A stretch of DNA of 64,000 nucleotides from an uncultured Lachnospiraceae bacterium (lineage in GTDB: Bacteria; Bacillota; Clostridia; Lachnospirales; Lachnospiraceae): assembly GCA_947172705.1 (NCBI GenBank), contig CAMWCA010000005.1, forward strand, positions 1-64,000, in the 5' to 3' direction. Shown one piece after another: positions 1 to 64,000 of this stretch. The notes under the pieces are model-generated. The model searched no databases. It was given only the letters and a program-made list of their open reading frames with translations, and had not been told where the DNA came from. Each line of letters begins with the position of its first letter. Position 1 is the stretch's first letter. The position numbers were made by a program, and so were the translations under genes.

Positions 1-66
1 TCCCCAGTGCTTTCCGCCGTGCCCTCCCTCCAACCCCTTCCGCTTAACGCCGCGCCCCCGTTAGAT

Positions 67-95
67 TTGATAATTTAAAGCAACTGTGATATACT
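67..95 (+). promoter_or_regulatory. Putative sigma-A promoter with extended -10 (TTGATA-N17-TATACT, TG at 87-88) upstream of the first gene
   Basis: TTGATA at 67-72, 17-nt spacer, TATACT at 90-95 preceded by TGa; 54 nt before the ATG at 150. Confidence 0.7.
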
Positions 96-149
96 ACCCA
101 TGCATAAAATGGAAACCTCTGGAAGTCCTTTGGATGGTGAAAGGAAATT

Positions 150-2591
150 ATGAAAAAGATTATATATAAAAGTCAGGCAATTCAAAGCGTTTTATTGATC
201 ATAGCGGCATGTCTCCTGATTTCCCTCTGGCCTTTTCGGATCTGGCGGGAGACCATAACATCCAGTGTTGCTCCCGTAACAGGCACTGTAACAGGAACCA
301 TCAATGAGGAGAAAACCCTTTTACAGGGGATTATAGCGCAGTATGACCATATGGATACCATCGACGTTTATCTGGATGAAAACAGCGAGGGAGAAAGCTT
401 TTACCTGCGCATCCTGGACGAAGAATGGCAAATGGTATGTGAAGAAAAAACAGAGATCCACAGGGAAAAACTACCCGGCTTTCAGTCCGTGCTCATCGAC
501 ATCGATATGGAAGTGGGGAAGATGTATTACGTGATCCTCCAGGGAGACGAATCGGAAATTTTTGCAGGCTATGAGATGATATCGCCGGAAGAACAGCCCT
601 ATATGGGAACCATGTATTATGCCGACGACCAGCAGGATGGCGTAGCGCTTGTGGCAAACTACCATTATAGTATGCCTCTCCGGAAAACCAGAGTTCTCGC
701 CTTTGGCGGACTGATCCTGGCGGTAACGGCGCTTTTACTCTTTGTACTCCGACTCTGGTATCGAAAGAAAGAGGACAGGCTGGTTACAGTAGAAAGAGTG
801 TTCCGCTTTGTTATGAATCCCCTTGTGGCGGCAGGGACTGTTTTTTGTCTGGTTACCATACTGCTGGGGGCATGGGGAAAGTATACCCTGGACAATACGG
901 TGTATTTTGTCAGTGTGGTTCTGCTGGGGCTGATCCTGTTTTACGGAATCAACCACAACCGAGACGGTCAGAAAGCGATATTAACTTTTGATTATATAAA
1001 GGGACATCTGGGGGATCTGATCCAGTCCCTTGCCATTGCAGGCGCCATTGGAGCCTGCTGTGAGTACATGAGCGGGTTGTATGATATTCACCATGCAGTG
1101 GCGGAGCGAAAGGAAATGCTTTGCTTTTCCCTTGCAGTGATCGCCATGTTTAAGTGGAAGGAGATCGTAAATCTGTACAATGCCCTTTACCTGATTGGAG
1201 CAGGGATTTTTGGCGCATATTATTTTAAGACTCATCTCACGGCGGAGATGGACGAGGCGAATGTACAGGTGTTGAAGTATACCGTGTGGATCGGGGTCCT
1301 GCTGGGGCTAATTCTGATTCGGACGCTGATCGGGCTGCTTCAAAGGAAACTGGCAAGGCCCGCTTATCTCTTTGGAGGAATGCTGGGGGTCTTTTTTGCC
1401 GCCCTGATTATTTTCAGAAACGGCAGATGGTGGGGCGTGGCAATGGTGGTTGCCTTTACTCTGTTTTATCTAAATTATGGCATGTGGGAGAATAGAGAAA
1501 GACTCTTGATCAATATTGCAAGAGGGATTGTATTTCAGTTTCTCTATGCCACCGGCTTTGCGCTGCTACACAGGTACTATACCAGTTATGGAAACGCCAG
1601 ATATACGCATATTTTTCATACCGTGACAATTACAGCGGCATACCTTACCATGGTGGAGTGCGGGGCAGCGGTTATTTTATTTGAAAAGCTGAAGAAAAGC
1701 CATAAATTAAAAGATTGCTGGAAAGAATTGATACTCTTTGGGGTGGTGTCTTCCTATTTGCTTTTCACTATGTCAAGAACCGCTTTTTTTGCCGTAGGCG
1801 TTGCGCTTTTATTTGCGCTGGTATTGATGGCGGGCGGAAAAGGAAAAGAATGGTTATCGCATATGGGAAGAAATCTGGGGTTGGCGTTTTTGGCAGTATT
1901 AGTATGCCTTCCAATAACTTTTACGGCGCAGCGTAATATTCCCATATTGATCAGCGATCCATTTCTTTACGAAATTGAGCATTCTATGAATTATCCTGAA
2001 GAGGACATGCGGGGAAGAAATTTTGGCACCTATAACTTTATCAGAGTAGGACGTTTTGCCGATGTTTTTGCCGATAAGATTTTTGGAATACCGGATCATA
2101 CGCTGGATCTTTATGGGGAATTGGCGGAATATGAAAGAATCCACTGGTATGATGAATATGTACCGGAGGAAACGGAAAGCGGAGAGGCGCCGGCAGAGGA
2201 AGAGAACAAAGAAGATGATTATACAAACGGGCGTCTGGACATTTTCAGATCCTATTTGCAGCAGCTCAATCTCACAGGGCATGAAGAAATGGGAGCGGTT
2301 CTTGAAAATGGTGAGATTGCAACCCATGCTCATAATATTTACCTGCAGGTAGCGTATGACCATGGTATATTTGTAGGAATTCTTTTCCTGTTTGTGGGCG
2401 CCTGTATTTTCATCAGAAGTTGTTTGTATTATTGCCAAAAGAAGGATAAAATAAAATATGCGGCTTTGCCTGCGGTGATGACGGCGGCAGTGGCGGTAGC
2501 GGGCATGGTGGAGTGGATCTTCAACTTAAGCAATCCCTGCACGCTGGTATTGATGCTTGCCATCACACCGCTGGTATTTCATGAAGGTTAG
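150..2591 (+). CDS. O-antigen ligase/polymerase (Wzy/WaaL-like) multi-TM protein with N-terminal extracytoplasmic domain
   Basis: 813 aa, many hydrophobic segments; C-terminal THAHNIYLQVAYDHGIFVGILFLF typical of the O-antigen ligase family (PF04932-like). Confidence 0.75.
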   Translation: MKKIIYKSQAIQSVLLIIAACLLISLWPFRIWRETITSSVAPVTGTVTGTINEEKTLLQGIIAQYDHMDTIDVYLDENSEGESFYLRILDEEWQMVCEEKTEIHREKLPGFQSVLIDIDMEVGKMYYVILQGDESEIFAGYEMISPEEQPYMGTMYYADDQQDGVALVANYHYSMPLRKTRVLAFGGLILAVTALLLFVLRLWYRKKEDRLVTVERVFRFVMNPLVAAGTVFCLVTILLGAWGKYTLDNTVYFVSVVLLGLILFYGINHNRDGQKAILTFDYIKGHLGDLIQSLAIAGAIGACCEYMSGLYDIHHAVAERKEMLCFSLAVIAMFKWKEIVNLYNALYLIGAGIFGAYYFKTHLTAEMDEANVQVLKYTVWIGVLLGLILIRTLIGLLQRKLARPAYLFGGMLGVFFAALIIFRNGRWWGVAMVVAFTLFYLNYGMWENRERLLINIARGIVFQFLYATGFALLHRYYTSYGNARYTHIFHTVTITAAYLTMVECGAAVILFEKLKKSHKLKDCWKELILFGVVSSYLLFTMSRTAFFAVGVALLFALVLMAGGKGKEWLSHMGRNLGLAFLAVLVCLPITFTAQRNIPILISDPFLYEIEHSMNYPEEDMRGRNFGTYNFIRVGRFADVFADKIFGIPDHTLDLYGELAEYERIHWYDEYVPEETESGEAPAEEENKEDDYTNGRLDIFRSYLQQLNLTGHEEMGAVLENGEIATHAHNIYLQVAYDHGIFVGILFLFVGACIFIRSCLYYCQKKDKIKYAALPAVMTAAVAVAGMVEWIFNLSNPCTLVLMLAITPLVFHEG

Positions 2592-4479
2592 AATGATGAA
2601 TAGAGAAAATAAGAAGCAAAGACGTCCCTTTAATGTAAAATTGTTTTACAGGAGAACCTGTCTGATCATTTATGATATCATCAGTGTGATCATGGCAAGC
2701 TATCTGGCGCTTTTGATGCGTTACAGTTTTGACGTGTCCCAAATACCGGATCATTTTTTAGTGCCTATTACCCGGTTTTTGCCTGTTAATATTTTGATTA
2801 CGCTGACTGTTTTGTACATTTTCCGAATGTACAGCAGTCTTTGGGCGTTTGCAGGGGAAACGGAACTGCAGAATCTGGTGGTTTCCAGTGTGGTGTCTTC
2901 TTTGATTCAGGCGGCGGGCATTCAGTTTTTCAGAGTGCCGGGGATGCAGGCGGTACCCAGCAGCTATTATTTTCTTTATGTTTTTCTGCTGATCAGTTTT
3001 ATTTTTGTGAGCCGGTTTTCTTACCGGTTTTTCCGAAGTATGAAGCATAAACAGCAGAACAAGAAAAACAGTATTTCCGTTATGGTCATTGGCGCGGGAG
3101 AGGCGGCAAATCTGATCATTAAGGAGATCGTAAACAGCAATTTTTCCACTATGGTGATCCGGTGTATTATTGATGACGACAAAGGAAAGTGGGGAAGATT
3201 TATCCAGGGCATTAAGGTGGTAGGGGGAAGGGATAAGATCATCGAATGTGCGGATATTTACGATATCGATGAGATCATTGTGGCGATGCCCTCCATCACC
3301 AGGCAGGAGATGTCCTCGATTCTGGATATCTGCAAGGAGACAAGCTGTAAGCTGCGCTCTCTGCCCGGCATGTATCAGTTGGTAAACGGCGAGGTGAGCA
3401 TCAGCAAGCTACGGGATGTGGAGGTGGAAGACCTTCTGGGCAGAGACCCCATAGAAGTGGATCTGGATTCTATTTTAGGCTATGTAAAGGGAAAAAAAGT
3501 ATTGGTAACAGGCGGGGGAGGCTCTATTGGCAGCGAGCTTTGCCGTCAGATCGCTTCCCACAAGCCGGCGCAGCTGATCATTGTAGATATTTATGAAAAC
3601 AATGCCTATGATGTGCAGCAGGAGCTTCAGATCAAATATCCGGAGCTGCCTTTGGTGGTGCTGATCGCATCGGTGCGTAACACCAATCGGGTGAACTGGA
3701 TCTTTGAACATTATAAGCCGGATATTGTTTATCATGCGGCAGCCCACAAACACGTGCCCCTTATGGAAGTAAGCCCCAACGAGGCGGTAAAAAATAATGT
3801 GTTTGGCACCTGGAAGACCGCACAGGCGGCGGCGTTTAACGATGTAAAGAGATTTGTCATGATCTCTACCGATAAGGCGGTGAATCCCACCAACATTATG
3901 GGGGCAAGCAAGCGGATCTGCGAGATGATCATCCAGACCTTTAATAAGCATTACGATACGGAATTTGTGGCAGTGCGGTTTGGAAATGTGCTTGGAAGCA
4001 ATGGAAGCGTGATCCCTCTGTTTAAAAAGCAGATCATGGCGGGAGGACCGGTGACGGTTACCCATCCGGATATTATCCGGTATTTTATGACCATTCCGGA
4101 AGCGGTTTCCCTGGTGCTCCAGGCAGGGGCATATGCAAAGGGAGGAGAGATCTTTGTGCTGGATATGGGAAAGCCGGTGAAGATTCTGGATCTTGCCAAA
4201 AATCTGATTCGTCTTTCCGGATATCGGGTAGGGGAAGACATTCAAATAGAATTTACAGGGCTTCGCCCGGGAGAAAAGCTTTATGAAGAGCTTTTGATGG
4301 ACGAAGAGGGAATGCAGGAGACGGCAAATAAACTGATTTATATTGGGAAACCTATTGATATAGACGAAATGAAGTTCTTTATGCAGTTGAAAAATTTGCA
4401 GGAAGCCTCGAAAAGTGAAAGTGCGGATATCAGACCTATGATCAGGGAGATCGTGCCCACCTATCATTATCAGGAGTAG
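2581..4479 (+). CDS. Nucleoside-diphosphate-sugar 4,6-dehydratase, membrane-anchored (PglF/WbpM/CapD-like)
   Basis: N-terminal TM segments, GGGGSIGSELCRQI Rossmann motif, STDKAVNPTNIMGASKR motif, LRPGEKLYEELL; the track ORF starts at 2557 but ATG 2581 or 2593 fits the upstream stop better. Confidence 0.9.
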   Translation: MKVRMMNRENKKQRRPFNVKLFYRRTCLIIYDIISVIMASYLALLMRYSFDVSQIPDHFLVPITRFLPVNILITLTVLYIFRMYSSLWAFAGETELQNLVVSSVVSSLIQAAGIQFFRVPGMQAVPSSYYFLYVFLLISFIFVSRFSYRFFRSMKHKQQNKKNSISVMVIGAGEAANLIIKEIVNSNFSTMVIRCIIDDDKGKWGRFIQGIKVVGGRDKIIECADIYDIDEIIVAMPSITRQEMSSILDICKETSCKLRSLPGMYQLVNGEVSISKLRDVEVEDLLGRDPIEVDLDSILGYVKGKKVLVTGGGGSIGSELCRQIASHKPAQLIIVDIYENNAYDVQQELQIKYPELPLVVLIASVRNTNRVNWIFEHYKPDIVYHAAAHKHVPLMEVSPNEAVKNNVFGTWKTAQAAAFNDVKRFVMISTDKAVNPTNIMGASKRICEMIIQTFNKHYDTEFVAVRFGNVLGSNGSVIPLFKKQIMAGGPVTVTHPDIIRYFMTIPEAVSLVLQAGAYAKGGEIFVLDMGKPVKILDLAKNLIRLSGYRVGEDIQIEFTGLRPGEKLYEELLMDEEGMQETANKLIYIGKPIDIDEMKFFMQLKNLQEASKSESADIRPMIREIVPTYHYQE

Positions 4480-4495
4480 GACGGAGGAAAAGAAA

Positions 4496-5647
4496 ATGGC
4501 GGAGAAAAGGATCTACTTATCTTCCCCCACCATGCATGGTGAGGAACAGGAATTTGTGAAGGAGGCGTTCGATACCAACTGGGTGGCGCCCCTTGGACCA
4601 AATGTAAACGCCTTTGAGAAAGAACTGGCGGAATATGTGGGAATACCTCATGCCTCAGCGCTCAGCGCAGGCACGGCGGCGATCCATCTTGGCTTAAAGA
4701 TTTTAGGTGCAGGAGAGGGGGACGTGGTGTTCGTGCCCAGCCTGACTTTCAGCGCCACCTGCAATCCCATTGTATATGAAAAGGCAACGCCGGTCTTTAT
4801 TGACTCCGAGAGGGATACCTGGAATATGGACCCTCGGGCGTTGGAAAGGGCGTTTGAAAAGTATCCTCATCCCAAAGCAGTGATTGTAGTGCATCTGTAC
4901 GGTACGCCGGCGAAGCTGGACGAGATCCTGGAGATCTGTAACCGTCACAAGGTTCCCCTTCTGGAGGACGCTGCGGAATCTCTGGGCAGCACCTATAAAG
5001 GAAAGCATACGGGGACTTTTGGAAAGATCGGTATCTATTCTTTTAACGGAAATAAGATCATCACAACCTCGGGAGGGGGGATGCTGGTGTCGCAGGAAGA
5101 GGAGTATACCAAAAAGGCAACCTTTCTTGCCACCCAGGCGAGAGATCCGGCGAGGCATTATCAGCATTCCCAGATCGGCTATAATTACCGCATGAGCAAC
5201 ATTACCGCGGGAATTGGCAGGGGTCAGCTCCGTCATCTGGAAGAGCACAAGGCATTGAAACAGGCAATCTACAGACAGTACCAGGCGGCATTGGAGGATA
5301 TACCGGAGATCACCCTCAATCCGTTGGGGACGGACGGGGATGCCAACTGCTGGCTCACCTGTATGACCATAGATTCCAGGTCTCATGTGACGCCGGATAT
5401 GGTAATGGACGCATTGGGAGAACAAAATATTGAGACCAGACCCATCTGGAAGCCCATGCATCTGCAGCCGGTTTTTGAGGGATATGATTTTATCACCCAA
5501 AAGGGAAGTATGGAAAAGGGCGGAAAGGATGAAAGCGTGGCGGCGGATATTTTTAACAGAGGTTTATGTCTGCCCAGCGACATTAAAAACACGGCTGAGG
5601 ATATGGAAGAGATCATTGGCATTGTGCGCAAGTGCTTTGGAAGGTAG
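4496..5647 (+). CDS. DegT/DnrJ/EryC1/StrS PLP aminotransferase (PglE-like UDP-4-keto sugar transaminase)
   Basis: SFNGNKIITTSGGGM (PLP-lysine motif), LEDAAESLGSTYKGKHTGTFG. Confidence 0.9.
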   Translation: MAEKRIYLSSPTMHGEEQEFVKEAFDTNWVAPLGPNVNAFEKELAEYVGIPHASALSAGTAAIHLGLKILGAGEGDVVFVPSLTFSATCNPIVYEKATPVFIDSERDTWNMDPRALERAFEKYPHPKAVIVVHLYGTPAKLDEILEICNRHKVPLLEDAAESLGSTYKGKHTGTFGKIGIYSFNGNKIITTSGGGMLVSQEEEYTKKATFLATQARDPARHYQHSQIGYNYRMSNITAGIGRGQLRHLEEHKALKQAIYRQYQAALEDIPEITLNPLGTDGDANCWLTCMTIDSRSHVTPDMVMDALGEQNIETRPIWKPMHLQPVFEGYDFITQKGSMEKGGKDESVAADIFNRGLCLPSDIKNTAEDMEEIIGIVRKCFGR

Positions 5648-5650
5648 GTT

Positions 5651-6289
5651 ATGTACAAGAAATATATCAAACGGTTGATGGATATTGTATTATCCCTGGC
5701 AGGTATTATTGTGCTTTTCCCCATTCTGCTTGTTCTGTGGATTCTGGTGCGGATAAAACTGGGCGCTCCCGCGTTGTTCACCCAGCAAAGACCAGGGAAA
5801 AATGAGAAGATCTTTAAGCTTTATAAATTTCGGTCTATGACAGATGAAAGAGATGAAGAGGGAAATCTCCTGCCAGATGAGGACAGGCTCACCGCCTTTG
5901 GGAAAAAGCTGCGAAGCACCAGTCTGGATGAACTTCCGGAGCTGTTTAATATTCTGAAAGGGGACATGAGCGTGATCGGTCCAAGACCTCTTTTGATTAA
6001 GTACCTGCCCCTTTATAACGAGACCCAAAAGCATCGTCACGACGTGCGGCCGGGGCTGACGGGGCTGGCGCAGATCAACGGGCGCAACGCCATTACTTGG
6101 GAAAAGAAGTTTGACTATGATGTGGAATATGTCAATCGGCTGTCCTTTGGGCTGGATCTCCGGATCTTTTGGGGGACAGTGCGGGCGGTGCTGAAGCGGG
6201 AGGGCATCAGCAGCGAAAATGATGCAACCATGGAAGCGTTTACAGGAACACCGGCAAAAGTTCCGGAAGAAAAGGGAGGAAACCCATGA
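5651..6289 (+). CDS. Small monotopic phosphoglycosyl transferase (PglC-like)
   Basis: 212 aa, single N-terminal hydrophobic helix, KFRSMTDERDEEGNLLPDEDRLTAFGKKLRSTSLDELPELFNILKGDMSVIGPRPL. Confidence 0.93.
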   Translation: MYKKYIKRLMDIVLSLAGIIVLFPILLVLWILVRIKLGAPALFTQQRPGKNEKIFKLYKFRSMTDERDEEGNLLPDEDRLTAFGKKLRSTSLDELPELFNILKGDMSVIGPRPLLIKYLPLYNETQKHRHDVRPGLTGLAQINGRNAITWEKKFDYDVEYVNRLSFGLDLRIFWGTVRAVLKREGISSENDATMEAFTGTPAKVPEEKGGNP

Positions 6290-7272
6290 ACATTTTATTT
6301 TGCAGTGTAGGCAGAAGATGTGAGCTGTTGAAGGATTTTCGGAAAACGCTGGGAAGTGAGCTTAAGATCGTGGTGACGGATAACAGCCAGGTGGCGCCGG
6401 CCATGGCGTTTGCGGATAAAGCGTATCTGGTACCGCTGATCAAAGATCCTTCTTATATTCCCATGATTTTGGATATTTGTAAAAAAGAGGAGATCCATGC
6501 CGTGACCACCCTGATCGATCCGGAAATTATGCTTCTTGCGGAGCACAGGGAGGAATTTGAGGCATTGGGAGTGACCGTTCTTGCGCCTTATGAGGAAACT
6601 GCGAGACTGTGTTTTGACAAGTATGCAATGTATCAATTTCTGGTGGAAAATGGAATTCATACAGTGAAAACCTTTGGCTCCTGCGATGAGTTTATGAAGG
6701 CTTATCAGAAAGGAGAAATCGACTTCCCCGTATTTGTAAAGCCCAGAACCGGAAGCGGGAGTGTGGGGGCAAGAAAAATTGAGACGCCGGCACTGCTGAA
6801 GCAGGTGACAGATGAGGATCAGAGCCTGATCATTCAGGAACTTATGACGGGAACCGATCTGGATGCGGATGTGTATGTGGATACGATCAGCCATCAGCCT
6901 GTCGCCATGTTTTCCAAACGTAAGCTTTCCACCACCATAGGAGGCGCCAACAAGACGATTTCTTTCAAGGATGATGCACTTTTTGATTTTATTAAAAAGA
7001 TTTTGTCACTGATGCGCTTTAACGGCCCTTTGGATATGGATTTCTTTTATCAGAATGGGAAGTATTATCTTTCGGAGATCAACCCGAGATTTGGAGGGGC
7101 ATATCTGCACGCTTATGGCGCAGGGGTGGATTTTATCAAGCTGATCAGGGAAAATGTTGCAGGAAGAGAAAACCCTGAGCACATCGGCGGTTATGAGGAA
7201 GATGTTGTAATGATGATGTACGACAGCGTGGTAATACGAAAGAAAAGCGAAATAGAGGCATCTGTTCAATGA
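6286..7272 (+). CDS. ATP-grasp domain protein (carboxylate-amine ligase type), overlaps the PglC-like gene by ATGA
   Basis: FVKPRTGSGSVGARKI, LIIQELMTGTDLDADVYVD, LSEINPRFGGAYLHAYGAGVD are ATP-grasp motifs. Confidence 0.85.
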   Translation: MNILFCSVGRRCELLKDFRKTLGSELKIVVTDNSQVAPAMAFADKAYLVPLIKDPSYIPMILDICKKEEIHAVTTLIDPEIMLLAEHREEFEALGVTVLAPYEETARLCFDKYAMYQFLVENGIHTVKTFGSCDEFMKAYQKGEIDFPVFVKPRTGSGSVGARKIETPALLKQVTDEDQSLIIQELMTGTDLDADVYVDTISHQPVAMFSKRKLSTTIGGANKTISFKDDALFDFIKKILSLMRFNGPLDMDFFYQNGKYYLSEINPRFGGAYLHAYGAGVDFIKLIRENVAGRENPEHIGGYEEDVVMMMYDSVVIRKKSEIEASVQ

Positions 7273-8378
7273 AGATCTTAATTCTGAGTAATTATGCCAA
7301 CGGTCTGTACCTGTTTCGGAAGGAAATTCTGCTGGCTTTTCTGGAAAAAGGCTGGGAGACGGCGGTAGGAGTGCCTACGGATGAAAATTGCAGAAAGCTG
7401 GAGGAACTGGGGGTAAGGGTAATTCCCACTGAATTTGAGAGAAGAGGAAACAACCCCATTCACGACGGAAAACTGTTCGTGGATTATTTTGGGCTTCTTG
7501 GGAAAGAAAAACCGGATGTGGTGCTGACTTATACCATCAAGCCCAATTTATACGGAGGGCTTGCCTGCAGGCTGCGGAAGATACCTTATCTGGTCAATAT
7601 AACAGGGCTTGGCACGGCGCTGGAACAGCCAGGGATGCTGGCAAAGATCCTGCTGAAATTTTACAGGCTTTCCGCCGGGAAGGCGTCCTGTGTTTTCTTT
7701 CAAAACCAGGGAAACAGGGAGTTTATGACAAAGCGGGGAATCGGCGTAAAGCGCAACAGGCTTTTACCAGGGTCCGGCGTGAATTTGGAGGAGCATCCGT
7801 TCTCCCCTTATCCATCAGAGAAAAAAGGGATCGTGCTGCTTGCGGTTCTGCGTATTATGAAGGATAAGGGAATCGGGGAGTATCTTGAAGCCGTCAGGCG
7901 GATTGCCGGAGAACATCCGGATGTCTGTTTTACCCTTGTGGGGGAGTATGAGGAAGAAACCAGAGGTATTTATGAACCCAAGATAGAGGAGCTTTCGAAA
8001 AAAGGGATTCTCCGGTATTTGGGTCATATTGATAATGTTCCTCAGGTGATGGCGGAAAGCCATGTAATTGTCCATCCTTCTTATCATGAAGGGCTTTCCA
8101 ATGTGCTCCTGGAAGCGGCGGCGTGCGGCAGGCCTGTGCTGGCAAGTAATGTGCCGGGATGCAGGGAAACCCTCAGGGAGAATGACACGGGGCTTTTGTT
8201 TGCTCCCAGAGACACGGAAAGTCTTGTGGAGACGATCAGAGCGTTTTTGCAGCTGACAGAGGAAGAGCGCCGGGAAATGGGAAGACAGGGCAGAGAATAT
8301 GTGGAGCATACTTTTGACAGAAGGAAGGTGCTGGAAGCTTATTTTGAGGAAATTCAAAAGGCGGGCTGTGGTCAGTAA
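7269..8378 (+). CDS. Glycosyltransferase family 4 (PglA-like)
   Basis: VHPSYHEGLSNVLLEAAACGRPVLASNVPGCRE (GT4 EX7E region); N-terminus MKILILSNYANGLYLFRKEI. Confidence 0.88.
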   Translation: MKILILSNYANGLYLFRKEILLAFLEKGWETAVGVPTDENCRKLEELGVRVIPTEFERRGNNPIHDGKLFVDYFGLLGKEKPDVVLTYTIKPNLYGGLACRLRKIPYLVNITGLGTALEQPGMLAKILLKFYRLSAGKASCVFFQNQGNREFMTKRGIGVKRNRLLPGSGVNLEEHPFSPYPSEKKGIVLLAVLRIMKDKGIGEYLEAVRRIAGEHPDVCFTLVGEYEEETRGIYEPKIEELSKKGILRYLGHIDNVPQVMAESHVIVHPSYHEGLSNVLLEAAACGRPVLASNVPGCRETLRENDTGLLFAPRDTESLVETIRAFLQLTEEERREMGRQGREYVEHTFDRRKVLEAYFEEIQKAGCGQ

Positions 8379-8393
8379 CACAGGCGAGTCCGC

Positions 8394-8422
8394 TAGACAG
8401 AAAAATATGCCGGTGATATAAT
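8394..8422 (+). promoter_or_regulatory. Putative internal promoter TAGACA-N17-TATAAT with extended -10
   Basis: TAGACA 8394-8399, 17-nt spacer, TG at 8414-8415, TATAAT 8417-8422; AGGAGG then ATG at 8453. Confidence 0.7.
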
Positions 8423-8452
8423 AAGAAAAGTATTGACACAGGAGGAAAAATC

Positions 8453-9769
8453 ATGAGCTTATACGAGAACATTTTGGAGGGAAAGGATAAAATTTCCCTG
8501 GTAGGTCTTGGATACGTTGGTATGCCCATAGCGGTAGCGTTTGCTAAAAAGGCAAAGGTGATCGGGTATGATCTCAATGAAGTCAAAATTAAAATGTATC
8601 AGTCAGGAATTGATCCTACAAACGAAGTTGGCAATGATGTAATCAAAAACACAACGGTAGAGTTTACTTCCGATGCCAGCAGATTAAAGGAGGCAAAATT
8701 TCATATCGTAGCGGTGCCTACTCCTGTGAATGATGATCATACGCCTGATTTGTCGCCGGTGGAGGGAGCAAGCAGAATTTTGGGACAGAACCTGACCAAA
8801 GGTTCTGTGGTGGTATTTGAGTCAACGGTATATCCTGGCGTGACGGAAGATATATGTGTTCCGATTCTGGAAAAAGAGTCAGGTTTAAAGTGTGGTGTGG
8901 ATTTTAAGATCGGCTATTCCCCTGAGCGGATTAACCCTGGGGACAAGGTGCATCGTCTGGAAACCATTGTGAAGATCGTTTCCGGCATGGATGAGGAAAC
9001 CCTTGATACCGTGGCGAAGGTATATGAGCTGGTGGTGGAAGCGGGGGTTCATCGCGCGCAGTCAATCAAGGTGGCAGAAGCGGCAAAGGTCATTGAGAAC
9101 AGCCAGCGGGATATCAATATTGCATTTATGAATGAGCTTTCCATTATTTTTAATAAAATGGGAATTGACACCAAATCAGTACTGGAGGCGGCGGGGACAA
9201 AATGGAATTTCCTGAAGTTTTATCCGGGGCTGGTAGGAGGACATTGTATCGGAGTAGATCCCTATTATCTTACGTATAAAGCGGAAGAACTGGGATATCA
9301 TTCCCAGATCATTTTGTCAGGGCGCCGTATCAACGATGATATGGGAAGGTATGTGGCGGAAAGTCTGGTAAAGAATCTGATTAAGTCGGATATTCATGTG
9401 AAGGGAGCAAAGGTGGCAATTCTTGGCTTTACCTTTAAAGAGAATTGTCCCGATACCCGTAATACAAAGGTGATCGACATATATAAAGAGCTTGGAGAAT
9501 ATGGCATTAAGCCCATTGTTGTAGATCCGGCAGCAGATGCCCATGAGGCACAGCAGTTGTACGGTATTTCTTTTGAAACTATGGATGCAGTAAAGGATAT
9601 GGATGCGGTGATCGTAGCAGTGGCACATACACAGTTTTTAAGCTTTGACAGGGAGACCATAAGCAGTTTCTATAATCCTGCCCATAAAAAGAAAGTGTTT
9701 GTGGATCTGAAAGGCATCTATAACAGGGAAGAATATTCCTCAGAGGATTTTCTATACTGGAGATTGTAG
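8453..9769 (+). CDS. UDP-N-acetylhexosamine 6-dehydrogenase (WbpO/TviB-like nucleotide sugar dehydrogenase)
   Basis: GLGYVGMP Rossmann motif, catalytic-Cys motif GGHCIGVDPYYL. Confidence 0.9.
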   Translation: MSLYENILEGKDKISLVGLGYVGMPIAVAFAKKAKVIGYDLNEVKIKMYQSGIDPTNEVGNDVIKNTTVEFTSDASRLKEAKFHIVAVPTPVNDDHTPDLSPVEGASRILGQNLTKGSVVVFESTVYPGVTEDICVPILEKESGLKCGVDFKIGYSPERINPGDKVHRLETIVKIVSGMDEETLDTVAKVYELVVEAGVHRAQSIKVAEAAKVIENSQRDINIAFMNELSIIFNKMGIDTKSVLEAAGTKWNFLKFYPGLVGGHCIGVDPYYLTYKAEELGYHSQIILSGRRINDDMGRYVAESLVKNLIKSDIHVKGAKVAILGFTFKENCPDTRNTKVIDIYKELGEYGIKPIVVDPAADAHEAQQLYGISFETMDAVKDMDAVIVAVAHTQFLSFDRETISSFYNPAHKKKVFVDLKGIYNREEYSSEDFLYWRL

Positions 9770-9787
9770 TGATAAGGAGATAAGAGA

Positions 9788-10762
9788 ATGGGTTATAAAG
9801 AACTGAAATTCGATGAAAATGCAGTATTTCTTGTGACAGGCGGAGCAGGATTTATCGGCTCCAACCTGTGTGAAGCGATTTTAGACATGGGGTATCAGGT
9901 AAGATGCCTTGACAATCTTTCCACAGGGAAATATGAGAATATTGAACCTCTGACAGCAAATCCCAGGTTTACCTTTATCAAGGGAGATATCAGAGAACTG
10001 GAAACCTGTATGGAAGCAACTAAGGGAGTGGATTTCGTTTTAAATCAGGCGGCATGGGGCAGCGTTCCCAGAAGCATAGAAATGCCCCTGCTTTATGAGG
10101 AGATCAATATACGTGGTACTTTGAATATGATGGAAGCTTCCCGGCAGAACGGCGTAAAGAAGTTTGTCTATGCGTCCAGTTCTTCCGTGTATGGCGATCA
10201 TCCGGTACTGCCCAAGAAGGAAGGAAAAGAGGGAAAGGTGCTTTCTCCCTATGCGCTTACCAAAAAGGTGGACGAAGAGTACGGAAGGCTTTATAAGGTT
10301 CTCTATGGTCTGGATACCTACGGCATGAGATATTTTAACGTTTTTGGCAGGCGGCAGGACCCGGAGGGAATGTACGCCGCGGTAATCCCCAAGTTTATCA
10401 AACAGCTGATGGAGGGAGAAGTGCCTACCATCAACGGGGATGGCAGGCAATCCAGAGATTTCACCTATATTGACAATGTGATCGAGGCAAATCTGAAAGC
10501 CTGTCTTGCACCATCGGAAGCCGCAGGCGAGGCGTTTAATATTGGAGCAGGAGGAAGAGAATTTCTCATTGATGTATATCATGATCTGTGCAGGGCTTTG
10601 GGGAAGGAAGTGGAACCTCATTTCGGTCCCAACCGTGCCGGAGATATCAGGGATTCCAATGCGGATATCAGTAAAGCCAGGGAGCTCTTAGGGTATGATC
10701 CCGAATATGATTTTGAAAAGGGAATCAATCTTGCTATTGACTGGTATAAAGAAAATCTCTAA
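9788..10762 (+). CDS. NAD-dependent epimerase (WbpP/TviC-like UDP-GlcNAc(A) 4-epimerase)
   Basis: GGAGFIGSNL, SSSSVYG, YALTKK (YxxxK), RYFNVFGRRQDPEGMYAAVIPKF. Confidence 0.9.
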   Translation: MGYKELKFDENAVFLVTGGAGFIGSNLCEAILDMGYQVRCLDNLSTGKYENIEPLTANPRFTFIKGDIRELETCMEATKGVDFVLNQAAWGSVPRSIEMPLLYEEINIRGTLNMMEASRQNGVKKFVYASSSSVYGDHPVLPKKEGKEGKVLSPYALTKKVDEEYGRLYKVLYGLDTYGMRYFNVFGRRQDPEGMYAAVIPKFIKQLMEGEVPTINGDGRQSRDFTYIDNVIEANLKACLAPSEAAGEAFNIGAGGREFLIDVYHDLCRALGKEVEPHFGPNRAGDIRDSNADISKARELLGYDPEYDFEKGINLAIDWYKENL

Positions 10763-10807
10763 AGAATGTAAACGAACAATTTCACAGGGAAATTAGGCGA
10801 GGGCTGT

Positions 10808-11569
10808 ATGAAAATAGCAGTGAGACTTGATGATATAACACCTGATATGGATTGGGAGTGCTTTTTTAAGTTCAAGGCGCTCCTGGATCAATATCAGGTG
10901 AAGCCGCTTATAGGGGTGATTCCGGATAACCGGGATGAAACGATTAGGGGAAAGGAAAAGAAAGAGCAGGAAGGAAACGTACCGGAAAACTTTTGGGAAT
11001 ATGTTAAAAAGCTGGAAAAGGAAGGCTGGGTGATCGCCATGCACGGATTCCGGCACGTGTATTCCACCAAAAAGGGCGGTCTGTTTCCTCTTAACGCCTT
11101 TTCCGAATTTGCAGGTGTTCCTTATGAAGAGCAGGAGGAAATGCTTTTCGTGGGAAAGAAGCTTTTAAGGGAAAAGGGAATTGAGACGGAAATTTTTATG
11201 GCGCCTGCCCATTCTTACGACCAAAATACATTGAAAGCGCTGAAAGCAACCGGGTTTACGGCACTTACAGACGGGTTTGGAGATAAGCCTTACTGCTGGA
11301 AAGGGCTTAAATTTTATCCTATTTCTTTTCAATTAAGTCATTCTTTTCGGAAGAAAGAAGGTTATTCCACTATGGTGGTTCATACGGGAACCATATCGGA
11401 CGGAGACTTAGAGCAGTACCAAAGCTATTTTGAAAGAGAAAACGTCCAGTGGATCTCCTATGGAGAATATCTCACACAGAAAGCGGCGGAGAGGGGATTT
11501 GGAGCAAGATGGAAGGAATATTTGATGGCAATGGGGAAGCATTGGCTGGTAAAACTTCGCAGCAGATAA
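10808..11569 (+). CDS. DUF2334-like / polysaccharide deacetylase-fold protein
   Basis: MKIAVRLDDITPDMDWECF, GWVIAMHGFRHVY, FMAPAHSYDQNTLKALKATGF. Confidence 0.75.
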   Translation: MKIAVRLDDITPDMDWECFFKFKALLDQYQVKPLIGVIPDNRDETIRGKEKKEQEGNVPENFWEYVKKLEKEGWVIAMHGFRHVYSTKKGGLFPLNAFSEFAGVPYEEQEEMLFVGKKLLREKGIETEIFMAPAHSYDQNTLKALKATGFTALTDGFGDKPYCWKGLKFYPISFQLSHSFRKKEGYSTMVVHTGTISDGDLEQYQSYFERENVQWISYGEYLTQKAAERGFGARWKEYLMAMGKHWLVKLRSR

Positions 11570-11602
11570 ACGGCTGAAAGAAATCATCTACAGGAGGAGA
11601 AA

Positions 11603-12724
11603 ATGGCAGAACCGATTCGGATATTACATGTGTTGGGAAATACCCAGCTTGGCGGGGCGGAAAGCAGAATTATGGATTTATACCGCCATCTGGACAGAGG
11701 CAGAGTTCAGTTTGATTTTCTTGTCCATACAGACCAAGAAGGATATTATGATCAGGAGATCCATGCATTGGGGGGACGGATTTTCCGCGTTCCCCGTTTT
11801 CGGCTGTATAATTTTTTCACCTACAAAAAGGCATTAAATGCCTTTTTTCAGAAGAATCATGAATTTCGCGCCGTACAGGGGCATATGACCAGCACAGCGG
11901 CAATTTATCTGCCCATTGCGAAAAAGACAGGTGTTCCCATGACGATAGCCCATGCCAGGAGTGCGGGAGTAGATAAAGGGATAAAAGGAATACTGACTCG
12001 ATGGATGCGGAGGAATCTTTCCCGAAAGGCAGACCGCTTATTTGCATGTTCAAGGCTTGCAGCGATTTCGGTATTTGGAGAAAAAGCTGTAAAAGAAGGT
12101 AAAACTACTTTTATTCCTAACGCCATCGATTGCCCTGTTTTTACCTTTTGCCCTGAAAAACGAGAAGAAATCAGAAAGCGTTTGGGGATAGAAAATCGAT
12201 ATGTGATCGGACATGTTGGAAGATTTCATTATGCTAAAAACCACAGTTATGTGCTTCGGGTATTTGCTTCTCTTTGTGAAAAGGAAAAAGAAAGATCTTA
12301 TGTATTGCTTCTCTTAGGTGAAGGTGGCGGTATGGAGGCAGCAAAGCAGCAGGCAGCAGGGCTTGGAATTTCGGACAGAGTGCTTTTTCTGGGCAATCAG
12401 CGTAATGTATATGATTATTACCAGGCGATGGACTACTTTTTATATCCATCCAGATATGAAGGTCTGCCGGGAACCATTGTAGAGGCGCAGACGGCGGGAC
12501 TTAAGTGCCTGATGTCGGATACTATCTGTGAGGAGGTGGCGGTAACGGAACTGGTTACTGCTATGAGTATACAGGAACCACCGGAAAAGTGGGCGGATGA
12601 GATTTGCCGTACCGGTGATTATAAGCGCAAAAGTCATGTACAGGAAATGAGAGAAGCAGGTTTTGACGTTAACAGCCAGACGGAAAAGATGATGTTCTTT
12701 TACGAGACAGGAGAATGGGAATGA
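11603..12724 (+). CDS. Glycosyltransferase family 4
   Basis: LGNTQLGGAESRIMDLYRHL; FLYPSRYEGLPGTIVEAQTAGL. Confidence 0.88.
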   Translation: MAEPIRILHVLGNTQLGGAESRIMDLYRHLDRGRVQFDFLVHTDQEGYYDQEIHALGGRIFRVPRFRLYNFFTYKKALNAFFQKNHEFRAVQGHMTSTAAIYLPIAKKTGVPMTIAHARSAGVDKGIKGILTRWMRRNLSRKADRLFACSRLAAISVFGEKAVKEGKTTFIPNAIDCPVFTFCPEKREEIRKRLGIENRYVIGHVGRFHYAKNHSYVLRVFASLCEKEKERSYVLLLLGEGGGMEAAKQQAAGLGISDRVLFLGNQRNVYDYYQAMDYFLYPSRYEGLPGTIVEAQTAGLKCLMSDTICEEVAVTELVTAMSIQEPPEKWADEICRTGDYKRKSHVQEMREAGFDVNSQTEKMMFFYETGEWE

Positions 12725-13950
12725 AAAGGAAACTGATGCTGATTTCTCCGATGCTTCATCAGGGAGGATTTGAAAGAGTCTGTGTGACGACCGCACGTTT
12801 GTTGGAGCCACATTTTGATATAACTATTGTTATTTTTGATTCCGCTGACATCGCGTATGATGTGAGCGGACTTCATATTGTGGACATACAAATGGGAGTG
12901 AAAAGGGGCGTTTTAGGGAAAGCTTTTAATATTCTGAAGCGTTCACACAGAGTCAGGCAGTTGAAAAAACAACTTAAACCGGATGTTTCATATAGCTTTG
13001 GACCCAGTGCAAACATGGTAAACGCATTTTCCAAAACCGGAAAAGAAAAGGTATGGCTGGGGCTTCGGAGTTATATGGATGTAAGAGATAAAGGAAAAAT
13101 AAAGCTTTTTACTAAATTTGCCGATCTGATTATCTGCTGTTCAAAAACCATTGAGATCGAACTAAAAAATAAATATAAATTTAATAAAACAACAACTCTC
13201 TACAATCCTTATGACGTAAAAACGATTCAAAGGCAGGCAAAGGATGGGAAGATATTGATTCCGTGGGAAGAATTTGACAGTCAGGGAAGAGAAATACGCT
13301 GTCTGGCATCTATGGGAAGAGAAGATGATTTGAAAGGATTTTGGCATATGCTGAAGGTATTTTCTTTGGTTCACAGTCAGATTCCTGAAGCCCGTCTGCT
13401 TATTTTAGGCGAAGGCTCTTTTGAAGAATACAGGAAGCTTGCCGTAGAATTAAATATATCGGATGAAATTTATTTTGCCGGCATGCAGAGAGTTCCTTAC
13501 AGATATCTTATGAAAGCAGAAATTTATCTTCTTACATCGCTTACGGAAGGCTTTCCCAACGCTCTGGTGGAGGGGATGGCATTGGGGTTAGCTGCGGTCA
13601 GCACCAACTGTCTGACAGGACCTGCTGAGATTCTGTTAAAGAATTATGAAAGTGCACCGGAAAGTAAAACTGCCAGTTCCGAGATTTATGGAGATTATGG
13701 CATTCTTCTCCCACCTATGACCGAAGAAAAGGATCTCGATTCCGGTCATATTCTTCCTGAGGAGGAGCTTATGGCAAAGGTGATATTAAAGCTTCTCACA
13801 AACGACGATCTGCTCCAAAAATATCAGAAGGCGGCTATGGATCGCGCGCAGGATTTTACGTATGAGCGCTATGTGCAGCAAATTCTGGATTTGGCTGCCT
13901 CCCCTGTGCCTTCGCCCACTTGTGAACCCCCGGGAAATATGATAAAATGA
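12715..13950 (+). CDS. Glycosyltransferase family 4
   Basis: HQGGFERVCVTTARLL; YLLTSLTEGFPNALVEGMALGLAAVSTNCLTGPAEIL. Confidence 0.88.
   Translation: MGMKRKLMLISPMLHQGGFERVCVTTARLLEPHFDITIVIFDSADIAYDVSGLHIVDIQMGVKRGVLGKAFNILKRSHRVRQLKKQLKPDVSYSFGPSANMVNAFSKTGKEKVWLGLRSYMDVRDKGKIKLFTKFADLIICCSKTIEIELKNKYKFNKTTTLYNPYDVKTIQRQAKDGKILIPWEEFDSQGREIRCLASMGREDDLKGFWHMLKVFSLVHSQIPEARLLILGEGSFEEYRKLAVELNISDEIYFAGMQRVPYRYLMKAEIYLLTSLTEGFPNALVEGMALGLAAVSTNCLTGPAEILLKNYESAPESKTASSEIYGDYGILLPPMTEEKDLDSGHILPEEELMAKVILKLLTNDDLLQKYQKAAMDRAQDFTYERYVQQILDLAASPVPSPTCEPPGNMIK
13920..13948 (+). promoter_or_regulatory. Putative promoter TTGTGA-N17-TAAAAT with extended -10, overlapping the 3' end of the upstream GT4 gene
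   Basis: TTGTGA 13920-13925, TG at 13940-13941, TAAAAT 13943-13948; 60 nt before ATG 14009. Confidence 0.5.
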
Positions 13951-14008
13951 ACCAATTGGGCAATTTCTCATTATGATTTTGACAGGATCAATGTAAGGAG
14001 TACAGAGC

Positions 14009-15118
14009 ATGCGTAGAATCATGTTTCATTTAAACTGTTTTGAGCAGGGAGGCACAGAGCGGGTGGTATCCAATCTAGCCAACCGTCTTGTGAAAGAAGG
14101 ATACGAGATCATTGCGGCAACAGAATGGCAGGGAGAGGTAGAATTTGCGTTGGATGAACGTGTTCGGAGGGTGCATGTAGGTCTGAAAAAAGAGGAGGAA
14201 GGAAAAAACCGTTTTTTTAAAATATGGATGCGCTTTCAACGCCTGAAGAAGTTGATTAAAAAAGAGCGCCCCGATATTATTCTTTCTTTTACCCGTAAGC
14301 CCAACTACCGTGCGCTTACTGCTGCACTGGGAACGGGAATTCCTGTGATTCCAGCGGTGCGGCAGGACCCCAAATCGTATTATACGGCTCTTTCCGATAA
14401 AGTTTTGATGCCATTGCTTTATTCTTTTGCATCAGGGTGCGTGTTTCAGACAAAAGAGCAGGGGGAGAGTTTTCCGGTATCTGTACAGAGAAGATCAAAG
14501 ATTATTCTCAACCCTATAAATTCCAAATATTTAAATATTCCCAAACCGGAAAAAAGGGAAAAACTGGTCGTGCAATCCGGGCGGCTGGTAGATTTTAAGA
14601 ATCAGGCGATGCTCCTTGGGGCTTTTCTAAAGGTTCATGAAAAGCATCCGGATTATAGATTGAAGTTATATGGAGGAGATTCCCTTGACGGAACTAAAGA
14701 AAAGCTGGAAGCCATTATAAAAGATCATAATGCAGAAAATTATATAAAATTGATGGGGGCAAGCGACAACTTGGAGAAGGAACTTCCCCAAGCCGCTGTT
14801 TATGCCTTTTCTTCTGATTATGAAGGTATGCCAAACGCCCTTTTGGAGGCGATGGTTTTGGGCTTGCCTGTAGTTGCAACGGATTGTCCCTGCGGTGCGC
14901 CCCGCATGGTGATTGACCATGAGAAAAATGGACTGCTGATACCGGTAGGAGATGAACAGGCGATGACATTGGCAATTCTCAGGCTTATTGAGGACAGGGA
15001 ATTGGCGGAGAGGCTGGGAGAACAGGCACGGCTTTTAAGTGAGAAAATTAATGAGGATGCAGTGGTTTCTCAGTGGAAAGAATATATTGAAGAGGTCATT
15101 GCAAGGGTAAAGAGGTAA
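14009..15118 (+). CDS. Glycosyltransferase family 4 (first copy of GT4-AsnB module)
   Basis: EQGGTERVVSNLANRL; SSDYEGMPNALLEAMVLGLPVVATDCPCGAPRMVI. Confidence 0.88.
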   Translation: MRRIMFHLNCFEQGGTERVVSNLANRLVKEGYEIIAATEWQGEVEFALDERVRRVHVGLKKEEEGKNRFFKIWMRFQRLKKLIKKERPDIILSFTRKPNYRALTAALGTGIPVIPAVRQDPKSYYTALSDKVLMPLLYSFASGCVFQTKEQGESFPVSVQRRSKIILNPINSKYLNIPKPEKREKLVVQSGRLVDFKNQAMLLGAFLKVHEKHPDYRLKLYGGDSLDGTKEKLEAIIKDHNAENYIKLMGASDNLEKELPQAAVYAFSSDYEGMPNALLEAMVLGLPVVATDCPCGAPRMVIDHEKNGLLIPVGDEQAMTLAILRLIEDRELAERLGEQARLLSEKINEDAVVSQWKEYIEEVIARVKR

Positions 15119-15121
15119 TTT

Positions 15122-17005
15122 ATGTGCGGAATATGTGGTTTTGTTTCAAGACAAGGCATTACATTGGAACAGCTTAAAAGAATGAATGATACCATGTATC
15201 ATAGGGGACCGGACGATTCTGGGGAGGAAATTTTTCCCATGAAAGAGGGCTATCAGATGGGCATGGCGCAGAGAAGGCTGGCTATTATGGATCTTTCGCC
15301 TTTGGGGCATCAGCCCATGCACTCTGTTGACGGACGGCTGAGCGTGATTTTTAACGGGGAAATTTACAACTTTGTAGAATTGCGCGGAGAACTGAAGGAT
15401 TATCCTTTTTCCTCCAATTGTGATACGGAAGTGATCATTGCTGCTTACTTAAAATGGGGCATTCAGTGTCTCAACCGTTTGAACGGAATGTTTGCCATCT
15501 GCCTTTACGACCGGGAAAAGGAAGAAATTTATCTGGTAAGAGACCGGATTGGCAAAAAGCCTTTATATTATGAGATAGAAGGAGAAAATCTGATATTTGC
15601 GTCAGAGTTGAAACCCCTGATGGAAAGAAAGGGATTTCAGCGCAGGATTCGCCGGGAGGTGTTGTCCAGATTTTTATTTCAACAATACATTAACGCCCCT
15701 GACAGCATATTTGAGAATGTGTATAAGCTGGAGCCGGGCAGTGTTTTGTCTTTTCATTATGGTAAAATAAAAAAATGGAAGTATTGGGATATCAAAGAGG
15801 TTTATCATAAAATGCAGGAAGCCCCTGTGGCGGATTACGGACAGGCAAAGGGCGAGCTTAAGGAGTTGCTGAAAAAGGCAGTTTCTGCCCGTATGATTGC
15901 AGATGTTCCATTGGGGGCATTTTTAAGCGGAGGATATGATTCTTCTCTGATGACGGCAATTGCCCAGGAGCATTCTTCAGAGCCGGTTAAGACCTTTTCC
16001 ATTGGCTTTAAGGAAGATCAATATAATGAAGCAAAATATGCTGCGGAGGTTGCGCGGCATCTGGGTACAAAGCATACGGAGCTTTACATTGAAGAAAAGG
16101 AAATGTTTGATCTGGTGGAAAGTATTCCTCAGTTCTATGACGAGCCTTTTGCAGACTCCTCACAGATTCCCACCATGCTGGTTTCCATGCTTGCCAGAAG
16201 AGATGTTACGGTGGCGCTTTCCGGAGATGGGGGGGACGAATTTTTCTGTGGCTACAATATCTACGAAAATGTACGGCAGGCGCAGTTGCTGGATGGGCTA
16301 GGCGCACTGACCCATGGAATATGCGGTTTGCCGGGATTAAAGCAGGCGGGATTGGAGGATCGGCTTCCTTTTCGGGTGAAGGTGATTGCAGGCAATAGAA
16401 ATAAGGAAACAAAAACTCAATTTGGAGCAAGCAACTATGTTGTGCGCGCTAACCAAATGGTATTGGGAGAGGGGATACCCTGTCATTATCCGGTAGAAGG
16501 AAGGTATGCCGTGTCAAATTGGCAGATCAGAAGAATGCTGCTGGACATGGATACCTATCTGCCCGGCGATATTCTGTGTAAGGTAGACCGCGCCTCTATG
16601 AAATACTCCCTGGAGGCACGATGCCCGATTTTAGATAAGGATGTTATGGAATATTCCTTCCGGATGTCCCATGAGATGAAATATGATAAAGGAAACAAGA
16701 AACGAATTCTGAAGGATATTGCCTATGACTATATTCCAAAGGAGCTCCTCGACAGACCCAAAGTAGGATTTGGCGTTCCCCTTGACAAATGGCTGAGAGG
16801 ACCCTTGAGGGAACAGCTTCTGGATATGTGCAGCAGGGACTATCTGAAAAGGCAGGGGATTTTTGACGGAGATTTTACCGCTGGCATGATTGAAGAATAC
16901 GTAAAAAAGGGGGATGGAGGACCGGCAACCGGTGCCAACTACTCCAAGCTTTCCTGGTCATTCTTTGCCTTTCAGCAGTGGTATCGCTATTATTTTGAAG
17001 AATAG
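15122..17005 (+). CDS. Asparagine-synthase-like glutamine amidotransferase (first copy)
   Basis: MCGICGF (Cys2 nucleophile), RRLAIMDLSPLGHQPM, FLSGGYDSSLMTA, SGDGGDEFFCGY. Confidence 0.93.
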   Translation: MCGICGFVSRQGITLEQLKRMNDTMYHRGPDDSGEEIFPMKEGYQMGMAQRRLAIMDLSPLGHQPMHSVDGRLSVIFNGEIYNFVELRGELKDYPFSSNCDTEVIIAAYLKWGIQCLNRLNGMFAICLYDREKEEIYLVRDRIGKKPLYYEIEGENLIFASELKPLMERKGFQRRIRREVLSRFLFQQYINAPDSIFENVYKLEPGSVLSFHYGKIKKWKYWDIKEVYHKMQEAPVADYGQAKGELKELLKKAVSARMIADVPLGAFLSGGYDSSLMTAIAQEHSSEPVKTFSIGFKEDQYNEAKYAAEVARHLGTKHTELYIEEKEMFDLVESIPQFYDEPFADSSQIPTMLVSMLARRDVTVALSGDGGDEFFCGYNIYENVRQAQLLDGLGALTHGICGLPGLKQAGLEDRLPFRVKVIAGNRNKETKTQFGASNYVVRANQMVLGEGIPCHYPVEGRYAVSNWQIRRMLLDMDTYLPGDILCKVDRASMKYSLEARCPILDKDVMEYSFRMSHEMKYDKGNKKRILKDIAYDYIPKELLDRPKVGFGVPLDKWLRGPLREQLLDMCSRDYLKRQGIFDGDFTAGMIEEYVKKGDGGPATGANYSKLSWSFFAFQQWYRYYFEE

Positions 17006-17013
17006 AGGAAAAA

Positions 17014-18141
17014 ATGAAAACGCAAATGCATATTGCCATGCTTGCCGGGTCTTTGACCAAAGGCGGTACAGAGCGGGTTATGGTTAATCTTGCTGAACAT
17101 TTTGTGGAAAAGGGTTATCGAGTAACCATCGTGACACAGTATCGGCGGGAAAATGAGTATCCGCTAAACGAAAAAGTAAAAAGAATTCTTTCTGATATTA
17201 CGGAAGAGGAAACCACAGGAAACCGAGTGATGAATTTCAAGCGGCGTTTTATGAAGCTGAGGGGGATCTGGAAGAAGGAAAGACCTGATATAATTCTTTC
17301 CTTTATCGGGAAAAACAACATGATGGCGATTTTAACCTCCCGCTTTTTGCATATACCTGTGGCGGTTTCTGTCAGGGCAGACCCTAAGGAAGAGTATTAT
17401 AACGGGTGGATGCGTTTCGGGGCGCGCCGGTTGTTTAAGCATGCAGAAGGCGTTATCTTGCAGACACGCAGGTGTTTTGAATTCTTCCCCAAAAAGGTTA
17501 GAGAAAAAGCCGTTATTTTGCTGAATCCTGTCCATGAAAGCTTTTTCCGGGAGCGATATGAGGGAGAACGGGAAAAGGTAATTGTGGCAGTGGGACGGGT
17601 GGATGAAAATAAAAACCATGAAATGCTGATCCGTGCTTTTGCAGGACTGGCAGAGGAAAATCCTGATTACAAGCTGGTGATTTATGGAGAAGGGGATTGC
17701 AGAAAGAAATTAATAAAGCTGGCGGATGAGTTGGGCTGCGGAGAAAGAATTTTGCTTCCGGGCAGCATTGACCATGTAGCGGAGGCAATTTACAAAACAC
17801 GTGTTTTTGTGCTTTCCTCCAATACGGAAGGGGTTCCTAATACATTGATTGAAGCGATGCTTATGGGGCTTACGGTGATTGCCACAGACTGTCCCTGTGG
17901 TGGTCCGGCGGATCTGATAGAGGATGGGGTCAACGGCTTTCTCACTCCCGTTGGCGATGTGAAAAAAATGAAAGAAAAAATGCAGTATTTAATAAATAAC
18001 TTGCAGACAGCAGATGAAATGGGCATTGAAGCAACAAAGACAGCTGCTCTTTATTCAGCAGAAAAGGTATATGGGGAGTGGGAGAAATTTCTGCTATCCT
18101 TATGTAAAAATAGTGATAATACACGCAAGACATGCAGATAA
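17014..18141 (+). CDS. Glycosyltransferase family 4 (second copy of GT4-AsnB module)
   Basis: TKGGTERVMVNLAEHF; SSNTEGVPNTLIEAMLMGLTVIATDCPCGGPADLI. Confidence 0.88.
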   Translation: MKTQMHIAMLAGSLTKGGTERVMVNLAEHFVEKGYRVTIVTQYRRENEYPLNEKVKRILSDITEEETTGNRVMNFKRRFMKLRGIWKKERPDIILSFIGKNNMMAILTSRFLHIPVAVSVRADPKEEYYNGWMRFGARRLFKHAEGVILQTRRCFEFFPKKVREKAVILLNPVHESFFRERYEGEREKVIVAVGRVDENKNHEMLIRAFAGLAEENPDYKLVIYGEGDCRKKLIKLADELGCGERILLPGSIDHVAEAIYKTRVFVLSSNTEGVPNTLIEAMLMGLTVIATDCPCGGPADLIEDGVNGFLTPVGDVKKMKEKMQYLINNLQTADEMGIEATKTAALYSAEKVYGEWEKFLLSLCKNSDNTRKTCR

Positions 18142-18162
18142 AAAAATATTGGAGATGGGAAA

Positions 18163-20049
18163 ATGTGCGGAATAGCAGGGTTTTGCAATCTGAAATACGA
18201 CCGTAGTAGTAATATTGAAAAAATGAAGGAAAAACTGTTTCACAGAGGACCTGATGCAGGAGGAAGTTTTTTTTCGGAAGACGGGCAGGTAACCTTTGGA
18301 CACAGGAGGCTTTCTATCGTGGATTTGTCAGAAAATGGTGCCCAACCCATGATTTCACATAGCGGTCGTTATGTAATTACGTACAATGGTGAAGTTTATA
18401 ACTATAAAAAGATAGCGAAGAAACTTCTTGAGGAAAAAAAGGTGGAGGCTTTTAAGGGTACTTCTGATACGGAAGTTTTACTGGAAGCGTTTGAGGCGTA
18501 CGGCGTAAAGGAAGGGATTTCCCTGTGTAAGGGCATGTTTGCCATAGCTCTTTATGACCAACAGGAGCAATGTCTGTATTTGCTTAGAGACCGAATTGGA
18601 GAAAAACCGTTGTATTATGGGCAGGTAGGGGAGGCGTTTGCATTCTCTTCGGAGTTGAATGCGCTGCGGGCGCTTGAAGGTTTTCGGAATCCTATCAATA
18701 CCGAAGTACTGGATTTATATTTTATTCACGGCTATATTCCGGCACCTTATTCTATTTATAAGGATATTTACAAACTTGAGGCAGGGACAATATTAAAAAT
18801 TAAATTACCATTTAATAACATGGAACAAATAGAACTGGAAACCTACTGGTCTGTAAAGGAAACGGCAAAAAGAGGTCAGGCAACCCTTTTTAAAGGTTCG
18901 GTGGAGGAAGCGGCGGATGAACTGGAACGTTTGTTAAAGGAATCCATAGCGGAACAGATGGTGGCTGATGTGCCTGTAGGCGCCTTTTTGTCAGCGGGGA
19001 TCGACTCCAGCACCGTGGTTGCGTTGATGCAGTCTTTGCATAAGGGTAAGGTAAAAAGCTTTACCATTGGCATGGCGGAGAAGGATTATAACGAGGCAGT
19101 TTACGCCAAAGAGATTGCAAAGCATTTAGGAACGGAGCACACGGAGCTTTATATTACGGAAGAAGATGCCAAGGCGGTACTCCCCAAGCTGGCGGAAATG
19201 TATGGAGAGCCGTTTGCGGATTCGTCCCAGATCCCCACTTATCTGGTGAGTAAAATGACCAGAGAGCATGTGACGGTTTCTCTAAGCGGAGATGGCGGGG
19301 ATGAGCTTTTTTGCGGGTATACTTCTTATGCGTCTGTGGAACGGATCTGGAATAAGATGAAGGGATTTCCCTATTGGCTGCGAAAACCCTGCAGTGAGCT
19401 GGTGATACATTCTCCTTTAGCAGGAAAACCGATCTACAGAATAAAAGGAAAGCTTCTGGGAGCCAGGGGACCATCGGAATTGTACGTGGATTCTTATGAG
19501 ACAGATCCTCTGACGAAAAAAATCAGCCTTGCTCCTGCTGGATGCAGCTATAAATACAGTGAATATGACCCTGGGTTTCTGGAAGAAACCAATCATAATA
19601 TTATGCTCATGGATATGCTGATGTATCACCCGGACGATATTCTTGTGAAAGTAGACAGAGCGGCAATGGCGGTTTCTCTTGAAACAAGAGTTCCCATGTT
19701 GGATAAGGATGTGGTGGAATTTGCATGGAGTCTTCCAATTGTATATAAGAAAGAGGGGAAGACAGGAAAAAAGGTGCTGCGGGATGTGCTTTATCGATAT
19801 GTGCCAAGGGAAATGATGGAACGCCCTAAGAAAGGCTTCAGCATCCCTATTGAAAAATGGCTCCTGCAGAAGGATATGCGGGAATGGGCGGAAAGCCTGA
19901 TCGACAGAAAGCTTCTCCAAAAGCAGGGGATTTTAAATCCGGAGGTGGTTTGGAAAATCTGGCGTGACTTTACAGACAAGGGCGAATGGAGGATACAGAT
20001 CTGGTATATTCTAATGTTTCAGGAATGGATGATGAAAATAAACCTGTAA
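18163..20049 (+). CDS. Asparagine-synthase-like glutamine amidotransferase (second copy)
   Basis: MCGIAGF, FLSAGIDSSTVVA, SGDGGDELFCGY. Confidence 0.93.
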   Translation: MCGIAGFCNLKYDRSSNIEKMKEKLFHRGPDAGGSFFSEDGQVTFGHRRLSIVDLSENGAQPMISHSGRYVITYNGEVYNYKKIAKKLLEEKKVEAFKGTSDTEVLLEAFEAYGVKEGISLCKGMFAIALYDQQEQCLYLLRDRIGEKPLYYGQVGEAFAFSSELNALRALEGFRNPINTEVLDLYFIHGYIPAPYSIYKDIYKLEAGTILKIKLPFNNMEQIELETYWSVKETAKRGQATLFKGSVEEAADELERLLKESIAEQMVADVPVGAFLSAGIDSSTVVALMQSLHKGKVKSFTIGMAEKDYNEAVYAKEIAKHLGTEHTELYITEEDAKAVLPKLAEMYGEPFADSSQIPTYLVSKMTREHVTVSLSGDGGDELFCGYTSYASVERIWNKMKGFPYWLRKPCSELVIHSPLAGKPIYRIKGKLLGARGPSELYVDSYETDPLTKKISLAPAGCSYKYSEYDPGFLEETNHNIMLMDMLMYHPDDILVKVDRAAMAVSLETRVPMLDKDVVEFAWSLPIVYKKEGKTGKKVLRDVLYRYVPREMMERPKKGFSIPIEKWLLQKDMREWAESLIDRKLLQKQGILNPEVVWKIWRDFTDKGEWRIQIWYILMFQEWMMKINL

Positions 20050-21411
20050 TCGTCCCAGAACAGGTTTGTCTGCCATCAGCAGCAGACTGATATAAAACAG
20101 TGCCATATTGTAGATGGTGTAGCGAGTCTGGCAGAAGATGACCAGAGAGACCAGCCCCACGTTGAGAATTATGGAAATAAGAGTCAGAAGGGAAAAGAGA
20201 ATGATCTTCTGATCCTTCACAACGCGGATATGGTAAATAAGCAAAACAATATAAAGCAAATAAACCAGAAGGCTGTACCAGTTCAGGATAGGATTTCGCT
20301 GTGCTACAGTGGTAACCAGTCCGGAAAGAAAATTGTCTGCAAAGGTGCTGAGAATCTTGGACATATTATGTGGGATGACAGAGAAATTGATGGTATCCAT
20401 GATTTCATCGGCATATACGTTTAAGGCGACAATGTCCTTTCCGTAACGTTCTTTTGCAAAAGCATTGATCATGGGCCACATGGTATCGATCTGAATGCAG
20501 TCATAATAGTCTCCAAAATGAGAGACACGGTCAGACCACCCCTTGCCTGCTGCGTTTTTTAAGTAACCTTTTTCTGCACAGACATCATAGATTTCTTCAA
20601 ACAGCTTTTGAACAGCTTCATCCTCAATATAAGCGGCATCCTCCCGTTGGGCGGTATAAAAAGCCATGGTGGTGATAAAACGGGTGTCACCGGAATGTCT
20701 TGCGGCCTCTCCACGAAGGGCAAAATTGTAGCCAAGATCCAGCAGCTGACAGCTAAGAAGAATGCCAGAGGCGCATAGAAAGGCAGCTCCCAACCCTTTG
20801 GGAAGCTGTTTTTTATGACCATAAACAATCAGTTGGCAAAGAATCAACAGAGCAAGGGAAAAGATCATTTGTTTTCTGGTGGAAACCAAAAGAAATACCA
20901 GAACGCAGCACCATAGCAGTTTCGTTCTGGAAGGTTCCAGGACATAATCCATCATCCAGCGGAAAAACAGCAGATAACCGGAGATAGCAATTCCTTCCGT
21001 TAAAATGCTGTTGGAGTACATGGAGCCTCTTTGGGCTGCAAAACGGCATAAGAGAGATACGGCGAAGGATAATAGGAGAGTCAACAGGGGAGTTACCTTG
21101 TGAAGACGGAATTTCTTTCCCACAAATACACTGAAAGACCAGGCGGCCACCGCGGCAAGAATACTTTGGAGAAACGCCGCGGCGGTTAAATAAAAGTCAG
21201 CGCCTGTTCCGGCGAAGACAAATCGTAAAAAAGCCAGAAACATGGGATAGAGAGGTTCTCTGGAAATATTCATTTCAATATAGCTGGGGGAATCCACGCA
21301 GATGACTGCACCATCATAAAAAGCAAAAAAGAGATAAAAGCCCAGGCTGATAATCAGTAAAAGATTAGAATAAGTGCGTGTTAGTTTTTGACTTTCGGTA
21401 TTGGGATGCAT
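20011..21411 (-). CDS. Multi-TM membrane protein, possible GT-C-type glycosyltransferase
   Basis: 466 aa, many hydrophobic helices; opposite strand to neighbours; 3' end overlaps the AsnB-like gene by 39 nt. Confidence 0.65.
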   Translation of the reverse strand: MHPNTESQKLTRTYSNLLLIISLGFYLFFAFYDGAVICVDSPSYIEMNISREPLYPMFLAFLRFVFAGTGADFYLTAAAFLQSILAAVAAWSFSVFVGKKFRLHKVTPLLTLLLSFAVSLLCRFAAQRGSMYSNSILTEGIAISGYLLFFRWMMDYVLEPSRTKLLWCCVLVFLLVSTRKQMIFSLALLILCQLIVYGHKKQLPKGLGAAFLCASGILLSCQLLDLGYNFALRGEAARHSGDTRFITTMAFYTAQREDAAYIEDEAVQKLFEEIYDVCAEKGYLKNAAGKGWSDRVSHFGDYYDCIQIDTMWPMINAFAKERYGKDIVALNVYADEIMDTINFSVIPHNMSKILSTFADNFLSGLVTTVAQRNPILNWYSLLVYLLYIVLLIYHIRVVKDQKIILFSLLTLISIILNVGLVSLVIFCQTRYTIYNMALFYISLLLMADKPVLGRLQVYFHHPFLKH

Positions 21412-21421
21412 GATTTTCTCC

Positions 21422-22318
21422 TTAATGATCCTGCGGCTTATTTCCCCAAATAATGATACAATTTTTTTCTTTGGTCAAAGGCTCCTCGGGGATAACGGAA
21501 GAACCGGGGATTTTTTTCAAAAGCGCTTCCAGGCTGTAACCATCCAAAACATCGCAGGAGAGGGAATTCCATGTGATATAGCCAGCTCTTGATTTTAAAA
21601 TCACTTTATCCAGATAAATGTCCTGAATATCCCGTATCAATTCAGAAAAAGCATAGTTGCTCATAACAAAGTCGTAAGACGAGTCTACTTCAATGCGCGT
21701 CCCGTCCACAAATTTTACTCTGTCGATAATAGAATTCCCAAATTTGCCAAGATACTTCTTTGCCAGTCCCAGTACTTCAGGAAGATCAAAAAGGGAATAG
21801 GATTCAATTCCCGCCAAATAACTTGTAAGGATCCTGCATTCGCCAGCGTAACCAATGCCGATCTCGGCAACTGATTTGATTGTTGGGATATCAAACAAAA
21901 GCGCAATATCCTGTAAAACTTTTGCGTAACGAAGGGTGGTGGGGGAAAAGTCCATATCCTGACCATTTACGTTGTATGAGAAGGTAACGGGATTGCCATA
22001 CTGGTCATTCCGTTGAAAATTGTGCCAATCCGGATCGGAAAATTGCAGTTGTTTTCTCTTTTGGATTATATCCAGGTATGCCTGTCCCTGCACTTGGGAA
22101 ACATGTTCTAAAATGTCATTATACGTAGGGTTTCGCCTGAAATCCTGAAAAAATCGTTCATTTCTGGATGCCATATAACAGACCACCGGATAGGAATTGT
22201 CGTCTGATATGCTGGTCTTTCGCCCCTGTGCTACCAATTTATGATTATAATATTTATAGAGAATTCGATCCATGTAATGCGTATATAAAGCTTTTATTTT
22301 TTTGATTGCCTGAGCCAT
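21422..22318 (-). CDS. Putative sugar O-methyltransferase (NanM-like family)
   Basis: SAM-binding-like segment VAEIGIGYAGECRIL, FDLPEVLGLAKKYLGK, FVMSNYAFSELIRDIQDIYLDKVILKSRAGYITWN. Confidence 0.7.
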   Translation of the reverse strand: MAQAIKKIKALYTHYMDRILYKYYNHKLVAQGRKTSISDDNSYPVVCYMASRNERFFQDFRRNPTYNDILEHVSQVQGQAYLDIIQKRKQLQFSDPDWHNFQRNDQYGNPVTFSYNVNGQDMDFSPTTLRYAKVLQDIALLFDIPTIKSVAEIGIGYAGECRILTSYLAGIESYSLFDLPEVLGLAKKYLGKFGNSIIDRVKFVDGTRIEVDSSYDFVMSNYAFSELIRDIQDIYLDKVILKSRAGYITWNSLSCDVLDGYSLEALLKKIPGSSVIPEEPLTKEKNCIIIWGNKPQDH

Positions 22319-22363
22319 AAAGCATCCTCTCCTTTTATTGTTAGAAAAATAAACTTATGGAAC

Positions 22364-22392
22364 ATCTTAGCATACTTTTGTACCCCCTGCAA
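22364..22392 (-). promoter_or_regulatory. Putative minus-strand promoter TTGCAG-N17-TAAGAT (extended -10) for the two minus-strand genes
   Basis: On the minus strand TTGCAG (22392-22387), 17 nt, TGc, TAAGAT (22369-22364), then AAAGGAGAGG upstream of the ATG ending at 22318. Confidence 0.45.
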
Positions 22393-22434
22393 CAGCCAAC
22401 GGCAAGATGCCGATGCCGGGGCTCCTCCATAATC

Positions 22435-22463
22435 TGGACTGAGACAGGAAACCATGGTATAAT
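22435..22463 (+). promoter_or_regulatory. Putative promoter TGGACT-N17-TATAAT with extended -10 (TGgTATAAT)
   Basis: TGGACT 22435-22440, TG 22455-22456, TATAAT 22458-22463; AGGAGGA and TTG start at 22519. Confidence 0.65.
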
Positions 22464-22518
22464 GAATCAGATTTACCGCCGTCCATAAAGAACTGGAAGC
22501 AACAGGAGGAATAAAGAA

Positions 22519-23838
22519 TTGTTCAGGGAAAACGATAATTGTTTTAAAATAATCCTGAAATCAGCATTGTTGTTGATTGCAGGTATTGTCGCTGGCTTTT
22601 TTGCATTATTGCTTGTATATGCGCTTCCAAGAGGAAAAATGAAAGAGCATGTGCTTGAAAATGCGGATTCTTATACTGAAAATTATATGCTGGTAGATGG
22701 ATATAAATCTACTCTCCTGGATATCCATACGGATATCGTAATGCTTTCGGCAGCAATATGTCCCGCTTCGGATAATTTGATTGCCGATATGATGTTTGCT
22801 CCGAGACGCCGCCTTTTGGAAAACGATGACGATTCCCAATTGACAGCCAATTATACATGCGAAGATGAAAGCCTGGTAAAATATAGAAGGTACCCTCGAT
22901 ACTGGCATGGCTATCTTGTGATTCTCAAGCCGCTGCTCATGCTGTTCAGTGTTGCGGATCTGCGCCTGATTTACTTTTTTGTGCAGTCCATTCTGCTTCT
23001 AATTATTATGGCAGGTCTGATAAAGAAAAATCAGGTTTCTTTTGCCGTATGCTTCGGGCTTGGTATACTGGTTATCAATCCTATGGTTACGGCGCTTAAT
23101 TTTCAGAATGCATCCATATATTTTATCCTCCTTTTATCTCTCTTATTTTTGATCTGTTCCGGGAAATTGGAGGGGGATTATCTGATCAGGAAAGAATGCA
23201 TGGCTTTTTTTCAGATCATTGGCATGTCTGTAGCGTACTTTGATTTTTTTACCTATCCTGTTGCAGCATTAGGCGTTCCGCTGCTGTTTTTGTTATATTT
23301 TTCCGATGGGAAGGATGTGAAAAAGAGGATTGGGTATGTAATGCTCCATTCTGTCATGTTTTTTGCAGGGTATATAGGAATGTACCTTGGGAAATGGGCG
23401 CTTGCCACCCTTCTTACGGATGTGAATGTTTTTAAGGATGCGTATGATGAGATTATGATCCTGTTGAACGCAGGCAAGGTTGAGGGGGAAGAAATTACAA
23501 TTATAAGCGGTATGGCGAGAAATTTGGTTCATTTTATACAGCCGCCCTATCTGCTGTTGATCGCAGGGGGAATGATATATGCGGCTGCGGTTTCGGGAAA
23601 GGCGAAGCTTACGCTGATATGGGCGCGCAGAAGTATTCCTGTGCTGACGGTAGCACTTTATCCCTTTTGCCATATGCTTGCATCTGCCCATTCTTATTAC
23701 CATTATCATTTTGTGTATAGAGAATTTGCCGTTACGGTACTGGCAGTATTATTTATGATTCTGGACATTAAAAAGAGCGCAAATATCGCCTGTGTTTCTT
23801 GTAGGCAGAATGAAAATGTGTTAAAATCAATAGATTAA
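22519..23838 (+). CDS. Multi-TM membrane protein (possible GT-C / polymerase-like)
   Basis: 439 aa with repeated hydrophobic helices; TTG start with good SD. Confidence 0.65.
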   Translation: MFRENDNCFKIILKSALLLIAGIVAGFFALLLVYALPRGKMKEHVLENADSYTENYMLVDGYKSTLLDIHTDIVMLSAAICPASDNLIADMMFAPRRRLLENDDDSQLTANYTCEDESLVKYRRYPRYWHGYLVILKPLLMLFSVADLRLIYFFVQSILLLIIMAGLIKKNQVSFAVCFGLGILVINPMVTALNFQNASIYFILLLSLLFLICSGKLEGDYLIRKECMAFFQIIGMSVAYFDFFTYPVAALGVPLLFLLYFSDGKDVKKRIGYVMLHSVMFFAGYIGMYLGKWALATLLTDVNVFKDAYDEIMILLNAGKVEGEEITIISGMARNLVHFIQPPYLLLIAGGMIYAAAVSGKAKLTLIWARRSIPVLTVALYPFCHMLASAHSYYHYHFVYREFAVTVLAVLFMILDIKKSANIACVSCRQNENVLKSID

Positions 23839-23863
23839 GGATAATAAATAAGAGGTATATACC

Positions 23864-24820
23864 ATGAATATAATCAGGATGTCCGGAGGTTTGGGAAATC
23901 AGATGTTTCAGTATGCATTGTACCTGAAGCTCCGTTCATTGGGAAAAGAAGTAAAATTTGACGATATCAATGAATACCGAGGCGAAAGCACGCGGCCTAT
24001 TATGCTTGCACTGTTTGGCATCGACTATCCAAGGGCAACATGGGATGAGATCGTAGGGTTTACAGACGGTTCCATGGATATATTAAAGAGGATCAGGAGA
24101 AAGCTTTTTGGCAGGAGAGCCATTGAATACTATGAGGAAGGATTTTATGACCCCAAAGTGCTTCAGTTTGAATCCATGTATCTGCGGGGAAATTTCCAAA
24201 GTGAGAAGTATTTTGCAGATATAGGGGACGAGGTAAGAGCGCTGTACCAGTTTCCCACCTTAGAAGACATGCATCTGCCGGAGGATCTTTATGGGAGTAC
24301 CAGGGCATGTCTGGATGCCATAGAAGCCACCGAGGCAGTAGGACTTCATATGTACAGAAGCGATTCGCGCAGGGAGGAAGAGTTGTATGAGGGGATTTGC
24401 ACGGAGAAATACTATGAAGGCGCGGTGCGCTTTTTGCAGGAAAAATGTCCTCAGGCAACTTTTTTCATTTTCAGTAATGAGCCCAAATGGGTGAGGGGCT
24501 GGGTGGAAAACCTGATCGGCAGTCAGATCAGGGAAGGCATGAGCCGAGAAGAAATAAAGGCAATGGAAAAGCGGTTTGTAATGGTGGAGGCAAATACGGA
24601 ATATACCGGTTACCTGGATATGCTTTTGATGAGTAAATGCAGGCATAACATTATCTCTAATTCCAGCTTTAGCTGGTGGGCGGCGTGGATCAATCACAAT
24701 CCGGATAAGCTGATCGTTGCCCCGGATCGATGGGTGAACGACAAGGAAAGCAGCGATGTTTATACGAAAGGCATGACACTGGTTGACGCTCAGGGCAGAG
24801 TGAGCGGTATCGTAAAATAA
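23864..24820 (+). CDS. GT11 alpha-1,2-fucosyltransferase-like protein with non-canonical donor motif
   Basis: GGLGNQMFQYALYLKL and SNSSFSWWAAWIN are GT11 hallmarks, but HxRRGDY is replaced by HMYRSDS. Confidence 0.85.
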   Translation: MNIIRMSGGLGNQMFQYALYLKLRSLGKEVKFDDINEYRGESTRPIMLALFGIDYPRATWDEIVGFTDGSMDILKRIRRKLFGRRAIEYYEEGFYDPKVLQFESMYLRGNFQSEKYFADIGDEVRALYQFPTLEDMHLPEDLYGSTRACLDAIEATEAVGLHMYRSDSRREEELYEGICTEKYYEGAVRFLQEKCPQATFFIFSNEPKWVRGWVENLIGSQIREGMSREEIKAMEKRFVMVEANTEYTGYLDMLLMSKCRHNIISNSSFSWWAAWINHNPDKLIVAPDRWVNDKESSDVYTKGMTLVDAQGRVSGIVK

Positions 24821-24844
24821 AAGGACAAGGAAGAATTTCCGGTT

Positions 24845-25780
24845 ATGGATATTATCAGAATGACAGGCGGTCTGGGAAATCAGATGTTTCAGTATGCGCT
24901 GTACCTGAAGCTGCGGGCTATGGGGCGGGAAGTAAAATTTGACGATGTTTCCGAATACCGGCTGGAAAATGCACGACCTATTATGCTTTGGGTATTTGAC
25001 ATTTCCTACCCAAAAGCCAGCCAGAGGGAGATCAATGAAATAACGGACGGCTTCTTAAAGTTCTCCCACCGCGTCAGAAGAAAACTGTTTGGGAGAAAAT
25101 CTCTGGAATATCATGAGAAGGACTGTAATTTTGATTGTCAGGTACTGGAAAGAGATCCGGCTTACCTGACCGGTTATTTTCAAAGTGAAAAATATTTTAA
25201 AGAGATAGAAGAGCAGGTACGGAAGGCGTTTGTTTTTTCAAACCGTATTTGGGAAAAGCTGGATGCAGGAATTAAGGAAAAAATGGAAGGGTATTTGGAG
25301 CAGATCCAAAATACCTTGGCTGTGTCCGTTCATGTGCGCAGGGGTGACTATCTTACGACCAGCGGGGTGTTTGGCGGAATCTGTACGGAGGTTTATTACA
25401 GAAGAGCGGTAAAGAGAATGCTGGAATCTTATCCGCAGGCTCTTTTTTTTGTTTTTACCAATGATGTTGGCTGGGTAAGAGATTGGATTCCCGGATTTTG
25501 CAGGGAATTGGAGCTGGCGGATACGGACAGGTTTATTGTGGTGGAAGGCGCCACAGAAGATACCGGCTATATTGACATGCTGCTGATGAGCAAGTGCAGA
25601 CATCATATTCTTGCCAATTCCAGTTTTAGCTGGTGGGGCGCGTGGCTGAATCCGGCGAAGGACAAATGCCTGATCGCCCCTTCGGTGTGGTTTAACAATC
25701 AGGATAGCAGGGATATTTATACAGAAACCATGATCAAAATTTCTCCGGAGGGCGAATTGATAAAAGATGAAGCAAAATGA
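24845..25780 (+). CDS. GT11 alpha-1,2-fucosyltransferase (tandem paralog, canonical motif)
   Basis: GGLGNQMFQYALYLKL, SVHVRRGDYL, ANSSFSWWGAWLN. Confidence 0.9.
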   Translation: MDIIRMTGGLGNQMFQYALYLKLRAMGREVKFDDVSEYRLENARPIMLWVFDISYPKASQREINEITDGFLKFSHRVRRKLFGRKSLEYHEKDCNFDCQVLERDPAYLTGYFQSEKYFKEIEEQVRKAFVFSNRIWEKLDAGIKEKMEGYLEQIQNTLAVSVHVRRGDYLTTSGVFGGICTEVYYRRAVKRMLESYPQALFFVFTNDVGWVRDWIPGFCRELELADTDRFIVVEGATEDTGYIDMLLMSKCRHHILANSSFSWWGAWLNPAKDKCLIAPSVWFNNQDSRDIYTETMIKISPEGELIKDEAK

Positions 25781-26783
25781 TCCTTTGATTTCCGTTATTG
25801 TGACTGCGTATAATATTGATCAATACCTTTCCAGATGCGTGGACAGCCTGCTGGCACAGACTTACAAGCATATGGAAATTATTTTGGTAGACGATGGGTC
25901 GGATGACCAAACCCCTCTGTTGTGCGATGCTTATGCGGAAAAGAATGCGTCTGTTTCGGTGATCCACAGGGAGAACGGTGGTCCTTCCGCTGCCAGGAAT
26001 GCAGGTCTGGAGATGGCGCAGGGGGAATATGTGGGGTATGTGGACGGAGACGACTGGATAGAGCCGGACATGTATGAAAAGATGCTGGGCGCATGCCTGG
26101 ACACAGGTGCGCAAATCGCCATATGTGCTTACAGACAGGTAGGAGAAGGCGCTGAAGAGATCCGTCCTACCGGCAATATTCTGGTGCTTACCAGGGAGAA
26201 AGCGTTGGATCTGTATATCAACGGGGATTCCCAGTATCATATTTATCACTCGGTATGGAGTAAGCTTTTTGAAAAAAAGGTGATTCAGGATATCAGATTT
26301 CCGGAGGGACGGAAGTCGGAGGATATTATGTACACAACATGGGCGCTTACCAGAGCGTCTGAGTGTGTGTTTCTGGATACCCCATATTACAATTATACAG
26401 TGGATCGAAAGGGGAGCATCATGAACAGCCGGCTTCACCAGCGGCGGTTTGAGGATGAGATTCCCTTCTGGAAAGAACAGGCGTCTTACCTTCATGGAAT
26501 CGGGATGGAAGAACTGGCGGACCAGTCGAAATATCAGTTTTACCGTAAAATGCTGTTCTACTACATTGATTTCAGAGACCGAAAAATGAAAAGCTCCGGC
26601 AGGGAATTGATCGCTTTTTTGCGGAAGGAGAAAAAGGAGATCAAAAGAATTTACCGGAAATCTTATGTGGCGGGAGGGGACAGAGTTAGAATGAAGCTTG
26701 CCCTGTGCCTGCCCGGCGTCTATTACAGAGTGGTTAAGTTATATGATAAATGGATTATTCCTCTGCGGCAGCACAGTGTCTGA
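25767..26783 (+). CDS. Glycosyltransferase family 2
   Basis: ISVIVTAYNIDQYLSRCVDSLLAQTYKHMEIILVDDGSDD; VDGDDWIEPDMYE. Confidence 0.92.
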   Translation: MKQNDPLISVIVTAYNIDQYLSRCVDSLLAQTYKHMEIILVDDGSDDQTPLLCDAYAEKNASVSVIHRENGGPSAARNAGLEMAQGEYVGYVDGDDWIEPDMYEKMLGACLDTGAQIAICAYRQVGEGAEEIRPTGNILVLTREKALDLYINGDSQYHIYHSVWSKLFEKKVIQDIRFPEGRKSEDIMYTTWALTRASECVFLDTPYYNYTVDRKGSIMNSRLHQRRFEDEIPFWKEQASYLHGIGMEELADQSKYQFYRKMLFYYIDFRDRKMKSSGRELIAFLRKEKKEIKRIYRKSYVAGGDRVRMKLALCLPGVYYRVVKLYDKWIIPLRQHSV

Positions 26784-26808
26784 ATCCGCCTCTCCGTTAT
26801 GATAAAAT

Positions 26809-26837
26809 TTGCCTGTAAAAGCAATGTATGGTATAAT
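26809..26837 (+). promoter_or_regulatory. Putative promoter TTGCCT-N17-TATAAT with extended -10 (TGgTATAAT)
   Basis: TTGCCT 26809-26814, TG 26829-26830, TATAAT 26832-26837; 68 nt before ATG 26906. Confidence 0.65.
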
Positions 26838-26905
26838 TTTAAGCCGACAAGAAAGGTAAGATAAGGCGTTTTGCAGAAGCTGTTTGGAAAACTAGAAGGA
26901 GATTT

Positions 26906-28669
26906 ATGAAAAAAGTAAATCTATTTGATAAAATTAATTATATACTGGATAAAAAACAGAAATCTCAGTTGCTGATACTGGGGATTATGATTTTTATTGG
27001 AGGCTTGCTGGAAACCCTGGGAGTGAGCGCCATGATTCCTGTAGTGACGGCGCTTCTCACGCCGGAGGAACTGCAGAAATATATCAATCAATACGAAATT
27101 CTTCAAAACATCTGCAGCCGCCTGCATATTCAGGAAGCAGGACAGCTTACCACCGCGTTGTTGATCGGACTGATGGCGGTCTATGTAGTTAAAAATCTAT
27201 ATATTTTGTTTTTAACGTATAAACAAAATTCTTTTATTACCCAAAACAGAAATCAAATGATCAGCCGGGTAATGGCTGAATTTTTAAACAGACCCTATGA
27301 GAAGTATCTGGGGGCGGACATTCCCACGGTATTTCGTATTACAGACAGTGATATTCCTCAAACCTATGCATTGATTCTCGCCCTGTTACAGCTTGCCAGT
27401 GAGGTGGTGGTTTCCTTTCTGATTTTTATAGTGTTACTTTGGCAGAGTGCTACAATGGCGTTGTTTATCATTGTGGTATTTGGCATTTTAACTTTATTTA
27501 TCATAAAAGTATTTAAGCCGGTGTTGAACAGGATCGGCGCCAAAAACCAGGCACTTCAGTCCAGAATTGCCAAATGGAGAATTCAGGCGACCTATGGTCT
27601 CAAGGATGTAAAGGTTTTGAACAGGGAGGAGTTCTTTGTACGGAATTATTATGAGACAGGCAAGGTGGGCGCTACCGTGGCAAGGAATTATGCAGTTTTA
27701 AATAATATGCCAAGGCTTCTGATCGAAACGGTTTTTATAGTCAGCGTATTGTCTTTTGTGGCTGTTTACATCAGCGGGGACGGAGATGCGGAAGCGATCC
27801 TGAAAACGATCATGACCTTTGGAGTAGCGGCGATCAGGGTGCTGCCCAGCGTAAATCGAATCAATACTTACATTACGGAGATTGCTTATAATCAGCCCAG
27901 TTTGGATTATGTATACGAAAATCTTCAGGAGGGCATGAAAACAGATGCCATGCTTGCGGAGAGAAAAGCAAATTCTCAGGTAGAAAAATTAAAATTGGAT
28001 GATAAAATTGAACTGAATCATATCAGCTTCCATTATCCGGATTCCGATAAGGCGATCTTTTGGGATGCCCATATGGAAGTGCCCAAGGGAAAGTCAGTGG
28101 GAATTATTGGGGCTTCCGGCGCAGGTAAATCCACCATTGTGGATGTGCTTTTGGGATTGCTACATGCCCAGGAGGGAGAGATCACCTGTGATGGGGTAAA
28201 TATTTTTAAGAATTATGAATCCTGGCTTGCTCAGGTGGGATATATTCCCCAATCCATTTATTTGATCGATGAATCCATTCGGGACAACATTGCTTTTGGC
28301 ATTGACGAGGAGAAGATCGATGATAAGCGAATCTGGGAGGTGCTGGAGGAGGCACAGCTGAAGGAATTTATCGAGGAACTGCCGGAAGGGCTTGACACTA
28401 CCATTGGGGACAGAGGGGTTCGGCTTTCAGGAGGGCAGAGGCAGCGTATCGGCATTGCCCGGGCGCTTTACAACGATCCTGAGATCCTGGTCTTCGACGA
28501 GGCTACTTCAGCGCTTGATAATGACACGGAGGCGGCAGTGATGGAGGCGGTGAATAGTTTCCACGGTAAAAAGACCATGATCATCATAGCCCATAGATTA
28601 AATACTATAGAAAAGTGCGATATTATATATAAGGTTGAGGATGGAAAATTGTTAGAGACCAGTCTGTAA
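26906..28669 (+). CDS. ABC transporter permease/ATP-binding fusion (PglK/MsbA-type lipid-linked oligosaccharide flippase candidate)
   Basis: N-terminal TM domain, Walker A GASGAGKST, LSGGQRQR, Walker B ILVFDEATSALD. Confidence 0.9.
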   Translation: MKKVNLFDKINYILDKKQKSQLLILGIMIFIGGLLETLGVSAMIPVVTALLTPEELQKYINQYEILQNICSRLHIQEAGQLTTALLIGLMAVYVVKNLYILFLTYKQNSFITQNRNQMISRVMAEFLNRPYEKYLGADIPTVFRITDSDIPQTYALILALLQLASEVVVSFLIFIVLLWQSATMALFIIVVFGILTLFIIKVFKPVLNRIGAKNQALQSRIAKWRIQATYGLKDVKVLNREEFFVRNYYETGKVGATVARNYAVLNNMPRLLIETVFIVSVLSFVAVYISGDGDAEAILKTIMTFGVAAIRVLPSVNRINTYITEIAYNQPSLDYVYENLQEGMKTDAMLAERKANSQVEKLKLDDKIELNHISFHYPDSDKAIFWDAHMEVPKGKSVGIIGASGAGKSTIVDVLLGLLHAQEGEITCDGVNIFKNYESWLAQVGYIPQSIYLIDESIRDNIAFGIDEEKIDDKRIWEVLEEAQLKEFIEELPEGLDTTIGDRGVRLSGGQRQRIGIARALYNDPEILVFDEATSALDNDTEAAVMEAVNSFHGKKTMIIIAHRLNTIEKCDIIYKVEDGKLLETSL

Positions 28670-28670
28670 A

Positions 28671-28686
28671 GGAGCGTAAACGCTCC
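28671..28686 (+). other. Short intergenic hairpin GGAGCG-TAAA-CGCTCC
   Basis: Perfect 6-bp stem, 4-nt loop, immediately after the ABC flippase stop; no T-tract. Confidence 0.55.
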
Positions 28687-28702
28687 GGAATGGAGATTTG
28701 AG

Positions 28703-29743
28703 ATGATTGGAACGGAGTTATTGAAAGGACAGGGGCTTGGCAATCAGTTGTTTTGCTATGTCACTACCAGATCCATTGCTATGGATAATCAACTGCCTTT
28801 TAGCATTCTGGGCAGGGAGACGGTAGCAAATAACATACACAGCAATTGTGGCATGTACTTTATGGATCTGGACTACGGCATTCCTTCGGTTAAAGAGGAT
28901 TATAAAGAAATTTATTATGAGAAAGAGGATCGTATTTATACAGGTAATTCAAAGCATGATCTCACTCACGGCTGTTATGTGACGGGAGTGGATGAGAAGC
29001 TTCTGCATCCCGCAGATAACACTTTGCTTTACGGAAATATGCAGGCGGAAAGCTACTATATAAAGCATAAAGAAGAAATCCGGCAGTGGCTTAAAGTAAA
29101 AGAAGAGTATGACTGTATGGAATATAGTCGGGATAATCTGTGTATTTTACATCTCAGATGCAGCGATTATCTGGATTGCCCGGAGCTTTATCTGCGGAAG
29201 AAATACTGGAAGGACGGTATCCGGAACATGAAAAAGATCAATCCGGATATGGAATTCATGATCATTACCAATGATGTAAAAGAAGCGGAAAAGATCCTGC
29301 CAGGGATACCTGCGTATAATTTTGATCTTGCCAAGGACTATTCCATTATCAAAAATGCAAAATATTTGCTGCTTTCCAATTCGTCTTTTGCTTATTTCCC
29401 GGCATTTACCAGTACGACGGTGAAATATATCCTGGCGCCTAAATATTGGGCAAGGCATAATGTATCAGATGGGTATTGGGCTTCGGAGCAGAATATTTAC
29501 GATGGATGGCATTATCAGGACAGAAAGGGAAGGGTTTTTTCTGCTGAAGAATGCAGGAAGGAATTACAGGAGTATCAGAGAAAGTCTCCTTTCTATCAAA
29601 CGTTAAATGTGAAGCCCCAGGGCGTTGCTTTGAAGCTGGAGGAATTGAAAACCAGGATTCACTATGGAAAACACTGGATGATGCGTATTCTGCGCAGCGT
29701 AAAGAGAAGACTTGGCATTTTGCTGGGCAGGAAGACATTGTAA
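28703..29743 (+). CDS. GT11-like glycosyltransferase with variant motif HLRCSDY
   Basis: GQGLGNQLFCYVTTRSIA, LHLRCSDYLD, LLLSNSSFAYFPAF. Confidence 0.75.
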   Translation: MIGTELLKGQGLGNQLFCYVTTRSIAMDNQLPFSILGRETVANNIHSNCGMYFMDLDYGIPSVKEDYKEIYYEKEDRIYTGNSKHDLTHGCYVTGVDEKLLHPADNTLLYGNMQAESYYIKHKEEIRQWLKVKEEYDCMEYSRDNLCILHLRCSDYLDCPELYLRKKYWKDGIRNMKKINPDMEFMIITNDVKEAEKILPGIPAYNFDLAKDYSIIKNAKYLLLSNSSFAYFPAFTSTTVKYILAPKYWARHNVSDGYWASEQNIYDGWHYQDRKGRVFSAEECRKELQEYQRKSPFYQTLNVKPQGVALKLEELKTRIHYGKHWMMRILRSVKRRLGILLGRKTL

Positions 29744-29759
29744 TGAGTATGGTGATAAG

Positions 29760-30518
29760 ATGACAGAGGGAAAAAAGCAAAAATTGAAGCTGCCGATGGT
29801 TACCCTTGCCGCTATGACAAGCGTGAAGGTATACGAGACCATTAAAGCATTGGAGTACAGTATGCAGGGGATCGAGTTTGGAGAGGTTGTGTTGATCACT
29901 CACAGAAAGCCGCTGATGCTGCCGGATTCCATTACCTATAAGCATACCTCCAGGCTTACGGATATTGATTGTTTCAATTATAAAATGGTCTATGAGCTGG
30001 GAGATTACATTCAGACGGACTATGTATTGCTGGTTCATTATGATGGATTTGTGGTTCATCCCGAAAAATGGCGGGAGGAATTTCTTTTGTATGATTATAT
30101 TGGTTCTCCCTGGCCTGTTCCGGAGCCGGGGAAGCAGCACTGTTACCACGATATTTATGGAAATCTGTGTCGGGTAGGCAACAGTGTTTCCCTGCGTAGT
30201 AAGCAGTTGCTGGACTTTCCGAAGCAGGCTGGACTTGTATGGGAGAAGGATGAAGATGGATTTTATAACGAAGACGCATTTCTTTGCTGTATGAATAAGC
30301 ACAGGATTGAGGAGGCAGGGATGAAGATCGCGCCGGTAGAGGTGGCGAAATATTTTGGACATGAGCATCCCGTGCCGGAAACCCTTGATGTGGACGCGCC
30401 TTTTGTTTTTCATAAATGGTGGGGACGGAATGGACAGTACCCCAGGTTTGAAAATCCCTGGAGCAGGAGATGGGGGAGACTGAAAGCTGTGATCAGACCG
30501 CTTCTCTTCTGGAGATGA
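29760..30518 (+). CDS. DUF5672-like protein, putative glycosyltransferase
   Basis: VTLAAMTSVKVYETIKALEYSM, VLLVHYDGFVVHPEKW, YIGSPWP, RVGNSVSLRSKQLLD, NEDAFLC; ATG 29760 preferred over track start 29712. Confidence 0.75.
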   Translation: MTEGKKQKLKLPMVTLAAMTSVKVYETIKALEYSMQGIEFGEVVLITHRKPLMLPDSITYKHTSRLTDIDCFNYKMVYELGDYIQTDYVLLVHYDGFVVHPEKWREEFLLYDYIGSPWPVPEPGKQHCYHDIYGNLCRVGNSVSLRSKQLLDFPKQAGLVWEKDEDGFYNEDAFLCCMNKHRIEEAGMKIAPVEVAKYFGHEHPVPETLDVDAPFVFHKWWGRNGQYPRFENPWSRRWGRLKAVIRPLLFWR

Positions 30519-30567
30519 TGATTTGTGAGAGAAGATACTTCCTGTGGAAAATTAGGAGAAAAAACAG

Positions 30568-31518
30568 ATGGTATATGATTGTATTCCCTTTTTTAATGAA
30601 CTTGATATTTTAAAGCTGCGGTTGAATATTTTAAATCCCATTGTGGACAGGTTTATAATAGAAGAGGCGACAGTGACCTTTTCAGGGGAGCCGAAGGAAC
30701 TGTGCTTTGAGAAAAATAGAGAAATGTTTCAGGAGTTCATGCACAAGATTGAGTACATTGTGGTAGACGATTCTCCGGCAGATGCGACCACTCATGTGAG
30801 GGACAATTTTCAGAAAAATGCTTTGGAGAGAGGGCTTAAGAATGCCACACCTGAAGATGTGATCATTTTAAGCGATGTGGATGAGATTCCCAATCCTGAA
30901 ATTTTGAAAAAGATCGTTGCAGAATTTAATCCGGACAAGATCTATCATCTTGCCCAGCGGATGTTCTACTGCTTTATCAATATGGAGGAAGTATCGGGAA
31001 GCCTTCTTTCCATTACCGGAGAGTTCCCGGGAGTGGAGCGGAAGATGTGGCTGGGTACCAAAGTATTCAGCACAAAGAGCATTCCGGAAAACGGGATTAT
31101 TCAATTGCGGGAAGCGTCTACCACGGCTCCGGAAGCGGTAAGAGTGGCGGATGGCGGATGGCATTTTGGTTATATGGGCAGCAGGCATGAGACAGACGTT
31201 TCCAGACGGATCGGTACCAAGGTTGTGGCGGCGGCTCATCAGGAATACAATGATCAGGACATTCTGGCGGAGGCAAGGGACCGGCTGATCCTCGGGCAGG
31301 ATATGTTTGGCAGAGAAGCAAGGTTTGAACGGGTGGAAGTGGACGAAAGTTACCCCGCCTATCTTCTGGAGCATATAGAGGAATACCGGTATCTGATCAT
31401 GCCCCCGGTAAGCAGAGGGCGGCGGATTTACACGGGAATTACCATGAAGGTGAAGCGGTTTTTCAGAAAAGCAGTGAGAAAGATCCGGCGCACATTGAAA
31501 TCCCAGAACGGAATTTGA
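30568..31518 (+). CDS. Glycosyltransferase family 17-like
   Basis: MVYDCIPFFNELDILKLRLNIL, DVDEIPNPEILKKI, GGWHFGYMG. Confidence 0.8.
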   Translation: MVYDCIPFFNELDILKLRLNILNPIVDRFIIEEATVTFSGEPKELCFEKNREMFQEFMHKIEYIVVDDSPADATTHVRDNFQKNALERGLKNATPEDVIILSDVDEIPNPEILKKIVAEFNPDKIYHLAQRMFYCFINMEEVSGSLLSITGEFPGVERKMWLGTKVFSTKSIPENGIIQLREASTTAPEAVRVADGGWHFGYMGSRHETDVSRRIGTKVVAAAHQEYNDQDILAEARDRLILGQDMFGREARFERVEVDESYPAYLLEHIEEYRYLIMPPVSRGRRIYTGITMKVKRFFRKAVRKIRRTLKSQNGI

Positions 31519-31525
31519 TGTTTGT

Positions 31526-31546
31526 GCCTGCGTAAAAACGCTTGGC
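31526..31546 (+). other. Intergenic imperfect hairpin GCC-t-GCGT-AAAA-ACGC-tt-GGC
   Basis: Self-complementary segment directly upstream of the GGAGG ribosome-binding site of the next gene. Confidence 0.45.
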
Positions 31547-31558
31547 GTGGAGGATAAA

Positions 31559-32968
31559 ATGAATCAGAAAAATAAGGTGGTTGAGGTTTACGGACTATGG
31601 TTTGCAGATCTGGTAACAATAGGAATATCCTTTGTTCTGGCGACTTATATCCGGTTCGGAAATTTCAAGGATATGGAGAGTAAGGAGATACACTTTCAGG
31701 TGTGTCTGCTTCTCCTGCTTTTCTGTACCATTTACACCTTTTTTATTGCCTGGAACAGAAATTTTGTAAAGCGGGGCATCCAAAAAGAAGTCTACGAGAT
31801 CGTGAAATATAACGCCATTATGATTCTGGTGGTGCAGACCATTATGACCTTTCTGAAATGGGCTGACCCTTTTTCCCGCCTTGTAACCGTTTACTTTACT
31901 GTGATTAATGTATTGTTGACAATTCTTGTTCATCTGGTGATCAAGAAGGGAATGCGCCTTCATTACAGATCAGATCTGTCTAAAATTAAGGTGCTTGTGA
32001 TCACCCAGAGGGCAATGGCGGAGGATGTGGCGAAGCATTTAAAGGATAATCTGGATCTGAATTTTCAGATCGTGCAGATCGCCTGCCCCGAGTGCAGGGA
32101 AAAGGAGGAACTTCAGGGAATCCCCGTAATGCCCATGAAAAAAGGGTTTATGGAGGATGTGACCTATATGGCGCTGGATGAGGTGTTCATTTATGCGCCG
32201 GAGCTGAGCCAGAAGCAGATTCAGGTAATGATCAATGGGTTTGATGAGATGGGAGTGGACTGCCACTATTGTCTGGAGCTTCCGGGAACCCATTCTGAGC
32301 GAAGCAAAATGGATAATTTCGGAAGCTATTCCGTGATCACTTACACCAGATTCCAGAGCAGCTACAAACGGCTGCTGATCAAGCGGGTGATGGATATTGT
32401 GGGAGGACTGGTGGGGCTGGCGATCACTTTGGTGCTTTTTCCCTTTATTGCCCTTGCCATCAAGCTGGATTCTCCGGGTCCGGTTTTATTCTCCCAGACC
32501 AGGATCGGGCGCAACGGGCGCAGGTTTAAGATCTATAAGTTCCGCTCCATGTATCTGGATGCGGAGGAGCGGAAAAAGGAGCTGGAACAGCAGAATGAAA
32601 TGCAGGGTCTGATGTTTAAGATGGAGAATGATCCCCGCATTACAAAGGTAGGAAGATTTATCCGGAAGACCAGCATTGACGAACTGCCACAGTTTTACAA
32701 TGTGGTAAAGGGCGACATGAGCCTGGTGGGCACCAGACCGCCTACTGCGGATGAATTTGAAAAATACAACCAATATTATAGAAGGCGTATCAGCATGACG
32801 CCGGGACTTACGGGCTTGTGGCAGGTCAGCGGCAGGAGTGAAATCGAAAACTTCGATGATGTGGTGAAATACGATTTGGAATATATCGACGGCTGGTCCC
32901 TGACTCTGGATGTAAAGATTCTGTTTCGCACCATCTGGGTGGTAATTGCAGGCCGGGGCTCAAAGTAA
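31559..32968 (+). CDS. Undecaprenyl-phosphate phosphoglycosyl transferase, large polytopic WbaP/CpsE-type
   Basis: N-terminal TM helices, KFRSMYLDAEERKKEL, ELPQFYNVVKGDMSLVGTRPPT, LTGLWQVSGRSEI; ATG 31559 with GGAGG preferred over 31547. Confidence 0.93.
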   Translation: MNQKNKVVEVYGLWFADLVTIGISFVLATYIRFGNFKDMESKEIHFQVCLLLLLFCTIYTFFIAWNRNFVKRGIQKEVYEIVKYNAIMILVVQTIMTFLKWADPFSRLVTVYFTVINVLLTILVHLVIKKGMRLHYRSDLSKIKVLVITQRAMAEDVAKHLKDNLDLNFQIVQIACPECREKEELQGIPVMPMKKGFMEDVTYMALDEVFIYAPELSQKQIQVMINGFDEMGVDCHYCLELPGTHSERSKMDNFGSYSVITYTRFQSSYKRLLIKRVMDIVGGLVGLAITLVLFPFIALAIKLDSPGPVLFSQTRIGRNGRRFKIYKFRSMYLDAEERKKELEQQNEMQGLMFKMENDPRITKVGRFIRKTSIDELPQFYNVVKGDMSLVGTRPPTADEFEKYNQYYRRRISMTPGLTGLWQVSGRSEIENFDDVVKYDLEYIDGWSLTLDVKILFRTIWVVIAGRGSK

Positions 32969-32992
32969 AAGATTGGGAGGTAGAAAACCTCA

Positions 32993-34057
32993 GTGAAGAA
33001 ACAGGAAAAAATAAAAGTGCTGATGCTGGGACCGGACAGAAGGGTTCACGGGGGCATATCGGCAGTGGTAAATAACTTTTATGACGCCGGGCTGGATGAA
33101 AAAATTTTTCTGACTTATATCGGAACGATGGTGGATGGAAGTAAGCTAAAAAAGCTTTTAAAGGCTGTGGGGGCTTTTATGGTGTTTCTTGTAAAGGCGC
33201 CGGGGTATCAGATCATTCATGTGAATGTTGCCTCTGACAACAGCTATTACCGCAAATCCGTTTTTATTAAGACTGCAAAGCTTATGGGAAAAAAGATCGT
33301 AATTCATCAGCATGGGGGCGATTTTGAAAGCTTTTATTACAGGGAACAAAATCGCCGGGGACAGGAAAAGATCAACAAAGTCCTTTCCATGGGAGATGCC
33401 TTTCTGGTTCTGACTCCTTTCTGGAAAAGCTTTTTCGGGCATATGGTAGCGGAAGAAAAAATCACGGTGCTGCCTAACGGGATACGGCTTCCGGAACAGT
33501 ATCAAAAGACTTATGGGCAGCATAAGCTGTTGTTTCTGGGGAGGCTGTGCCGGGATAAGGGAGTAGGAGAACTGCTGGAAGCTGTATTTTCTCTCCAAAA
33601 ACAGTATCCGGATCTCCAGCTTTATCTTGGAGGAATCTGGGAAGATGAGGATTTAAAGAAAGAAGCGGAAAAGCATTCGGGCTTTGTCACCTGGCTTGGC
33701 TGGATTACCGGAGCAGAAAAGGAAAAATATTTAAGACAGTGTGATATTTTTGTATTGCCCTCCTATTTTGAGGGACAGCCAGTTTCGGTGCTGGAGGCAA
33801 TGGGCGCCGGGTGCGCTGTGGTGGCGTCTGAAACAGGAGGCATTCCTCAGATGGTTGCAGAGGAAGAAACAGGACTGCTGGTTGCGCCTAAAGATGTGGA
33901 TGCTTTGCGGGAGGGTCTGCGCCGGGCGCTTTCTGACGGGGAGCTTTGCAGGCGGATGGGAAAACAGGCAAGGGATAAGGTGGAAAGGGAATTTTCCATT
34001 GAGACCAGCATGGAAAGGCTGCTGGAGGTTTACAGGAAGGTTTTGGAACTTTCATGA
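32993..34057 (+). CDS. Glycosyltransferase family 4
   Basis: GPDRRVHGGISAVVNNF; LPSYFEGQPVSVLEAMGAGCAVVASETGGIPQMV; GTG start. Confidence 0.9.
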   Translation: MKKQEKIKVLMLGPDRRVHGGISAVVNNFYDAGLDEKIFLTYIGTMVDGSKLKKLLKAVGAFMVFLVKAPGYQIIHVNVASDNSYYRKSVFIKTAKLMGKKIVIHQHGGDFESFYYREQNRRGQEKINKVLSMGDAFLVLTPFWKSFFGHMVAEEKITVLPNGIRLPEQYQKTYGQHKLLFLGRLCRDKGVGELLEAVFSLQKQYPDLQLYLGGIWEDEDLKKEAEKHSGFVTWLGWITGAEKEKYLRQCDIFVLPSYFEGQPVSVLEAMGAGCAVVASETGGIPQMVAEEETGLLVAPKDVDALREGLRRALSDGELCRRMGKQARDKVEREFSIETSMERLLEVYRKVLELS

Positions 34058-35097
34058 AGGAAATGAATTTGCGGTACAGGATCAGCATCGTGGTGCCGGT
34101 CTATAATACGGAAAAATATTTAAAACGGTGTGTGGACACTCTGACAGGACAGACCTACCGGAATCTGGAAATTTTATTAGTAGATGATGGCTCCACGGAC
34201 AAAAGCGGCAGTATCTGCGAGGAGCTTGCCCTTGCCGATGACAGAATTCGTGTGATCCACAAGGTCAATGGAGGGCTGATTTCGGCATGGAAAAAGGGTG
34301 TGGAGGAAAGCACCGGGGAATATATCAGTTTTGTGGACAGTGACGACTGGATCGATCTTTCCATGATGGAGGAAATGGCGGAGCGCCTTACAGGTATGCC
34401 CGGGGAAATAATTGCAAGCGATTATGTGATCGAGAGGGAAGAAGGCGGCAGTCAATGTGTATGGCAGCAGCTGTCTCCGGGAGAATATAACAGGCAGGCA
34501 ATGGAACGGGATGTGATCCCCAATCTGCTGGGGCATGAATGGCGGTATGTGACCATATCCCGCTGTATGAAGTTGATTGCAAAGAAGTTGATCACGGACA
34601 ATTGGAACTACTGTCACCCAAAGATCCGCATGGGGGAGGATATGACGCTTATGCTTCCGGCATTGATGGACTGTGAGCGCCTTGTGGTAATGGATCATAA
34701 GGCGTATTATCACTATTTTTATGTGACGGATTCCATGGTTCACAAATATGATGGACAGCTGTATGAGAATATCAACCTGTTGAGGAGGATCGTCCGGCGG
34801 ATACTTGCCGACAAACTTCAGGGGGAAGTACTTTCGGATATGTTGAAACGGGCGGATCAGGAGCATATTTTTATGTTATTTCTTGCTTTGAAAAACGAGG
34901 CGAGAGGGAACCCTTCAGGCGGCAAAAAAAATATTCTTGCCATTTGCAGGGAGGAGGAAATCAGACAGCTGTGCCAAAACACCCAAGTGGAGGTTCGGGA
35001 AAAATCCAATCAGCTGTTGAATCTGGTGCTGCGGCATCCCAATGCCATTACCGTGAGAATGCTCTGCCTGGCAATGGCTTTGTATGACAGAAGATAG
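34054..35097 (+). CDS. Glycosyltransferase family 2
   Basis: ISIVVPVYNTEKYLKRCVDTLTGQTYRNLEILLVDDGSTDKSG; VDSDDWID. Confidence 0.92.
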   Translation: MKEMNLRYRISIVVPVYNTEKYLKRCVDTLTGQTYRNLEILLVDDGSTDKSGSICEELALADDRIRVIHKVNGGLISAWKKGVEESTGEYISFVDSDDWIDLSMMEEMAERLTGMPGEIIASDYVIEREEGGSQCVWQQLSPGEYNRQAMERDVIPNLLGHEWRYVTISRCMKLIAKKLITDNWNYCHPKIRMGEDMTLMLPALMDCERLVVMDHKAYYHYFYVTDSMVHKYDGQLYENINLLRRIVRRILADKLQGEVLSDMLKRADQEHIFMLFLALKNEARGNPSGGKKNILAICREEEIRQLCQNTQVEVREKSNQLLNLVLRHPNAITVRMLCLAMALYDRR

Positions 35098-35112
35098 GAA
35101 AGGAAAGCCGGA

Positions 35113-36147
35113 ATGGATCAGTTTATCAATGAAAAACCTTTAATCAGCGTAATCGTTCCGGTTTACAACGGACAGAATTATCTGAGAAAATGTATTGTGA
35201 GTATAGAGGAACAGACCTATAAGCCCATACAGGTGATAATCGTCAACGACGGCTCTACCGACGGAACAGGGAAGGTATGCAGGGAGCTGGAACAAGAATA
35301 TGAAAATATTCAGATCATAGAGATGGAGGATGAAGGGGTATCGGCGGCAAGAAACGCCGGGCTGAACCAGACAAAGGGAGAGTTCCTTACTTTTGTGGAC
35401 GCGGACGACAGACTGCTCCCCGATACCATCGCCAGGCTTTACCGATGTATTATGGAGACAGAGCTGGATATTGCCGGATGCGGGTTTTTTACATGGACGA
35501 AGGAAGAGGAGCTGCCAGGGGAAGAACGGCATCAGGGAGAGGAAGCGCCGGCGCTTTATACGCCTGATGCATTTTTAAGAGAAGGTATTTTAAAAGGGAA
35601 CAGCCGCTGCTGGAGCAAGCTGTACCGGACTTCGGCGATAGGAGAACAGCGGTTCAGACAGGGGCTTACCATTGGGGAGGACATGCTGTTTCTGGTGGAT
35701 CTTCTGCCCCGAATCAGTGGTATTGCAGAGATTTCCTATCAGGGCTATGGGTATTTTCAAAACCCCGGCGGCGCCATGAACAGGAAATTTTCTCCCAGAT
35801 ATATGGATCAGATCACCTGCTGGGAGATTGCCAGAGATAAAATTTTTCAGGGGGAAGAAACAAAAGGAAAAGCCAAGGATCAGGAGAAGGAGCAGCTGAG
35901 GAGCCAGGTAACGGCAATTTTGCTTACTTCTGTGATGCTTACCGCAGGAAAGATCGCGCTTCTTTCCGGAAAGGAAAGAAAGCAGCAGAAGCAGTATAGT
36001 AAGATCTGCCATGAGAAAGTAAAAAAGGAAATACGGACGCCGGGCGCCTTTCAGGGCTTGTCCCGGGGCTACAGATGGAAGACAGGAATTTTTTATGCTG
36101 TGCCGGGATTTTACTTGTGGCTATATCATTTTCGGAAATTTCTTTAA
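35113..36147 (+). CDS. Glycosyltransferase family 2
   Basis: ISVIVPVYNGQNYLRKCIVSIEEQTYKPIQVIIVNDGSTDGTG; VDADDRLLPD. Confidence 0.92.
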   Translation: MDQFINEKPLISVIVPVYNGQNYLRKCIVSIEEQTYKPIQVIIVNDGSTDGTGKVCRELEQEYENIQIIEMEDEGVSAARNAGLNQTKGEFLTFVDADDRLLPDTIARLYRCIMETELDIAGCGFFTWTKEEELPGEERHQGEEAPALYTPDAFLREGILKGNSRCWSKLYRTSAIGEQRFRQGLTIGEDMLFLVDLLPRISGIAEISYQGYGYFQNPGGAMNRKFSPRYMDQITCWEIARDKIFQGEETKGKAKDQEKEQLRSQVTAILLTSVMLTAGKIALLSGKERKQQKQYSKICHEKVKKEIRTPGAFQGLSRGYRWKTGIFYAVPGFYLWLYHFRKFL

Positions 36148-36157
36148 GGAGGCGGCT

Positions 36158-37357
36158 TTGGAAGAAAAAATTGTAATGTATATGCATGCAGGCAGTAAAA
36201 ACCATGGCTGTGAAGCTATCGTGAACAGTCTTTGCCATATGATCAGGGAAAAAGCGTTGCTGGTCAGCTACCGCGGGGAGGAGGATGAAGCTTACTCCTT
36301 AAAGGAGCTTTGCACCATCCGGCAGGAGAAAAAAATAGAAGAAAAAAAGCTTCTTCATATCTGGAATTATCTTTACCGGAAACTGACGGGGGATGAGGAA
36401 AGTCTCATCCGCTACCGCTACGGGGCGGTCTTTGGGGAAGAGAAGTTTCCCCTTGCCATCTCTATTGGAGGAGATAATTACTGCTATGACAATATGCTGA
36501 AAGATCTGCGGCTTGGGAACGCGGCGTTCAATGGGAAAGGGACGAAGACCATCCTGCTGGGATGCTCCATAGAGCCGGAGCTTCTGAAAAAACCTGAGAT
36601 CCTAGCGGATCTGGCAAAATACCACACCATTATCGCAAGGGAATCCGTTACCTATGAGGCATTGCAAAAAGCCTTTGGCAGGACGGAGCAGCCCCGGCTG
36701 CTGTGTTATCCGGACCCGGCGTTTACCCTTCCCAAAAAGGAACTTCCCCTTCCGGAGGGGTTTCAGGAGGGGAATACAGTAGGCATCAATGTAAGCCCTA
36801 TGGTTCAGAAGGAGGAAAGCCGCCCGGGGATTACTTTGGAGAATTATGTAAACCTGATGCGGTTTATCATAGATCATACGGATCTGCAGATTGCCCTGAT
36901 CCCTCATGTGGTGTGGGCGCAGAATGACGACAGGGAGCCGATCCACAGGCTTTATGAAAAATTTCGGAATACGGGAAGAGTGATCCGGCTGGAGGATGGG
37001 AGCTGTGAAGAGCTGAAAGGCTATATTGGCAGGTGCCGCCTGTTTGTGGGGGCAAGGACCCATGCCACCATAGCCGCCTACTCTTCGCTGGTTCCCACTC
37101 TGGTGGTAGGCTATTCCGTAAAGGCAAGAGGTATTGCAAAAGATCTTTTTGGCACGGAAGAAAACTATGTGTTGCCGGTGCAGGATCTGAGGGAACCGGG
37201 GGATCTGACAAAGGGCTTTCAATGGCTGCTGGCGCATGAGGCGTCGGTGAGAGAACATTTGAAAGAGATCATGCCCGGCTATCGGCAGCAGGCATTTTTA
37301 ACAGGGAAAGAAGTAGACAGATTATGGGAAGAGTTCAGTCAGCAGCAAAAAATATAG
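36158..37357 (+). CDS. Polysaccharide pyruvyl transferase family protein (CsaB/WcaK-like)
   Basis: GSKNHGCEAIVNSLCHMI, SIGGDNYCYDN, VGARTHATIAAYSSLVPTLVVGYSVKARGIAKDLFG; TTG 36158 with AAGGAGGC SD preferred over track start 36095. Confidence 0.85.
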   Translation: MEEKIVMYMHAGSKNHGCEAIVNSLCHMIREKALLVSYRGEEDEAYSLKELCTIRQEKKIEEKKLLHIWNYLYRKLTGDEESLIRYRYGAVFGEEKFPLAISIGGDNYCYDNMLKDLRLGNAAFNGKGTKTILLGCSIEPELLKKPEILADLAKYHTIIARESVTYEALQKAFGRTEQPRLLCYPDPAFTLPKKELPLPEGFQEGNTVGINVSPMVQKEESRPGITLENYVNLMRFIIDHTDLQIALIPHVVWAQNDDREPIHRLYEKFRNTGRVIRLEDGSCEELKGYIGRCRLFVGARTHATIAAYSSLVPTLVVGYSVKARGIAKDLFGTEENYVLPVQDLREPGDLTKGFQWLLAHEASVREHLKEIMPGYRQQAFLTGKEVDRLWEEFSQQQKI

Positions 37358-38853
37358 CCTTTGGATATATTGGGAATCTGGTGACCCAGCTTCTTGGGTT
37401 TGTTTTGCGTACGGTTTTTATTGCCTATCTGGGGAACACGCTGACAGGCATCAACGATCTTTATACGGGAATCCTTTCGGTTTTATCCATGGCGGAGCTG
37501 GGAGTGGGGACGGCGCTGAACTATAGTCTGTATGCTCCGGTAGCAAGGAAGGATTATGAGAAGATCAAATCCTATATGCAGCTTTACCGAAAAGCTTACC
37601 GGATCATAGGGCTGGTGATCGCCCTCATAGGGCTTGCCATTTCCCCCTTTTTACCTTATCTGGTGAAGCAGCCTGAAGGGGTAGCGCTGAGGGATCTGAC
37701 CCTTTATTATTTTATCTTTTTGTTTAACACGGTAAGCTCTTACTTCGTGGCATATAAATACAGTCTGGTAAATGCGGAGCAGAAAAATTACATTCAGACC
37801 AATATCATTACCGTCACAAAGATGATCACCGTAGGCTTGCAGATCATTGTGATCATTGGAACGAGAAATTTTTATCTGTATCTGCTGACGGCGGCATTGG
37901 TAGAGCTGCTGCAGAAGGTTTTTGTAAGCCGCTATCTGAACAGACGGTATCCTTATCTCCTTGACAGAAACGTAACCAGACTTTCCAAAGAGGAGACGGG
38001 AGAGATCGTAAAGAAAACCAAGGCGTTGGTGTTTCATAAGGTAGGGGATGTGGCAAGGCTGCAGACGGACAGCATGATCATATCCGGCTTTATTAACGTT
38101 ACCCTGGTTGGCTTTGTGGGAAACTACAACCTGGTTCTGACTTCCGTCTCCAATTTTGTAAATATTATTTTTAACTCTGTGCTTTCGGGCTTTGGAAATT
38201 TGATCGCAACGGAATCCAGGGAAAAGCAGTACGACATCTTTAAGGTGTATCGATTTTTTGCCTGCTGGATCTATGGGTTTTCGGCAGTAGGCTTTTTCCT
38301 GCTGCTGACGCCCTTTGTGATGCTCTGGCAGGGAACGGAAAGCGTCCTCGGGGTCAGCGTTGTCGCCTGTATTTTGATTGATTATTATTTAAAAGGTGAT
38401 AGAATTGTATTATCAAACTTTAAAACGGCGGCAGGGGTTTTTGAGCAGGATAAATATCTGGCGCTGATCCAGGGCGGGGTAAATCTGGTGATCTCCATTG
38501 TGCTGGTACAGAAAATTGGGCTTGCAGGCGTTTATGTGGGAACGGTGATTTCGGGACTGATCGCCAATCTTACAAAACCTTTTATCATTTACAAAGTATG
38601 CTTTGACAAAAACGTAAAGGCGTATTTTCTTGATTCGGTCAGGTACCTGGCGGCGCTTGCCGGTATTCTTGTGATTTTATCAGGGATCAAAAGGGTGGTC
38701 ATGCCGGAGGTAACCATGATCTCATTTGCAGTGATGTTTTTGATCATCTGCATTGTGTTTAACGGGATCTTTCTGCTGCTGTTTGGAAAAACCCGGGAGT
38801 TTTCATATTTATGGGGACTGATAGAGAAAAAACTAAGGCGAAAAGGGAAGTAA
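37324..38853 (+). CDS. Wzx-type polysaccharide flippase (MATE/MOP superfamily)
   Basis: 509 aa multi-TM; IGNLVTQLLGFVLRTVFIAYLGNTLTGINDLYTGILSVLSMAELGVGTALNYSLYAPVA. Confidence 0.88.
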   Translation: MGRVQSAAKNIAFGYIGNLVTQLLGFVLRTVFIAYLGNTLTGINDLYTGILSVLSMAELGVGTALNYSLYAPVARKDYEKIKSYMQLYRKAYRIIGLVIALIGLAISPFLPYLVKQPEGVALRDLTLYYFIFLFNTVSSYFVAYKYSLVNAEQKNYIQTNIITVTKMITVGLQIIVIIGTRNFYLYLLTAALVELLQKVFVSRYLNRRYPYLLDRNVTRLSKEETGEIVKKTKALVFHKVGDVARLQTDSMIISGFINVTLVGFVGNYNLVLTSVSNFVNIIFNSVLSGFGNLIATESREKQYDIFKVYRFFACWIYGFSAVGFFLLLTPFVMLWQGTESVLGVSVVACILIDYYLKGDRIVLSNFKTAAGVFEQDKYLALIQGGVNLVISIVLVQKIGLAGVYVGTVISGLIANLTKPFIIYKVCFDKNVKAYFLDSVRYLAALAGILVILSGIKRVVMPEVTMISFAVMFLIICIVFNGIFLLLFGKTREFSYLWGLIEKKLRRKGK

Positions 38854-38866
38854 AGGGAGGACGGCT

Positions 38867-39925
38867 ATGCTGGAAATGGTAAAAAATGCGGAGAAGCAGC
38901 TGCTCTGCTATCCAAAACGGAATTTGGGCTATCGGTTAAAAAGAACCATTAAGATCATAACAGGACGGAAGGTAGAACCGCCGGATAAGATCAACTGGCA
39001 TACCGGGCTGCTGGCGAAAAGCCTTACCGATTACTATATGGAAAACAGAAATACGGAGGAGGCAAGAATTATTTTGAACTGCCTCAGGAAATACTATGAC
39101 AGATGGATTCGCCGGGGATGCAAAATGTACTATCTGGACGATGCTTTCAGCGGTCTGGCATTGATCGACCTTCACCAGATTACGGGGGAAGAAAAATACA
39201 AGCAGGCGGCGGACGCCATGGCGCGGTATCTCTTTGCCCATGAAACGGACAGAGGAGGAGCAATGCCCTATCGCCCGGGGCAGAAAAACGGCTATGTTTT
39301 TGCAGACGGCATTGGAATGGTATGCCCTTTCCTGTGTAAATACGGCAGTGTCTATGGAGATATGAACGCCGTTAATCTTGCCGTGACACAGATGCAGAAT
39401 TTTATAGAACATGGAATGGACGAAAAAACCGGGCTGCCTTATCACGGCTATGAATATGAAAGCGGCGTGAAATACGGCATTATCGGTTGGGGAAGGGCGG
39501 TAGGCTGGTTGATGATAGGGATGGCGGAAAGCCTTGCTTACATAGAACCTGAAAGACCCTGCTATGAGTCGTTGAAACAGGCATACAGACGCATCGTGGA
39601 CAAGGTGGAGGCTTATCAGCTGGAGAACGGGCTTTATGGCTGGCAGCTGGAGGCAAAGGAGGGACCTGTGGACACCTCGGCAACGGCGATGATCCTTTAT
39701 GCCATTGCAAGATCCCTGGATACCAAGGTACTGATCGGAATTCACAGATCAAGAATGGTACGCGGACGGGAAGCGCTGTGGAGCAGGGTAAAGGAGGGGG
39801 AAATCGACAACTGCCTTGCCGAATGCCAGGGCTTTTCCATGTATCCCCAGGTTTACGGCGCTTACCCATGGTCTCTGGGACCTGCCTTGTCATTGTTTGT
39901 GATGACAAAAGAAGGAGAAAATTAG
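38867..39925 (+). CDS. Glycoside hydrolase family 88/105-like protein (unsaturated uronyl hydrolase fold)
   Basis: YYLDDAFSGLALIDLHQITGEEKY, FADGIGMVCPFLCKYG (candidate catalytic Asp), GWGRAVGWLMIGMAE; no obvious signal peptide. Confidence 0.75.
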   Translation: MLEMVKNAEKQLLCYPKRNLGYRLKRTIKIITGRKVEPPDKINWHTGLLAKSLTDYYMENRNTEEARIILNCLRKYYDRWIRRGCKMYYLDDAFSGLALIDLHQITGEEKYKQAADAMARYLFAHETDRGGAMPYRPGQKNGYVFADGIGMVCPFLCKYGSVYGDMNAVNLAVTQMQNFIEHGMDEKTGLPYHGYEYESGVKYGIIGWGRAVGWLMIGMAESLAYIEPERPCYESLKQAYRRIVDKVEAYQLENGLYGWQLEAKEGPVDTSATAMILYAIARSLDTKVLIGIHRSRMVRGREALWSRVKEGEIDNCLAECQGFSMYPQVYGAYPWSLGPALSLFVMTKEGEN

Positions 39926-39926
39926 A

Positions 39927-40649
39927 ATGCAAAAGACAGTTATCGTGATGCCGGTTGCCAACGAGGAAGGAACCATGGAACAGGTGTTGGAGGATATTTT
40001 GAAGCTGCCTTATGAGAACCTGTACCTGTACGTGATCATGGATAGCTACTCTAAGGACAAAACTGCAGATATTGTGAAACGCTATGAACAGAGAACAGGG
40101 GGAAAGATCCGGTATATCTTTCATGAGAGATCCTACGGCGTGATCAGCTGCTATCTGGAGGGCTATAAAAGAGCGTTACAGGACGGTGCGGAGTGGGTCA
40201 TCGAGATGGACGGCGGCGGAAGCCACCTGCCGGCGGAGGTACCTCAGTTTATAGAGAAGCTGGAAGAAGGCTATGAATGTGTTTGGGGTTCCCGGTTTAT
40301 TGAGGGAGGCGACATCAGCAACCACCCTCTTTATCGAAGATTCTTAAGCAGCGGGGGAACCGTTCTGGCAAATGTGGTATTGGGAACCCGGCTGAAGGAC
40401 ATGACCAGTGGATTTGAAGGATTCCAAAGGCATGTGCTGGAGGAACTGGATCTGGATCAGTTTCTGTCCACAGGGCATATGTATCAGACCGAAATGCGGT
40501 ATTATTGCAGAAACCGAAAAGCGGTGGAGGTTCCCATTCATTATAAGGGTTCAGAGTCCAGCTTTAGCGGAAAGGTGGTTGTGGAAGCCCTTAAGATTCT
40601 GTTTCAATTAAAAAAGCATGAAAAAGCAGTGGTAAGGAATGTAAAATGA
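39927..40649 (+). CDS. Glycosyltransferase family 2, DPM1-like (no C-terminal TM helices)
   Basis: TVIVMPVANEEGTMEQVLEDIL, VIEMDGGGSHLPAEVPQF, DMTSGFEGFQRHVLEEL. Confidence 0.85.
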   Translation: MQKTVIVMPVANEEGTMEQVLEDILKLPYENLYLYVIMDSYSKDKTADIVKRYEQRTGGKIRYIFHERSYGVISCYLEGYKRALQDGAEWVIEMDGGGSHLPAEVPQFIEKLEEGYECVWGSRFIEGGDISNHPLYRRFLSSGGTVLANVVLGTRLKDMTSGFEGFQRHVLEELDLDQFLSTGHMYQTEMRYYCRNRKAVEVPIHYKGSESSFSGKVVVEALKILFQLKKHEKAVVRNVK

Positions 40650-41545
40650 TTATTATACAAGTGGCAGGGGGGCTGGGAAACCAGCTCCAGCAATATGCGC
40701 TGTACAGAAAATTTGTAAGTATGGGAAAAGAGGCAAGGCTGGATCTTTCCTGGTTTGCCCCTGAAAATCAAAGCAAGGAACGTTTTGCCCAAAGAGAGCT
40801 GGAGCTTGCCTGGTTTGACCGTCTGGTTTACGAGGAATGCACGCCGGAGGAAAAGGTAAGGCTGATCGGTTCGGAGGGGATTTGGGGTAAACTGAGAAGA
40901 AAGCTTCTGCCCGGTTCCGTTCGGTGGTTTAGGGAAAGCAGGATGTACCATCCGGAGCTTCTGGAACTGGAGGACGCCTATGTCAGCGGATATTTTGCCT
41001 GTGAAAAATACTATGGGGATATTCTTTACAGCCTGCGGGAGAAAATACAATTTCCGGAAAGCGGTAATCCGGAGAACCAAAGGCTGGCGGAGGAAATGAA
41101 AGGGCGGGAATCTGTCAGTCTCCATATTAGGCGGGGTGACTATCTGAATCCGGAGAATGCCGCTGTGTTTGGAAATATTTGTACCGAGGCATACTACCGG
41201 AGAGCCATTGAACTGATAAAAGAGCTTTGCGGAGAGCCGCATTTCTATATCTTTTCAGATGATGCAGACTATGCCCGGAGAAGCTTTCAGGGAGAAGCGT
41301 ATACCGTTGTGGACATCAACCACGGGAAGGACAGCTTTTACGATATGCAGCTGATGAGTCGGTGCAGACACAATATCTGCGCCAATTCTACTTTTAGCTT
41401 TTGGGGGGCGCGGCTGAATGAGAACGAAAACAAGATCATGGTGCGCCCTACCATTCATAAGAACAGCCAGGTATTTGTGAAGGAAGAGATGGATGAGCTT
41501 TGGAGGGGGTGGCGTTTTGTCAGCCCGGAGGGGGAAGTGAAATAA
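40646..41545 (+). CDS. GT11 alpha-1,2-fucosyltransferase (canonical motif)
   Basis: QVAGGLGNQLQQYALYRKF, SLHIRRGDYLN, ANSTFSFWGARLN. Confidence 0.88.
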   Translation: MIIIQVAGGLGNQLQQYALYRKFVSMGKEARLDLSWFAPENQSKERFAQRELELAWFDRLVYEECTPEEKVRLIGSEGIWGKLRRKLLPGSVRWFRESRMYHPELLELEDAYVSGYFACEKYYGDILYSLREKIQFPESGNPENQRLAEEMKGRESVSLHIRRGDYLNPENAAVFGNICTEAYYRRAIELIKELCGEPHFYIFSDDADYARRSFQGEAYTVVDINHGKDSFYDMQLMSRCRHNICANSTFSFWGARLNENENKIMVRPTIHKNSQVFVKEEMDELWRGWRFVSPEGEVK

Positions 41546-41547
41546 GG

Positions 41548-42747
41548 GTGAACATGAAAGTGAATGGAACATGGAAAGAAAAAACAGCGGTTTATCTTTT
41601 TTTTACCGGAGTAGTCCTGGAAACGCTGTTGGTGCTGGTGGACAAAAGCGCATATACAAATCCCCTGGAGGGTCAGATCTTTCGGATTACATTTCTGCTT
41701 TTTTTTGCAAAGGTATGCCTGACCAGGTATTCAGTCAGAGAATATGCTGTTATGGTGTTTTTTTTGGCAATAGGCACGATATCGTATTTTGTTACCGGAA
41801 GGAATGAGATAGTCAGAGTGGTGATGTTTATAGCGGCCGGGAAGGATATAAATATGACGAAATGCCTGAAAATGGTATTTTGGATGACGCTTGCAGGCTG
41901 CCTTGGATTGATTCTGCTGTCATTATTCGGCATATTGGGAACCGTTTTCCTGACCTGCGATTACGGAAGAGGCAGCGTGGAGACAAGATACGTGCTGGGA
42001 ATGGGACATCCCAATGCGCTGCAGTGCATGGTATGCGTTTTAACCATGCTGGGGCTCTATTTGTATCATGAAAAATGGAAATGGTATTATTATGCTCTGC
42101 TGTTTTTGACAAACGGATTTTTTTTCCTGCTGACAGATTCCAAGACAGGATTTTTGGTTTCCGTTTGTACGATTATCTTGTTTTTTCTTGCTTCCAGAAT
42201 GCAGAGAAGAAAAGTAACGGCAATTTTTTCCGCAGGAAATATAGGGATTTTTGTGGGGAGCGTTCTTATTTCTGTTTTATCGGCAAAGGATGCCATATGT
42301 CTTTTCCGCCATTTTACAGAAGGAGCGTATAATACGAAAATCAAATTTTATATTTTTCTCAATCAGATTTTAACAGGACGCATCCATGCGCTGGTAGAAA
42401 CCAGTAATAATGAAGGAACCATGGAAACCTGGCATTTGTTTTCAAGCCCGGAAAGCCAGTATTATTTTGACATGGGATGGGTAAGGCTTTTTTATTGGTA
42501 TGGTGTTATTCCGGCAATTCTCGGAATTTTCATAATGGGGGGCTTGATGGTTTACTTTGCCAGGGAACGAAAGCTGAAAGAATTAGTGCTTTTTTCCATG
42601 ATTGCTCTTTACACAGTGATAGAAGCGCATTTTATTTCGGTGTACATTGGGCGGAATTATTTACTTTTTGTGGTGGCAATGTATTGGTGGAGGATTCTGG
42701 AAAATCCAAAAGAAGATCCGGAGAGCATGAAAAGAAGATCTGGTTGA
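41548..42747 (+). CDS. O-antigen/capsule polymerase-like (Wzy) membrane protein
   Basis: About 400 aa multi-TM protein, CDYGRGSVETRYVLGMGHPNALQCMVCVLTML; GTG 41548 or ATG 41554 preferred over track start 41500. Confidence 0.7.
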   Translation: MNMKVNGTWKEKTAVYLFFTGVVLETLLVLVDKSAYTNPLEGQIFRITFLLFFAKVCLTRYSVREYAVMVFFLAIGTISYFVTGRNEIVRVVMFIAAGKDINMTKCLKMVFWMTLAGCLGLILLSLFGILGTVFLTCDYGRGSVETRYVLGMGHPNALQCMVCVLTMLGLYLYHEKWKWYYYALLFLTNGFFFLLTDSKTGFLVSVCTIILFFLASRMQRRKVTAIFSAGNIGIFVGSVLISVLSAKDAICLFRHFTEGAYNTKIKFYIFLNQILTGRIHALVETSNNEGTMETWHLFSSPESQYYFDMGWVRLFYWYGVIPAILGIFIMGGLMVYFARERKLKELVLFSMIALYTVIEAHFISVYIGRNYLLFVVAMYWWRILENPKEDPESMKRRSG

Positions 42748-42825
42748 CTTTCATTTTGTATTGCTCTAGAATAAAATGAATGAAATTTGCATGACGAAGG
42801 CTTGAGAATCAGCGGGAGAAACAGG

Positions 42826-44298
42826 GTGGAAGTAAAAGACAGAAAAGAAATAAGCGTAGCGGAGATAGTATATTTGCTGTATTTTACAGTCATGTTTGGG
42901 GCAAGGGCGATCGGGCTGTTTGAAGGGATGCTCGTTTATAATATTTCTCTTGTGATTGGAATGGTATTGTTTGCAGGGAAGGTTCTGTTGACAGAGCATA
43001 CGGTGCTGGAATACCTTGTTGCGGGATTCTTGCTGCTGATCAGCGTGATTGTTTACTACAATACGGGCGAAAAAGGGCTGCTGCTTTATTTTACCATGAT
43101 GCTGGGAATGAAATGTATTCCGGTGAGAAGGGTTTTTAAGCTGGGAACGGCGCTTCTTTCCGTATCCTTTACAACGCTGGTTTTCCTGTCTGTGACGGGG
43201 TTGCGGCAAGACATTATCTACGTTCACGATCGAGCCGGATTTGGCAGAATTATCCGACATTCACTTGGATATCCTTATCCCAATACGCTTTTTACGACCT
43301 ATATAGTGCTGATGGTCCTCATATTTTATATGCTGGGAAAGCAGAGTAGAAAAAATTTACTGCTTACAACACTTTTTCTGTTTCTTGGTTCTGTTTATAT
43401 TTACTTGTACTCCTGCTCCAATACAGGGTTGATCGTATCGATTTTTTATCTGTTGGTGAATCTTTATTTGCAGCTTCGACATAAATTGTGTAAATTGGAA
43501 AAAGCATGCTTCTGGCTGATTTATCCTTGCTGTATGATCTTTTCTATTATAGGACCTCTTGTTACAAAGGGAGACCTGTTTCAGTTGTTGGATAAAGTGC
43601 TGCATAATCGCTGGGCGTATTCCCTTTATTATCTTACCCATGAGCCTGTAACCTTGCTGGGGGTCAGGTTTCAGGAGGCGCCAAATACCAATTATATGAT
43701 AGACAGTTCTTTTCTATACTCATTCCTGCAGCTGGGCGTGATCCCATGTATGCTTCTGACCGGATTGTTTGTAATGATGATCGTTGACTACGTGAAGCGT
43801 GGAAGGAAAAAGGAAATGGCTATGATTGCAGCATTCTGCGTGCTCGGTTTGTCGGATCCTTTTCTGTTTAATTTATCCTATAAAAATCTGATGTTTCTTT
43901 TAGTGGGCGAATATGTTTACAGAAAACTTCAGGCATTGGAAAAGAAAGAGCTTAGATTTTTAAACCGTAAAATCCTGTTGCTGCCGGTTGGAGACAAGAA
44001 AATTATTTATAATTCTGATCTGTATGTCAAATGGAGGGAAGGTTGGAAGTCTTTTGGACTTACGGTATCCCGGCACAGCGGCATGTTGACAGTGATTTAT
44101 GGAATAGCTGCCGGAGGGCTCTTTGGCGTGTTATATGGAACTACCCATGGCGGTTCTATTGTGGGAAGGATAGACGAGGTTGAGGAGTGGGAATATTTTA
44201 GAAGGATTCTCAGCTACGGCGTGTTTGCGGGGGCAATCATTGCTGTTGCAGCCGTGTTGATATTCCGGAAAAGCGATAAAAAGAAAAAGACCGCATAG
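42826..44298 (+). CDS. Second O-antigen/capsule polymerase-like (Wzy) membrane protein
   Basis: Multi-TM; RIIRHSLGYPYPNTLFTTYIVLMVLIF resembles the GHPN segment of the preceding gene; GTG 42826 with GGGAG SD is in frame. Confidence 0.65.
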   Translation: MEVKDRKEISVAEIVYLLYFTVMFGARAIGLFEGMLVYNISLVIGMVLFAGKVLLTEHTVLEYLVAGFLLLISVIVYYNTGEKGLLLYFTMMLGMKCIPVRRVFKLGTALLSVSFTTLVFLSVTGLRQDIIYVHDRAGFGRIIRHSLGYPYPNTLFTTYIVLMVLIFYMLGKQSRKNLLLTTLFLFLGSVYIYLYSCSNTGLIVSIFYLLVNLYLQLRHKLCKLEKACFWLIYPCCMIFSIIGPLVTKGDLFQLLDKVLHNRWAYSLYYLTHEPVTLLGVRFQEAPNTNYMIDSSFLYSFLQLGVIPCMLLTGLFVMMIVDYVKRGRKKEMAMIAAFCVLGLSDPFLFNLSYKNLMFLLVGEYVYRKLQALEKKELRFLNRKILLLPVGDKKIIYNSDLYVKWREGWKSFGLTVSRHSGMLTVIYGIAAGGLFGVLYGTTHGGSIVGRIDEVEEWEYFRRILSYGVFAGAIIAVAAVLIFRKSDKKKKTA

Positions 44299-44309
44299 GG
44301 AGGCGCTTT

Positions 44310-45404
44310 ATGAAAATCATGCCGAATCGAATGGATCGGGGATTCTACAAATACCAGGAGGAATTTGAGCAGAAAGCATTGGAAGTGCTGCGTTCGGGGT
44401 GGTATGTGCTGGGAAAAGAGGTTACGGGCTTTGAGGAGGAGTTTGCCGCCTATACCGGCGCAAAATATTGTGTTGGTCTTGCCAGCGGTTTGGACGCTTT
44501 ATGGATCGCTTTTCGTTTGCTTAACATTGGAGAGGGCGATGAGGTTATTGTGCAGGCAAATACATATATTGCCAGCGTGATGGGGATTACCATAAATGGC
44601 GCTACTCCTGTTTTTGTGGAGCCGGATATGTATTTTGAAATGGATCCGGACAGGATAGAAGAAAAGATCACGGAAAAAACGAAAGCAATTCTTGTAACCC
44701 ATCTGTATGGAATGGCAACCCAAATGGAGCATATTGTGGAGCTGTGCAGGAAATATCGTCTGAAATTAGTAGAGGACTGTGCACAGTCTCACGGGGCGCG
44801 TTTTGACGGAAGAATGACAGGAACCTTTGGAGATGTGGGATGTTTTTCTTTTTATCCGTCTAAAAATCTGGGTGCTTTTGGGGATGCGGGAGCAGTGACG
44901 GTTAACGATGAAGAGCTTGCGAAAAAGTTTAAGGCTTTCAGAAACTATGGCAGTGAAAAACGGTATTATAATATGGTAGTGGGGGCGAATTCCAGATTGG
45001 ACGAGCTGCAGGCGGGGATGCTCAGGGTTCGTTTAAAGCATTTAGAGGAGCTGAATGAGGAAAAAACCCATATTGCTCGAAGGTATACGAAAGAACTAAA
45101 GAATTCCAGGATAAAGTTGCCGGAAACAGCGCCTGGTTGTACTTGCGTATGGCATCAGTATGTGATCCGTTGTGAAGAAAGAGATCGATTGATGCAATAT
45201 TTGGAGGAAAAGGAGATCGGGACGATTATTCATTATCCCATACCTCCGCATTTATCGGAAGCATATCAATATTTGGGCTGCCAAAAAGGAGATTTGCCAA
45301 TTACGGAACACCTGGCGGAAACGGTGCTGTCCATTCCCATGTATAATGGAATGACAAGAGAAGAGCAGGACTATGTGATAGAAACGATCAATGAATTTAA
45401 ATAG
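44310..45404 (+). CDS. DegT/DnrJ-family aminotransferase, FdtB/QdtB-like (3-amino-3,6-dideoxyhexose)
   Basis: SFYPSKNLGAFGDAGAVTVND, YGMATQMEHIVELC, NSRLDELQAGMLRVRLKHL; adjacent FdtA-like gene. Confidence 0.88.
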   Translation: MKIMPNRMDRGFYKYQEEFEQKALEVLRSGWYVLGKEVTGFEEEFAAYTGAKYCVGLASGLDALWIAFRLLNIGEGDEVIVQANTYIASVMGITINGATPVFVEPDMYFEMDPDRIEEKITEKTKAILVTHLYGMATQMEHIVELCRKYRLKLVEDCAQSHGARFDGRMTGTFGDVGCFSFYPSKNLGAFGDAGAVTVNDEELAKKFKAFRNYGSEKRYYNMVVGANSRLDELQAGMLRVRLKHLEELNEEKTHIARRYTKELKNSRIKLPETAPGCTCVWHQYVIRCEERDRLMQYLEEKEIGTIIHYPIPPHLSEAYQYLGCQKGDLPITEHLAETVLSIPMYNGMTREEQDYVIETINEFK

Positions 45405-45415
45405 GGGGACGGCAT

Positions 45416-45826
45416 ATGAGTTTACAGGAAAAATGCCCAATACTGCATTTTGCGGATTTAGGGGATGAGAGAGGGAAATTAGTTGTTATAGAAGGCGGAC
45501 AGGCGATTCCCTTTCAGATACAGCGGGTTTTTTATATCTATGAATCTGACGCATCGGTGATAAGGGGACAACACGCAAACAGAAAATCAGAATTTGTTTT
45601 AATCAATGTGGCAGGTCAGAGCAAGGTTCGCCTTACCGATGGGGCAGAGGAATGCATTGTTGAATTGAACCGTCCAATGACCGGGGTCTACATCCCCCAA
45701 ATGGTCTGGAAGGATATGTACGATTTTTCAGAAGATGCGATACTTCTGGTACTGGCAAGCACTCACTATGATGAAAAGGAATATATCAGAGATTATGAAG
45801 AATACTTAAAAGAGGTAAAAGGATAG
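45416..45826 (+). CDS. dTDP-4-keto-6-deoxyhexose 3,4-ketoisomerase, FdtA/QdtA/WxcM-like cupin
   Basis: DERGKLVVIEGGQAIPFQIQRVFYIYESDASVIRGQHANRKSEFVLINVAGQ. Confidence 0.88.
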   Translation: MSLQEKCPILHFADLGDERGKLVVIEGGQAIPFQIQRVFYIYESDASVIRGQHANRKSEFVLINVAGQSKVRLTDGAEECIVELNRPMTGVYIPQMVWKDMYDFSEDAILLVLASTHYDEKEYIRDYEEYLKEVKG

Positions 45827-46828
45827 ATGATGGTATTTTGTACGCTGTTCGACAGCTATTACCTGGACAAGGGAGTAACGCTTTATCGATCCCTGGAAGA
45901 GTGCACGCAGGATTTTAAATTATATATATTCTGCTTTGACGACAGATCTTATGAGGTTTTACAGAAGCTTCAGTTGGAACATGCAACGCTTGTCCATCAT
46001 TCGGCAATAGAAGATGAAGAATTGCTGAAACGGAAGAAGGAACGTTCCAAAGCGGAATATTGTTGGACATGCACGCCGGTGATCATTGAATATGTACTGA
46101 AGCATTATCAGGAGCCGAATTGCACTTATATTGATTCCGATCTTTATTTTTTTGGCAGCCCTCAGGTTTTGTTCGATGAAATAAAGGAAGCCGGGGCTAA
46201 TATTGTGATTACGGAACATCGCTTTAGGGATAATTGGAATGGGAAAAGACTATGCCGAAGAAGCGGCAGGTATTGCGTGGAGTTTAATTATTTTGACCAG
46301 TCGGAGCATGCCAGGGAAGCGCTTACTTGGTGGAAAGACAGATGCCTGGAGTGGTGCTATCATTTATATGAACCTGAGAGGATGGGAGACCAGAAATATC
46401 TGGAAAAATTTCCGATGCTTTTTCAGGGGGTTCATGAGCTCAAACATTTAGGAGGCGGAACTGCACCGTGGAATCTGGGGCAGTACCGGCTGAAGGCAGT
46501 GGAAGCAGGACAGCCCATTTTGGTTGAGCAAAAGACCGGAAAAGAATTCCCCTTGATCTTTTATCATTTTCAGAATATTCGATATCTGAGTGAAGATAGG
46601 GTAAATATCAGTTCGGGTACCAGATTTCGCAATATAAAGGATGCGATCTATAAACCGTACCTTGCCAGAATAGAGCAGACCCGCAGACTGTTGAAGGAAT
46701 ATGGGATTACATTCAGTGTAAAGAAGATCTATTCCAGTAATAAGCTGATTGCTTTTCTGCAGGGAAATATTTTGCGTTTCAAGGTAAAGAGTATTACCGA
46801 TTTGTATAACCTGAAACAGTTCCGGTAG
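45827..46828 (+). CDS. Putative GT-A-fold glycosyltransferase
   Basis: MVFCTLFDSYYLDKGVTLYRSLEEC, CTYIDSDLYFFGSPQVLFDEI (DxD). Confidence 0.65.
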   Translation: MMVFCTLFDSYYLDKGVTLYRSLEECTQDFKLYIFCFDDRSYEVLQKLQLEHATLVHHSAIEDEELLKRKKERSKAEYCWTCTPVIIEYVLKHYQEPNCTYIDSDLYFFGSPQVLFDEIKEAGANIVITEHRFRDNWNGKRLCRRSGRYCVEFNYFDQSEHAREALTWWKDRCLEWCYHLYEPERMGDQKYLEKFPMLFQGVHELKHLGGGTAPWNLGQYRLKAVEAGQPILVEQKTGKEFPLIFYHFQNIRYLSEDRVNISSGTRFRNIKDAIYKPYLARIEQTRRLLKEYGITFSVKKIYSSNKLIAFLQGNILRFKVKSITDLYNLKQFR

Positions 46829-46870
46829 GAATGGAGGCTGCCTGTAAAATCCGGAAGAAAGCGGGAGGGC

Positions 46871-48481
46871 TTGTTTGTGAGCGTAATGTTTTTCGGCAAT
46901 TTGCTGATATTTGCAATCGGCGGGTATTTTCTAAAAAAGCGAGAAATTAATTTCGGGAAAATGAAATGGTGCATTGCTTTTGTCTGGATCGGGCTGACAA
47001 TGTTTTTGTATATGAGTATAACCGGAATCCTGGACAGTGGATATCACCTGATTGATGATCACGAAATTTATGAAATAAAAGCTGATTTTCTCCAAATTGG
47101 ATTTTGGGGAACGATGATAAAATGGTTGAAGGCTGACCTGAATATAAGATTTCGGTTCACCTATTTCCTTTTCAGAATAGTGGAATGTTATTTCCTGAGC
47201 GATTGTTTTACGCTATGGCATATTACGCAAAGCATTATATCGGTTTTGGGTGTATTTGCCGCTTACTTTTTTGCCAGAAGAATGCAGACACCGCCATGGC
47301 TGTCTTATCTTTTTTCCATGGCGATTTTTCTGGGAGGCGGTCAATCGGCAGTTTTATGGCGTTTAGGACCCCAGGAGGGGCTGGGAGTATTGCTGCTGAT
47401 GTTGACCCTGATCAGCTTAACGTATTATGCAGAGCATAAAAAAAATTTTATTGTGACGGTAATCCTGACATTTTTTCTGGCAGGCATTAAGGAATCTTTT
47501 TTGCTTTTACTGCCGTTGCTGCCTTTTTTGTTACTGGTAATTGAAATGAAGCACGAAGGAGAATTTAATTTGTCCGGATGCCGGGATAAAATAAGGGATA
47601 AATGGCTATACTGGGCGGCAGTATACGCTATATTTGCTGTTGATATGGGCATTGTGATATTCCGAGTGGGGACGAATAAAATCGGGTATGCGGGGATCGA
47701 CAGCACATATGGGTTAAAGGAATATCTTAAAGTGATATTTGAGATCTGCATAGGCAGCTTCAGGGCATATGTTCTGGTCAGCGGGGTCGGTATAGTTCTT
47801 TTGCTTATACTCTTAGTGGGTTTAAAAAGGGAAATATCCCTCAAAAAGTTATATCCGGAAGTTTTAGCATCTATTTTGATATTTGGATATATTTTGGCAA
47901 GCCAATTTGTTTTATACGCAAAAAGCGGAATGTATGAAAGATATTTGATTCCCGCTACAGTAGGCTTTTCCATGTTCTGGATTATAGATATGAACAATAT
48001 TGTGAAAAAGCTTCCGATTCCGATCTTTTGTCATTATATTTTTATGGTTTTTCTCGCTCTTGTGCTGACCCTGGGGTACAAGGATGATGAGAGCGCATGT
48101 CAATATGCACAGGATGGTAAAAATACAACGGAAATGATGGGTAAAATTGCAGAGTATGGAGATATGAAACCGGATATTATTGTTTCATTGGGATATGAAA
48201 TGGATTTTTCCGCCTCTGTTTATCTGCAGGAGAAATATGGGATCAAAACGGTATATAATGTAAACTATTCCGGAAGCGATGACGGCATTGCACATGACGG
48301 ATGGAAAAAAAGCCTGGAAGAAAAAGACGGAATAGAACTTGACAAAGGGCATATATACATGGGTTATGGGGAAAAGCTGGAAAAAGACATGGAGGATTAT
48401 GGCTTGAGCATGGAAGATTTTTCGGCTTATGAGTATGGAAAATATGCATTGTATGTCAGTAACACCTTCGACGGCAGATAA
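46871..48481 (+). CDS. Multi-TM membrane protein, GT-C-type candidate
   Basis: 536 aa, many TM helices; TTG start; adjacent to GtrB-like GT2. Confidence 0.65.
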   Translation: MFVSVMFFGNLLIFAIGGYFLKKREINFGKMKWCIAFVWIGLTMFLYMSITGILDSGYHLIDDHEIYEIKADFLQIGFWGTMIKWLKADLNIRFRFTYFLFRIVECYFLSDCFTLWHITQSIISVLGVFAAYFFARRMQTPPWLSYLFSMAIFLGGGQSAVLWRLGPQEGLGVLLLMLTLISLTYYAEHKKNFIVTVILTFFLAGIKESFLLLLPLLPFLLLVIEMKHEGEFNLSGCRDKIRDKWLYWAAVYAIFAVDMGIVIFRVGTNKIGYAGIDSTYGLKEYLKVIFEICIGSFRAYVLVSGVGIVLLLILLVGLKREISLKKLYPEVLASILIFGYILASQFVLYAKSGMYERYLIPATVGFSMFWIIDMNNIVKKLPIPIFCHYIFMVFLALVLTLGYKDDESACQYAQDGKNTTEMMGKIAEYGDMKPDIIVSLGYEMDFSASVYLQEKYGIKTVYNVNYSGSDDGIAHDGWKKSLEEKDGIELDKGHIYMGYGEKLEKDMEDYGLSMEDFSAYEYGKYALYVSNTFDGR

Positions 48482-48496
48482 ACAAGGAGAAAAGTA

Positions 48497-49453
48497 ATGT
48501 TGACGTTATATCTGGTAGTGCCCTGCTATAATGAGGAAGAAATAATGGAATGCTCCGCCCGGACGCTTCTGAATAAAATGAATGAGCTGGTAGAAAACCG
48601 GCTGATTTTGGAAGATAGTAAAATTGTATTTGTGAATGACGGAAGTAAAGATAAAACCTTTGAGATCTTGTCCTCATTGTGCCGGAACGAGGACAGGTGT
48701 GTGCTTATCAGTTTTACAAAAAATTTTGGGCATCAAAATGCCATATTGGCGGGAATGATGTTTTCCAGGGAGTTTGCGGATGCCGTCATTACCATTGACG
48801 CTGACCTGCAGCAGGATATTCACGCCATAGGGGAATTCCTTTCAGCCTATGAAAAAGGCTGCGATGTTGTGTATGGCGTTCGGAAGGACAGGGATTCGGA
48901 TGGATTGTTTAAAAAAGCGTCGGCAAATCTGTTTTACGGTTTAATGCGGCTGCTGGGCTGTGATGTTTTGGCTAACTCGGCGGATTACAGGCTGATGTCC
49001 AGAAAAGCGCTGGAAACGCTTTCAGAGTACAGCGAAGCGAACCTGTTTTTACGGGGATTGATTCCGCTGATGGGATTTCGGTCAGATATTGTGTATTTTG
49101 ATGTAAAACCCAGAGAGGGCGGAAAATCAAAATACAGTTTAAAAAAGATGATCACCTTAGCAATAGACGGAATTACCTCTCTGAGTATTAAACCCATCAG
49201 ATTTGTAACTTTTTTGGGTCTGGGGATGTGTTTGTTTGCCGTATTTATGATCATATTCAGCATCTATACCTGGGTTCATGAGGGGGCGGTTCCTGGCTAT
49301 ACAACAACTGTGATTTCCACGTGGCTTGTAGGCGGTGCAATTCTGCTTTCGGAGGGAATTATAGGGGAATATATAGGAAAAATGTATTTTGAAACCAAGA
49401 AAAGACCAAGATATATTATTGATTCCGTTATTTATGGTGGAAAGAAAACATGA
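48497..49453 (+). CDS. GtrB/CsbB-like GT2 with C-terminal TM helices (polyprenyl-phosphate glycosyltransferase)
   Basis: LVVPCYNEEEIMECSA, TIDADLQQDIHAIGEF, SKYSLKKMITLAIDGITSLSIKPIRFVTFLGL plus two TM segments. Confidence 0.9.
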   Translation: MLTLYLVVPCYNEEEIMECSARTLLNKMNELVENRLILEDSKIVFVNDGSKDKTFEILSSLCRNEDRCVLISFTKNFGHQNAILAGMMFSREFADAVITIDADLQQDIHAIGEFLSAYEKGCDVVYGVRKDRDSDGLFKKASANLFYGLMRLLGCDVLANSADYRLMSRKALETLSEYSEANLFLRGLIPLMGFRSDIVYFDVKPREGGKSKYSLKKMITLAIDGITSLSIKPIRFVTFLGLGMCLFAVFMIIFSIYTWVHEGAVPGYTTTVISTWLVGGAILLSEGIIGEYIGKMYFETKKRPRYIIDSVIYGGKKT

Positions 49454-50616
49454 GAAAAATGAAAAAGACAGGGCTTATTTGCGGGATAACGGTTTTGCTC
49501 CTTTTGGCTGCAGCCTGCGGAATGATTGGCAGAAGACTTTTGCTGCATGAAAAATACCAAAATGCACAAATTGAGACGCTGGTCAACCAGGCAGCGCAAA
49601 GAGAAACCCAGATCGAAGACCTGAAAGCCGAAATTTGCAGATTGAATAAGACAACGGCGCTTTTGGACGATGCCCAGGGCATTTACCAGAAGCTGAAAGC
49701 CGGTCGCTATGTAAATATTTTAATCGTGGGCGATTCCATTGGAGAAGGAACCGGCGCATCGGGAAGCGGGCAGCAATGGTTTACGCTGTTGACAAATTGG
49801 CTGAGGGAAACCTATGGGGTAGAATGCACTTTGACAAATATTTCCATGGGAGGCAATACAAGCTATGCCGGGTACGCCCGCGAAATGATTTTGGAGGATG
49901 GAATAGAATATGACCTTGCACTCATCTGTTATGGGGAAAATGACAAGGCTGAGGAGCTTTCAGTGAACTATGAGGCGATGATCAGGGGAATCAGGGAAAA
50001 ATACAGAGCCTGCAATATGATTTCCATATTGGAAAGCTCCCAGAAAATACATACAGATAAGATACAGGAGATCGAGAAGCTTGCAGAATATTATGGAATT
50101 CCGGTTGCAGATACGATCAAGGCGTTTCAGAAAAGCGGATATGCTTATGAAGAATTGGCGGAGGACGGGACGCATCCCGGGGATCTGGGGCAAAGAATAT
50201 ATTTTGAAACAGTGAGGGATGCTATTCTGGAACAAGTGGCGCAAAATATTCCGGCTGCAAAAACGGAGCTAAAACCGGTTAATGAAGGGGTGGAAAAGTA
50301 TGAGCGCTTCCAATATTTTCCTGTGGATGAGTTTATCCGGACAGATGACCTTACCTGGACGCTTGAAACAGGTCAGATCAGCGGAGTGATTGGGGTATAC
50401 AGAAGATACGATCCCGGGAATTGTACGCTGCAGATTTTTGCGGACGATATTCTTTTTGAGGAAGCGGCAGTTGACTGGCAGTATGGGTTTTCCCAGCAGC
50501 AGTTTAGCAAGCTGAGTGAAAATACGTGTAGGGTAAACAGAAGTATAAAGTTGGCGTTTGCTTCTCCGGAACAGGCGGATGGATTTGAGGGGTTACTGTT
50601 TACAGGGCTGGAATAG
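49450..50616 (+). CDS. SGNH/GDSL-family hydrolase with N-terminal membrane/export segment
   Basis: GLICGITVLLLLAAACGMIG, coiled-coil-like linker, GDSIGEGTG block I, CYGENDK, EDGTHPGDLG (DxxH block V). Confidence 0.85.
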   Translation: MRKMKKTGLICGITVLLLLAAACGMIGRRLLLHEKYQNAQIETLVNQAAQRETQIEDLKAEICRLNKTTALLDDAQGIYQKLKAGRYVNILIVGDSIGEGTGASGSGQQWFTLLTNWLRETYGVECTLTNISMGGNTSYAGYAREMILEDGIEYDLALICYGENDKAEELSVNYEAMIRGIREKYRACNMISILESSQKIHTDKIQEIEKLAEYYGIPVADTIKAFQKSGYAYEELAEDGTHPGDLGQRIYFETVRDAILEQVAQNIPAAKTELKPVNEGVEKYERFQYFPVDEFIRTDDLTWTLETGQISGVIGVYRRYDPGNCTLQIFADDILFEEAAVDWQYGFSQQQFSKLSENTCRVNRSIKLAFASPEQADGFEGLLFTGLE

Positions 50617-50628
50617 AGAAAGACCAGC

Positions 50629-51813
50629 ATGGAAATGAGGAAGAATATGAAGATTGTGCATATATGTCTTGCCGGAGGATATACGGAGGGGCTGAATTAT
50701 CAGGAGAATATTATTACAAAGTATCAGGCGTTGGATGGTCATGAGGTATCGGTTCTTACTACAGACCACTGTTACACAGAAGGGGTATGGGGGCTTTGCC
50801 AGACGGAAAACGACTATAAAAATTCTTATGGCGTTCATGTGATAAGGCTTCCTTTTGCTTATCCGCTGCCCTATAACGTGAACAGGCAGATCGGCAGATT
50901 TAAAGGAACCATGGCTGTGCTGGAGCAGTTGGAGCCGGAGGTGATCTTTGTTCATAATATCCAGTTTCAGGACATCAGAAGGATCGTACAATATAAAAAG
51001 AGGCATCCTGGAGTTAAGGTTTATGTGGACAACCACAGTGATTTTTCCAACAGCGCCAGAAACTGGTTTACGAGAAATACGCTGTATCGATTCTGGTGGA
51101 AGCCCTGTGCGAAGAGGATGGAACCTTACGCGGAGAAGTTTTTTGGTGTCATGCCCTCCAGAGTGGATTTTCTGCAGAATATATATGGGATAGCACCGGA
51201 CAAGACAGATATTCTTTTGATGGGAGCGGATGATGAGTGTGTGGAACGTGCACAGAGACCGGAAGTGAAGGCGTCTGTCAGAGAAAAATTTGGAGTGAAA
51301 GCGGATGATTTTCTGATTGTCACAGGCGGCAAAATCGATGCTTTTAAAACTCAGACCCTGCTCCTGATGCAGGCGGTAAAAGAGATAAACCGTGAGAATG
51401 TGAAATTACTGGTATTCGGCTCCGTAGAAGAAGAGTTAAAAGAACGGTTATATGCTCTTTGTGATGGTGACCGGATACAATACATCGGTTGGGCCAAAGG
51501 AGAACAGTCCTATGAATACTTTGCATCAGCAGATCTTGTGGTATTTCCCGGAAGGCATTCCGTTTATTGGGAACAGGTGGTAGCTCAGGGAATTCCCATG
51601 CTTTGCAAGTATTGGGATGGAACCACCCATGTGGATATTGGGGGAAATGTGGTATTTTTAAAACAAGATTCTAAAGAATTGATTAAAAAAGAACTTATGA
51701 AATTATTAGATCATAAAGAATATTATCAGAATATGAAGGAAGCGGCACAGGGAGATCATAAAAATGAGTTTCTTTATAGGAATATAGCCAGAAAATCTGT
51801 TGCTGTGAATTGA
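50629..51813 (+). CDS. Glycosyltransferase, GT4-like
   Basis: KIVHICLAGGYTEGLNYQENIITKYQALDGHEVSVLTTDHCY; FASADLVVFPGRHSVYWEQVVAQGIPMLCK. Confidence 0.8.
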   Translation: MEMRKNMKIVHICLAGGYTEGLNYQENIITKYQALDGHEVSVLTTDHCYTEGVWGLCQTENDYKNSYGVHVIRLPFAYPLPYNVNRQIGRFKGTMAVLEQLEPEVIFVHNIQFQDIRRIVQYKKRHPGVKVYVDNHSDFSNSARNWFTRNTLYRFWWKPCAKRMEPYAEKFFGVMPSRVDFLQNIYGIAPDKTDILLMGADDECVERAQRPEVKASVREKFGVKADDFLIVTGGKIDAFKTQTLLLMQAVKEINRENVKLLVFGSVEEELKERLYALCDGDRIQYIGWAKGEQSYEYFASADLVVFPGRHSVYWEQVVAQGIPMLCKYWDGTTHVDIGGNVVFLKQDSKELIKKELMKLLDHKEYYQNMKEAAQGDHKNEFLYRNIARKSVAVN

Positions 51814-52751
51814 TGTATCTATATTTTGAGACAGAAGAAGGCATAAGTATAACGATGAAGAGTAAATTTAAAAATAATTTGATTGTGAGAAATATATACG
51901 CAATAGTAAGGAGAACTTTAACCAGAATTTCTCCTTTCATAGCATCAAAAGTGATTTATCGCATTTCAAAAGGAAAGGCATTAAATCTCAAAGAGCCGTT
52001 GGACTTTAATGAAAAAATTATGTGGCTCAAGCTGAATACTTATTATAAAAATCCATTAGTAACTATGTGCGTAGATAAGTATGCGGTAAGAAAATATATT
52101 ATAGAATGCGGGTGTGAAAAAAGTTTAAATGATCTTGTTGGAGTTTATGATTCAGTGGATGATATAAAATGGGAAGAACTTCCGCAAGAGTTTGTATTAA
52201 AGTGCAATCATGGATGTGGATATAATATTATCTGTGATGATAAGAGCAAAGCAGATAAACAGGAAATTTATGCACAGTTATCAGCATGGATGAAAGAAGA
52301 CTATTATCTTAATTATGCAGAAGTGAACTATCAATTTGTTCCCAAAAAAATCATTTGCGAAAAATATTTACGGACGAATGATGGTTTACTTCCTAATGAC
52401 TATAAGTTTTATTGTTTTGATGGAATTCCCCGATTCGTCTTAGTCTGTTATGATCGTGATGTAGAATTGAAGCTCATCTTTTTAGATATGAATTGGAACA
52501 ATGTAAAAATTGGACGAGAAGGAATTAATGACGGGATTCAAATTCCTAAGCCTGCGTCATTTGAGAGCATGGTGGAATATAGTAAAAAATTAAGTAAAGG
52601 ATTTCCGTTTGTGAGAATGGATTTTTATGATGTAAATGGAAAGGCAGTGTTTGGTGAAATGACATTTACACCTGCTGGTGGATTGGCAGATTATTATAGT
52701 GATTATGGATTGCAATATTTAGGAGAGCTGATTCATTTAGAGGGGGAATAG
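51810..52751 (+). CDS. TupA-like ATP-grasp protein
   Basis: PLDFNEKIMWLKLNTYYKNPLVTMCVDKYAVRKYI, FVLKCNHGCGYNIICDDKS, FPFVRMDFYDVNGKAVFGEMTFTPAGG; ATG 51855 is an alternative start. Confidence 0.85.
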   Translation: MMYLYFETEEGISITMKSKFKNNLIVRNIYAIVRRTLTRISPFIASKVIYRISKGKALNLKEPLDFNEKIMWLKLNTYYKNPLVTMCVDKYAVRKYIIECGCEKSLNDLVGVYDSVDDIKWEELPQEFVLKCNHGCGYNIICDDKSKADKQEIYAQLSAWMKEDYYLNYAEVNYQFVPKKIICEKYLRTNDGLLPNDYKFYCFDGIPRFVLVCYDRDVELKLIFLDMNWNNVKIGREGINDGIQIPKPASFESMVEYSKKLSKGFPFVRMDFYDVNGKAVFGEMTFTPAGGLADYYSDYGLQYLGELIHLEGE

Positions 52752-52752
52752 A

Positions 52753-53676
52753 ATGTTTGTAAAGAAATTGTATGAATTTCCATGCGGAATTCAGAATGAG
52801 TTTATTTCTAAGATGGTCTACAAATTTAATAAATTAATTGTAAATTTGGTTTATCCCATTTATGGCAAAAGACTGTCATGGGCATTGAACGATGAGTCAA
52901 AGTATATTGTTTCTATGACAAGTTATCCTGATAGAATCAATACTGTTTGGATAACCTTGTCTACGCTGTTGCGACAAACATATCATCCCAGGAAGATCAT
53001 TCTCTGGCTGGCGCAGGAACAGTTTGAGGGCGGGGAAAAAAGTCTTCCATCAGAATTGCTGAATTTAAAAAAATATGGTTTATCTATTTCATTTTGTGAC
53101 AATTTGTATTCCCATAAGAAATACTATTATGTGATGCAACAATACCCGGAAGCAACGATTGTTACCGTGGACGATGATGTATTTTATCCGGAAGATTTTT
53201 TGCAGCGTCTCGTAGATACAGCCATTCGCTTTCCCGATACAGTCTGCTGCACATGGGGACATGAGACTTCATTAAATGAAAACGGACAAGTTTGTTCATG
53301 CGATCAATGGGTTAACAGTGTTAAATTAACAGGTAATAAGCCCTCATTTGCCCTTGTTCCTACAGGAATAGGAGGGGTTCTATATCCGCCTCATGCATTA
53401 GATAAAGAAGTTTTTAACAGGCAGCAGATAGAAAAATTGTGTATGAATGCAGATGATTTATGGTTAAAGTTTATGGCGCTGCTGAAGCGGACACCGGCTG
53501 TCAGAATAGATGGACCTGCTAAAATTTATTTCTCTATTATTAAGACGCAGCGAACTGGATTACATTATGAAAATATCGGAAAGCATAAGAGTGCTCAGGC
53601 ATGGGATGAATTAATGAAAGAATATCCGATATGCGGAGAAATCATAAAGACAGAACTGCAACAGCGGAGGAAATAA
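52753..53676 (+). CDS. Putative glycosyltransferase (GT2-like fold)
   Basis: VSMTSYPDRINTVWITLSTLLRQTYHPRKIILWLAQEQF, TIVTVDDDVFYPEDFL. Confidence 0.78.
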   Translation: MFVKKLYEFPCGIQNEFISKMVYKFNKLIVNLVYPIYGKRLSWALNDESKYIVSMTSYPDRINTVWITLSTLLRQTYHPRKIILWLAQEQFEGGEKSLPSELLNLKKYGLSISFCDNLYSHKKYYYVMQQYPEATIVTVDDDVFYPEDFLQRLVDTAIRFPDTVCCTWGHETSLNENGQVCSCDQWVNSVKLTGNKPSFALVPTGIGGVLYPPHALDKEVFNRQQIEKLCMNADDLWLKFMALLKRTPAVRIDGPAKIYFSIIKTQRTGLHYENIGKHKSAQAWDELMKEYPICGEIIKTELQQRRK

Positions 53677-53677
53677 T

Positions 53678-54421
53678 ATGGCTCCTTTTTTTTCAATTAT
53701 CACAGTGTGTTATAATAGTGAAAAAACCATTGGGCGGACTTTGGACAGTATGCTGGCACAGACAAATCAGGATTATGAATATATTATTATTGATGGTGCA
53801 TCTACAGATAAAACAATGAATTTATTGCGAAAATACGAGCCGCGATTTGAAGGGCGAATGAAAATATATTCTGAAGCCGACGATGGTATTTACGATGCGA
53901 TGAATAAAGGGATACATAAGGCGTCCGGACAATTTATAGGGATGGTAAACAGTGATGATTTCTATGATCCAAAAGCATTACAAAATATAAGAGAGGCAGT
54001 AACGGGGCAGAGACATCAGATTTTATATGGATTTCAGAGAGTTTTGAGGAAAGAGCAGGAAATAGAAATCAATTTTGTGAATGACTGTATGATAGGTGAA
54101 GCAATGATTTCTCATCCAAGCTGTTTTGTCTCAGCCGGTGTGTATAGAGATTTTGGGGTGTATGATACCAGGTATAAAAGCGCAGCGGATTTAGATTTTT
54201 TGCTTAGAATAAAAAAGCAAACAGATACACAATTTGTTCCTGTTTATAAGATAATCACTAATTTTATGCAGGGGGGGATGTCCGCATCAGGAATGGGAAT
54301 GCGAGAGGCGGCAAAAATACGGCATAAATATGGTGTATATTCAAATGTGCGTTGCAGATATGTGATCATGCAGAGCTATATCATTGATTTTGTGCATTGG
54401 CTTAAGAAAAGGCGGCATTAA
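53678..54421 (+). CDS. Glycosyltransferase family 2
   Basis: FSIITVCYNSEKTIGRTLDSMLAQTNQDYEYIIIDGASTDKT, EADDGIYDAMNKGIHKASGQFIGMVNSDDFYDP. Confidence 0.92.
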   Translation: MAPFFSIITVCYNSEKTIGRTLDSMLAQTNQDYEYIIIDGASTDKTMNLLRKYEPRFEGRMKIYSEADDGIYDAMNKGIHKASGQFIGMVNSDDFYDPKALQNIREAVTGQRHQILYGFQRVLRKEQEIEINFVNDCMIGEAMISHPSCFVSAGVYRDFGVYDTRYKSAADLDFLLRIKKQTDTQFVPVYKIITNFMQGGMSASGMGMREAAKIRHKYGVYSNVRCRYVIMQSYIIDFVHWLKKRRH

Positions 54422-54455
54422 AATCTGCATATTACAAAAATAGAAAGCGAGAGGA

Positions 54456-55010
54456 ATGTTGAATATTTATAAATTATTTATGATATGGAACCGTGTGTCA
54501 TTTGGGAAACAATTAAAATTAAAGGGAATTCCCGTGATTTTTAACAAAAAAGGCGCCAATATTACCATTGGCGATAATTGTCTGATAAAGAGTTCATTTT
54601 TGTCAAATTTGGTGGGATTATATTCCAGAACCATCATTGTGACCAGGGTGGAAGGTGCATCCATTACGATCGGAAACAATGTAGGAATTTCCGGAGCAAC
54701 GATTTATGCCCGTAAGGGAATTACCATCGGGAACAATAGTAATATCGGCGGTAATGTCAAGATATTGGACAATGATTTCCACCCTATAGACCCACAGGCA
54801 AGAATTGAGGATGATAAAGCAAAAATCGGTACAGCGCCTATTACCATCGGGGAAAATTGCTTTATCGGCTGCAATGCACTTATTTTAAAGGGAACCCATA
54901 TCGGCGATAATTGTGTTGTTGGCGCAGGCGCCGTAGTCAGAGGCAGATTTGAGGATAATTGTGTCATTGCAGGAAATCCGGCCAAAGTAATCAGAAAAAT
55001 AAAGCCTTGA
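54456..55010 (+). CDS. Left-handed beta-helix acyltransferase (hexapeptide repeat)
   Basis: ITIGNNVGISGATIYARKGITIGNNSNIGGNVKI, CFIGCNALILKGTHIGDNCVVGAGAVVRGRFEDNCVIAGNPAKVIRKI. Confidence 0.9.
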   Translation: MLNIYKLFMIWNRVSFGKQLKLKGIPVIFNKKGANITIGDNCLIKSSFLSNLVGLYSRTIIVTRVEGASITIGNNVGISGATIYARKGITIGNNSNIGGNVKILDNDFHPIDPQARIEDDKAKIGTAPITIGENCFIGCNALILKGTHIGDNCVVGAGAVVRGRFEDNCVIAGNPAKVIRKIKP

Positions 55011-55033
55011 GATTATCCAAGGGAGTACTAAGC

Positions 55034-57037
55034 ATGAAGAAACCATTCACAAACCGTATATTGGGAATCAATGTTGCCATTACCAATATACGGGATACTG
55101 TCAATTTAATAGTGAAGCAAATAGACGCGCTGAAGGGAGAATTTATCTGTTTGTCTAATGTACACACCACGGTGATGTCACAGAAGGATGCAGAGTACAG
55201 AAAAATTCAGAATTCGGCATTTTTGGCTTTGCCTGATGGAAGTCCGTTAGCGTTGATACAGCGGCTTCGCGGTTACCGCATGGCAGAGCAGGTAGCCGGA
55301 CCTGATTTAATGCCGGCACTTTGGAAAGCAACAGAACTTACGGAACTTTCACATTATTTTTACGGAAGTACACAGGAAACCATAGAGGCATTAGAAAAGA
55401 AACTGAGAAAAGACTATCCCGGTTTGAAAATTGCGGGAATGGAAGCGCCGCCTTTTCGTCCGCTTACGGAGGAAGAGGATCAGGATGCAGTGAGAAGGAT
55501 TAATGCTTCCGGTGCATCTATCGTATGGGTAGGGCTTGGAGCGCCCAAGCAGGAAAAATGGATGTACGATCATCAGGGTCAGGTCAACGCGCTGATGCTG
55601 GGCGTAGGCGCAGGCTTTGATTTTCATGCAGGAACTGTAAAACGTGCGCCCTCCTGGATGAGAAAACATTATCTGGAATGGCTGTATCGGTTGGTACAGG
55701 ACCCCAAAAGACTTTGGAAACGTTATGTGGGAACCAACGGAAAATTTCTGGTTCTTTCCGTAAAAGACGCTTTTGTATGGAAAAAATATGTTGATTCAGA
55801 CAGAAAAAATCTTCTGATTTATGCGCATTATTATTATCCCGATGTAGCTTCCACCGGGCAGATCCTGACAGAACTTGCAGAAGGGCTTAAGGATTCCTTC
55901 CACACTACGGTGATTTGTACGGTGCCTTCTTATACTGGAAAGATCTCGCAGTATTACAGGAAGCATAAATACTTTTATGAGAATATCAATGGAGTGGATG
56001 TACTGCGGATACGTGTGCCTGAATTCAGGAAGAATTTTGCCCCCAGCCGTATTTATAATATCGTAAGCTATTTTTTGTCGGCAATTGCAGCCACCTTTCG
56101 GGTAGAACATCAGGATTATGTGTTTACCATTTCTCAGCCTCCGATTTTAGGAGGGCTTTTAGGGGTAATCGGAAAACGAATCAAGCATGCAAAAATGATT
56201 TATAACATACAGGACTTTAACCCGGAACAGGTACAGGCGGTATCTTTTACCAGCAACAGGCTGATTCTAAATACCATGATGATATTGGATAAGTACAGCT
56301 GCAGGCATGCAGACAAGGTGATCGTGGTGGGCAGAGATATGATAGGGACTTTAAGAAACCGATTTTCCAAGATGCCTGCCTATGCTTATATCAATAATTG
56401 GATCGATGAGAAGGCGATCGTTCCCCTTTCCCGGGATCAGGAGCAGGTGCAGGAATTCCGCCGGCAGTATGGTCTGGAGAATAAGTTTGTAATCATGTAC
56501 TCCGGAAATATCGGTTTGTACTATGATCTGATTCATCTGATGACTGTTATTGAAGATTTCCAGGACAGAAAGGATGTAATTTTTGCCTTCATCGGAGAGG
56601 GCTCCGTGCTGGAGGAGTTGGTTTCCTATCAGAAGGTGCATGGGGTTTCCAATGTAACGTTTATTCCCTATCAGGAAAAAAGCTGCCTGGTGTACAGCCT
56701 GAATGCCGGAGATGTGCATTTTGTGGTAAACGCTAAGGGAATTAAGGGGGTTTCTGTGCCAAGTAAGCTATACGGTGTAATGGCGGCGGGAAAACCGGTT
56801 CTGGGAATTTTGGACGAGGGTTCCGAGGCGCGTCTGATCATTGAGGAGTCGGGCTGCGGTCTTACGGCGGCTCCCGGTGATTATGAGGCAATTAAGGATT
56901 TGATCGAGCATTATATTCAGTTGAAAGATACAGAGGAACTGACAGGAATGGGACACAGAGGGAGAGCCTATCTTGCAGATCATCTGACAAAGGCAGTATC
57001 CATTGAAAAATACCGTAATGAAATTTTGTCTTGCTAA
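55034..57037 (+). CDS. Fusion: WecG/TagA/CpsF (GT26) domain plus GT4 domain (WcaI/WbuB-like)
   Basis: NVHTTVMSQKDAEYRKIQNSAFLALPDGSPL and GLGAPKQEKWM (GT26) followed in frame by NLLIYAHYYYPDVASTGQILTELAEGL...VSVPSKLYGVMAAGKPVLGI (GT4); ATG 55034 preferred over track start 54959. Confidence 0.88.
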   Translation: MKKPFTNRILGINVAITNIRDTVNLIVKQIDALKGEFICLSNVHTTVMSQKDAEYRKIQNSAFLALPDGSPLALIQRLRGYRMAEQVAGPDLMPALWKATELTELSHYFYGSTQETIEALEKKLRKDYPGLKIAGMEAPPFRPLTEEEDQDAVRRINASGASIVWVGLGAPKQEKWMYDHQGQVNALMLGVGAGFDFHAGTVKRAPSWMRKHYLEWLYRLVQDPKRLWKRYVGTNGKFLVLSVKDAFVWKKYVDSDRKNLLIYAHYYYPDVASTGQILTELAEGLKDSFHTTVICTVPSYTGKISQYYRKHKYFYENINGVDVLRIRVPEFRKNFAPSRIYNIVSYFLSAIAATFRVEHQDYVFTISQPPILGGLLGVIGKRIKHAKMIYNIQDFNPEQVQAVSFTSNRLILNTMMILDKYSCRHADKVIVVGRDMIGTLRNRFSKMPAYAYINNWIDEKAIVPLSRDQEQVQEFRRQYGLENKFVIMYSGNIGLYYDLIHLMTVIEDFQDRKDVIFAFIGEGSVLEELVSYQKVHGVSNVTFIPYQEKSCLVYSLNAGDVHFVVNAKGIKGVSVPSKLYGVMAAGKPVLGILDEGSEARLIIEESGCGLTAAPGDYEAIKDLIEHYIQLKDTEELTGMGHRGRAYLADHLTKAVSIEKYRNEILSC

Positions 57038-57055
57038 AAAGAGAGGTTATGGGAG

Positions 57056-58183
57056 ATGACATTATTTCTGTTTGCAAAACAGCTTGTGGATATGCTGTAT
57101 CCGTATAGAATTTTAGACTATATAATGGTTGTTTTCGTGTTGCTTCTTTTGGTATATCAGATGGCGTTGGTACGCCCTGATATTCGAAAACGCATCACGC
57201 TTTCAGACGGCATTGTGCTCCTGCTGTCCCTGTTTCTGACCGTCAGTTTTTTCAGAACCATGAAGGGATATCAGACTTATTTTAAGGTGCTGTCGGCTTT
57301 TTTGGTTTACTTTATGGGGCGTATTTATTACGACAGAATCAAGGAGTGCTATGGCGCGTTGGTGTCGGCGTCTTATCTTGTAATTTATTTGAATTTTTTT
57401 ACCAGGCTCCGGCATTTTGGCCTGGCATTGACCAGGGTTTCCAATGCGGAAGGGGATCTGTATTTCAGCGATACAGACATGGCGTTTGCAATGATTCTTG
57501 CCATGGTTTTTATTGTTATGTTCGGAAGAAATACGTTGCTTAAAGTGATTACAGCCTTTGTCATATGTCCCTATATGGTATTCTTTTCTGACGCAGGGAT
57601 ACAGAAAGTGCTGATGGGGGCGGTTTACGTTATTCTGGTTATCTATCTTATGGAATTGATTTTCAGAAAGCGAAAGCTATCCGGCACTTTGCTGGTGGTT
57701 ATGCTGGCGGGACTTTTAGGGGTAATAGCAATAATCTATCTGCCGGTAATGGGATTTGAGCGTGTGGATCTTGTAGTGGGGTTGTTTCGAGGAAGCCTTT
57801 TAGATCAGAGTAATATGTACAGCCGTTACAAGGACTGGCAGGCAGTTTTGGAAATATGCGGCAGTCAGGGGATGGCGGAAAAATTATTTGGGATCAATAT
57901 GGGGGCGGATATTGTTGTTCAGAGCCTGTACATTAAGATCATATATGCCCTGGGGTATGTGGGAATTGCTTTGGCGGCGCTTTTGATTGCCAATGTTATG
58001 TATTATGTGGTAAAAATAGAGGACAGGAAAACCTTTTATCTGGCTGTGATCATGGCGGTACTTCTTTTAGGAAGCGGCGTTACTGTGAATAGTATGGAGG
58101 CGACGCAGATGAGCTGGTTTCCGCTTTTATTTGCGGGAATGGTGATCTCATCAGTGCAGACAGGAGAAAAGACGGATAAATAA
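57056..58183 (+). CDS. O-antigen polymerase-like multi-TM protein
   Basis: 375 aa multi-TM, located between glycosyltransferases. Confidence 0.65.
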   Translation: MTLFLFAKQLVDMLYPYRILDYIMVVFVLLLLVYQMALVRPDIRKRITLSDGIVLLLSLFLTVSFFRTMKGYQTYFKVLSAFLVYFMGRIYYDRIKECYGALVSASYLVIYLNFFTRLRHFGLALTRVSNAEGDLYFSDTDMAFAMILAMVFIVMFGRNTLLKVITAFVICPYMVFFSDAGIQKVLMGAVYVILVIYLMELIFRKRKLSGTLLVVMLAGLLGVIAIIYLPVMGFERVDLVVGLFRGSLLDQSNMYSRYKDWQAVLEICGSQGMAEKLFGINMGADIVVQSLYIKIIYALGYVGIALAALLIANVMYYVVKIEDRKTFYLAVIMAVLLLGSGVTVNSMEATQMSWFPLLFAGMVISSVQTGEKTDK

Positions 58184-58196
58184 GAGGAGCGATAAA

Positions 58197-58916
58197 ATGC
58201 TTGCCATTGTAACAGGAACAATTAAACCTGATCAGGAGATATACCGGTTGGTCTTAAGAGATCCGGAAGAGAGATTAAGACAATATATAGACAGTCTTTT
58301 ATTTTTAATAGATTCAGGAGCATTTTCCGGTATTGTTTTTTGTGAAAACAGCAATTATGATTTGAAGCAGTTTGATATTGTAAGAAACAGCGCTGAAAAA
58401 AAGAAAGTAGCATTGGAAATTTTTTCTTTTCAGGGTAATGCAGAGGAGACGTTTGCCCACGGAAAAGGGTATGGCGAAGGGGAAATTATGGATTATGTTT
58501 TTTCTTCCAGCAATCTGATAAAAGAGGCTCCCTGTTTTGTCAAGATAACAGGGAGGCTTAAGGTTGAGAATATCAGAGCCATAACGATGCGTATGGACGC
58601 CCGGAAAACATATTTTAATATTCCCAATAGAACAAGAAGAGATATTTATGATACCAGAATTTATGCAATGCCCACGGAGCAGTTTCAATCAAAATTCAGG
58701 AAGCAATATTACAGGGTAAAAGATGGGGAAGGAATCTTTTTGGAAAAGGTTTATACGCAGATCCTGGAGGAAGAAAAGATAAAGGTCAGGAATTTTCCAA
58801 GATACCCGAGAATTGTTGGAATATCGGGTTCTATGGGAATACCTTACAGCTATGTGGAATGGAAGTGCAGGATAAAGGATCTGCTTAGCCAGATTAATTT
58901 TTATATCAAAAGATAA
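58197..58916 (+). CDS. Protein of unknown function, possible glycosyltransferase-like
   Basis: 239 aa intact ORF with SD; MLAIVTGTIKP...RLRQYIDSLLFLIDSGAFSGIVFCENSNY suggests an alpha/beta nucleotide-binding fold. Confidence 0.6.
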   Translation: MLAIVTGTIKPDQEIYRLVLRDPEERLRQYIDSLLFLIDSGAFSGIVFCENSNYDLKQFDIVRNSAEKKKVALEIFSFQGNAEETFAHGKGYGEGEIMDYVFSSSNLIKEAPCFVKITGRLKVENIRAITMRMDARKTYFNIPNRTRRDIYDTRIYAMPTEQFQSKFRKQYYRVKDGEGIFLEKVYTQILEEEKIKVRNFPRYPRIVGISGSMGIPYSYVEWKCRIKDLLSQINFYIKR

Positions 58917-58923
58917 GAAAGTC

Positions 58924-58932
58924 TGATATAAT
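58924..58932 (+). promoter_or_regulatory. Possible extended -10 element TGaTATAAT upstream of the GT2 gene at 58978
   Basis: TG at 58924-58925 and TATAAT at 58927-58932; no good -35 found. Confidence 0.4.
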
Positions 58933-58977
58933 AGGCTATTAAGAAACCTGTTATTGTAAAGTAAATAATATATAAAG

Positions 58978-59979
58978 GTGAATAGAAATATTATGCTGAA
59001 CAGAAAAAAAAAGATCAGTGTATTGATACCATGTTACAATGAAGAAAAAAGTATCATGCAAATACATGAAATTATTACAGGAATATTTTCCAAAACGCTT
59101 AAGTCTTACGACTATGAAATTATTTTTGCAGATGATTTGTCCAGTGATGACACAAGAAAAATGATACGTGATTTAGGTAAAACTGACAGGGAGCATGTAA
59201 AAGCGGTATTTAACGCTGCTAATTTTGGCTTAATGAGGAATGTTTTTTCTGCTTTTAAATTGACAGATGGAGATGCTGTTTTTTTGGTATTTGGAGACCT
59301 GCAGGATCCGCCTGAGCTGCTGCCCCGGTTTGTGAAGGAATGGGAGGCAGGGGAAAGAGTAATTATTGGGCAGAAAACGGGAAGCAATGAAAATAAGCTT
59401 ATGTTTTTTATGCGAAAGCTATATTACAGGATCATCGACTGGTTTTCCGACAGACCCCAGATCCGGCAATATACGGGGTTTGGTCTCTATGACAGGAGCT
59501 TTGTAGAGGTGTTGAATCAAATAGAGGATATGAAGCCCTACTTAAAACAGGTGGTATCAGAATATGCAGCGAATTATAAGGTGATTCCTTATCAGCAGAA
59601 TTGCTCTAACAGAGGAAAGTCAAATTATAATTTTTACAAGAATTATGATTTTGCCATGGAAGGAATTACTTCCTCAACAAAGAAAATCATGAGGCTTTCT
59701 ACTCTTTCCGGCGCTGTGCTTGGGATCTTCAGCGCGCTGTATGCAGTAAGCGTTATAATTAAGAAACTTGTTTTTTGGGATTCCTATCCTTTTGGTATGG
59801 CGTCCATTACGGTGGGAATCTTTATGCTTGGCGCGATGCAGTTGTTTTTTATTGGAATATTGGGGGAATACATTCTCAGCATTAATACAAAAACCCTGAA
59901 GCGCCCCCGCGCTACGATTGAAGAAAAGATAAATTTTGAAAAGGACGCTGTGTATATGCCGGAGGAAGATCAAAGGTGA
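58978..59979 (+). CDS. GtrB/ArnC-like GT2 with C-terminal TM helices
   Basis: ISVLIPCYNEEKSIMQIHEII, VFGDLQDPPELLPRF, C-terminal hydrophobic pair; GTG start. Confidence 0.88.
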   Translation: MNRNIMLNRKKKISVLIPCYNEEKSIMQIHEIITGIFSKTLKSYDYEIIFADDLSSDDTRKMIRDLGKTDREHVKAVFNAANFGLMRNVFSAFKLTDGDAVFLVFGDLQDPPELLPRFVKEWEAGERVIIGQKTGSNENKLMFFMRKLYYRIIDWFSDRPQIRQYTGFGLYDRSFVEVLNQIEDMKPYLKQVVSEYAANYKVIPYQQNCSNRGKSNYNFYKNYDFAMEGITSSTKKIMRLSTLSGAVLGIFSALYAVSVIIKKLVFWDSYPFGMASITVGIFMLGAMQLFFIGILGEYILSINTKTLKRPRATIEEKINFEKDAVYMPEEDQR

Positions 59980-61361
59980 AAGAGAAAACCAGGATAAAAA
60001 AATTTACTCTTATGAAAGATATTTCTCCTTTGGATGAGATATTGTTTGCTGTTGTAGTGTTGTTTATGTTTTTTACAATGTTTTATGCAGATTTGACGGT
60101 AACTGCACAATATTCCCTGACCCTGATAGATTCTCTGTTTGACGGCAAGTTTGCAAGTTTTTACCAAAATGCGATGGCTTCGGGGATCGCGCCGGAAGGG
60201 GCGGTTTATGATATAGGAATTTACCTTGTGTTTGCAGTCTGGGGATTTCCGGTGTGGGTTTTAAGGATGCTTTTTGGCGTCAGTGTTTTATCGGCAGGAA
60301 GTCTTTTGTGGTATAAATTTTTATTGATACTGTTTGCTGTGGGCAATGGAATCGTAGTGGAAAAGATTGCAAAAGAGCTTAAAATAGCGGCAGAGAGCAG
60401 AAGTATGTTTCTGTTTACCTCGCTTTTATTTAACTTTCCCATACTGGTAGCGGCACAGTATGATGTAGTGCCGTTGTTTTTCATATTGCTTGGAACATTA
60501 CAAAGCATACGGAAAAACAGAAAAGGATTTCTTCTCTATTTTTCTCTTGCATTTACCATGAAACCTTTTGCACTGCTGCCGTTTTTGATCATACTTTTGT
60601 TGGAGGAAAAGAATATCGTTGGTATTGTGGTAAACGGCATTATCAGTGTAATTCCATTAGGAGTTTGCAAGCTCATATACATGGTAAATCCGGTGAATAT
60701 TGATAGTAACAACTCCTTTTTGGCAGATATGTTCCCTAAATTGGTGGAAGTACAAATGAATGTAGGAAACGGCAGCGTTTCAGTGTTTGCATTATTTTTG
60801 CTTATTGTTTGTGCGTCGGCATATTGCTTTAAGCCGCGTCAGGATACGGCGGAGGATGGCCGGTGGCTTATTTGGTTTCTTTACCTTGGGTGGTGCGGGT
60901 TTTGCATGTTCGTTCCCATCTACCCATATTGGATTATTTATCTGGCACCGTTTTTGGCGCTGGTAAACGCATACGATGAAACAAGAACCAATTTTATGGG
61001 ATTTCTGGATCTGGCGGCAAATGTCGGAGTGATTTTGATCATGATTTACAGGTATTCCTGGGTATATGGAGGTGAAAATACTTTTCGTTATCTGATTTTA
61101 AAGTTTTTGCCTCAGGTGGCGGATCAAAGCCATAGTGTGGGAAGTATTCTTTTTAAACTTCATTTTGATATGTTTGAGACAGTTATATTTGCAGTTGTGT
61201 TTGCGGCATTTGGCGTTATTGGGTACATTGCTTATGGAGGTTTGAGACGTGGAAGGATCGAAAACGTGCCGGTACAGAAGATCCACAACTGTCAGTGGAA
61301 AATACGGATCGGCATGTTGTATGGATGGTCTTTATTATGTATTCTGCTTGTATTAGTGTAA
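59976..61361 (+). CDS. Multi-TM membrane protein, GT-C mannosyltransferase-like
   Basis: 461 aa multi-TM; ATGA-type overlap with preceding GtrB-like gene; AAQYDVVPLFFILLGTLQSIRKNRKGFLLYFSLAFTMKPFALLPFLIILL. Confidence 0.7.
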   Translation: MKEKTRIKKFTLMKDISPLDEILFAVVVLFMFFTMFYADLTVTAQYSLTLIDSLFDGKFASFYQNAMASGIAPEGAVYDIGIYLVFAVWGFPVWVLRMLFGVSVLSAGSLLWYKFLLILFAVGNGIVVEKIAKELKIAAESRSMFLFTSLLFNFPILVAAQYDVVPLFFILLGTLQSIRKNRKGFLLYFSLAFTMKPFALLPFLIILLLEEKNIVGIVVNGIISVIPLGVCKLIYMVNPVNIDSNNSFLADMFPKLVEVQMNVGNGSVSVFALFLLIVCASAYCFKPRQDTAEDGRWLIWFLYLGWCGFCMFVPIYPYWIIYLAPFLALVNAYDETRTNFMGFLDLAANVGVILIMIYRYSWVYGGENTFRYLILKFLPQVADQSHSVGSILFKLHFDMFETVIFAVVFAAFGVIGYIAYGGLRRGRIENVPVQKIHNCQWKIRIGMLYGWSLLCILLVLV

Positions 61362-61376
61362 CGATGGAGGCTTATT

Positions 61377-62807
61377 TTGAAGGAAAAGGCGCTTAATGTT
61401 AATTTGCTGCTGAATAGTGTAAGGATCGGTTTGTCCATTTTGTTTCCGCTGATAACATTTCCTTATATTACAGGGATTTTGTCGCCTTCTCAAGTTGGAG
61501 AGTATGATTATACAAACTCGTTAATTAATTATTTTATATTAATTGCGGGTCTTGGAATTAACACCTATGCAATCAGAAATGGAAGCAGTCTTCGTGAAAA
61601 ACAGAATGAGTTTGGAAAATTTGCAAATGAAATATTTTCGTTAAATATTTTATCCACAATGGTTTCCTATTTAATGCTGTTTATCTGTTTTGTCCTGTTT
61701 AGTACTTTTAGAGAGTTTCGGATTTCAATTATACTTTTTTCCATTTCAATTTTATTTAGGACCATTGGAGTTGAGTGGATATTTGGAATATATGAGAACT
61801 ATAGATATATTACAATCCGTGGAGTGTTATTTCAGATTCTTTCACTTCTGTTACTTTTTACTTTTGTCCGGGATGAGAATGATCTGTATGTTTATATATT
61901 AATCACAGTTCTGGCAAATGCAGGTTCCAATATTTGTAATTTCTTTTACGCCAGGCATTATTGCAGGCTGAGAATTGTCATTAATAAAAATATTTTAAAG
62001 CATATAAAGCCGGTTATGCTTATTTTTTCTACAACTCTTGCCACAACTATTTATATTAACGCTGATACAACTATGCTTGGGGTAATGCGTGGAAATGAAC
62101 AGGTGGGTTTTTACGCGGTTGCATGTAAGATCTATAATTGCGTGAAATCCTTGCTGAACGGATTGGTACCGGTTTTTATGGCACGGCTGTCTTTCCAATA
62201 TAAGGAGCGGCGGGATCAGTATGATGCAACCTTCAAATACGCGTTTCATCTGCTGACCTGTATTACGGTTCCACTGGCAGTAGGAGCCTTACTATACAGC
62301 AGGGATATGATCCTGTTTATCAGCCGAGAAGAATATTTGCCGGCTGAAAATGCCATGAAAATACTTTTTTTGTCTCTTATTTTTGCCACATTGGGAAATC
62401 TGTATAGTTCCGGCGGTCTGCTTCTGGCGGAAAAAGAAAGTACTATGCTGATGGCAACCTGTTCCGGAGCGCTTATAAATATTACATTTAATGCCGTACT
62501 GATACCTGTGTGGGGATGTACGGGAGCGGCAAGTGCCACATTAATAACAGAAGTATGTATTTTCCTATGTTTGTACTGCTTTTTCAGGAAATATGTGGGA
62601 ACAAATGTAAGTGATAAACATGTAATAAAATGTTTATTGGCAACAGTTCCATTTGCATTTGTAAAGGGAATCTCAATCATGGCTGGATGGACGGGAACAA
62701 CAGCCTTTTTGACAGAAGTGGGAATATGTGTGATATTGTATTTTGGGGGATTGATCATTTTGAGGGACGAATTGATAAAGAATCTGAGAAGGAAGAGGGC
62801 TGAATGA
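61377..62807 (+). CDS. Wzx-type polysaccharide flippase
   Basis: SVRIGLSILFPLITFPYITGILSPSQVGEYDYTNSLINYFILIAGLGINTYAIRNGS is the classic Wzx N-terminus; TTG start. Confidence 0.93.
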   Translation: MKEKALNVNLLLNSVRIGLSILFPLITFPYITGILSPSQVGEYDYTNSLINYFILIAGLGINTYAIRNGSSLREKQNEFGKFANEIFSLNILSTMVSYLMLFICFVLFSTFREFRISIILFSISILFRTIGVEWIFGIYENYRYITIRGVLFQILSLLLLFTFVRDENDLYVYILITVLANAGSNICNFFYARHYCRLRIVINKNILKHIKPVMLIFSTTLATTIYINADTTMLGVMRGNEQVGFYAVACKIYNCVKSLLNGLVPVFMARLSFQYKERRDQYDATFKYAFHLLTCITVPLAVGALLYSRDMILFISREEYLPAENAMKILFLSLIFATLGNLYSSGGLLLAEKESTMLMATCSGALINITFNAVLIPVWGCTGAASATLITEVCIFLCLYCFFRKYVGTNVSDKHVIKCLLATVPFAFVKGISIMAGWTGTTAFLTEVGICVILYFGGLIILRDELIKNLRRKRAE

Positions 62808-64000
62808 ATAAAGAAAGAAAACTCCTCAAATCTGATTATGTGATGTTTGCGCTGGTTGCTGTCATAGCGATTCTTACGATCATCAGAATATGCAGTAATA
62901 CAACGAAAAATGGAATGTACGGGATTACAGGAATTGCAGACGGCGGCGTATTGATGGCGGATTCTCGTTATCTGGAATTGAAATTGGACGCGCCGGTGGC
63001 GGGAATCACCGGATTTAGTTTTCAGTTTGACGGAGACAGAGAGAAATTTGGAGATGCAAGTTTTTTGGTTACAGCAGATATAGTAAATGATGTCTTAAAC
63101 CCGCAAAGTATTTATCAGGGGACCCTCCCGCTAATCGAGCAGGCGTACGATTATCAAAATGGATTTTTTAGAGTTATTATTCCCTTTCATGGAGAAATTA
63201 AGGAAGGGGATCATCTTCGAATTGCAATCATGGGTGTGGGTATGTCCGAGAAGGATAATATTTTAATTCGGACATGCAGCAAGTATCAAATGAGCGGTGC
63301 AGTATTTGAAGTAAATGATTTTGTGCAGGAGAGCATGCTTACAGGATACCTTTATTATCCGACAAAGGGAAGACAGGTTCTTTCAGTTCTGATGCAGGGA
63401 ATTGTGGCAGCGCTTCTTGTTTTGCTGGCTGGCGAGAAGTGTAAGGAATCAAAAGCGTTAAAAGCGTCAAAAGTGTCAGATGATTCTCCTGTAAAGAAAG
63501 CAAAGAAATTTGTCATAGGGAAATGGTTCCCGCTACTGCCATTTTTGGTTTTGTTGCTTTTGTTCCTTGAGTATACTTATTACGCCGGCGTCAAAACGCA
63601 GATACGAGATCTTGCGCCCAGAGAGGGCGAGAGGGTTTATGCAGCGGATGAGGTGGTTTACAGAGAACTGTGTGATGGAGAGGCAATTTTCAGCGAATGG
63701 AGATCTGAAGGGGAGCATCTTGCAGGACTGGGAATCTATTTACGGGAACCCTATGATGAAGGCGGAATTTTCACGATAGAAGTCAACGAGCTGGAAAGCC
63801 AGGATCTTATTACATCCGTTGAAAAAGGGATTTACGAGGCTGCTCCTGGAGAGGAGGGACTTTTAGAATTTAATTTCGATGCCCCAATTAAAAAATCCGG
63901 TGACAAAGAGTATCTGGTGGCAATTTATTATTCAGGAGAGCCTGTTGAGATCCGTATGATCAACGATGGAGGTGATAATCCGGTCTTTGTTTCCTTGTAT
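62804..64000 (+). CDS. Partial membrane protein with alternating TM and extracytoplasmic segments (runs off window)
   Basis: ATG 62804 overlaps the wzx stop; frame read by eye stays open to the last base; not in the ORF track because there is no stop. Confidence 0.75.
   Translation, partial: MNKERKLLKSDYVMFALVAVIAILTIIRICSNTTKNGMYGITGIADGGVLMADSRYLELKLDAPVAGITGFSFQFDGDREKFGDASFLVTADIVNDVLNPQSIYQGTLPLIEQAYDYQNGFFRVIIPFHGEIKEGDHLRIAIMGVGMSEKDNILIRTCSKYQMSGAVFEVNDFVQESMLTGYLYYPTKGRQVLSVLMQGIVAALLVLLAGEKCKESKALKASKVSDDSPVKKAKKFVIGKWFPLLPFLVLLLLFLEYTYYAGVKTQIRDLAPREGERVYAADEVVYRELCDGEAIFSEWRSEGEHLAGLGIYLREPYDEGGIFTIEVNELESQDLITSVEKGIYEAAPGEEGLLEFNFDAPIKKSGDKEYLVAIYYSGEPVEIRMINDGGDNPVFVSLY
63449..63475 (+). 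repeat. Three tandem imperfect 9-bp units (TCAAAAGCG/TTAAAAGCG/TCAAAAGTG)
   Basis: Read directly; in frame, encodes SKALKASKV. Confidence 0.8.

Follow-up and report, generated by a model that had tools for sequence, protein, structure and literature searches.

The window, a stretch of 64,000 nucleotides from an uncultured Lachnospiraceae bacterium, contains a tandem pair of GT11-family genes, the first of which has an altered donor motif. The first protein, A, is judged with slightly better than even likelihood to be a conserved pseudo-fucosyltransferase and a non-catalytic partner of the second, B, within a lipid-linked glycan locus. A would keep its fold but lack the residues needed to bind and activate the pyrophosphate of GDP-fucose, and would be retained for a joint function with B, the intact paralog directly downstream. 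The two genes are arranged as follows.

23864..24820, + strand: gene A (318 aa), GT11-family, donor motif altered; proposed to be a pseudo-fucosyltransferase
24821..24844, + strand: A–B intergenic gap, 24 bp
24845..25780, + strand: gene B (311 aa), the canonical GT11 paralog and a putative active fucosyltransferase

Both open reading frames are intact, adjacent and co-directional. An earlier note on this DNA described them as full-length tandem GT11 paralogs, which is borne out by a BLASTP alignment of the two proteins (48% identity over 314 residues, E = 3e-106) and by their matches to Pfam Glyco_transf_11 (PF01531). A scores 57.8 bits and B 90.9 bits against this profile, both above its gathering cut-off of 23.9 bits, and both are therefore members of GT11 by profile score. 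The HVRRGDY, GGLGNQ and NSSFSWW motifs of B are all intact. In A, motif I is without its first Arg, its Gly and its Tyr, while the His, second Arg and Asp are retained; the earlier note had reported these losses, and had placed both copies of motif I correctly. The donor-site elements are listed here.

23885..23902, + strand: GGLGNQ element of A (residues 8–13), intact in the window and altered in 7 other A orthologs
24347..24367, + strand: altered motif I of A, HMYRSDS (residues 162–168), canonically HxRRGDY
24368..24370, + strand: Arg169 of A, right after motif I, placed by alignment columns; possible compensating residue
24656..24679, + strand: motif III of A, SNSSFSWW (residues 265–272), retained except for Ala265, which is invariably Ser in A
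25331..25351, + strand: intact motif I of B, HVRRGDY, read from the sequence

The ortholog set of A has 34 members from the Lachnospiraceae, 33 from named genomes, including Parablautia muri, P. intestinalis and strain 10-1, together with the window's own; the relatives are mostly metagenome-assembled genomes. Their motif I is HMYRSDS in 22, HMYRGDS in 5, HMRRSDS in 3 and HMCRSDS in 1, with HVRRSDS, HIRRSDS and QIRRSDS once each (loci L047–L049). The first Arg (R164), by which a competent GT11 enzyme can be recognised, is present in B and absent from 28 of the 34 A orthologs, replaced by Tyr in 27 and by Cys in one. This loss requires a single change on the tree. Tyr168 has become Ser in all 34. 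Arg165 and Asp167 do not vary among the A sequences, nor does most of motif III.

Loss of the motif, taken alone, would speak for a decaying pseudogene or for an error of sequencing or assembly, either of which is now highly improbable. The same first-Arg-to-Tyr change is found in independent assemblies, there is no frameshift or stop in the genus orthologs, and omega is below 0.1; the recurrence and the low omega together rule out assembly error or decay of A. A has a median NG86 dN/dS of 0.048 over 9 close species pairs, against 0.092 for B, and a one-ratio codon model for 30 matched species gives an omega of 0.077 for A and 0.126 for B. Between any two of the species, the A proteins lie closer together than the B proteins (435 of 435 pairs, median factor of two), although these pairs are not independent. 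A is therefore more constrained than its intact paralog, the opposite of what decay would produce, and combines lost catalytic residues with purifying selection, as is expected of a pseudo-partner. The earlier view that A is not decaying is strongly supported across 31 genomes of the genus, with no frameshifts, an omega of 0.04–0.08 and slower change in A than in B. Neutral dN/dS with frameshifts in relatives, which would have spoken against that view, was looked for and not seen.

The residues lost from A are among those with known effects in homologous enzymes. In Caenorhabditis elegans POFUT1, GDP binding is no longer detectable in R240A, no activity remains in R240K, and N43A reduces activity 25-fold; the authors of that work note that alpha-1,2 and alpha-1,6 fucosyltransferases also carry the Arg and are impaired when it is mutated (PMC3180450). 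For WbsJ, a GT11 enzyme, the first Arg of HxRRxD is critical (PMC4202792), and in FUT8 the pyrophosphate is bound by Arg365 and Lys369 (PMC12930516). The identification of the lost Arg as a GDP-fucose-binding residue agrees with all three of these studies. From their positions in the motifs, Asn12 of A probably corresponds to Asn43 of POFUT1 and Ser168 of A to Lys369 of FUT8. By analogy with the mutants, A would have lost catalysis.

The losses in A are concentrated in the donor site. Across 30 B sequences and 12 other relatives, 44 alignment columns are invariant, and five of these are lost A-wide: Arg164, Gly166, Tyr168, Gly176 and Ala265. The motif I block accounts for four of the five (hypergeometric P = 0.0012). 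In addition, GGLGNQ has become GG[LI]ERQ in the A of L047–L049, GG[LF]ANQ in L027, L029 and L031, and GGLGSQ in L030. No changes to GGLGNQ or motif I are present in the 30 B and 12 other relatives (n = 42). At least four separate events have therefore struck two donor-site elements, in A only; close orthologs are not independent, and the clade-wide counts represent few events. The earlier note had left it between a pseudo-enzyme, a partner subunit and a transferase of changed donor specificity. The repeated loss of different donor-site residues in the A lineages narrows this towards a non-catalytic partner, although the three are not finally separated.

The main rival to the partner model makes A an active glycosyltransferase whose donor chemistry has been re-engineered: Arg165, the gained Arg169 and Ser168 would hold the pyrophosphate, and a different GDP-sugar or sugar nucleotide may serve as donor. 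This is possible, but clearly the less probable of the two. The strong purifying selection on A and its intact fold are consistent with it, as are the invariance of Arg165 and Asp167 and the fixation of Ser168 and Ser265 in all A. The gain of Arg169 beside motif I could likewise mean a rebuilt pocket. Residue 169 is basic in all A orthologs (Arg, with Lys once), is Leu, Val, Thr or Ile in B, and its equivalent is Leu in most single-copy relatives. Arg169 is also present in the A orthologs that still carry Arg164, so it was probably gained before Arg164 was lost. Against re-engineering, even the conservative R240K change is dead in POFUT1 (PMC3180450), and the A lineages have broken different residues (R164; GN to ER; G to A; N to S). 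Such varied breakage is expected if the donor site is not needed and is hard to fit to one new specificity.

The structural model of A (AF2, 73 relatives) has a pLDDT of 92.9 and a pTM of 0.90, with the fold intact. Its best fold matches in the PDB are AtFUT1-GDP, NodZ, POFUT2, FUT8 and POFUT1, mixed with other GT-B enzymes. The whole-chain TM-scores of these matches are only 0.3–0.47, so that A has the GT-B fold of the inverting fucosyltransferase superfamily at a moderate resemblance. Searches of the PDB with the B sequence and with a profile of 73 relatives gave no useful match, and fucosyltransferases were reached by fold comparison alone. Since A and B are in the same frame, a read-through past the A stop was used as a tethered model of the dimer. 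Both halves of this AF2 model fold (pLDDT 87), and with a pTM of 0.53 there is no confident interface, the B half having 5 aligned rows, unpaired.

Within the window's GTDB genus (Lachnospiraceae, Parablautia-like), A is present in 31 of 38 genomes and B in the same 31; the remaining 7 have neither. The genus A orthologs are 66–100% identical and without internal stops. The two genes are together in all 31 of the genomes that have either, a co-occurrence that is partly a product of linkage. The sampled members of the family outside the genus and its sister genus have single GT11 homologs, with an intact HxRRGDY in all those in which the motif is readable, and in the single-copy genera this one HxRRGDY gene occupies the A/B position. 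The 34 A orthologs form one clade (support 100/98), which the best tree groups with the intact single-copy HIRRGDY genes of other Lachnospiraceae (support 94, not decisive). The ancestor of A was probably a canonical HxRRGDY GT11 enzyme encoded at this locus. A recent tandem duplication after the split from the single-copy genera is weakly disfavoured (p-AU 0.026).

A and several single-copy homologs conserve Asn36, Trp60, Glu206 and Lys208, positions that are drifting in B. This pattern suggests that an ancestral acceptor-side or structural role may have stayed with A, with donor activation in B. It is also conceivable, though rather unlikely, that the pair is a two-gene GT11 fucosyltransferase in which the A subunit is obligatory, the two halves of one enzyme's function having been split over two genes.

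The surroundings of A and B are conserved. The order asnB, A, B, GT2 and PglK-like flippase recurs, often followed by a GT11-like gene, DUF5672 and GT17, with variable inserts. The flanking genes in the window are these.

18163..20049, + strand: asnB-like amidotransferase, lying upstream of A/B or of the single-copy GT11 in conserved synteny
25767..26783, + strand: GT2 glycosyltransferase (Pfam PF00535), the conserved downstream flank by synteny
26906..28669, + strand: PglK/WlaB-type ABC flippase in the conserved block, matching PglK chains 5c73/6hrc over its full length (E about 1e-84)
28703..29743, + strand: divergent GT11-like protein (GQGLGNQ, HLRCSDY, SNSSFAYF) that keeps the first Arg and has no Pfam match

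The last of these has no NCBIfam match either, and orthologs at this position in the related loci alternate between HLRCSDY and NMRGGEY versions. All of the GT11-like variants inspected (HLRCSDY, NMRGGEY and HFRGGDY) keep the first Arg, and provide an internal contrast to A. A fourth GT11 gene is located at 40646–41545 of the window in the same polysaccharide region, with a canonical HIRRGDY and about 33–37% identity to A. The polysaccharide cluster has two asparagine-synthase-like amidotransferase genes, at 15122–17005 and 18163–20049, both of which are syntenic. Two minus-strand genes at 20011–22318, encoding a membrane protein and a 298-aa protein without a Pfam match, interrupt the operon; the positions of their homologs vary between related loci, which would fit mobility within the locus.

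In five loci (L036, L038–L040 and L042) A and B overlap as ATGA. Together with the 24-bp gap in the window, these overlaps suggest, from gene spacing, that A and B are co-transcribed. In eight others (L024, L027, L029, L031–L034 and L045) there are 1.3–1.9 kb between A and B, with the gene order kept. The inserts are mostly a GT4-like gene and a small second gene, with a membrane protein in L031. Such separation is compatible with A being a stand-alone non-catalytic protein, active in glycan binding or regulation of the locus with no contact with B, as are the loss of the donor site with the fold conserved and the lack of a confident interface in the tethered model, which is a weak test given the 5 rows of its B half. 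The co-directional adjacency, the start/stop overlaps and the constant co-occurrence with paralog B argue the other way, and hetero-oligomers would be likely if the ancestor was a homodimer. A stand-alone role is accordingly considered improbable.

The partnership of A with B would instead be a physical one, in which A is a non-catalytic subunit that serves in acceptor binding, stabilisation or allosteric activation. B, presumably the active enzyme, would transfer a sugar, most likely fucose from GDP-fucose, to a lipid-linked glycan, which the PglK-type flippase would then export. The supply of this donor is plausible: gmd is found in 37 of the 38 genus genomes, in 35 of them over the cut-off, and the window genome has an fcl-like gene about 1.7 kb downstream of gmd, whose score of 495.7 bits falls just short of the curated cut-off of 500. 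The presence of gmd and the fcl-like gene means that GDP-L-fucose is probably made.

No dead-partner pair in GT11 and no bacterial fucosyltransferase pseudoenzymes were found in the literature searched, and dead-partner glycosyltransferase pairs are known in few families, such as GtfA–GtfB. The A orthologs and their relatives provide a graded natural series across dozens of genomes, from HIRRGDY in the single-copy relatives through HxRRSDS and HMRRSDS to HMYRSDS, which makes the route from enzyme to conserved non-enzyme directly testable. Counts of GT11 genes may overestimate the fucosyltransferase activities of gut bacteria.

A and B are of the same sequence family as the alpha-1,2-fucosyltransferases of CAZy GT11 / PF01531 (FutC, WbsJ and WbwK; human FUT1/FUT2). 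They share with these the GGLGNQ N-terminus, the position of motif I, NSSFSWW and a fold resembling the inverting fucosyltransferases. A differs in being without the first Arg, Gly and Tyr of motif I, of which the first Arg is critical in WbsJ (PMC4202792). The locus resembles those of the PglK/WlaB lipid-linked oligosaccharide flippases in having a full-length PglK-like flippase in the A/B block, and differs from them in that no STT3/PglB oligosaccharyltransferase was found in the window genome, which is about 90% complete; an N-linked destination of the glycan is not supported on this basis. Two systems show how a dead partner can work. The glycosyltransferase EryCIII is stabilised and allosterically activated by its dead partner EryCII (PMC3391682), although EryCII is a haem-less P450 homolog and not a paralog of its transferase. 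In GtfA–GtfB of the accessory Sec system, an active glycosyltransferase is paired with an inactive partner, GtfB, that binds the acceptor (PMC12809243). These are GT4 proteins that act on serine-rich repeat proteins and are unrelated by family to the GT11 pair, for which the A–B complex is putative, yet they serve as the model for a possible joint action of A and B.
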